In this document: positions 1 through 32,035 of the stretch, in pieces | Numbering within the stretch: the first letter of the stretch is position 1 | How the letters are laid out: every line of letters starts with the position of its first letter | DNA from: Halobacteriales archaeon | GTDB lineage: Archaea > Halobacteriota > Halobacteria > Halobacteriales > SKNY01 | NCBI GenBank assembly: GCA_007118975.1 | Contig: SKQO01000124.1 | Coordinates: 1-32,035, forward strand | Length of the DNA stretch: 32,035 nt | Direction of reading: 5' to 3' | Made by a program: the position numbers and the translations under genes | Notes under the pieces: model-generated | The model's input: the letters and a program-made list of their open reading frames with translations, nothing else | What the model was told of the DNA's origin: nothing | Databases searched by the model: none

Positions 1-1263
1 AGCCTGGGTCCCGATGTCGTATCGTACATCAACACCGTCGACGGCCACTTCTTCCATCGCCTCCTGCGCGGCCTCTCGTGCCTCTTTGATCGAATCACCG
101 ATCCCCACGATGGCGAACGCGCGTGATGTCGTCGTGTAGATGCCATCCTCGCGTTCGTCGACGCTCGCGTAAAAGAGAATGGCGTTGTCGAAGGAGACTT
201 CGGCGATATCGAGTTTCGTCCCATCCTCCGGCTCCTCCGGGTAGCCGCTTGGGACCGCATACAGACAGACGGTTGCATACGGGGCAAAGGAGAGCTGTGT
301 CCACTGGGTTCCTTCCTTGGCGGACAGCATCAGTTGGACGATGGAGGTGTTCATGATCGGGAGGGTGTTCATCGCCTCCGGGTCGCCGAAGCGAGCGTTG
401 TACTCGATCACTTTGACACCGTCGGCGGTGAGCATAAACTGGCCGTAGAGGACACCACGGTAATCCCCGAGCGCTTCCACGGTGGACTGGAGGATGTCGA
501 CGGCTTCGTGGTAGTCGTCCTCCGTCATGAACGGGAGAGCAAGCTCCGGCGCACTGTAACTTCCCATCCCGCCCGTGTTCGGCCCGCGGTCGCCTTCTCG
601 CGCTCGCTTGTGGTCCTGCACGGCAGGCGTGACCCGGAGGTGTTTGCCGTTGACGAACGCCTGGATGGTGAACTCCTCGCCGACGAGCCGTTCCTCGAGG
701 ACGAATTCCTCGTACTCGGACGACCGAATGTACTCTTTTGCCTCCTCCCGGCTGATCTGCTCGCCGATGACTTTCACGCCCTTCCCGCCAGTCAGCCCAG
801 TGGGTTTGACCGCAAGATCGTGATCGACCTCGTCGATATGCTCACAGGCGGCCTCCGGATCGTCGAAGACGGCAAACGACGGGCAGCCGGGGATATCGTG
901 CTCCGTCATGAATTCGCGCTGAAATGCCTTGTCCGTCTCGATGCGAGCAAGTTCCGCCCGCGGGCCGAACGTGAATACACCCGCTTCCTCGAGAGCGTCG
1001 GTAACTCCCGCCTCGAGTGGCGCCTCCGGCCCGATAATCGCCATCGTCGCATCGATTTCCTCTGCATACGTGAGGACCTCGTCCGGGTCGTTCGGATCGA
1101 GCTCCTCGAACCCGTCCGCGAGTTCGACGATTCCCGGATTTCGGTTGTCAGCGCACGCGTACAGCTCAACGCGCGGGTCTACCGCCGCCGCGCCGTCTTC
1201 CACGGCCCTGGCGATTGCGTGCTCGCGGCCGCCGCCGCCGACGAGCAACACCGTTTCTGTCAT
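1..1263 (-). CDS. purD: Phosphoribosylamine-glycine ligase (GAR synthetase), C-terminus cut by window edge
   Basis: This enzyme joins 5-phosphoribosylamine and glycine using ATP, the second step of de novo purine synthesis. The reverse strand reads open from ATG at 1263 to base 1 (421 codons) without a stop. The N-terminus has the family nucleotide-like loop VGGGGREHA at residues 8-16. The ATP-grasp domain follows, with KPTGLTGGKGVKV around residue 165, then GPNTGGMGSYS and the metal-binding stretch VIEYNARFGDPE. Complete PurD proteins are usually about 420-440 residues, so only the last few residues should be missing. It is divergent from the DUF255 gene at 1349, and a TATA-like box about 28 bases before the ATG suggests a leaderless mRNA. 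Identification rests on my own reverse-strand translation and is firm. Confidence 0.95.
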   Translation of the reverse strand, partial: MTETVLLVGGGGREHAIARAVEDGAAAVDPRVELYACADNRNPGIVELADGFEELDPNDPDEVLTYAEEIDATMAIIGPEAPLEAGVTDALEEAGVFTFGPRAELARIETDKAFQREFMTEHDIPGCPSFAVFDDPEAACEHIDEVDHDLAVKPTGLTGGKGVKVIGEQISREEAKEYIRSSEYEEFVLEERLVGEEFTIQAFVNGKHLRVTPAVQDHKRAREGDRGPNTGGMGSYSAPELALPFMTEDDYHEAVDILQSTVEALGDYRGVLYGQFMLTADGVKVIEYNARFGDPEAMNTLPIMNTSIVQLMLSAKEGTQWTQLSFAPYATVCLYAVPSGYPEEPEDGTKLDIAEVSFDNAILFYASVDEREDGIYTTTSRAFAIVGIGDSIKEAREAAQEAMEEVAVDGVDVRYDIGTQA

Positions 1264-1287
1264 GTAGAAACGCGGGGACGCGGGGAT

Positions 1288-1296
1288 CAAAATGAT
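1288..1296 (-). promoter_or_regulatory. TATA-like box of purD
   Basis: Reverse strand reads ATCATTTTG, centred about 28 bases upstream of the purD ATG at 1263. The spacing matches a transcription start at or next to the start codon (leaderless mRNA). Called from composition and spacing only. Confidence 0.45.
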
Positions 1297-1318
1297 ACCC
1301 CTTCCGGGGAGTCGGTGG

Positions 1319-1324
1319 TTTATC
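1319..1324 (+). promoter_or_regulatory. TATA-like box of the DUF255 gene
   Basis: TTTATC lies 27 bases (centre) before the ATG at 1349. There is no Shine-Dalgarno sequence in between. This fits a leaderless transcript and argues for the ATG at 1349 over the in-frame upstream start at 1292, which would lie before the box. Confidence 0.55.
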
Positions 1325-1348
1325 TGTCCGGAGTTCCCCAGTTTCGCC

Positions 1349-3466
1349 ATGAGCGCGCCCGATCGGCGCAACCGTCTCGACGAGGCCGCCAGTCCGTATC
1401 TCCAGCAGCATGCGGATAATCCGGTGCACTGGCAACCCTGGGACGAGCACGCGCTGACTGCCGCCGCGGAACGGGACGCCCCGATCTTCCTCTCGGTGGG
1501 GTATGCTGCCTGCCACTGGTGTCACGTCATGGAAGAGGAAAGCTTCGAGGACCCCGAGACCGCGGCGGTGTTGAACGACTCGTTTGTGCCGATCAAGGTC
1601 GACCGCGAGGAGCGACCCGACGTCGATCGCATCTACCAGACGATCTGTCAACTCGTGACGGGCCAGGGCGGGTGGCCACTTTCCGCGTGGCTCACGCCGG
1701 AGCGGAAACCATTCTACGTCGGCACGTACTTCCCACCCGAGGCCGCGCACGGCCGACCCAGCTTTCGTGACGTGCTCGAACGGATCCGTCAAAGCTGGGC
1801 GGAGGATCGCACCGCAATCGAGGAACGAGCGGACGAGTGGACAGCGGCGATCACTGATCAGCTGGAGCCGCGAAACGGCGGGCAGGCCGAGGAACCTGAG
1901 ACGGCCGGACAGCTCGGCGCCATCGCCGCGTCACTCGCCCGGAGTGCCGATCGTCAGCACGGTGGGTTCGGGACCGAGGGTCCGAAATTCCCCCAGCCAC
2001 AGCGAATCGAGGCGCTCCTGTGGGCAGCTGCGGACGGCGACAACGCCGCCCTCGAGATCGCCTGCGAGGCGCTGGATGCCATGGGGAATCGCGGCATGTA
2101 CGACCACGTCGGCGGGGGATTCCACCGGTACGCCACTGATCGCGAGTGGCGAATTCCCCACTTCGAGAAGATGCTCTACGACAACGCCACGCTGCCGCCG
2201 GTGTATCTCGGAGCGTACCAGTTGACGGGACGAACACGATATCGCACTGTCGTCGAGGAGACGTTCGAGTTCGTCGACCGGGAGCTTGGTCACCCGGATG
2301 GCGGCTTTTACAGCACGCTTGACGCCCAAAGCGAGGGACAAGAAGGGACCTATTACGTCTGGACACCCAGGCAAATCGAGGCAGTGCTCGACGCCGATCG
2401 AGCGGAGATCTGGTGTGAGCGCTACGGGGTAACGGCGTCGGGGAACTTCGAACACGGATCGACTGTCCTCGCCCGCGAACGGCCCGTCGCCGAGCTCGCG
2501 GAGGCGTTCGACCGCACGGAATCGGCGATCGAGGACGAGCTCGCGTCCGCCCGAAAAGCGCTGTTCGACGCCCGCGAGGAACGACCCCGGCCTGCGCGGG
2601 ACGAAAAAGTCCTTGCCGGTTGGAATGGCCTCATGATCTCGGCGCTTGCCGAAGGTGGACTGGTCCTGGACGAGCAATACGCGGAACGTGGGTGTGAGGC
2701 TGCTACGTTCGTCCTCGATCATCTCTGGGACGAGGACGACGGGCGGCTGTTCCGACGAGTGCGGGACGGTGACGTCGGGATCCCCGGATATCTCGACGAT
2801 TACGCGTATCTCGGGGACGGACTCTTGAAGCTACACAGCGCAACGGGCGAGCTGTCGTGGTTGCGAGCGGCGATCGAGTTGCGCGAGGCGATCGAGGAGC
2901 AGTTCTGGGACGCCGAAGACGGGGTGCTCTACTACACCCCGTCGGACGGCGAGGAGATGGTATCTCGACCCACCGATCCGATCGACCAGTCACTCCCTTC
3001 GAGCACGGGGGTCGCCGCGATGCTATGCCGACGGCTCGATCCGTTTCTTCCCGAGCAGGATACCGCGGCGCTGAGCCGGGGGATGCTGGCACCACATCGG
3101 CCAGAACAAAGGGCGAACCCGACCCAGCACCTCACCCTGGCGCTCGCGAGCGAGTTGGTGGCGCGGGGGATGATCGAGTGGACCGTCGTCGCCGACGAGC
3201 TCCCTGAAGCGTGGCGTGCCGAAATCGCGAAGCATTACGTGCCGCGCCGGCTCGTGTCCCGCCGACCCCCGGACGTCAAAGACGTGCAACTGCGCGGCTG
3301 CGGGATCCCCCCGATCTGGGCCGATCGGACGCAACGGGACGGAGAACCGACGGCGTATCTCTGTCGTGCATTCACCTGTTCGCCCCCGCTGACCGACCCC
3401 GCTGACGCGGGCGAATGGCTCGAGCGACTCCAGACCGACGACGGCGACCTCGATCTCCCCGGTTGA
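1349..3466 (+). CDS. Thioredoxin domain-containing DUF255 protein (COG1331, YyaL/SPATA20 family)
   Basis: This protein has 705 residues and two parts. Residues about 1-165 are a thioredoxin-like domain with the family hallmark AACHWCHVM, where C55 and C58 form a CxxC motif. The rest is an alpha/alpha-barrel resembling N-acylglucosamine 2-epimerases and glycosidases, including LAGWNGLMISALAE and GGFYSTLDAQSEGQEGTYY. The family occurs in all domains of life, but its substrate is not established and the barrel is not known to act on sugars. The ATG at 1349 is preferred because MSAPDRRNRLDEAASPYLQQ is the usual family N-terminus and a TATA-like box lies 27 bases upstream. It is divergent from purD and converges with the cysteine synthase gene. 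Family assignment is sure; function is unknown. Confidence 0.92.
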   Translation: MSAPDRRNRLDEAASPYLQQHADNPVHWQPWDEHALTAAAERDAPIFLSVGYAACHWCHVMEEESFEDPETAAVLNDSFVPIKVDREERPDVDRIYQTICQLVTGQGGWPLSAWLTPERKPFYVGTYFPPEAAHGRPSFRDVLERIRQSWAEDRTAIEERADEWTAAITDQLEPRNGGQAEEPETAGQLGAIAASLARSADRQHGGFGTEGPKFPQPQRIEALLWAAADGDNAALEIACEALDAMGNRGMYDHVGGGFHRYATDREWRIPHFEKMLYDNATLPPVYLGAYQLTGRTRYRTVVEETFEFVDRELGHPDGGFYSTLDAQSEGQEGTYYVWTPRQIEAVLDADRAEIWCERYGVTASGNFEHGSTVLARERPVAELAEAFDRTESAIEDELASARKALFDAREERPRPARDEKVLAGWNGLMISALAEGGLVLDEQYAERGCEAATFVLDHLWDEDDGRLFRRVRDGDVGIPGYLDDYAYLGDGLLKLHSATGELSWLRAAIELREAIEEQFWDAEDGVLYYTPSDGEEMVSRPTDPIDQSLPSSTGVAAMLCRRLDPFLPEQDTAALSRGMLAPHRPEQRANPTQHLTLALASELVARGMIEWTVVADELPEAWRAEIAKHYVPRRLVSRRPPDVKDVQLRGCGIPPIWADRTQRDGEPTAYLCRAFTCSPPLTDPADAGEWLERLQTDDGDLDLPG

Positions 3467-3510
3467 GCACCACGTTCCGACCGCGTCCTGCGGTGTGGAC
3501 GGTCGCCCGC

Positions 3511-4485
3511 TTACGGGTCCTCGAACGTCCCAGCACTCAGGTATCGCTCGCCGCTATCGGGAAAGATCGTGACGACCAGCGGACACTCGGCCAGTTGCGC
3601 CCCACCGTCCGGAAAGGCCGGATCGGACGTCCTCAGACTTCCCTCGCAATCGAGATCAGGGACGGCGATCCGTTCTGCGACCCGCCGCGCGGCAATCATC
3701 GCAGCACCGCTCGATTGTCCCACGAGGATGCCCGACTGGCGAGCCAGCGCGCGGCAGGTCGCTTCGGCGTCCTCCAACCCGACGGTTTCCACATCGGCGA
3801 TGAGATCAGTGTCGAGAATGTCGCTGACGAACCCCGGTCCCATCCCCTGGAACGCGTCCTGACCGGCCTCACCGGTCGAGAGCACTGGGTTCCGCTCGGG
3901 CTCGACCGCGACGATCGTTAGATCGGGCCATTCCTCCCGCAACCGCGACCCGACCCCGGTGATTGTCCCGCCCGTGCCAACGCAGACGACGAGGGCATCG
4001 ATATCGAGTCCGCGAGTGTCCGCGAGGATCTCCTCGGCCGTCGTTCGGTAGTGTGCCTCGACGTTCGCCGGATTGCTGAACTGATCGATGCTCACCGCAT
4101 CTCGTTCGGCGGCGATCTCGTTCGCCCGTTCCCGGGCCGCCTGCATCTCTCCATCGACGAGCACGACCTCGGCGCCGTAGGCTCGGAGTAGCTGTCTCCG
4201 TTCCTTGGATTTCGAGGCCGGCATCACGATTACGAGCTCGTAACCACGGGCGGCACAGACGAGTGCCAGACCGATGCCGGTATTGCCGCTGGTCGCCTCC
4301 ACGACGGTGCCACCGGGGTCGAGCGCCCCTTCGCGCTCGGCGGTGCGTATCATGTTGAACGCGGGCCGATCCTTGGCCGAACCGCCCGGATTGAACGACT
4401 CTAGCTTGGCGGCGATGATCGCGCCGTCGGGGGATGGGACCCGGACCAACGGCGAGCCGATCGTCTCCAGGATGCTCGCCTTCAT
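3511..4485 (-). CDS. cysK: Cysteine synthase, PLP-dependent (CysK type)
   Basis: The 324-residue protein is of usual length for fold-type II PLP enzymes that make L-cysteine from O-acetylserine (or an activated serine) and sulfide. NPGGSAKDR at 32-40 carries the PLP lysine K38. TSGNTG at 65-70 is the substrate loop, GTGGTITG at 170-177 holds the PLP phosphate, and GQSSGAA is at 256-262. Near the C-terminus DSGERYLS provides the serine facing the pyridine nitrogen. The segment SIDQFSNPANVEAHYRTTAE is typical of CysK rather than cystathionine beta-synthase or threonine synthase. The O-acetylserine preference is inferred from family resemblance. It is divergent from the small thioredoxin gene at 4578, with a TATA-like box 28 bases before the ATG. 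Confidence 0.93.
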   Translation of the reverse strand: MKASILETIGSPLVRVPSPDGAIIAAKLESFNPGGSAKDRPAFNMIRTAEREGALDPGGTVVEATSGNTGIGLALVCAARGYELVIVMPASKSKERRQLLRAYGAEVVLVDGEMQAARERANEIAAERDAVSIDQFSNPANVEAHYRTTAEEILADTRGLDIDALVVCVGTGGTITGVGSRLREEWPDLTIVAVEPERNPVLSTGEAGQDAFQGMGPGFVSDILDTDLIADVETVGLEDAEATCRALARQSGILVGQSSGAAMIAARRVAERIAVPDLDCEGSLRTSDPAFPDGGAQLAECPLVVTIFPDSGERYLSAGTFEDP

Positions 4486-4509
4486 TGACCGCGAGGTTCA
4501 CGGCGACCG

Positions 4510-4516
4510 AGTAAAG
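4510..4516 (-). promoter_or_regulatory. TATA-like box of cysK
   Basis: Reverse strand CTTTACT is centred about 28 bases before the cysK ATG at 4485, which is leaderless spacing. It shares the 92-base divergent gap with the thioredoxin promoter. Confidence 0.45.
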
Positions 4517-4545
4517 CGCTGGTGGAACCGGCCACCTGTCGCGCC

Positions 4546-4551
4546 ATTTTT
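4546..4551 (+). promoter_or_regulatory. TATA-like box of the small thioredoxin gene
   Basis: An ATTTTT run in an otherwise GC-rich gap is centred about 29 bases before the ATG at 4578. No Shine-Dalgarno sequence is visible, so a leaderless mRNA is likely. Confidence 0.45.
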
Positions 4552-4577
4552 GACGTGTCCCGGTCTAGCTGATCCCG

Positions 4578-4982
4578 ATGACAAACACGCTGGAGACGAT
4601 GACGCCCGATCTGGAGTGGGAGGGACCCGACGATCAGAAGGCCGTATCCGTGCTCCGCGAGCGGGCCGACGACGTTTCGATCATCGTCTGGGGTGGCGAC
4701 TGGTGCGGCGATTGTGAGGCCGTGCTACCGTCGTTTGCCGCAGGGCTCGAGGCGGCGGGGATCGATCCGGCGGGCGTAACCCAGTACGCGGTCGAGAAGC
4801 TCGCCGATGGCTCCAAGACAGGACCGAAGGTCGAAGCCTACGACATCACGTTGATTCCGACGATCGTCGTCGAACGTAACGGGGTGGAACTGGTCCGGTA
4901 CGAGGAAGCTGCACCGGTCGATCCGTTAACGTTCATCGCCCGCGGAATCACAGAAGAGCTGCCCGACACGAGCCGGCAGTAA
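4578..4982 (+). CDS. Small thioredoxin-family protein with WCGDC motif
   Basis: The 134-residue cytoplasmic protein has one thioredoxin fold and no signal peptide. GGDWCGDCEAVLPSF carries the redox pair in the order C-G-D-C instead of C-G-P-C, and the cis-proline follows in DITLIPTIVVERNG. Family knowledge points to thiol-disulfide exchange or reduction of a partner protein; the partner is unknown. Replacing the usual CxxC proline by aspartate is expected to change redox potential. It is divergent from cysK and close to the CHWC protein at 1349, so a role in thiol balance is a reasonable guess from context only. ATG at 4578 is favoured by the upstream TATA box; an in-frame ATG at 4599 is the alternative. 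Confidence 0.88.
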   Translation: MTNTLETMTPDLEWEGPDDQKAVSVLRERADDVSIIVWGGDWCGDCEAVLPSFAAGLEAAGIDPAGVTQYAVEKLADGSKTGPKVEAYDITLIPTIVVERNGVELVRYEEAAPVDPLTFIARGITEELPDTSRQ

Positions 4983-4999
4983 TCGACGATTCGCGAGAT

Positions 5000-5647
5000 C
5001 TACTGTTCGCTACCGCGCCGTCGAACCGGCCGGATCCCCGGAACGGTGTGCAGCAGTCGCCCTGCCCAGCCAAGCCTGATGAGCCCGAATTGGACGAGGA
5101 TACCGAACGCCAAGAGCCCGAGAAACAGCGGCGCCGTGACGTCGAACAGGATCGGTCCGGGATGGGCCTGCTCGGCCGCGGCGACGACGTCGGCATACGT
5201 AACGGTCAACGACGCCAGGGCCGCCCCGACGAAGGCCGTCAGGATGACCAGGACGGTCTTGGTAAGCACCATGGCGAGGACGGCGAGGCCGATCCCGATC
5301 CCGATCGCGACTGGAATTTCCAGGATTGCGGGACCATCGACGAGCATCCCCGCCAGGGCGGACCACCCGACGTACGTTCCGATCACGAACGCGATGGCCG
5401 CCACGGCGAGGTTGAGGACCGCGTATGTCAGGATGGCGCCGACGATCGCACCGACCAAGGCAACCCCCGCAGTCGCGAGTATCGGTTCCACGCCAAGCGT
5501 CGGTGCCAGTGACGGTCCAACCAGGTAACCGCCAGTGCCCCCCACGAGCACGCCGAGGCCACCGACAGCGTAACTTGATAACGTCGCACCGACGAGCAGG
5601 AATACGAGCCCGGTCAGCACGAGTACCGCGGTTGTCGGCTCAATCAT
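5000..5647 (-). CDS. Multi-pass membrane protein, DUF4203/TMEM198-like
   Basis: The 215-residue protein is almost wholly hydrophobic with about seven predicted membrane segments. Glycine-rich helices are frequent, for example VGGLGVLVGGTGGYLVG and VALVGAIVGAILTYAV. The C-terminus ends in a short basic tail (RPVRRRGSEQ) likely to face the cytoplasm. The layout of a short N-terminal helix followed by repeated Gly/Ala-rich helices resembles DUF4203 (TMEM198-like) proteins, whose role in archaea is unknown. It converges with the thioredoxin gene (17 bases apart) and is divergent from the FkbM gene, so it is probably a single-gene transcript. Membrane nature is sure; the family name is moderately sure. 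Confidence 0.8.
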   Translation of the reverse strand: MIEPTTAVLVLTGLVFLLVGATLSSYAVGGLGVLVGGTGGYLVGPSLAPTLGVEPILATAGVALVGAIVGAILTYAVLNLAVAAIAFVIGTYVGWSALAGMLVDGPAILEIPVAIGIGIGLAVLAMVLTKTVLVILTAFVGAALASLTVTYADVVAAAEQAHPGPILFDVTAPLFLGLLAFGILVQFGLIRLGWAGRLLHTVPGIRPVRRRGSEQ

Positions 5648-5715
5648 GAGAAGTACTGACAGTCAAGCGGCGAAAAGTCTTCCGCTCTTTTTAATGTCCA
5701 TCACGGACTGTCACG

Positions 5716-5723
5716 AATTAATT
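5716..5723 (+). promoter_or_regulatory. Candidate promoter element of the FkbM gene
   Basis: The palindrome AATTAATT lies 35-42 bases before the ATG at 5758. It would give a short leader. GTAATC at 5730-5735 is an alternative with leaderless spacing. Neither can be preferred from sequence alone. Confidence 0.35.
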
Positions 5724-5757
5724 CCAGTGGTAATCCGACATCGCCACACAGTGGACG

Positions 5758-6531
5758 ATGACTGAAGCACGACCGACCGTGAACGCCCGCCTCCGTCGAA
5801 TGCTTCGCTTTGCCACCCACCAGCCGTACCATCGTCTGGTGGATCTCAACTACCGGCTGGGGGCAGTGGCGCTGCCGAAACGAGTCGGATCGACGACGTT
5901 TCGTAGTTACGATCTCCTCCATCTCCACGGACGCGATTGGCTTCGTGAAGCATTACTCGACGACGTCGACGCTGGGGACGTGGTGATCGACGCCGGGGCT
6001 CACACAGGTGTTTATTCGCTCGCCATTGCTTCGATCGAGCCAGATGCATGTGTCCATGCGGTCGAGCCCGAACCGGTCGCCGCAAATCGTCTCCGCCGAA
6101 ACGTCTCGCTCAACGCGTACGAACCTCGAATCGCGGTCCACGAACTCGCACTCGGCGCCGGAGAAGGGCAAGTTCCGTTTTTCCGGTCGGTGTATCCGGA
6201 GATGGGATCGCTGCTCCCTGATCGGGCAGCGTTCGCGGAGGCATTTGTCAGGGGAACGGTCAAGGTGACGGTTACGACGCTCGACGAAGGTGTCGCGAGC
6301 GGCCGGTTCCCGCCGCCAGACCACGTGAAAATCGACGTCGAAGGGGCGGAGGCCGACGTACTGGCCGGGGCCGCGACCACCATCTCCGAGCACCGACCGC
6401 ACCTGTACATCGACATCCATGACCGTCCGGACCACCCCGGTCATGCTGCCGCAATCCGGCGGCAACTGTGTTCGTGTGGCTATCACCTCAGAGAACGGGG
6501 TGACGCGATCATCGCGCACCCAGGTGACTGA
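5758..6531 (+). CDS. FkbM-family SAM-dependent methyltransferase
   Basis: The 257-residue protein has a Rossmann methyltransferase fold. VVIDAGAHTGVYSLAIA at 75-91 is the SAM-binding glycine loop (motif I), and AVEPEPVAANRLRRNV follows with the acidic residue that binds the ribose. KIDVEGAEADVLAGA from 191 is the diagnostic FkbM signature. The family O-methylates sugars, polyketides and glycolipids. In haloarchaea such genes often sit in surface-glycan clusters, but this one has no glycosyltransferase neighbour, so its substrate is open. It is divergent from the membrane protein at 5647 and lies 71 bases before the helicase-like gene. Residues 100-120 conserve the typical EP..AN.LR.N pattern. 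Confidence 0.9.
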   Translation: MTEARPTVNARLRRMLRFATHQPYHRLVDLNYRLGAVALPKRVGSTTFRSYDLLHLHGRDWLREALLDDVDAGDVVIDAGAHTGVYSLAIASIEPDACVHAVEPEPVAANRLRRNVSLNAYEPRIAVHELALGAGEGQVPFFRSVYPEMGSLLPDRAAFAEAFVRGTVKVTVTTLDEGVASGRFPPPDHVKIDVEGAEADVLAGAATTISEHRPHLYIDIHDRPDHPGHAAAIRRQLCSCGYHLRERGDAIIAHPGD

Positions 6532-6573
6532 ATCTCGGGCCGCGTGCCCGGCGGTCGTTCGAAGGCAGTACGC

Positions 6574-6579
6574 TTTATT
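6574..6579 (+). promoter_or_regulatory. TATA-like box of the helicase-like gene
   Basis: TTTATT is centred about 27 bases before the GTG at 6603. No ribosome binding site is present, so a leaderless mRNA starting at the GTG is likely and supports that start codon. Confidence 0.5.
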
Positions 6580-6602
6580 CACCCTCCAGTTTTGTTGCGA
6601 GT

Positions 6603-8708
6603 GTGCAGATCGCGCCAGGGGCCTTCGAGACCGCCATCAGAAACCGGTCGTTTCGACTTGCGGTGTTTGACGTCGAAATGCGCCAATGGACTGACCAGTG
6701 GACCCTGGACGCGCCGATCGCGCTCGAAACGGCCATCAGCACGTTTGCGGACCTCGACGTCTGTCATCGCCCCGATGGCGGCCTATGGCTACCGCTCCAC
6801 GAGGAGGAAAGCGCCGAGCTGTCTGGCGAGGTGCTGATCGTCGACGACGCCGCGAATCCAACCACGGTGTCGTTTTATGACTTCTCCCGACGGGAGCCAG
6901 TGCAACTTCCGATCGACGAGTGTCGAACCCTGTACCCGGCCTGGCGGGTGCGATTTTGGACCGGGGACGAGGAGCCCCCGTCGCCTCCTGGATTCGTCAC
7001 GGCTCACCCGTCATCCGAAACCCCGTTTCCAGCATCCGGGGCGATCAGCGGCGGAGACGGGGACGCAGATGCATGGCTGGACCGCGTCCGATCCGCGCTC
7101 GTGGCCGGGCGGGAACGGGAGCGCGAGGATTACCGAACCACGAGTGACCGGGAATCGACCCCGGATGACGCGCTCACCGGACTCGTCCCCGCTGGTCTAG
7201 CGGTCGACGATTACGGCCAGCAGATCCTTAAGCTGCGACTGCCGGTCGACCACGCGGCAGCCTCGGTGGAGGACGCAGATATCGACCAGGGCGACGATGT
7301 GCTCGTCGACGGGCCTGACGCCGCTGGCTTACCCGTGGAGGCAGCCGTACTCGATTACGATGACGAAACCGTCTCACTCGGTGTCTACTGGGATACGGCG
7401 AGCGGTCCGGAAGCCGAAACGACACTCACCGACGACACCAGGACCGATTTCCTCATCAGGCCGTTGGTCCGGACAAGACGATTACGTGCCGTAGAGTCGT
7501 CACTCGAACATCTATCGCGGACCGACAGGGCGAAACAGGTGTACGCGGGGACGGCAACCCTTCGCTTTGCCGACGCGCCCGATCCGCCGGTCGATATCGA
7601 ACTCGATCGCTACCAGCGGCGGGCTGTCAGCCGTGCACTCGCTGCCGAGGACTGTTGTGTCGTCCATGCGCCGCCGTGGACGGGTGCGGGGCGGGTGATC
7701 GGCGGCATCGTGCGCGGATGCCTGGAGACGAATCGGACGGTCGGTCTCTTTGCGCCGACGAGCCATGCGATCGATACGGCACTGGGCGAACTCGTCGGCA
7801 AGGATGGACTGTTGCCGGATCTCAAAACGTACGCCCGGGTGGACGACGGGACCTCACCCACCACGCCTCACGCGGCCGATCTTGTGGGGGTTCCATTGGA
7901 TCTCGACCGATCGGTTGACATCACCGTCGATGTCGGCATTCTGGATCAAGCCGGTCGGTGCGACGTCGCGACGGCGGCGAGAGCGTTTGCCGTCGCTGAT
8001 CGACTCGTCCTCGTTGGCGATCCCCACCAGTTACCGCCACGTGAACCACTCGTTCCGGCCGATGCGGATCTTCCCCCCTCGATCTTCGATCACCTGGCGA
8101 CCGCCTACGACGGGGACCTCCGCCAGCGGCTCCGTTGTCAGTATGCGATGAACCAGGGGATTGCGATGTATCCGAACCATGCGTGGTACGACGGGGAACT
8201 GATTCACGGCTCCGCGAACCGGAGATGGGCGATCGACGGACTGCCGCCTCTCGCGGTGGTCGATGTCGACGGAGACGTTCGCCGGACACCCACCGGATCC
8301 TGGTTTTCCGATGCCGAGTGTGATCGGATCGTGACGGAACTCCAACGCGTACTCGATCGGAGTGTCGAACCCGCGGACATCGGCGTGGTGACGCCTGCCT
8401 CCGCACAAATCGGCAAAGTGCGAGCCGCGATCCGTGATGCCATCCCCGAGGCCGCCGAGGAGATCGTCGTCGACAGGCCAGCCAACGTGTCGTGTATCGG
8501 ACGGGACGTGATCATCGTCTCGCTGCTCGAGGGGGCGGATCGTGAGGAGGAGCAATGGACGAAATCACGGCTGAACGTCGCACTCACCCGGGCGCGCAAG
8601 CGGCTCGTCCTGGTGGGGAACTGGACGAGCGCCCGGGAGTCCGGTCCCAAACGGCCGGTCGCCGCACTGGCAGCGTTCCTCGCCGATCGCGGATTGCTCC
8701 CGACGTGA
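6603..8708 (+). CDS. UPF1/DNA2-like superfamily 1 helicase homologue with degenerate catalytic motifs
   Basis: The protein has 701 residues. Residues 1-about 330 are an acidic N-terminal region I do not recognise. The C-terminal half follows the superfamily-1B helicase plan: a Q-like motif (LDRYQRRAV), motif Ia (LFAPTSHAIDTAL), motif III (LVLVGDPHQLPP), SIFDHL, and motif VI (RLNVALTRARKRLVLVGN from 656). Key catalytic positions are changed. Walker A reads APPWTGAG at 356-363 instead of GPPGTGKT. Walker B reads DQAG at 448-451 instead of DEAG. The usual QYRM reads QYAM at 513-516. Motif V reads SCIGRD near 630-635 instead of a QG pair. The frame is open throughout, so this is not a decayed pseudogene. 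It probably cannot hydrolyse ATP normally and may be a nucleic-acid-binding or regulatory pseudo-helicase. GTG start chosen from the TATA spacing; the first ATG is at residue 27. Confidence 0.85.
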   Translation: MQIAPGAFETAIRNRSFRLAVFDVEMRQWTDQWTLDAPIALETAISTFADLDVCHRPDGGLWLPLHEEESAELSGEVLIVDDAANPTTVSFYDFSRREPVQLPIDECRTLYPAWRVRFWTGDEEPPSPPGFVTAHPSSETPFPASGAISGGDGDADAWLDRVRSALVAGREREREDYRTTSDRESTPDDALTGLVPAGLAVDDYGQQILKLRLPVDHAAASVEDADIDQGDDVLVDGPDAAGLPVEAAVLDYDDETVSLGVYWDTASGPEAETTLTDDTRTDFLIRPLVRTRRLRAVESSLEHLSRTDRAKQVYAGTATLRFADAPDPPVDIELDRYQRRAVSRALAAEDCCVVHAPPWTGAGRVIGGIVRGCLETNRTVGLFAPTSHAIDTALGELVGKDGLLPDLKTYARVDDGTSPTTPHAADLVGVPLDLDRSVDITVDVGILDQAGRCDVATAARAFAVADRLVLVGDPHQLPPREPLVPADADLPPSIFDHLATAYDGDLRQRLRCQYAMNQGIAMYPNHAWYDGELIHGSANRRWAIDGLPPLAVVDVDGDVRRTPTGSWFSDAECDRIVTELQRVLDRSVEPADIGVVTPASAQIGKVRAAIRDAIPEAAEEIVVDRPANVSCIGRDVIIVSLLEGADREEEQWTKSRLNVALTRARKRLVLVGNWTSARESGPKRPVAALAAFLADRGLLPT

Positions 8709-8761
8709 TCGTCTGGGAAGCACGAACATTCAATTCCCCCTCCCATCAACCGCAACGTACT

Positions 8762-9199
8762 ATGAGCGAGCGGGGCAGGAAGGTGGGGTTCGTCGGGCGG
8801 GCATCGATGGTGATTGTGAGCGCGACACTCCTTCTGACGGCCAGCTTTCTGGGCATCCTGGCGACGATCAACCGAGAAATCGCGGGGGTCCAGTCCAGGA
8901 TCCCGTGGTATCTCCTGATCGCGGGGCTGGCGTTCGTTACCACGATCGTCCTCCTCGAGGATTACGGCGCGACGGGACGGGAAATCATCGTCACGTCGAC
9001 CGTCGTGGGGATCCTGGGGTTCATCGTGGGATCGCTCAGTGTCGAGGGAGTCATCTTTACCATCAGGTTTCCGGAGGATGTGTTCGTTTCACGACTGGTG
9101 CTTTACTTCCTTGCAGCAGGGCTCATCGGCACCGGTGTCGCCTACTGGGCGCTCCGACACTGGCGGGAATTTACCGGGAAGGAACCACAGCGACTCTGA
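8762..9199 (+). CDS. Small four-helix membrane protein, unknown function
   Basis: The 145-residue protein has a short basic N-terminus (MSERGRKVGFVGR) and four hydrophobic segments at about residues 14-37, 47-62, 73-95 and 106-127, followed by a charged tail. I do not recognise the family with certainty; the layout matches small conserved haloarchaeal membrane proteins of unknown function. The reading frame remains open upstream to 8555, but that part overlaps the helicase-like gene and does not resemble protein. The ATG at 8762 sits directly before a normal membrane-protein N-terminus. It lies 53 bases downstream of the helicase-like gene on the same strand and could be co-transcribed with it. 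It converges with the HerA-like gene. Confidence 0.78.
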   Translation: MSERGRKVGFVGRASMVIVSATLLLTASFLGILATINREIAGVQSRIPWYLLIAGLAFVTTIVLLEDYGATGREIIVTSTVVGILGFIVGSLSVEGVIFTIRFPEDVFVSRLVLYFLAAGLIGTGVAYWALRHWREFTGKEPQRL

Positions 9200-9352
9200 T
9201 ATCTCCTCGGACTGCAGCATGAGAATCCATGACTTCGCATTTACATTCGATCGTCCGACCAGTCGTGCCAGCAACTTTCCACAGGCGCGTCATCCCCACA
9301 GGGTCCACGGCGGATCGTTTCCAGAGGAGTACCGATGGGGGGCACCGCCAGC

Positions 9353-10633
9353 TCAGGTCGAACGGAGGCGGTACATGGTCAGCCGCAAGTGATAGGCCAC
9401 CAGCCTCGCGGTATACGTGACCAACTGGGTGAGCTCGATCAGGCTGCCGGCAACGCCATCGCGGTCGGCCGGACGCGGGGGTGGTTGCGGCCGCCCAGTC
9501 TGTTGTGGTCGACTGCGCGACCGTCCACTGTCGCTTCCCTGCTGATCGACGGTCCGGAGAATGCTTCGAAGCTCTTCGACCTCTGCCGCGAGCACCTCCG
9601 CTCGGCGATGTTCGTTCTCGTAGGCCTCGACCAGTTCCTCGGCTTCGAGGGAATCCGGCTCGATGTCGGTCCCGTCCTCGTCCTCGAGGTCGAACGTTTC
9701 GATCCCGATGTCGTCGCCGCTGGTCCGGTCGCTCGATCCGTTCGCCGACGTCGTGATGACGTCGAGACTCGATAGCTGGTCGCTGGCGGCGTCCGCGAGG
9801 GCAGTTGCTGCCCCCCGGTCGGATCCCTGTTCGTATCGATCGAGCCCCGGGGTTGCCCCCGCATCAAGCGTCCGTTTGCGTTTGAACTTCACCCGCTCGA
9901 CCGTGTCGTCCCAGTCCGTCATCAGGATGCCTTCACCGGCCTCGAAGTCCTGGATGGCAGTCGCTTTCTCGCTCCCGAGGATGTTCCTGACGACGTTCAG
10001 GTCGGTCTCCCAGGTGAGCCGGTGCCAGACCATCCAGTCGCACTGGGTGATGAAATCCTTGTCGACCGAGGAGGGGCGTTGTGACATCCCGCAAATCCCC
10101 AGACCACGTTTACGCCCCCGTTTGGCGACCCGTTCCAGGAGGGCGGCGAGATCCGTGCTGCCACCGGTCTGTGGGAGATACTCCTGCATCTCCTCGACCA
10201 TCAGCAGGAACGGCTTTCGGACGTCCTTCTCCAGCTGGTAGAGCTCCGTGACCACGGATTCGATCACCGCCTCCGCATCGTCTGCATCAAAATAGCCCGA
10301 CACGTCGAGCACGACCGGGACGTTTCCCTCGAGGGCCGTAACCGCGATCTCGTGGCCGTCCTCGGCGGCGACGACCTCGTCGCAGTGGTCGTCAGCGCCG
10401 ACGTGGAGCATCTCGAATTCCTCTTTCAGTCCGTAGTACTCGCCCTCCGTGTCGATAATGAGCAAGCCGTACTCCCGCTCAAGCAACTCTTCCGCGATGA
10501 CGCTCGCGGTGTTGGATTTCCCGGATCCGGATTTCCCGGTGATAAATCCACGTCCTGTCAGGATCTCGATCACCGGCAAGGTCTTGGCATCCTCGGTGAC
10601 CACGATCCATTCGTCGCGTCGATCCCCCGCCAT
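9353..10633 (-). CDS. HerA-like (DUF87) DNA translocase-type ATPase with C-terminal extension
   Basis: The 426-residue protein starts with a compact HerA/FtsK-superfamily ATPase. GFITGKSGSGKSNTA has Walker A at 33-40. LLIIDTEGEYYGL follows, and FLLMVEEMQEYLP at 142-154 is Walker B with a double glutamate. KRGRKRGLGICGMSQRPSSV contains the conserved glutamine and arginine of the family. After about residue 270 comes a Ser/Asp/Glu-rich linker, then a probable coiled coil (EELVEAYENEHRRAEVLAAE, about 330-360), a Pro/Gln/Arg-rich stretch, and an amphipathic C-terminal helix. HerA pumps DNA with the nuclease NurA in end resection, but no nurA is visible here, so the role may differ. ATG at 10633 is chosen over the TTG just before it. 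Confidence 0.88.
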   Translation of the reverse strand: MAGDRRDEWIVVTEDAKTLPVIEILTGRGFITGKSGSGKSNTASVIAEELLEREYGLLIIDTEGEYYGLKEEFEMLHVGADDHCDEVVAAEDGHEIAVTALEGNVPVVLDVSGYFDADDAEAVIESVVTELYQLEKDVRKPFLLMVEEMQEYLPQTGGSTDLAALLERVAKRGRKRGLGICGMSQRPSSVDKDFITQCDWMVWHRLTWETDLNVVRNILGSEKATAIQDFEAGEGILMTDWDDTVERVKFKRKRTLDAGATPGLDRYEQGSDRGAATALADAASDQLSSLDVITTSANGSSDRTSGDDIGIETFDLEDEDGTDIEPDSLEAEELVEAYENEHRRAEVLAAEVEELRSILRTVDQQGSDSGRSRSRPQQTGRPQPPPRPADRDGVAGSLIELTQLVTYTARLVAYHLRLTMYRLRST

Positions 10634-10707
10634 CAATTGCTCAAACCTTCGTGGATTAGCGTAATAGGTTTACGGGCTGGTCCGACGCGCGGCTGACGAC
10701 GGCGGGC

Positions 10708-12102
10708 TCATTCGAGCGACCCCGCGGCCTCCCGCACCAGTCCGTCGATGATCTCGGGGGTGGTCGGATGGAAGGCCCGGTCCGGAACGTCGCGCACGTC
10801 CATGCCTGCCTCGATTAGCACCTGCATCGTCTTGGCCATGGTATCTGCCTGGTAATGGACGCCCACGTACCCGAGCACCGTGCCGTCCCCGGCGACGACC
10901 AGTCGGGCGAGGCCGCCGGGAACGTCCTTCACCTTGAACACCCCGTCGTCGCTCGCATACCGTTCCGCGACGATGGGATCGTACCCCTCCTCACGCGCCT
11001 CGTCCTCGGTAAGCCCGAGACGAGCGTACGGATAGTTGCCCAGCCCCGAGAAGATCACCTGGTGTTTTGTGAACGTGAACGGCTGTGGCGTGTTGCCCTC
11101 GCGTTGGGCGAGGAGGTTGTCCGCGGCGTGATAGCCCTGCTCCTTTGCGACGTGCAAGATTGGTTCCCACCCGTTCGCATCGCCCACGACGTACACCCGC
11201 TCGTCCGCGACCGACTGGAGTGTCGGCATGATCAGTTGGCCGTCCTGCGGGAGCGACGTCCGTTCGAGGCCGAGGCCGTCGAGTGACGGACGTCGACCGG
11301 TGAACAGATACAGCTCTTCGGCATCGATCGTGCGCTCTTGGCCATCTTCCTCGATGGTCAGTCGGACGTCGCCCGACGACGTCCGCTCGAGTTCCTGCTC
11401 GTAGGCGTGTGTCCGGATGTCCACCCCGTAGGCCTCCCGATAGTGATCGAGGATCCAGTCGCCGATCGCGGGATCAACCGCATCAAGCGGCTGCGCGTCG
11501 TGCTCGATCACCGTCAGATCCACGTCGCCCACGGTGGCGAGGTACGGCACCAGCTCCAGTCCCACGGCACCGAACCCCATGACAACGCCACTATCGGGGA
11601 ACGATCTTGCGTCGAGCACGTCCGCACTGGTCTGATACTCGACGTCCTCGATCCCCGGGAGCGGCGGGACGTTGACGGTCGATCCCGTCGCAATGAAGAC
11701 GTAATCTGCCTCGATCTCTCTCCCACCGACTGCGACGACACGATCGTCGACGAACTCGGCGGTATCGTGCAGAAAGGTCACGTCATCGCGGCCGCCCATT
11801 CCGTCGACAGCAGCCCGCCGGTGGCTCGCAAACGACTGTACGTGGTCGTTCTTCCGATCCACGATCGCATCGATGTCGGGTGAAATCTCGGCCTCGAGGC
11901 GCTCGTCCGCGTGTGCTTGATGCATGTGTGCCCCAGCGGACAGAACGTCCTTCGAGGGCATGCAGCCCCGGAGAATACACAGTCCCCCTCCCGGGTCGCC
12001 GTCGTCGATCAACGTCAGCTCCACGTCCGGCTCCTCGACCAATCGCTCCGCCACCGCGACACCTGCACTCCCGTAGGCGCCAATGACGACCACATGATCC
12101 AT
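10708..12102 (-). CDS. FAD-dependent pyridine nucleotide-disulfide oxidoreductase, dihydrolipoamide dehydrogenase-like
   Basis: The 464-residue protein has the layout of class I flavin disulfide reductases. The N-terminal FAD loop is VVVIGAYGSAGVAVAERL. The redox-active pair is in GGLCILRGCMPSK (C42 and C47). YVFIATGS and SGVVMGFGAVGLELVPYLA (NAD-binding loop) follow, then VYVVGDANG for the second FAD contact. A dimerisation domain ends in FHPTTPEI, matching the catalytic His-Glu of the HPTxxE motif. Family members are dihydrolipoamide dehydrogenase, mercuric reductase and soluble transhydrogenase. No 2-oxoacid dehydrogenase E1/E2 or mercury gene is nearby, and CILRGC differs from the textbook CLNVGC, so the substrate is unassigned. 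ATG at 12102 starts directly at the FAD fold; a TTG at 12126 is less likely. Confidence 0.88.
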   Translation of the reverse strand: MDHVVVIGAYGSAGVAVAERLVEEPDVELTLIDDGDPGGGLCILRGCMPSKDVLSAGAHMHQAHADERLEAEISPDIDAIVDRKNDHVQSFASHRRAAVDGMGGRDDVTFLHDTAEFVDDRVVAVGGREIEADYVFIATGSTVNVPPLPGIEDVEYQTSADVLDARSFPDSGVVMGFGAVGLELVPYLATVGDVDLTVIEHDAQPLDAVDPAIGDWILDHYREAYGVDIRTHAYEQELERTSSGDVRLTIEEDGQERTIDAEELYLFTGRRPSLDGLGLERTSLPQDGQLIMPTLQSVADERVYVVGDANGWEPILHVAKEQGYHAADNLLAQREGNTPQPFTFTKHQVIFSGLGNYPYARLGLTEDEAREEGYDPIVAERYASDDGVFKVKDVPGGLARLVVAGDGTVLGYVGVHYQADTMAKTMQVLIEAGMDVRDVPDRAFHPTTPEIIDGLVREAAGSLE

Positions 12103-12446
12103 GACAGAAGATTTCGGGTCGATCAATTAGCCGTTTTGTTCGGTCGGACGTCGAAGGTACAAGGCCGGTATCCAATCAATCCGCGGGGGCCGGCAATCGC
12201 ATGTCGGTGCGGATCCTAATCTGAGAACCTCCAGTGGCCGTGAAAACTGCCACAATTCACCCGATAGGCGCACTCAGCCGGGCCCCATCCAGCTATCGAT
12301 GACGCCCAGTCTCGTTCTCACGGACATTCCATCGTATGTCTGCAGTACGCGTTTCGACCCGGCAATGGGACAGACGATTATCGGCGATCGCCATCGACTG
12401 AACGGGCAGTATCACACCCGTCGCTACTTGATCGCCGGATTTTTCA
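12103..12446. other. Intergenic stretch without a supported gene
   Basis: This stretch of 344 bases lies between the oxidoreductase start and the end of the KDG kinase gene. It should hold the promoter of the oxidoreductase gene and any terminator of the kinase gene. A 68-codon open frame on the plus strand (12299-12505) runs into the kinase gene and does not look like protein. I see no tRNA and no clear repeat. Confidence 0.6.
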
Positions 12447-13400
12447 TCACCGGTCGATACCCCCCGTTTCGGCCTCGACGACCGCCTCGACCTCTTCACG
12501 GGTAATGACGGCGATGTCGCCCGGGATGGTCCGTTTGAGTGCCGCCGCGGCCGCGCCGTATTCGAGTGCCTCGACCATGTCGTGGCCAGTAAGTCGATAT
12601 CCCAGCAGCACGCCGAGGAAGGCGTCGCCGGTACCGATCGGATCGTAGGTGTCCGAGTGGAACGCTTCCTGTTCGAGATACTCCCCCTCGTGGACCGCAG
12701 CTGCCCCTTCGGCACCTCTGGTCAGAATGACGGTCTCGCAGTTCCAGGACGACGCCAGCGATTCGGCCACGGTCCGTGGCTCGCCTTCCACCTCGAGCAC
12801 GGACGCCGCGTCTCGTTCAGCCACGACGAGAACCTCAATATCGGGGAGGAGCGACTCGATCACCTCCCGGGCCGTCGACGGATCCCACAGCTTCGACCGA
12901 TAGTTCACGTCGAAGACGGTCCGCGTCTCCGCCTCGTTCGCTAACCAGAGCAGGTCGCTCGTCGTCGTCTCGAGCGTCGAGGACAACGCGGGCGTGATAC
13001 CGCTCGTGACGAACAACTCGGCGTCACGGATGCGTTCCGTCGGAAGCTCCTCGGCTGTGGCAGTCGTGACGGCCGCACCGTCGCGATCGTAAATCACGTT
13101 CGTCCCGCGTGGCTCGCCCGCGAATTCGATGTAGTACGTCCCCTGGCGGCCCTCCTCGGTCCAGACGACATCCGTTTCGAGCCCGTAACTGTGGAGGTAG
13201 CTGGTGACCCGACGCCCGAGCGGGGAAGCAGGCAGTTTGGATGTCCACAGCGCATCGGCCCCGACCCGGGCTGCAGCGGTCGCCACGTTGCTCTCTGCGC
13301 CCGCAACCCGAACGTCGAGCGTGTCCGTCGTCTCCAGGCGGGTCTGGCCCGGTGGGGAGTAGCGTAGCATCGACTCGCCGAAACTCACAAGCTCCGTCAT
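12447..13400 (-). CDS. kdgK: 2-keto-3-deoxygluconate kinase-like PfkB sugar kinase
   Basis: The 317-residue PfkB/ribokinase-fold protein is of normal length. It begins TELVSFGESMLRYSPPG, the N-terminus usual for haloarchaeal KDG kinases. VAGAESNVATAAARVGA is the sugar-binding loop, VFDVNYRSKLWD the conserved central motif, VILTRGAEGAA the nucleotide region, and DPIGTGDAFLGVLLG at 253-267 carries the catalytic base D259. KDG kinase makes KDPG in the semi-phosphorylative Entner-Doudoroff pathway used by haloarchaea for glucose. Family resemblance makes KDG the likely substrate, but another keto-sugar is possible. The ATG at 13400 is preceded by a GGAGGG ribosome binding site and a TATA-like box at 13453-13459, so this gene appears to have a short leader, unlike several neighbours. 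It lies 68 bases downstream of mutL. Confidence 0.87.
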   Translation of the reverse strand: MTELVSFGESMLRYSPPGQTRLETTDTLDVRVAGAESNVATAAARVGADALWTSKLPASPLGRRVTSYLHSYGLETDVVWTEEGRQGTYYIEFAGEPRGTNVIYDRDGAAVTTATAEELPTERIRDAELFVTSGITPALSSTLETTTSDLLWLANEAETRTVFDVNYRSKLWDPSTAREVIESLLPDIEVLVVAERDAASVLEVEGEPRTVAESLASSWNCETVILTRGAEGAAAVHEGEYLEQEAFHSDTYDPIGTGDAFLGVLLGYRLTGHDMVEALEYGAAAAALKRTIPGDIAVITREEVEAVVEAETGGIDR

Positions 13401-13452
13401 CAGTCCCCGTCCCTCCGAGCTCCCTTCATGCGTAGGCCTGCACGACTGGCGG

Positions 13453-13459
13453 TAATAAG
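13453..13459 (-). promoter_or_regulatory. TATA-like box of kdgK
   Basis: Reverse strand CTTATTA lies in the gap between the mutL stop and kdgK, about 56 bases before the kdgK ATG. It predicts a leader of about 30 bases containing a GGAGGG ribosome binding site. kdgK can therefore be transcribed apart from mutL. Confidence 0.5.
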
Positions 13460-13468
13460 TCTCCGCGA

Positions 13469-15364
13469 TCAATCGCGCCGTCGCTCCGCATGGCCGGGGT
13501 AGGTCCGTTCGAATCGCTCGGCGAGCTCGTCCTCGTCGATCCGAATGAGGACGGGTCGGCCGTGCGGACAGGCATAGGGATTCTCGCAGGCATCGAGCCG
13601 CTCGAGGAGATCGACAATTGAGCCATCGGAGAGGATCGTGCCCCCTTTGATCGAGGGATGGCAGGCGAGGTCGGCCGTCAACTCGTCGGCGATGGCGTCG
13701 ATTGGCTGGGCTGGATCGGCATCGTCGACGGCTGCGTTAATGGCGTCACGAATGACTGTCGGCGCCATCGGTCGGTCGAGGATGGCGGGTACGGCCGTCA
13801 CCTCGACAGTGCCTTCCTCGGCCACTTCCGCAACAAATCCGAGCGTCGACAGCGCGCGCTCGAGCCCGCGGAACAGGGCTGCCTCGCTCGTCGTCACCGA
13901 AACGCTGACAGGATCCATCAGTTCTTGCCGATCGGCCGTGTCGTCGACACGGGCCCGCAGTTGCTCGTACGTTATCCGCTCGTCTGCTGCATGTTGATCG
14001 ATCAGTACCAGCCCCTCTGGATCCTCGGCGACGACGAACGTTTCGTGTAATTGCCCGAGCACCCGGAGTGGCGGAAGTCGTTCGTAAGATGGCGCCGGCT
14101 CGGACCCATCGAGGGTCTCCTGGTCCAGGCTCGGGGAGAATTTGCGCGACGGGTCGGGACGTGGTCGAGGGGACGGTGTTGGGTCCGCACTCGAGGTTGG
14201 GGATTCCGTTCGCGGGATGGATGTTGTCCCGGCGTCCCCGCCACCGCGTTCTAACGGTTCTGCCTCCGATTCCGATGGGCTGACATCCGTTTCCGCCGGT
14301 CGACCAGTGCCTCGCGGCGCTGTCGAGCGAATGATCCCTGCCTCGCTCAACGTTGCCGCAATCGCTGTCTCGACGACCGTTTCGACGGCATCGGGGTCGT
14401 CGAACCTGACCTCGAGTTTGCGGGGATGGACGTTCACGTCGATGGCAGCCGGATCGAGCTCGCAATCGATCACGGCGAAGGGGTACCGATCGGGGGCCAG
14501 CTGGTTTCCGTAGGCGGCGATGATTGCGTCCCGGATGGGTTTTGCGCGCACGAACCGCCCGTTGACGAATGTCGACAGAAATCGCGGGCGAGACCGGGTC
14601 ACTTCGGGATCGCTCACGTAGCCGTGGACGCGCTCCACTGGCCCCGCATCCGAAGGTGTATCAACGTGAAGCATCGACTCCGCCACCTCCCGGCCGTACA
14701 CCGCGAGGAGTGCCGCCGGCAGGTTTCCGCGCCCGTCGGTCTGAAAGACGTCGCGCCCGTCGTGTGTCAGGGAAACGGCCACGCCGGGATTGGCCAGCGC
14801 GTAGTGGGTAACGATGCGGTTGACGTGGTCGAACTCCGTCTGGGCCGTGCTGAGAAACTCCCGGCGGGCCGGCGTGTTGAAAAACAGTCCTTCGACCTCC
14901 ACGGTCGTGCCGACCGGACAACCTGCTGTCGATTCCTCGACGATCTTCCCGCCTTCGACGTGGACTCGATATCCGTCCGTCGCTGCGGTGTGGGGCCGGC
15001 TGGTGATCGTGAGCTTGGCAACGGTCCCGATCGCGTGGAGCGCTTCGCCGCGAAAGCCGTAGCTCTCGATGCCCGTCTGGAGATCCTCGATCGTTCGCAA
15101 TTTGCTTGTCGTGTGCTGGCGGACAGCGGTCCGCATGCCGTCGGGCGGCATGCCGACCCCGTCATCCCGGACGACGATCCGCTCGATTCCACCGTCCTCG
15201 ACACGCACATCGATCCGCGAGGCGCCGGCGTCCAGACTGTTCTCGACGAGTTCCTTGACGACCGAACCCGGTCGATCGACGACTTCTCCGGCCGCAATCT
15301 GCTCGATCGTCCCCTCGTCCAGGGTGACGATGTCGGGCGGCGTTTCGGTGCTCCCGTCGCTCAC
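13469..15364 (-). CDS. mutL: DNA mismatch repair protein MutL with intact endonuclease motif
   Basis: The 631-residue MutL has an N-terminal GHKL ATPase: ELVENSLDAGA at 38-48, DDGVGM at 67-72, YGFRGEAL at 102-109, then the transducer domain up to about residue 335. A Pro/Ser/Asp-rich linker leads to the C-terminal dimerisation domain. There DQHAADERITYE at 456-467 matches DQHA-x2-E-x4-E, the metal-binding nuclease motif absent from E. coli MutL. LACHPSIKGG and CPHGRPVLIRI complete the metal site. It should nick the daughter strand in methyl-independent mismatch repair with MutS. The GTG at 15364 has a TATA-like box 26 bases upstream; the TTG at 15391 would lie inside that box. mutS is 108 bases upstream on the same strand. 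Confidence 0.96.
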   Translation of the reverse strand: MSDGSTETPPDIVTLDEGTIEQIAAGEVVDRPGSVVKELVENSLDAGASRIDVRVEDGGIERIVVRDDGVGMPPDGMRTAVRQHTTSKLRTIEDLQTGIESYGFRGEALHAIGTVAKLTITSRPHTAATDGYRVHVEGGKIVEESTAGCPVGTTVEVEGLFFNTPARREFLSTAQTEFDHVNRIVTHYALANPGVAVSLTHDGRDVFQTDGRGNLPAALLAVYGREVAESMLHVDTPSDAGPVERVHGYVSDPEVTRSRPRFLSTFVNGRFVRAKPIRDAIIAAYGNQLAPDRYPFAVIDCELDPAAIDVNVHPRKLEVRFDDPDAVETVVETAIAATLSEAGIIRSTAPRGTGRPAETDVSPSESEAEPLERGGGDAGTTSIPRTESPTSSADPTPSPRPRPDPSRKFSPSLDQETLDGSEPAPSYERLPPLRVLGQLHETFVVAEDPEGLVLIDQHAADERITYEQLRARVDDTADRQELMDPVSVSVTTSEAALFRGLERALSTLGFVAEVAEEGTVEVTAVPAILDRPMAPTVIRDAINAAVDDADPAQPIDAIADELTADLACHPSIKGGTILSDGSIVDLLERLDACENPYACPHGRPVLIRIDEDELAERFERTYPGHAERRRD

Positions 15365-15386
15365 ACGGTTGCCTCCACTCGCGAAG

Positions 15387-15393
15387 TACAAAA
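15387..15393 (-). promoter_or_regulatory. TATA-like box of mutL
   Basis: Reverse strand TTTTGTA is centred 26 bases before the mutL GTG at 15364, in the 108-base gap after mutS. It suggests mutL has its own leaderless transcript in addition to any read-through from mutS. Confidence 0.45.
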
Positions 15394-15472
15394 GGGGCGC
15401 TGATGAGCGTGCTGCTAGCCTGGGTGACGGGTTTGATGTACTTTCTCAAGTCGTCTGATCGCCCGGGTGCCG

Positions 15473-18109
15473 TCACTCCTCGAGGCGATCTTGCCACTCG
15501 GCGATCCGCGCGACGAGGTCGATCGGGCGTTCGGCCTCGACCTCGAGTTCCCGCAGCTCGGCGAGTACCGACTCCGTCCCGGGCGGGACCCCTTGCTGTT
15601 CGCCCCCATCGGCCGTCGCGTCCGGTCGAAACTCTCCGGCTGCGACGTCGAATACCGCCTGGACCGGTTCCGTATCGTCGCCACCCCGCGCCTCGACGGG
15701 GTTGTCAGCGCGCAGCTGCGCGAGTACCTCGTCCGCACGGTCGGTCACCGGCTCCGGGACGCCCGCGAGACGCGCGACGTGGATCCCGTATGACCGATTT
15801 GCCGGGCCAGGTTTGACCCGCCGAAGAAACGTTACGTCGCCGCCGGCCTCGTCGACTGCGACGTGGACGTTTCGTACGCGTGGCAGCCGATCCGCGAGTT
15901 CCGTCAGCTCGTGATAGTGGGTGGCAAAGAGCGCGTAGGCGCCGATCCCGTTGTGGAGGTATTCGGTGGCGGCCCACGCGATCGACATCCCGTCGAACGT
16001 GGCAGTCCCCCGGCCGACTTCGTCCAGGATCACCAATGATTCGTCCGTCGCCGAGTGTAGAATGTTCGAGAGTTCCTGCATCTCCACCATAAACGTCGAG
16101 CGACCGTGTGCCAGCTCGTCGAGCGCGCCCACCCGTGTGTAGATGCCGTCCACCAACCCGATGCGCGCGCTGGCGGCGGGGACGAAACTCCCGACGTGGG
16201 CGAGCAAAGTGATCAACGCCGTCTGTCTGAGATAGGTCGATTTCCCGCTCATGTTCGGGCCGGTGACGAGCAGGAAGGCCTCCTCGGGGGTGAGCCGGAC
16301 GCTGTTGGGTACGAACTCCGTCGTCGCCTCGACTACCGGGTGCCGGCCATCTTCGATGTCGATCCCCGCCCCCGGTTCCGCCAACTCCGGCCGCGACCAG
16401 CCGGCCGCCGCGGCATGGGTGGCGAGTGCGGCCAAGGTATCGAGTTTGCCCAACGCCCGGCCGGCCGCCTGCAACGTGGGTGCCCGTTCGCCGATCCGGT
16501 CGCGAAGATTCACGAAGAGTTCGTGTTCGCGTTCGGCCCGGGCGGTTTCTAACTGGAGAATGTCCCGTTCTCGCGCCTCAAGTTCGTCGGTCGTATACCG
16601 TTTCGAACTCTTGAGCGACTTGATCTCGCGATACGACTGCGGCACGGCGTCGGTCTCGGAGTTGCCGACCTGGATGTAATAACCGTCAGTTCGATTCCGG
16701 TCGACCTGGAGATGCGTGATCCCGTGTCGCTCCTGTTCCCGCGCCGCGAGCCTCTGTATCCACTCGAGGGCCGCTTCGTGCTCGTCGATGAGTTTGTCGA
16801 GCTCGGGATCGTAGCCGCGCTGGAAAATGTCGCCTTCCTGGATCGTCCGCGGGGGGTCCTCCCGGATCGCGCCGTCGAGGGTCTCCCCCACTTGGACGAG
16901 GATATCCCGGTCGAGTTCGTCCAACACGTTCCCCAGGGGGGAGTCGGCGAGTTCCGGGTCGTTGGCGATGACCTCCTCGATAGCGGGGAGACGGTAGAGC
17001 GTTTCCCCGATCGATCGCAGGGCCCGGGGGTCAGCGCTCCCCCTGACGGCGCGGTTTGCGAGGCGGGCCAGATCCCCCACGTCGCTCAGTTCGTCGCGAA
17101 GCCCCTCCCGGGCGAGTGGGGCTGCCACGAACGCCTCGACTCCGTCCCGACGCTCGACCAGGAGTTCGCGATCCCGCCGCGGCCGCTGGAGCCACTCGCT
17201 GAGGGTGCGTCGTCCCGGCGTCGTGACGGTCCGATCGATGACATCGAACAACGCAGTTCCCCCTTCCGTCATCGGGACAGTCAGTTCGAGGTTGCGCTGC
17301 GTGGTGAGATCGAGGGCGACCTCTTCGGCATCGCCGATCCGCGTCAATCGGGCCATTGCCGCGAGGACGCCGCTGCCGGTCTCCCTGGCGTACGTCAGCA
17401 CTGCGCCCGCTGCCGCCACCTCGGCACGCGGTTCCTCATCGAGGCCGAGACTCTCGATGGTCTCGCGGCCGAACTGCTCGGCGACCGTATGGGCCGCCCG
17501 GCCTGGCGCGAACGCGTCCGCATCGAGCTCGGTGAGTCTGGCGTCGATTTGCTCGGTGACGTGCCTGCACAGTCGATCCTTCTCCCGCAGCGTGGGGCCC
17601 AGCAGAATCTCGACGGGGTCGTACCGGTGGCAGGTTGAAAGCGCCCGCTCGAGTGCCTTCTCGCCGGTCGTTCGGGCAATGAGAAAGCGCCCGGTCGACA
17701 GCTCGGCCGCCGCAATGCCGATCACGTTTTCCGCTGGTGACGCGAGCGCCATGAGGTACCGGGCAGAAGCGTCCGGGGTGTCGATCAAGGTGCCCGGGGT
17801 GACAACTCGGGTAATCTCCCGGGCGTGCCCATCTTCGGTTTCGTACTGGTCGGCGACGGCCACCCGATACCCGCGATCGACGAGCGCCTGGAGATACGGT
17901 GTCAGTTCCGTGAGCGGGACGCCGGCCATCGGGTATTTCTCGCCGCCGGAGCTTTTCTGTGAGACGTTCAGATCCAGTTCCCGTTCGACCAGCTCTGCGT
18001 CCGGGCCGAAAAACTCGTAGAAATCACCGCATTGCATGGCCAGAATATCGGCTTCGACGGATTCCTTGAGAGCGAAAAATTCCCCGACGATTCCCTCGGC
18101 CGTCTGCAT
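15473..18109 (-). CDS. mutS: DNA mismatch repair protein MutS
   Basis: The 878-residue protein has the complete mismatch-recognising MutS1 layout. CGDFYEFF places the F-x-E mismatch-contact motif at F30-Y31-E32. Connector, lever and clamp domains follow (ITHLQVDRNRTDGYYIQVGN in the clamp/lever region). The ATPase has GPNMSGKS at 617-624 (Walker A), MVEMQELSNIL, LVILDEVGRGT with D696-E697 (Walker B), and ALFATHYHELTEL. After about residue 800 an acidic Gly-rich linker leads to a C-terminal helical tail. The presence of FxE separates it from archaeal MutS2 and other MutS-like proteins lacking mismatch recognition. The start is ATG 18109, with GAGGGAGGG directly before it; an upstream in-frame ATG at 18142 adds eleven basic residues not expected in the family. 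Confidence 0.96.
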   Translation of the reverse strand: MQTAEGIVGEFFALKESVEADILAMQCGDFYEFFGPDAELVERELDLNVSQKSSGGEKYPMAGVPLTELTPYLQALVDRGYRVAVADQYETEDGHAREITRVVTPGTLIDTPDASARYLMALASPAENVIGIAAAELSTGRFLIARTTGEKALERALSTCHRYDPVEILLGPTLREKDRLCRHVTEQIDARLTELDADAFAPGRAAHTVAEQFGRETIESLGLDEEPRAEVAAAGAVLTYARETGSGVLAAMARLTRIGDAEEVALDLTTQRNLELTVPMTEGGTALFDVIDRTVTTPGRRTLSEWLQRPRRDRELLVERRDGVEAFVAAPLAREGLRDELSDVGDLARLANRAVRGSADPRALRSIGETLYRLPAIEEVIANDPELADSPLGNVLDELDRDILVQVGETLDGAIREDPPRTIQEGDIFQRGYDPELDKLIDEHEAALEWIQRLAAREQERHGITHLQVDRNRTDGYYIQVGNSETDAVPQSYREIKSLKSSKRYTTDELEARERDILQLETARAEREHELFVNLRDRIGERAPTLQAAGRALGKLDTLAALATHAAAAGWSRPELAEPGAGIDIEDGRHPVVEATTEFVPNSVRLTPEEAFLLVTGPNMSGKSTYLRQTALITLLAHVGSFVPAASARIGLVDGIYTRVGALDELAHGRSTFMVEMQELSNILHSATDESLVILDEVGRGTATFDGMSIAWAATEYLHNGIGAYALFATHYHELTELADRLPRVRNVHVAVDEAGGDVTFLRRVKPGPANRSYGIHVARLAGVPEPVTDRADEVLAQLRADNPVEARGGDDTEPVQAVFDVAAGEFRPDATADGGEQQGVPPGTESVLAELRELEVEAERPIDLVARIAEWQDRLEE

Positions 18110-18110
18110 G

Positions 18111-18120
18111 TCCCTCCCTC
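18111..18120 (-). promoter_or_regulatory. Ribosome binding site that fixes the mutS start
   Basis: Reverse strand GAGGGAGGGA ends one base before the ATG at 18109. It contains two Shine-Dalgarno-like repeats, the outer GAGG about 7 bases from the ATG. It supports the internal ATG over the ATG at 18142. Confidence 0.6.
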
Positions 18121-18166
18121 GGATCTCACGCCTCAAAACCATACGTGATTCGGGGTGAAAGTGTGC

Positions 18167-18628
18167 TCACAACTTTGCCGAGCACTCGCCACAATAAGAG
18201 TAGAACTGGTCGTTGCTCGCCCCGCACTCCGGACACGTTTTCTCGCCACTATCTTGTCGATTCTTCGGCGGTTCGGGTCGGTCCTCCGGTGGTTCATCGG
18301 TCCGGTCGCCGGGCGCGAGATGTTGGGTGTACTGATCCGGGAGCCCACTGGGGGAATGTTGTTGGGGTTGCATGTCGCCACGCATTTTTCGGTGGGCAAA
18401 GCCACCGAGCATGAACAGCAGTACACTGCCGAGTAAGAGCATGGCGTGAGCGGTGCCGAGGCCTTCCATTTCGAACCCACCCTCGGAGAGCATCGGCATG
18501 ACCGCGATGAGCAAAAACAGGGCGCCGCCGATGTAGGCCATGAGACCCACGACCCCCCAGAGTAACTGCCGTTTCAGCCGGTCGCCCAGACCACCCGCCA
18601 TTGGGTGAGATTGATCCCCCGAGCCCAT
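18167..18628 (-). CDS. Membrane protein with C-terminal zinc ribbon, unknown function
   Basis: The 153-residue protein has two hydrophobic segments: LLWGVVGLMAYIGGALFLLI, and a second around TAHAMLLLGSVLLFMLGG. A Pro/Gln/Asp-rich hydrophilic linker follows, then a C-terminal zinc ribbon TCPECGASNDQFYSYCGEC with two CxxC pairs. Such small ribbon-bearing membrane proteins are common in haloarchaea; their function is not known to me. The start is uncertain: ATG 18628 is used, ATG 18601 lies directly before the first helix, and the frame is open to 18685. It is 57 bases upstream of the mutS start on the same strand, and divergent from the folate gene at 18700. Confidence 0.78.
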   Translation of the reverse strand: MGSGDQSHPMAGGLGDRLKRQLLWGVVGLMAYIGGALFLLIAVMPMLSEGGFEMEGLGTAHAMLLLGSVLLFMLGGFAHRKMRGDMQPQQHSPSGLPDQYTQHLAPGDRTDEPPEDRPEPPKNRQDSGEKTCPECGASNDQFYSYCGECSAKL

Positions 18629-18699
18629 AAGCTGCGTGGGCGCTGTCGTACCCGGAACCGGTCCCGGAGGACTTTGAGGATACAACCCGGAGCACCGCC

Positions 18700-19419
18700 A
18701 TGGACAAGCAAGCGATCAGGGAACACGTCTGGAATCTGCTGGACGAGCGGGAACTCGCCCGGTTTCCGTTTCCGCCCCATGGGCGCATCCCTAACTTCGA
18801 GGGAGCGCAGGAAGCGGCAGAACGACTGGCTTCGACCGAGGAATGGACTCGGGCGAGTGCCCTGAAGATCAATCCGGACGCCCCGCAACGACCGGTACGA
18901 CGGCTCGCACTCGAAGCCGGCAAACGCGTCTACATGGCCGTTCCGCGGCTGGCTGCCGAGCGCTGTTTTCGGCTGCTCGATCCCGCCGAGATCGACGACA
19001 TATCCCACGCGACGACGTTACGGGGTTCAGAGGAACTGGGCGTCCCGGTGCACCCGGCGGACGTGGAAGCGATTGATCTCGTTGTGGCCGGGAGTGTGGC
19101 TGTCGACGACCGCGGCAGCCGGATCGGAAAAGGGGAGGGTTATAGCGATCTGGAGTTCGCGATACTGCGCGAACAGGGACTGGTCACCGAGGAAACCACC
19201 ACCGCAACCACCATCCACGAAGTGCAACTGCGAGACGACAACCTCGAAACGGGCCCGACTGACGTGCCGATCGATCTGATTGCCACGCCCGAACGACTCG
19301 TGCGAACTGATGCTGCAGCGGCAAAACCGGCAGGCATCGACTGGGATCGACTGCCGGCGGCGCGACGGGAGGAAATTCCCATCCTCGAGCAGTTGGCACC
19401 CGAGAACCATACCGGCTGA
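18700..19419 (+). CDS. 5-formyltetrahydrofolate cyclo-ligase family protein
   Basis: The 239-residue protein belongs to COG0212, the enzymes that turn 5-formyltetrahydrofolate into methenyltetrahydrofolate with ATP. The N-terminal part has ALKINPDAPQRPVRRLAL with the basic phosphate/substrate-contact residues. The nucleotide loop is RIGKGEGYSDLEFA at 141-154, in place of the classic GxGxGYYD; this GKGEGYSDLE version is typical of the archaeal and MTHFSD-type branch. TTIHEVQL and DVPIDLIATPERLV complete the core. Whether this branch has cyclo-ligase activity is not settled, so the call is at family level. It is divergent from the zinc-ribbon gene and converges with thiDN across a 141-base gap. 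The ATG at 18700 is the only sensible start. Confidence 0.86.
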   Translation: MDKQAIREHVWNLLDERELARFPFPPHGRIPNFEGAQEAAERLASTEEWTRASALKINPDAPQRPVRRLALEAGKRVYMAVPRLAAERCFRLLDPAEIDDISHATTLRGSEELGVPVHPADVEAIDLVVAGSVAVDDRGSRIGKGEGYSDLEFAILREQGLVTEETTTATTIHEVQLRDDNLETGPTDVPIDLIATPERLVRTDAAAAKPAGIDWDRLPAARREEIPILEQLAPENHTG

Positions 19420-19540
19420 GCGTCTTCCTGGGTCCCCGATATCGGTTCCTTCGGAACATGGACGAGCGTGAACATCACCGCCGCAAATTACCGTTCGAGG
19501 GAGAGACGCGCCACCTGCTGTTCCTGTCGAGCAGCATTCA

Positions 19541-19554
19541 GGGGAACGTTCCCC
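19541..19554. repeat. Perfect 14-base palindrome in a convergent gap
   Basis: GGGGAACGTTCCCC is a perfect inverted repeat without a loop, 7 bases beyond the thiDN stop codon, between the convergent folate and thiDN genes. It could form part of a terminator or a protein site. There is no T-run next to it on either strand, so a terminator role is only a guess. Confidence 0.4.
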
Positions 19555-19560
19555 CTCCGA

Positions 19561-20910
19561 TCACTGCGGTTCGATCGCCTCTCGCAACGTGGTGATCCGG
19601 TCGATCAGTCCCTGAGGGGCTTCCGAGAGGATCCATACCTGCGGTTCTTTCCCGTCGGCCCCACGGTCGATGACCGCAACCGGCGGCGTCCCGTCAGTCG
19701 AAAAGACCTCATGAGCTGCCCTGTGCCCCGCCGTCGCCGCTTGGGCTGTCGCCGAGTCGTACTCGCCGACGGGCCAGTCGAGTGACTGGAGCGTCGCCTC
19801 CACTGCTTCGTCGAGTCGGCAGTTGAGACAACAATGCAAGTCGGGCTCGAACTCGCGAGATGCGAGCAAAAATCCCGCAGTGTGATTCGAGACGCCCGTG
19901 GCCACACCGTGCCCGACATCGATTCCAGCACGCGTGCGTGTGATTCGACCGTCAACCGCTGCAACCTCGGCTGGTGTTTCTGCATACAGCGACGCAACCG
20001 CGACGTTCATTCCCACTTCAGGAACTAGCGGCCCGACATCGATGTTCTCGAGCGATCGGACGATCGTCCGAACACCCTCCAACGCAGCCCCCTGACTGGC
20101 GCGGTTTCGGAGCGTGGCCAGGTGATGGACGGATCCCGGTCCCTCCCCGACGGGCACGTTGTATCTCACCGCACGCTGGAGGTGCTCTAGTCCGGTTTCG
20201 ACGGCTGCCTGGATCGCTTCCCCCCTCGCCATCCCAGCGGCGATGGTACTGGCCAGCGTGCAGCCCGAGCCATGGGTGGCCTCGGTCGCCACCCGCGGAT
20301 GCCGGTATCGGGTAATGCCGTCCTTCGTGACGAGCACGTCCCTGATCTCGTCTCCCGGGACATGGCCGCCTTTGACCAGCGCAGCCTGTGCCCCGAGGTC
20401 AACCAGCATCTCGCCAGCAGCTTCAGCCCCATCGGTGTCGGCAACGTCGATGCCAGTCAGTACGGTTGCCTCGTCAGCGTTGGGCGTGACGAGCGTCGCC
20501 GAGGCAATCAGATCTTCGTATGCATCTTCGGCGGCGCTTTCGAGGAGTCGATCGCCCGTCGCGGCCACCATGACCGGATCGACGATAAGGGGGGTATCCC
20601 GGTCCCGGACCCCGTCCTCAACGGTCCTGATTACCGGTTCGGTCGCCAGCATGCCCGTTTTGATGGCGTCCACGTCGAAATCGCTGAGGACTGCCGCCAG
20701 TTGGGCCTCGATCTCCGTGATTGGGAGGACATGCGAGCTTTCGACGCCCATCGTGTTCTGGGCGGTAACCGCGGTAATCACGCTGGTGCCAAACACGCCG
20801 GCTGCTTCCATCGCCTTCAGATCGGCCTGGATCCCGGCGCCACCGCCCGAGTCGCTTCCCGCGATGGTGAGCCCGACCGGACGCGAGTCCGGAGCCGGCT
20901 TCCGGGTCAC
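19561..20910 (-). CDS. thiDN: ThiD-ThiN fusion: HMP(-P) kinase and thiamine-phosphate synthase
   Basis: This 449-residue bifunctional protein belongs to thiamine synthesis. Residues 1-about 258 are ThiD, which phosphorylates hydroxymethylpyrimidine twice: IAGSDSGGGAGIQADLK at 16-32, DPVMVAATGDRLL at 111-123, and HGSGCTLAS with catalytic C217. Residues about 262-449 are ThiN, which in archaea replaces ThiE and couples HMP-PP with the thiazole phosphate; it contains VPEVGMNVAVASLYAE and GIDVGHGVATGVSNHTAGF. The kinase partner shows this is the enzyme form, not the HTH-ThiN regulator ThiR. The GTG at 20910 has a GGAGGG site 6 bases upstream and overlaps the stop of a 29-codon upstream frame. The frame is open further to 21048, but that stretch shows no ThiD homology. 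Confidence 0.93.
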   Translation of the reverse strand: MTRKPAPDSRPVGLTIAGSDSGGGAGIQADLKAMEAAGVFGTSVITAVTAQNTMGVESSHVLPITEIEAQLAAVLSDFDVDAIKTGMLATEPVIRTVEDGVRDRDTPLIVDPVMVAATGDRLLESAAEDAYEDLIASATLVTPNADEATVLTGIDVADTDGAEAAGEMLVDLGAQAALVKGGHVPGDEIRDVLVTKDGITRYRHPRVATEATHGSGCTLASTIAAGMARGEAIQAAVETGLEHLQRAVRYNVPVGEGPGSVHHLATLRNRASQGAALEGVRTIVRSLENIDVGPLVPEVGMNVAVASLYAETPAEVAAVDGRITRTRAGIDVGHGVATGVSNHTAGFLLASREFEPDLHCCLNCRLDEAVEATLQSLDWPVGEYDSATAQAATAGHRAAHEVFSTDGTPPVAVIDRGADGKEPQVWILSEAPQGLIDRITTLREAIEPQ

Positions 20911-20996
20911 CGCGAACCCTCCAGCGGGGAAGCATCGATCAACGTCTCCTGCAACAGGAACCCATCCTCGGTCGATGCCGGTACAGGGACAGTCAT
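20907..20996 (-). CDS. Candidate 29-residue upstream ORF overlapping the thiDN start
   Basis: Reverse strand ATG at 20996 opens a 29-codon frame (begins MTVPVPASTEDGFLLQETLI) that ends in TGA at 20909-20907. The stop overlaps the thiDN GTG in the sequence GTGA, the geometry of translational coupling. The thiDN ribosome binding site (plus-strand CCCTCC, 20917-20922) lies inside this frame. A weak TATA-like element (GATTTG on the reverse strand) lies about 26 bases before the ATG, so the transcript might start at this codon. I know no homologue. It may be a leader peptide controlling thiDN translation or a chance frame. Confidence 0.35.
   Translation of the reverse strand: MTVPVPASTEDGFLLQETLIDASPLEGSR
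20917..20922 (-). promoter_or_regulatory. Ribosome binding site that fixes the thiDN start
   Basis: Reverse strand GGAGGG ends 6 bases before the GTG at 20910. This is ideal spacing and the main reason for choosing that GTG over the longer open frame. Confidence 0.6.
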
Positions 20997-21075
20997 ACCG
21001 AACCCAGATTTCTGGGACACAAATCGGTGTTGATTCGGCCGGTTTCACCCCTCTTCACCCGCTCTATGTCTCGAT

Positions 21076-22134
21076 CTATGGTTCGACGAGTGCTCGATAT
21101 TCCTCGCGTATGCGCCCGGCTCCACCACCGATGCCGTCATAGATGTCAAAGCGGCGGTTCCACTCCCGCAGGAGTACCATCGATCGCGCGGCGATCAGAA
21201 TGTCGTAACATTCCCGATTGGCCCGCACCTGCGCGGGATCGGTCGGGCCGTCCGCCTCCACGTAGCCCTCCAACACGGCGTCGCGAATCGAATCCCGTCG
21301 ATCCGGGTAGTCAGGAGCGTAGCGGTAGGGACCGCCGGCGAGCGACGTCGCCACATGCTCGATGTCGTATCCAGGGGTTGCCGCCAGGGTGAACTCCCAG
21401 TCGAGCAGTCCCACGACCCGGTCGCCCATCACAAGCACGTTCTCGATCGAACTGTCGATGCGGGCCAGCGCTGGCTCGAACGGCCCGTGAAGGGCCTCGA
21501 TCCGGCGCTCGAGCTCCTCACGTATGTGCTCCCGAAGGTCCGCAAACCGCGTCGCCACCAGCTGTGACAGGATCTGTTCGATGTCGGTTTCGAGCCGGGT
21601 TCGCCACCGTTCGTGGGGATCGACAACACGGATAGCATCGGGATTGGGGTCGGGCGCCTTGCCGTCGTAGGTCGGACCACTGGGTCCGAGGTAGCCAAAA
21701 CTGTCGACGAAATCGAGTCGGTGTAACGCCGCCAGCTGCTCGCCCACTTGGTGGGCGAGGTCGAAGAGGCGTTGGTCGCCCATCGCCGGAAGGAATTCCC
21801 GGTCGTATGTGCGTCCCGGTAGTTCGTTGAGCAGGACGACCGGTGTCGGCAACGCCGGGTCATCGTCGATCAACCCACGTGGCGCGGGAACAGGCAGGCC
21901 GACGTCACCGAGCAGCGCGGGCAACCTGGCCTCGGTGGCGACCCGGTTGTTATCACCGTCCGCTGTCGCTTTGAGATACCAGGTCATCGTCCGGTTCGGT
22001 TCCTCGACCGTCACCCGGTAGACCGCCAACGTGCTCGTCCCCACCCGTTCGGCCCGTTGCAGCTCCCAGACGGGGTCGACCCGCTTGAGGGCCGCTGAGA
22101 TCGTCCGTCGATCGAGCGTTCCCGATTCGGCCAT
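21076..22134 (-). CDS. Aminoglycoside phosphotransferase-fold (APH) small-molecule kinase
   Basis: The 352-residue protein has a protein-kinase-like fold of the APH/choline-kinase type. VYRVTVEEPNRTMTWYLKA supplies the ATP-binding lysine and LNELPGRTY the hinge. GEQLAALHRLDF is typical of the family. The catalytic loop is RIDSSIEN at 225-232, keeping Asp227 and Asn232 but with Arg in place of the usual His of HGDxxxxN. LLDWEF with D245 is the metal-binding DxD/DWE motif. The family phosphorylates small molecules such as choline, homoserine, thiamine and aminoglycosides. It sits upstream of thiDN on the same strand with an 79-base gap before the small upstream frame, so a thiamine-related substrate is possible but unproven. 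Confidence 0.86.
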   Translation of the reverse strand: MAESGTLDRRTISAALKRVDPVWELQRAERVGTSTLAVYRVTVEEPNRTMTWYLKATADGDNNRVATEARLPALLGDVGLPVPAPRGLIDDDPALPTPVVLLNELPGRTYDREFLPAMGDQRLFDLAHQVGEQLAALHRLDFVDSFGYLGPSGPTYDGKAPDPNPDAIRVVDPHERWRTRLETDIEQILSQLVATRFADLREHIREELERRIEALHGPFEPALARIDSSIENVLVMGDRVVGLLDWEFTLAATPGYDIEHVATSLAGGPYRYAPDYPDRRDSIRDAVLEGYVEADGPTDPAQVRANRECYDILIAARSMVLLREWNRRFDIYDGIGGGAGRIREEYRALVEP

Positions 22135-22326
22135 GCAGATGGGCCGCAGCGTCTATACCTGATTGTTCTGGTGTTCTCAGAATGGGACGTCGTGCGCTCA
22201 CGCGCGTGATCTTCGGGTGAGGCGCAACGTAGCGACTGTCAATGAGTGTGTTCTGGTTGCTGGAGAAACAACTGCGGATCGCTCACACCGCGATACCGCG
22301 CCGATGCTCGAGATTGGCGATACTTG

Positions 22327-22779
22327 CTACTCGAGGGCTACCAACAGGATGTACACGACGGCGAGAACGATCCCCCAGATAATGTGCCCGACCAGGCTCA
22401 TCCAGTCGAGGTTCAGCATGAAGGTCCCTTCCACGATGAGCGGCATCAGGATCACGGCCCCGACGACCCACACGATGACGCCGTAAACCGCACCGACGAC
22501 GCCACAAACGGATGGTGCATTCGCGACTGACGCCACGGGGTCGAGTGACAGCACGATCACGAAGCCGATGGCGAAGATGGCGCTGATGAGTGAATGTACG
22601 ACCCAGCCGGCCATCGCACCTTCCAGGCCGACCATCATCGCCACCATTTCCATCATCCCGGCCCCCATCATCGAACCGAAGACAGCGCCGGCGACGATGC
22701 CGGCCAGGATCCCATTTATCAGGTGTTCCGGCGCGAGGCCGAACGAGACGTCGAGTGACGGTTGTGTTTCGGTAGCCAT
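22327..22779 (-). CDS. Small four-helix membrane protein with Met-rich first helix, unknown function
   Basis: The 150-residue protein has four hydrophobic segments at about residues 20-50, 58-78, 90-113 and 125-148. The first is strikingly methionine-rich: between residues 36 and 50 (SMMGAGMMEMVAMMV) there are seven methionines. The N-terminal residues are hydrophilic (ATETQPSLDVSFGLAPEH). Family not recognised. The ATG at 22779 is chosen because it is followed by a normal soluble cap; an ATG at 22785 is equally possible and the frame is open to 22848. The upstream 60 bases are AT-rich and probably contain its promoter. It lies 193 bases from the APH-type gene on the same strand. Confidence 0.75.
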   Translation of the reverse strand: MATETQPSLDVSFGLAPEHLINGILAGIVAGAVFGSMMGAGMMEMVAMMVGLEGAMAGWVVHSLISAIFAIGFVIVLSLDPVASVANAPSVCGVVGAVYGVIVWVVGAVILMPLIVEGTFMLNLDWMSLVGHIIWGIVLAVVYILLVALE

Positions 22780-22987
22780 ACGCATGCGACGATCATGATA
22801 ATTCTGTATTGATTCTATCGCGATTATGCACCAATTGATCACATTCATTTCATCTAACGTGTCTGCTCCAGGTGTACCGCCTTCCGATCATGCTGGTTGT
22901 GTGAACATGCCATCATCGAATTGTACGTGGTGAGGCGAATGCTGTTCCTCGCGGGGGACTTAGTCCAGCCAGATCACGCGCGAGCCC

Positions 22988-23003
22988 GGGGGGACAATCC
23001 CCC
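22988..23003. repeat. G/C hairpin, 5-base loop
   Basis: GGGGGG, loop ACAAT, CCCCC. A five-pair G-C stem would be very stable in RNA. It is too isolated to assign a role; there is no T-run after it. Confidence 0.4.
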
Positions 23004-23167
23004 GTCTTGGGAAGTTGCGCGGCTGCAGTCACTTACGACCGACGCCGCGGCATTCCCTCCGATTGGACAATCAAGATCACCCCATTTCGGTCTCGGTTAC
23101 GGATAAGCAGCGTGTCAGATGCTGTCCTGGGAGCAATACAGGATCGATCCACGAGATGTCGGCGTGG

Positions 23168-23179
23168 CCCCCCCCCCCC
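23168..23179. repeat. Run of twelve cytosines
   Basis: An uninterrupted C12 tract (G12 on the other strand) lies 25 bases beyond the mocA stop codon, in non-coding DNA. Such runs are prone to length change and to sequencing error. Confidence 0.85.
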
Positions 23180-23203
23180 GAACGCTACCGAACTGACAAT
23201 TCC

Positions 23204-23791
23204 TCACTCTGGCAGGTCATCGGGCCGGTCGATGTCCCGCCGAACCCCAGGATCCCCGGTTTCGATTAGTGTTCCCGAGGCTTTGAGGATCTCTCTGCCG
23301 CCGATATCGCCCTCCAGGTTCACCAGCGCGTCGAAATGTGACCTGTCGAGCAGTGCCGGATTCCCTCGCTCCCCGTCGTATGCGGCTGCCAGTGCATCCC
23401 CTTCGCCGGCGCGGTAGGCCGAAACGAGCGCGTCAATCGATTGCGGTTCCACAAAGGGCATATCGCCGAGGGCGAACACCGCTGCGTCGACCCGCCCGCG
23501 GATCGCGTTCACCGCGGTTCGCACGGAGGTCGCCTGGCCGTCACGAAAATCGGGATTGTGAACGATTTCGACCGTCAATCCTTCGAGGGCGGCCCGGACC
23601 CGGTCCGCCTGAAACCCGACGACCACGACAACCGGGTCGACCTTCGACGCGACGAGCGATTCGGCCGCCAGCCGGACGAGCGGCGTCCCGTCGATTCGCA
23701 CGAGGAGTTTGTTTTTCTCACCGAAACGCGACCCGGTGCCCGCGGCGAGCAGGATTCCGCCGACCTGTTCCTCGGGATCACCCGCACTCAT
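23204..23791 (-). CDS. mocA: Molybdenum cofactor nucleotidyltransferase, MocA/MobA-like
   Basis: The 195-residue nucleotidyltransferase begins GGILLAAGTGSRFGEKNKLL at 11-30, the glycine-rich NTP loop of the MobA/MocA family. NPDFRDGQATSVRTAV at 79-94 and FALGDMPFV at 107-114 (metal-binding Asp) are characteristic of MocA, which adds CMP to molybdopterin to give the MCD cofactor of xanthine-dehydrogenase-family enzymes. MobA (GMP) serves the DMSO reductase family. The context of a Mo-hydroxylase favours MocA; CTP preference is inference. The ATG at 23791 overlaps the moeA stop as ATGA, so the two are co-translated in one operon. A GTG at 23806 in frame is less likely. Confidence 0.88.
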   Translation of the reverse strand: MSAGDPEEQVGGILLAAGTGSRFGEKNKLLVRIDGTPLVRLAAESLVASKVDPVVVVVGFQADRVRAALEGLTVEIVHNPDFRDGQATSVRTAVNAIRGRVDAAVFALGDMPFVEPQSIDALVSAYRAGEGDALAAAYDGERGNPALLDRSHFDALVNLEGDIGGREILKASGTLIETGDPGVRRDIDRPDDLPE

Positions 23792-24996
23792 TGAAACGAA
23801 CTCCACGGATGAACGTCGACGGTCTCTCCGGCTTCGAGCCCGGTCTCAGTAATGACGACTCCATCTGCGCGGGTTGCCCGCGTGCTCGAAGATAGAACGC
23901 TCGGGTTAAACGTGTCCTCGTACACTGCAAGTGCGGAATCCTGATGCCCGAAGGGCATCGCACGAATCGTGCCGGCATCCGCGTCGAGGGTTACCGGAAT
24001 CCAGTACTCGAACCCCGAACGGGGAATCGCGACGTGACGTTCGAACCTGGCTTCCATCGCGGACAGGGACGTCGTCCCGGTAAAAAATGGGCGCATGACG
24101 GCCGTGGCGATCGTGTGCGCGCCCACCGGTTTGCCGGGAATCGCGAACGCCACTGCATCGGACAGGGTCGCCACGGCGATGGGTTTCCCTGGTCGAATCC
24201 GGACGCCATGAAAGTCCACCTCGCCCAATTCAGCCAGCGCGCGGACGACGTAGTCCTTCCGCCCGACACTCGTGCCTCCGGTGGTCACCACGACGTCGTA
24301 TTCGGCCGCCAACTCCGCGATCCGATCCCGCACGCGCTCGAAGTCGTCGGGGACGGTGCCGGTAATGGAGGGCTCGCCACCCCACCGACGCACCATCCCC
24401 GCGAGCATCGGGGAGTCCAGATCTCGTGATCGACCCTCGTGAATCTCGGTCCCCGTCGCGAGGATTCCAACCGTCGGTCGGGTACCAACCTCCACTTCCT
24501 CGTATCCGAGATCCCGCAACAGGATCGCGTCCCGCGCGGCAAGTCGTTCGCCCGCGTTGAAAAGCGTCTCCCCGGCCGCGACGTTGCTCGCGCGTTCGTA
24601 CACATATGTACCCGGCTCGATGACGGAGCCGGTTAGCTGATCGTTCGAGACGTCCGATTCCTCGCGCTTGAGTACGGCATTCGCACGCTGGGGGAGGGGG
24701 GCGCCCGTCGCGATGCGGACGGCTTCGCCCGGCTCGATAGCGGGTGGTTCGTCCTCGGGGTACACCTCGTCGATGACCTCGAACGGATAGGAGTCAGTGG
24801 CGTCGAACGCGAATCCGTCCATCGTCGCGTGCGAGTGAGCGGGCTGATCGGCGTCCGCGACGATGTCCGTCGCCAGCTCGCGACCGTCGATAACGTCGAT
24901 CCCCACTACCTCGGTCTCCAGCACTCGGTGCGAGTTTCGGATCCCCAGGACGCGGTCTGCGGCCTCCGTGCGGGCGATGAGTTCGTCGTGGGCCAT
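23788..24996 (-). CDS. moeA: Molybdopterin molybdotransferase MoeA
   Basis: MoeA inserts molybdate into adenylylated molybdopterin. The 402-residue length is standard. HATMDGFAFDATD at 57-69 is the N-terminal substrate motif (MDGYA type), and IATGAPLPQRANAVLKRE belongs to domain II. PTVGILATGTEIHEG, YDVVVTTGGTSVGRKDY and AFAIPGKPVGA form the molybdopterin-binding domain, and the C-terminal beta-barrel domain ends the protein. The ATG at 24996 starts a normal family N-terminus; the open frame extends to 25458 but overlaps the divergent coxL gene and is spurious there. The gene is divergent from the Mo-hydroxylase operon across a 160-base gap and overlaps mocA by 4 bases. Confidence 0.94.
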   Translation of the reverse strand: MAHDELIARTEAADRVLGIRNSHRVLETEVVGIDVIDGRELATDIVADADQPAHSHATMDGFAFDATDSYPFEVIDEVYPEDEPPAIEPGEAVRIATGAPLPQRANAVLKREESDVSNDQLTGSVIEPGTYVYERASNVAAGETLFNAGERLAARDAILLRDLGYEEVEVGTRPTVGILATGTEIHEGRSRDLDSPMLAGMVRRWGGEPSITGTVPDDFERVRDRIAELAAEYDVVVTTGGTSVGRKDYVVRALAELGEVDFHGVRIRPGKPIAVATLSDAVAFAIPGKPVGAHTIATAVMRPFFTGTTSLSAMEARFERHVAIPRSGFEYWIPVTLDADAGTIRAMPFGHQDSALAVYEDTFNPSVLSSSTRATRADGVVITETGLEAGETVDVHPWSSFQ

Positions 24997-25083
24997 CCTC
25001 GCGGGTTCTCGGACGGGCTCCGTTATCAGTCCAGCGCCATCGGTTCGGTGACGGCCCCGGTCGTCAATCGCCGCGAGCGACCG

Positions 25084-25091
25084 AATTAATA
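25084..25091. promoter_or_regulatory. AT-rich core of the moeA / coxL divergent promoter region
   Basis: AATTAATA stands out in the GC-rich 160-base gap between moeA and coxL. Its centre is about 25 bases before a GTG at 25112 and 70 bases before the preferred coxL ATG at 25157. Being nearly symmetrical, it might serve either direction. Confidence 0.4.
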
Positions 25092-25156
25092 GCCCCCGCG
25101 GGGAACCGATCGTGATAACAGGCGACGGCGACGCCATCCGTCGCGGATACCCAATC

Positions 25157-27502
25157 ATGTCCATCGAAACAATCGAATCCGACGAAGTCGAGCGTGGTAA
25201 GGCGGTCGGTAGCTCGATGCAGCGACGCGAGGATCGACCGTTGATCACCGGTGAGGGGCAGTTTACGGACGATCTCAAATATCCCCGCGAGGTGCAACTG
25301 GTGATTCTTCGAAGCCGATTCGGGCACGCTACCATCACCGACATCGACACGAGCGAGGCCGAGGCAATGGACGGCGTGCTCGCGGTGTATACGGAGGAAG
25401 ACATCCTGGCGTCCGGGCTCGACAACACCATCCCCGGGGACGGTGGGCAGGACCACACCGCACCGGTGGACCGGCATCTGCTCGCAAGCCAAAAGGTCCG
25501 GTATCAGGGTGACCCGATCGCTGCGGTCGTGGCGAAGGACAGATACACCGGCCACGATGCGGTCGACGCCATCGACGTCTCCTATGAACGGCTGGATATG
25601 GTAACCGACATCCAGGATGCACTCCAGAAGGACGCGCCGGTGATTCACGAAGAGGCGCCGGACAACGTCGCATTCGAGTGGAGCTCGGGGAACGCGGACG
25701 AGACGCTGGCCAGCTTCGACGATGCCGAGGAGGTCGTCGAGGTCGATCTCTCGATCAATAAGGTCGTCGCCGTCCCGATGGAGCCGCGGGCTGCCGTCGC
25801 CCAGTACCGTCCCGCGGCGGAAGAGCTGATCGTCGATCTAGGATGTCAGAGTGTCCTCGGCGTCCAGGACCATCTCTCGGGCGTGCTCGGCGTCCCCGAA
25901 CAGCGCATCACGGTGCGGGCACCGGAGGTGGGCGGCGGCTTCGGCGTGAAGGCGCAGCCGTACACCGGCCATATTCTGGCGGCGTGGTGTGCGATGCAAC
26001 TCGAGCGCCCGGTCAAGTGGCAGGCGACACGCTCTGAGGCCTTCGTGTCGACGAACCACTCCCGTCGTCACGACCTGACAGCGCGGGCGGCGATCGAGGA
26101 CGGCCGCATCGTGGGGCTGCACGTGGATTCGACGGCGGACGTCGGCGGCTACCTCACGTCCGGTGGTGCCGGCGTTCCGTCGGGTGCATTCGGGACGCGG
26201 CTGCTGGGGCAGTACGACATTCCGAACGCGTTCGTCGAAGTTACCGGTGTCTTCACGAACACGACGACCCTCTCCGCGTATCGCGGGGCGGGGCGACCGG
26301 AAGCTGCCTACGTGATCGAACGCCTCGCGAACGCCTGCGCACGCGAACTCGGCGAGGATCCACTCGAATTCCGCCGCCGAAACTTCATCGAGCCGGATCA
26401 GTTCCCCTACGAGACGCCGTTCGGATCGGGCTATGACAGCGGCGATTACGAGAAGACGCTGGACAAGGCCCTCGAGTACGTCGATTACGAGGCCTTCCGG
26501 GAACGGCAGGCGGAAGCCCGCGAGGAGGGACGGTATCTCGGGATCGGTTTCTCGAATTATATCGAGATCTGTGGTGGCGGTGCGGGCGGACTCCAGGGCG
26601 GGCAACTGCGAATTCACCCGTCCGGCAAGGTCGTTGCGCGGAGTTCACTGGTGGAGAACGGTCAAGGGCACGCGACCGGCTTCTCCCAGATCGTTGCCGA
26701 CGAACTCGGCGTGGATATCGATGACGTGGATATCGTCGCCGGGGACAGCGACCGGGTGCCGGAAGGCGGGGGGACCGGCGGGAGCAAGGCGATCACGATG
26801 GGCGGGAACGCGCTCAAGGAGGGTGCCAAGAAGCTCCGCGAGCGTGCCCGCGCGATCGCCGCACATGAACTCGAGGCCGCCACGGAGGACATCGTCTTCG
26901 ACGACGGCGAGTTCCACGTGGCCGGCGCCCCGAGCCGGAGCATGACGATCGAGGACGTCGCGTCCGTCGCCTATTCGGGAAACCTGCCCGAGGACATCCG
27001 CGGGCTCGAGGAAACGACGTTCTTCTCGCCGGAAGGATCGACGGCACCGTTCGGGACACACGTCGTGATCGTCGAGATCGATCCGGAATCGGGCGAGCTC
27101 GAGATCGACCGGTACGTCGCCATCGACGACGTCGGGACCCAGATCAACCCCAAACTCATCGAGGGGCAAATCGTCGGCGGTGTCGTCCAGAGCATCGGAC
27201 AGGCGATCTACGAGGATGCCATCTACGACGACAACGGGAACCTGCTCAGCGGCACACTGCAGGATTATGCGGTCCCGCGCGCGAAACACGTCCCCGAAAT
27301 CGAGTGGGACAGCACGGTAACGCCGTCGCCCAACAATCCGCTCGGGGCGAAAGGCGTCGGCGAAGCGGGCACGATCGCGACCATGCCCGCCATCGTCAAT
27401 GCCACCATCGACGCCCTCGAGCCGCTCGGCGTCGATCACATCGACATGCCCCTCACCCAGGAACGGATCTGGCGGACCGTCCAGGAAGCCCAAGAGGAGT
27501 AA
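25157..27502 (+). CDS. coxL: Molybdenum hydroxylase large subunit, form II CoxL / xanthine dehydrogenase-like
   Basis: The 781-residue molybdenum-binding subunit begins MQRREDRPLITGEGQFTDDL in the family's usual N-terminal position. VGGGFGVKAQ is the first cofactor loop. SAYRGAGRPEAAYVIERLA has AYRGAGR at 374-380, the active-site loop of form II (CODH-like) proteins; true form I CO dehydrogenases have AYxCSFR. Later come ENGQGHATGFSQIVADELG, GGTGGSKAITMGG and KGVGEAGT with the catalytic glutamate E736. It should hold the Mo-MCD cofactor and hydroxylate a carbon centre with water. The substrate (purine, aldehyde, other heterocycle) cannot be read. The ATG at 25157 matches family N-termini; a GTG at 25112 is possible for a leaderless mRNA. 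The symbol reflects the family only. Confidence 0.93.
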   Translation: MSIETIESDEVERGKAVGSSMQRREDRPLITGEGQFTDDLKYPREVQLVILRSRFGHATITDIDTSEAEAMDGVLAVYTEEDILASGLDNTIPGDGGQDHTAPVDRHLLASQKVRYQGDPIAAVVAKDRYTGHDAVDAIDVSYERLDMVTDIQDALQKDAPVIHEEAPDNVAFEWSSGNADETLASFDDAEEVVEVDLSINKVVAVPMEPRAAVAQYRPAAEELIVDLGCQSVLGVQDHLSGVLGVPEQRITVRAPEVGGGFGVKAQPYTGHILAAWCAMQLERPVKWQATRSEAFVSTNHSRRHDLTARAAIEDGRIVGLHVDSTADVGGYLTSGGAGVPSGAFGTRLLGQYDIPNAFVEVTGVFTNTTTLSAYRGAGRPEAAYVIERLANACARELGEDPLEFRRRNFIEPDQFPYETPFGSGYDSGDYEKTLDKALEYVDYEAFRERQAEAREEGRYLGIGFSNYIEICGGGAGGLQGGQLRIHPSGKVVARSSLVENGQGHATGFSQIVADELGVDIDDVDIVAGDSDRVPEGGGTGGSKAITMGGNALKEGAKKLRERARAIAAHELEAATEDIVFDDGEFHVAGAPSRSMTIEDVASVAYSGNLPEDIRGLEETTFFSPEGSTAPFGTHVVIVEIDPESGELEIDRYVAIDDVGTQINPKLIEGQIVGGVVQSIGQAIYEDAIYDDNGNLLSGTLQDYAVPRAKHVPEIEWDSTVTPSPNNPLGAKGVGEAGTIATMPAIVNATIDALEPLGVDHIDMPLTQERIWRTVQEAQEE

Positions 27503-27541
27503 GCGCAGGCCGACTGCGGCGACCACGGCCGCAAGAGCAGG

Positions 27542-27549
27542 TATTTTAG
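27542..27549 (+). promoter_or_regulatory. Candidate internal promoter before coxG
   Basis: TATTTTAG is the only AT-rich element in the 100-base gap between coxL and coxG. It would start a transcript about 30 bases before the ATG at 27603. A GGAG lies 4 bases before that ATG. The small genes may thus be transcribed separately from coxL. Confidence 0.45.
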
Positions 27550-27602
27550 TGCGGTGGGTCGAGCACTATCGCAAGGGACGCGTTGGCTCGCGTCGGAGAC
27601 AT

Positions 27603-28202
27603 ATGGAACTAAGCGGGACATTCGAACTCGAAAACGTGACGGTCGAAGAGGTGTGGCTTGCCCTGTCGGATCCGGTGTTGCTGGCACAGGCTGCCCCAGG
27701 GTGTGAATTTGCCGAAGAGGTCGACGATCCGGATGACGTGGATTTCGACGCGCTTCGGGCCGCGGCCGCGGATCGCGAGGATCCGCCGACCCTGCCGGAG
27801 GCCGATCCGGAGGAGGTTGCCGAACGGGCGATCGAGGAAGGCGACCACTACGCCGCCGTGCTCGGAGTAAAAATCGGGAGTGTCAATCCGACCTTCGAGG
27901 CGGTCGGTACGATCACCAAACGGGAATTCCCGGAGATGCACGCATCGGGTGAGGGTGCCTCATCGGACAGCTCCTTCGAGGTGAGCTCCGGGATGAAACT
28001 CACGGAGACGGACAACGGCGTCCAGGTGGACTGGTGGGCCGAAAGTGACGTGTTCGGACGCGTCGCCCAGATGGGCCAGCGGGTGATGAATCCGGTGGCC
28101 AACCGGCTCGTCAACCGCTTTTTCAGCCAGATTGCAGACCGGCTCACCGACGTCGGCGAGGACTCCCCGAACGTCCGCGATCGCATCAAGGACCTGATCT
28201 AG
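27603..28202 (+). CDS. coxG: CoxG-like SRPBCC-domain protein
   Basis: The 199-residue protein begins MELSGTFELENVTVEEVWLA, followed by LSDPVLLAQAAPGCEF, the typical start of the CoxG/SRPBCC family. The core continues with DHYAAVLGVKIGSVNPTFEA and TKREFPEMHASGEGASS. KLTETDNGVQVDWWAESDVF is the last beta-strand, and a long C-terminal helix (MGQRVMNPVANRLVNRFFSQ) caps the fold. An acidic insert at about residues 37-75 is longer than in bacterial CoxG. CoxG family proteins accompany Mo-hydroxylases and are thought to help recruit the CoxD ATPase or anchor the enzyme. A GGAG sequence precedes the ATG at 27603, and the next gene starts one base after its stop. Confidence 0.88.
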   Translation: MELSGTFELENVTVEEVWLALSDPVLLAQAAPGCEFAEEVDDPDDVDFDALRAAAADREDPPTLPEADPEEVAERAIEEGDHYAAVLGVKIGSVNPTFEAVGTITKREFPEMHASGEGASSDSSFEVSSGMKLTETDNGVQVDWWAESDVFGRVAQMGQRVMNPVANRLVNRFFSQIADRLTDVGEDSPNVRDRIKDLI

Positions 28203-28203
28203 C

Positions 28204-28683
28204 ATGGCAGACCACGATATCACGTTGACGGTAAACGGAGAGGAGTACGACCTGGCGGTCGAATCGCGAACCCTACTCATTCACGCCCTCCGCGAGGGGC
28301 TCGGGTATACCGGGCCGAACGTTGGCTGCGAGTCGACGCTCTGTGGTGCCTGCACCGTGCACGTCGACGGCGAGGCGATCAAGGCGTGCACGACTCTCGC
28401 CGTGCAGGCGGACGGGCGGGAGATTACCACAGTCGAAGGGCTCGGGGAAGACGGGGAACTCCATCCGGTCCAGGAGAGCTTCCAAGAGGAACACGGCCTG
28501 CAGTGTGGCTACTGTACGCCCGGGATGATCATGACGTCCGTCGATTTCCTCGAAGAGAACCCCGACCCGAATCGCGACGAGATCCGCGAGGCACTCGAAG
28601 GGAACATCTGCCGGTGTACGGGGTACCAGAACATCGTCAATGCCGTCGAATCGGCGGCCGAGAAACTCGAGGAGGCGGAGTGA
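28204..28683 (+). CDS. coxS: Molybdenum hydroxylase small subunit, two 2Fe-2S clusters
   Basis: The 159-residue protein transfers electrons from the molybdenum site to FAD. The N-terminal ferredoxin-like domain binds one 2Fe-2S cluster through C42, C47, C50 and C62 (GCESTLCGAC then AC). The C-terminal helical domain binds the second through C101, C104, C136 and C138 (QCGYCTPGM and NICRCTGYQNIV). All eight cysteines are present and spacing is canonical. It starts one base after the coxG stop and ends one base before the coxM ATG, so the three genes are clearly co-transcribed. Confidence 0.96.
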   Translation: MADHDITLTVNGEEYDLAVESRTLLIHALREGLGYTGPNVGCESTLCGACTVHVDGEAIKACTTLAVQADGREITTVEGLGEDGELHPVQESFQEEHGLQCGYCTPGMIMTSVDFLEENPDPNRDEIREALEGNICRCTGYQNIVNAVESAAEKLEEAE

Positions 28684-28684
28684 G

Positions 28685-29575
28685 ATGTTTCCCAACAAGT
28701 TTGATTACGTACGCGCGACATCGGTTGCGGAAGCCATCGACCTCCTCGAAGAGTACGCTGACGCGGACACCGAGATTCTCGCCGGCGGGCACAGTCTCCT
28801 TCCCACGATCAAATCCGGGCTGGCCTCGCCGGAGGTCGTCGTGGACATCAGTGGCCTCGACGAACTGGCCGGGCTCGAGATCGGCCCGGAGACGACCACG
28901 TTCGGCGCGACGACCACCTATGCGGACGTCCTCCACACGGATGGGGTGTACGATGCGGTACCCGACGTGGCGGAAACCGTTGAAGTCATCGGGGATCGCC
29001 AGGTACGAAACGCCGGGACCATGGGCGGCAACCTTGCCCACGCCGACCCGGCCTCCGATCTGCCGGCGGTCGTCGTCGCCGCGGACGCGACGATCCAGAT
29101 TCAGGGGCCCGATGGCGAACGGGCCGTGCCGGCCTCGGAGTTTTTCATCGCGATGTACACCACCGATCTCGGCCCGAGCGAGCTGATCACGGCGATCGAA
29201 GTCCCGAACGTCGGGGACGACGAGGGTGCAACTTACGTCAAAAAGAAAAGCCCCTCGTCGGGCTATGCGATGGTCGGCGTCGCCGCCCGGCTCCGGACCG
29301 ACGGTGACAGCATCGAAGCGGCTCGACTCGCCGCAAACGGCGCATTCGATCATGCACAGCGGCTCGAGGCCGCCGAAGACGCCCTCGTCGGGGCTACGGT
29401 TACCGATGACTTGGCCGCCACCGCCGCCGGGGCAGCCACCGACGGGGTCGAGGAGTGGGAACTGATGGACGACATCCAGGTTTCGAGTGATTTCCGGGGC
29501 CAGCTTCTCGAAGTGTATACGGAACGAGCAATCCAGCAGGCGTTGGATCGGGTTGGCGTCGCCGTCTCCGCGTGA
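28685..29575 (+). CDS. coxM: Molybdenum hydroxylase medium subunit, FAD-binding
   Basis: The 296-residue FAD subunit belongs to the CoxM/xanthine dehydrogenase family and passes electrons from the iron-sulfur subunit to an acceptor. ILAGGHSLLPTIKSG at 31-45 is the first FAD motif and NAGTMGGNLAHADPASDLPA at 109-128 the second. SSGYAMVGVAARL lies further on, and the C-terminal CoxM-type domain has the usual YTERAIQQAL. The ATG at 28685 follows the coxS TGA by one base and begins exactly at the family N-terminus (FPNKFDYVRATSVAEAI); the open frame further upstream overlaps coxS and is not used. Confidence 0.95.
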   Translation: MFPNKFDYVRATSVAEAIDLLEEYADADTEILAGGHSLLPTIKSGLASPEVVVDISGLDELAGLEIGPETTTFGATTTYADVLHTDGVYDAVPDVAETVEVIGDRQVRNAGTMGGNLAHADPASDLPAVVVAADATIQIQGPDGERAVPASEFFIAMYTTDLGPSELITAIEVPNVGDDEGATYVKKKSPSSGYAMVGVAARLRTDGDSIEAARLAANGAFDHAQRLEAAEDALVGATVTDDLAATAAGAATDGVEEWELMDDIQVSSDFRGQLLEVYTERAIQQALDRVGVAVSA

Positions 29576-29608
29576 ACCAGTCGGCGTGCCCTGTCGGCAT
29601 CTGGAATC

Positions 29609-29616
29609 CTTTTTAC
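29609..29616 (+). promoter_or_regulatory. Candidate TATA-like box before coxD
   Basis: CTTTTTAC in the 113-base gap between coxM and coxD would place a transcription start about 50 bases before the coxD ATG. No Shine-Dalgarno sequence is obvious. Read-through from coxM is equally possible. Confidence 0.3.
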
Positions 29617-29688
29617 GCACGAGCGGTCTATTCTGCGCTAACGCGATATCGCCCCGCCCGCGGGGCGGAGACATCCCACTAAACGACG

Positions 29689-30606
29689 ATGACAGACGAC
29701 ATAGGCCCGATCGAGACGATCGATGAAGAGAAGCTGGCGGCGATCTTCGACGACCAGGATTACGTGGCCGATCACGCGATCCGGACAACCGTGCTCGTGG
29801 CGTTGCGCCTGGGCAAACCATTGCTCGTCGAAGGGGAACCCGGTAGCGGGAAAACGGAGCTCGGGAAGGTCCTCGCCGACGGGCTCGGGACGGACTTGAT
29901 TCGCCTGCAGTGTTACGAGGGGCTCACCGCGGAACACGCACTGTACGAGTGGAACTACGGCAAACAGCTCCTGTCCGTCCAGGCGGGCGAGGGTGGCGTG
30001 GATGCGGATCGATCGGTGTTCGACGAGGAATACCTCCTCGAACGGCCGTTACTCCAGGCGCTTCGCTCGCGTGGCGATCGACCGCCGGTACTGCTCATCG
30101 ACGAGATCGACCGGGCGGACGAGGAGTTCGAGGCGCTGTTGCTCGAGGTGCTTTCCGACTTTCAGGTCTCGATTCCGGAGCTCGGTACCATCGCGGCCGA
30201 CCGGCCACCGATCGTGATCGTCACCTCGAACCGGACGCGGGGGCTCAGCGACGCCCTCAAACGACGCTGTCTGTTCCTGCACGTCGATCCACCCTCGATG
30301 GAGAAGGAACGGGAAATCGTGCGCCGCAAGGTACCCGAACTTGATGACCGTCTGGCAACCGACCTCTGCGCCGCAGTCGGCAGGTTGCGAGAGGAACCCC
30401 TGCTCAAACAGCCCGGGGTCGCGGAAACCCTCGATTGGGGACGGGCGGTCGCCACCCTCCGTGACGGGAACGGTTCGCTCGACGAACAGGACATCGAGAC
30501 GACGCTCGGGTGTCTGCTCAAGGAAGTCGAGGACGTCCGCCGGGTCGACGGGGAGTTGATCGACGAACTGCTGGCGGCGGGGCGACCGTACCGGGGGGAT
30601 GGCTGA
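29689..30606 (+). CDS. coxD: MoxR-family AAA+ ATPase, CoxD-like
   Basis: The 305-residue AAA+ protein has Walker A GEPGSGKTE at 49-57, Walker B PPVLLIDEIDRAD at 132-144, sensor 1 VIVTSNRTRGLSDAL, and the arginine finger in KRRCLFLHVD. CYEGLTAEHALYEWNYGKQL after the first beta strand is typical of the CoxD branch of MoxR ATPases. In bacterial CO dehydrogenase clusters CoxD is a chaperone-like ATPase that finishes the copper/molybdenum active site, working with the VWA protein CoxE. The same pair here suggests the same maturation role, although form II enzymes are not known to contain copper. Its TGA lies inside the coxE start (ATGGCTGA), an 8-base overlap. Confidence 0.92.
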   Translation: MTDDIGPIETIDEEKLAAIFDDQDYVADHAIRTTVLVALRLGKPLLVEGEPGSGKTELGKVLADGLGTDLIRLQCYEGLTAEHALYEWNYGKQLLSVQAGEGGVDADRSVFDEEYLLERPLLQALRSRGDRPPVLLIDEIDRADEEFEALLLEVLSDFQVSIPELGTIAADRPPIVIVTSNRTRGLSDALKRRCLFLHVDPPSMEKEREIVRRKVPELDDRLATDLCAAVGRLREEPLLKQPGVAETLDWGRAVATLRDGNGSLDEQDIETTLGCLLKEVEDVRRVDGELIDELLAAGRPYRGDG

Positions 30607-31960
30607 TAGCCGCTATGCATCCCGACCCAGGCACATGACGGAGGAGTCGGAGCCGCCGCAGGCGGTGAGTGCGGTCCGGGAACGGCTGCTGGTTCACCTG
30701 ATCGGTTTCGTCGACGGCCTCCGCGAACGTGGGGTCCGGATTCCCGCCAATGGCCCGCTGGTGGGCGCGGAGGCGCTCGCGACGGTAGGGCTCGACGACA
30801 CAGATCGCGCACGAGTAGCCCTGCGGGCCGCCCTCGTCTCGCGCGCCGAGGACGTCGACACCTTCGACTCGCTGTTCCCGGAATTCTGGCGGGCCGTTTG
30901 CGGCGCGGGTGATCCCGTCGAGTGGACGCCGCCCGAGATGAACGCGCCGCCCACGGTAGAACAACCCGACGGAGACGCACCGCGGGGTCGCTCACTCCCC
31001 GAGGCTGCCGAGGAGGGCCGCCACGTCGAAGGCGGGGGCGAACGAGCGATCATGGCCGGGGACGACCGATCAGATCCGGCCGTGACGGTTGCTGACGAAT
31101 CTCCGACGACGGCCGTGTACAGCCCGGTGGGCGACTCCGCCAAGCTCGCGGGGACACAGATCCCGCTGGGTCGCGAAGATCCCGACGCACTCGAGCGAGC
31201 CGTGGACGTACTCGGGACTGCACTGGCAACACGACCGGGTCGGCGCTGGCACGCAGGTGGAGAAGAACGGATTCACGTCCGCCGGGCACTCCGGGGGAGC
31301 ATCGCCCACGGTGGCATCGTGGGGGATTTACCGGGCCGTGCCCGGCCCGATCGACGAACCCGTGCAGTGGTGTTGGTCGACGTGAGTCAGTCAGTTCTCG
31401 ATACCGTGGACCGCGGCTTTCTCGTGGGGTTTCTCGTGACAGCGCACCGCCGGTGGAGCAACACGCGGACGTTTTTTTTCGATACCGACGTGCAGGAAGT
31501 CTCCGACGCATTCGAGGTCAGGGGGACGATGGGCGCCGTGACGGCCCTCGAACGCGCAGAGGCCGAATGGGGCGGTGGGACCCGCATCGGGTGGTCGCTC
31601 GAACGGGCACTGTCGGACAGTCCCGGCCTCGTTGATCGGGATACGGCGGTCCTGGTCGTGAGCGATGGCCTGGAGGTCGGCGAGCTCGACCGGCTGGAAG
31701 CGGCGATGGCACAACTCCACCGACGGGCCGCGACAGTACTGTGGTTGAACCCGCTCGCGGCCGATCCCGAGTATGAACCGGTGTGTCGGGGCATGGAGAC
31801 GGCGCTCGGATACGTCGACGGTCTGTTCGCCTTCACCGGCCCTGGGGACCTCGAGGCGATCGCCCGGCAGCTCGACCAGCGCGGGGTTCGCGGTCGCCTG
31901 GGGTATCAGTTCGATCCACGACGCGAAGCGGCAGCGACAGCCGGTGTCCGAAACGAATAG
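30599..31960 (+). CDS. coxE: VWA-domain protein, CoxE-like
   Basis: The 453-residue protein has an N-terminal helical CoxE domain (VRERLLVHLIGFVDGLRERG), an acidic variable middle, and a C-terminal von Willebrand A domain. The MIDAS metal site is complete: DVSQS at 261-265, GGGTRIG supplying the threonine, and VVSDGLEVG supplying the aspartate. EPVCRGMETALGYVDGLFAF near the end is typical of CoxE. With CoxD it should form the AAA+/VWA maturation pair. The ATG at 30599 overlaps the coxD stop; an ATG at 30635 (MTEESEPPQAV) is an equally sensible start. A run of eight T at about 31470 encodes the Phe-rich strand FFFDTD and is in frame. Confidence 0.9.
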   Translation: MADSRYASRPRHMTEESEPPQAVSAVRERLLVHLIGFVDGLRERGVRIPANGPLVGAEALATVGLDDTDRARVALRAALVSRAEDVDTFDSLFPEFWRAVCGAGDPVEWTPPEMNAPPTVEQPDGDAPRGRSLPEAAEEGRHVEGGGERAIMAGDDRSDPAVTVADESPTTAVYSPVGDSAKLAGTQIPLGREDPDALERAVDVLGTALATRPGRRWHAGGEERIHVRRALRGSIAHGGIVGDLPGRARPDRRTRAVVLVDVSQSVLDTVDRGFLVGFLVTAHRRWSNTRTFFFDTDVQEVSDAFEVRGTMGAVTALERAEAEWGGGTRIGWSLERALSDSPGLVDRDTAVLVVSDGLEVGELDRLEAAMAQLHRRAATVLWLNPLAADPEYEPVCRGMETALGYVDGLFAFTGPGDLEAIARQLDQRGVRGRLGYQFDPRREAAATAGVRNE

Positions 31961-31986
31961 TGTCGTTCGTCCCCGAGAGATACACA

Positions 31987-32035
31987 ATGACCGAATACGA
32001 ATGGGACGTCTCGGAGCTCGACGTGCTCGATGGGA
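31987..32035 (+). CDS. Start of a further gene in the cluster (possibly XdhC/CoxF-type), cut by window edge
   Basis: The ATG at 31987, 26 bases after coxE, opens a frame of 16 codons to the window end (MTEYEWDVSELDVLDG). The position suggests another accessory gene of the cluster. The ending EVLD-like pattern recalls the N-terminus of XdhC/CoxI proteins, which hand the molybdenum cofactor to the enzyme, but too little sequence is present to be sure. Confidence 0.4.
   Translation, partial: MTEYEWDVSELDVLDG

Follow-up and report, generated by a model that had tools for sequence, protein, structure and literature searches.

The fold of superfamily 1 (SF1) helicases is reused without a working motor in the inactive subunits of the RecC/AddB type, which belong to the SF1A lineage and are obligate subunits of a nuclease-helicase complex. 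Pseudohelicases are rare but have already been described; in the literature that we searched, only two such proteins are described, PriA of Deinococcus radiodurans (PMC4504706) and Utp25 (PMC9539457). D. radiodurans PriA is the retained orthologue of a normally active helicase, its loss of helicase motifs is clade-wide, and it was named a pseudohelicase; laboratory experiments showed that ATPase and unwinding activities are lost and that DNA binding and the contact with DnaB are kept (PMC4504706). Utp25 (Def) is derived from a helicase of the DEAD-box type (SF2), arose by duplication and divergence, and has vestigial motifs and a non-catalytic role in eukaryotic ribosome assembly (PMC9539457).

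The gene described here adds a different helicase family and the archaea to these cases. The DNA that we analyzed (the window; 32,035 nucleotides) is the whole of contig C58 of a haloarchaeal MAG (G000, 78% complete). The frame of the gene is open throughout its 701 codons, without stops, and its GTG start lines up with the ATG at which the intact orthologues begin. The encoded protein matches the Pfam families AAA_12 (E 2.3e-20) and AAA_11 (E 1.8e-9), both above the Pfam cut-offs, and, in a search of PDB sequences, SMUBP-2 (E 3e-28) and UPF1 (E 4e-18), so we assign it to the UPF1/SMUBP2/DNA2-type family of SF1; its score against TIGR00376 (IGHMBP2 family helicase) is 112 bits, below the curated cut-off of 349. 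An intact frame and a UPF1/DNA2-like fold had been proposed in a preliminary description of this DNA; the frame is confirmed, and both searches confirm the family. The same description called the acidic N-terminal 330 residues unrecognised; no Pfam family matches them, but they are not unique to this protein and correspond to the N-terminal half of the family itself, which the intact orthologues share (28–33% identity between inactive and active copies; 24–46% between active copies). The TATA-like sequence upstream of the gene (Table 1) is taken as a candidate promoter because of the typical haloarchaeal promoter spacing; its placement is consistent with an expressed leaderless gene, and the intact orthologues of genomes G337 and G370 have a TTTTATA box in a comparable position. 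AlphaFold predictions for the full length and for the core only, each from two usable sequences, had low confidence throughout (pLDDT 38 and 43), too low for use.

Table 1. Features of the pseudohelicase locus (window positions; aa, residues of the window protein; "congener", the inactive protein of G001).
Feature	Position	Strand	Remark
TATA-like TTTATT, candidate leaderless promoter	6574..6579	+	~24–29 bases upstream of start codon
Pseudohelicase gene, 701 aa (UPF1/SMUBP2-type SF1 homologue, catalytic motifs lost)	6603..8708	+	
N-terminal half, aa 1–330	6603..7592	+	no Pfam family; common to intact orthologues
Q motif LDRYQR, aa 334–339, Q338 retained	7602..7619	+	alignment; kept in window protein and congener
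Walker A replaced, APPWTGAG, aa 356–363 (family GPPGTGKT)	7668..7691	+	congener APPWTGVR
Motif Ia degenerate, APTSHAIDTAL, aa 384–394 (family AHSNQAVDNLL)	7752..7784	+	congener SSTDKTLATLL
Walker B DQAG, aa 448–451 (family DEAT)	7944..7955	+	congener DRAA
Motif III LVGDPHQLPP, aa 470–479, largely kept, Q476 retained	8010..8039	+	
Motif IV QYAM, aa 513–516 (family QYRM)	8139..8150	+	congener QYEL
Motif V lost, IVVDRPANVSCIGRD, aa 621–635 (family VTVDTVDSFQGGERE)	8463..8507	+	
Motif VI SRLNVALTRARKRLVLVGN, aa 655–673, kept; putative arginine finger R663 retained	8565..8621	+	
Small membrane protein, 145 aa, four hydrophobic segments (4-TM)	8762..9199	+	same neighbour in G001, G337, G026, G037
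HerA-like (DUF87) ATPase, convergent	9353..10636	-	conserved neighbour in G001 and G337

We compared the motifs of the window protein and of its homologue in the only congener compared (G001, also the only other genome of the family in our set; a MAG, 66% complete, that matches record SKNY01000072.1, labelled Salinarchaeum sp. CSSed162cmA_311R1) with those of 30 haloarchaeal relatives that have intact motifs. The losses of the Walker A lysine and threonine, the Walker B glutamate and the QYRM arginine are exactly as the preliminary description read them; over a longer stretch of motif II, the family sequence DEATQA is DQAGRC in the window protein and DRAATV in the congener. For motif V, a glutamine replaced by isoleucine at about residue 632 had been reported; the loss is real and larger than this, with the invariant F629, Q630, G631 and E633 reading V, S, C and G, but isoleucine 632 falls in a variable column of the alignment, which puts the reported position two residues off. 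The family's TVDSFQGGE is RPANVSCIG in the window protein and RVDRTCCRA in the congener; the SFQGxE signature of the active enzymes fails in the window protein (NVSCIG). Motifs Ia, III and VI had been described as kept, which does not hold for Ia: SNQAVDN reads TSHAIDT, and a loop of ~11 residues after the motif is deleted in the window protein and is also gone in the congener. Motif III is kept in the window protein (GDPHQLPP for the family's GDHKQLPP) and degraded in the congener (GDPIQSIE), and motif VI (LNVALTRARKRLVLV), with R663 in VALTRAR, is kept in both inactive copies and is the best preserved motif of each.

K362, T363, E449, R515, Q630, G631 and E633 are among the residues that are invariant in the 30 relatives and lost in both species. 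As is known from UPF1, the residues lost include the lysine that binds phosphate, the threonine that serves as a magnesium ligand, the catalytic glutamate, an arginine that acts on the gamma-phosphate and the glutamate that contacts the ribose, which makes hydrolysis of ATP very unlikely. Of 73 invariant columns, both inactive copies keep 26, one copy keeps 17, and both have lost 30; the two copies have the same new residue in 10 of these 30, including G356A and G359W (P-loop) and G631C (motif V). In UPF1-type helicases, motifs Ia and V contact nucleic acid; with both lost, the case for a role in canonical nucleic-acid binding is weakened, and canonical tracking along nucleic acid is unlikely.

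The two inactive proteins share 38% identity over 700 aa and have lost the same functions; the replacement P-loop, HAPPWTG, is identical at 7/7 positions and VALTRARKRLVLV at 13/13. The shared losses and the exact HAPPWTG indicate that the P-loop was altered before the two lineages split; as read from these alignments, the inactivation dates to the common ancestor of two distantly related species, and recent decay in one strain is ruled out. A sequencing or frame artefact is ruled out as well, since two independent assemblies both show the intact frame. Outside the genus we examined ~60 distinct relatives, taken from plasmids and from searches of genomes of the order and class; all of them carry GPPGTGKT, and every one that was aligned also carries DEA[T/S/A] and QYRM, so that the losses are not a matter of chance. 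In the alignment of homologues that the preliminary description had proposed as a check, the inactive copy stands apart and does not cluster tightly with any intact homologue. No third inactive member was present among the strong matches listed for 295 genomes of the order (query P0001) or, with motifs read on the best few matches, in 394 genomes of the class (query P0002; all matches below 1e-50 listed). Searching for HAPPWTG-coding DNA turned up hits in IMG/VR and in 14 further genomes of the order; the loci retrieved from these (one for most of the 14 genomes, all nine of the viral ones) have no similarity to the window protein. The inactive form is known from two members, both from incomplete MAGs.

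In a tree of the family, the two inactive copies form one clade with 100% support beside their closest intact relatives, the proteins of G026/G037 and of G337/G370 (the latter 34–36% identical to the congener's protein). The gene order in G337 is intact helicase, small 4-TM protein (56% identical) and convergent HerA-like ATPase (69%), that is, the order that surrounds the inactive gene in both G000 and G001; in G026/G037, the intact helicase gene adjoins the 4-TM gene in convergent orientation. Synteny and the tree establish that the inactive proteins are, at the level of sequence, orthologues of these active-looking helicases. That another family has intact orthologues at this locus argues that the ancestor was active, and the shared gene order argues that the inactive gene occupies the ancestral locus of the active enzyme. 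The HerA-like, PfkB and MutL genes of the window (9353–18142) also have the same order in G001, which supports true synteny of the region. A gene for an FkbM-type methyltransferase (5758–6531, same strand) ends 71 bases upstream of the pseudohelicase gene; its position in G001 is taken by a Cys/Met-metabolism PLP enzyme, so the methyltransferase does not qualify as a conserved partner.

Haloarchaeal plasmids commonly carry full-length intact relatives (L104–L109), with unrelated neighbors; one of them is near DrmE and DEAD/DEAH helicase genes (DISARM-like). A plasmid or phage origin of the window gene was rejected because the six plasmid relatives that we read all have intact motifs and phage records gave no match; a conserved operon for the active family was rejected because the neighbors vary widely. 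Mokosh or another defence system was also rejected, the helicase similarity being general only: of the MkoA profile of this anti-phage system, the C-terminal helicase part alone matches (77 bits, profile 791–1081 of 1112), and no Mokosh nuclease or kinase partner was found among the neighboring proteins scanned with Pfam.

The sequences of the two inactive copies retain the mark of selection on a protein. Their identities at codon positions 1, 2 and 3 are.54,.60 and.35 (chance,.31,.26 and.29), and, where the amino acids are identical, fourfold sites agree at.34 (.30 by chance). By NG86, dN is.66 and dS is 1.9, giving a dN/dS of ~.35, which, with dS saturated, is a rough upper guide only. A simple neutral simulation at the same divergence gave 11% amino acid identity and ~11 stops per lineage, compared with the observed 38% and none. 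The codon-position signal and the simulation argue that the protein was under selection after the motor was lost; purifying selection on both inactive copies since their split is well supported for these two members. The preliminary description had proposed selection for a non-catalytic role, for example nucleic-acid binding, partnership with an active helicase or service as a decoy: its first element, loss of catalysis under continued selection, stands, the first example is weakened in canonical form by the loss of motifs Ia and V, and the other two would be candidate roles.

The pattern of constraint, as measured by these identities, changed after inactivation. In the helicase core, the inactive pair is 41% identical compared with 52–60% in comparable active pairs (the closest pair, G337/G370, excluded), and in the N-terminal half the values are 32% and 24–46%, respectively. 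Within the inactive pair, RecA1 (the P-loop domain) lost most (35%) and residues 481–560 stayed at 49%. The node-to-tip paths of the inactive copies, estimated from tree distances, are ~7 times (core) and ~3 times (N-terminal half) those of their active sisters.

An intact gene that both species kept after the motor was lost probably serves a function for which no motor is required. The reading that we favor, and consider probable, is that the product is a pseudohelicase, that is, an active UPF1/SMUBP2-type enzyme that was inactivated in the ancestor of the genus and persists as a selected, non-motor binding or scaffold protein. In this scenario, the active helicase of the common ancestor would have lost its ATP-hydrolysis machinery, and the gene would have stayed where the active enzyme is still encoded in other families. 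The product would then have remained folded and under selection; it may still engage the ancestral partners through its N-terminal half and its second RecA-like domain (the region of motif IV and the motif VI segment with its arginine), with the P-loop domain as degenerate structural filler. We infer the absence of ATPase activity, the correct folding and the scaffold role, as well as the function and partners of the window protein.

The fast evolution of the inactive lineage is also what the early stage of a slow loss of function would look like; the helicase may have become dispensable and under relaxed constraint, with its frame not yet broken in two lineages. The bias of the changes toward the core, the continuing erosion of motif III and other core residues in G001, and the presence of an intact paralogue elsewhere in G000 (contig C5, L055) would fit; however, we regard this explanation as unlikely, because both frames are open although third positions are near chance and because the HAPPWTG and 13-residue segments are unchanged between the copies.

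The C5 paralogue, which is more distant and has GPPGTGKT, DEAT and QYRM, suggests another role for the inactive protein, as the partner of an active helicase (e.g., this paralogue) to which it would give R663 or which it would regulate; inactive subunits are known to contribute to or regulate other ATPase complexes, and the preservation of motif VI is in keeping with this. We consider such a partnership improbable: UPF1-like helicases act as monomers, the C5 gene is not adjacent to the pseudohelicase gene, and G001 (66% complete) yielded no such paralogue. It is likewise a slim possibility that the helicase was recast in this one genus as a fixed non-motor part with a re-specialised P-loop (HAPPWTG), maybe in a membrane nucleic-acid complex with the 4-TM protein and the HerA-like ATPase.

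The 4-TM protein, for which we sought family names and found none, and the HerA-like ATPase adjoin in several haloarchaeal families, with the helicase present or absent. An intein (Pfam Intein_splicing, E 4e-17) splits the HerA-like gene beside the inactive helicase in G001 (L056:2619-5147) and is absent from the window copy. That the pseudohelicase is a component with these two proteins, e.g., of a membrane DNA-handling complex in which the HerA-like ATPase (partly similar to CedD, a DNA-translocating ATPase) replaces the ancestral motor, is suggested by the shared gene order but is improbable, because the pair adjoins without the helicase in G027 (C1:642006-643559) and G086 (C1:2313350-2314867), HerA-like genes are present in 16/17 genomes tested, so that the helicase link may be chance synteny, and most active homologues stand alone. 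Membrane association via the 4-TM protein is possible; the pair without the helicase makes gene order weak evidence for it, and a link between the two proteins is a guess from that order.

Under the pseudohelicase reading, the sister families, whose orthologues at this locus have an intact motor, provide a natural comparison: intact and inactivated forms of one orthologous locus offer a direct view of the surfaces that remain under constraint after ATP hydrolysis is lost. Confirmation would imply an important non-motor role for the ancestral haloarchaeal enzyme.

Compared with known systems, the window protein has the same end-to-end domain architecture as the uncharacterised haloarchaeal branch (~740 aa) of the UPF1/SMUBP2 (IGHMBP2)/DNA2-like SF1 helicases; it shares with UPF1/SMUBP2-like enzymes the Q motif, motif VI and, largely, motif III, and has a positional orthologue in G337, but in this genus Walker A, the Walker B Glu, motif Ia, the motif IV Arg and motif V are all lost. 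In contrast to RecC/AddB, no nuclease-helicase complex was found for it. In contrast to Utp25/Def, the intact orthologue and the inactive copy share one locus in different families. The closest evolutionary parallel is D. radiodurans PriA, from which the window protein differs in belonging to another helicase family, in being archaeal and in being known from sequence alone.
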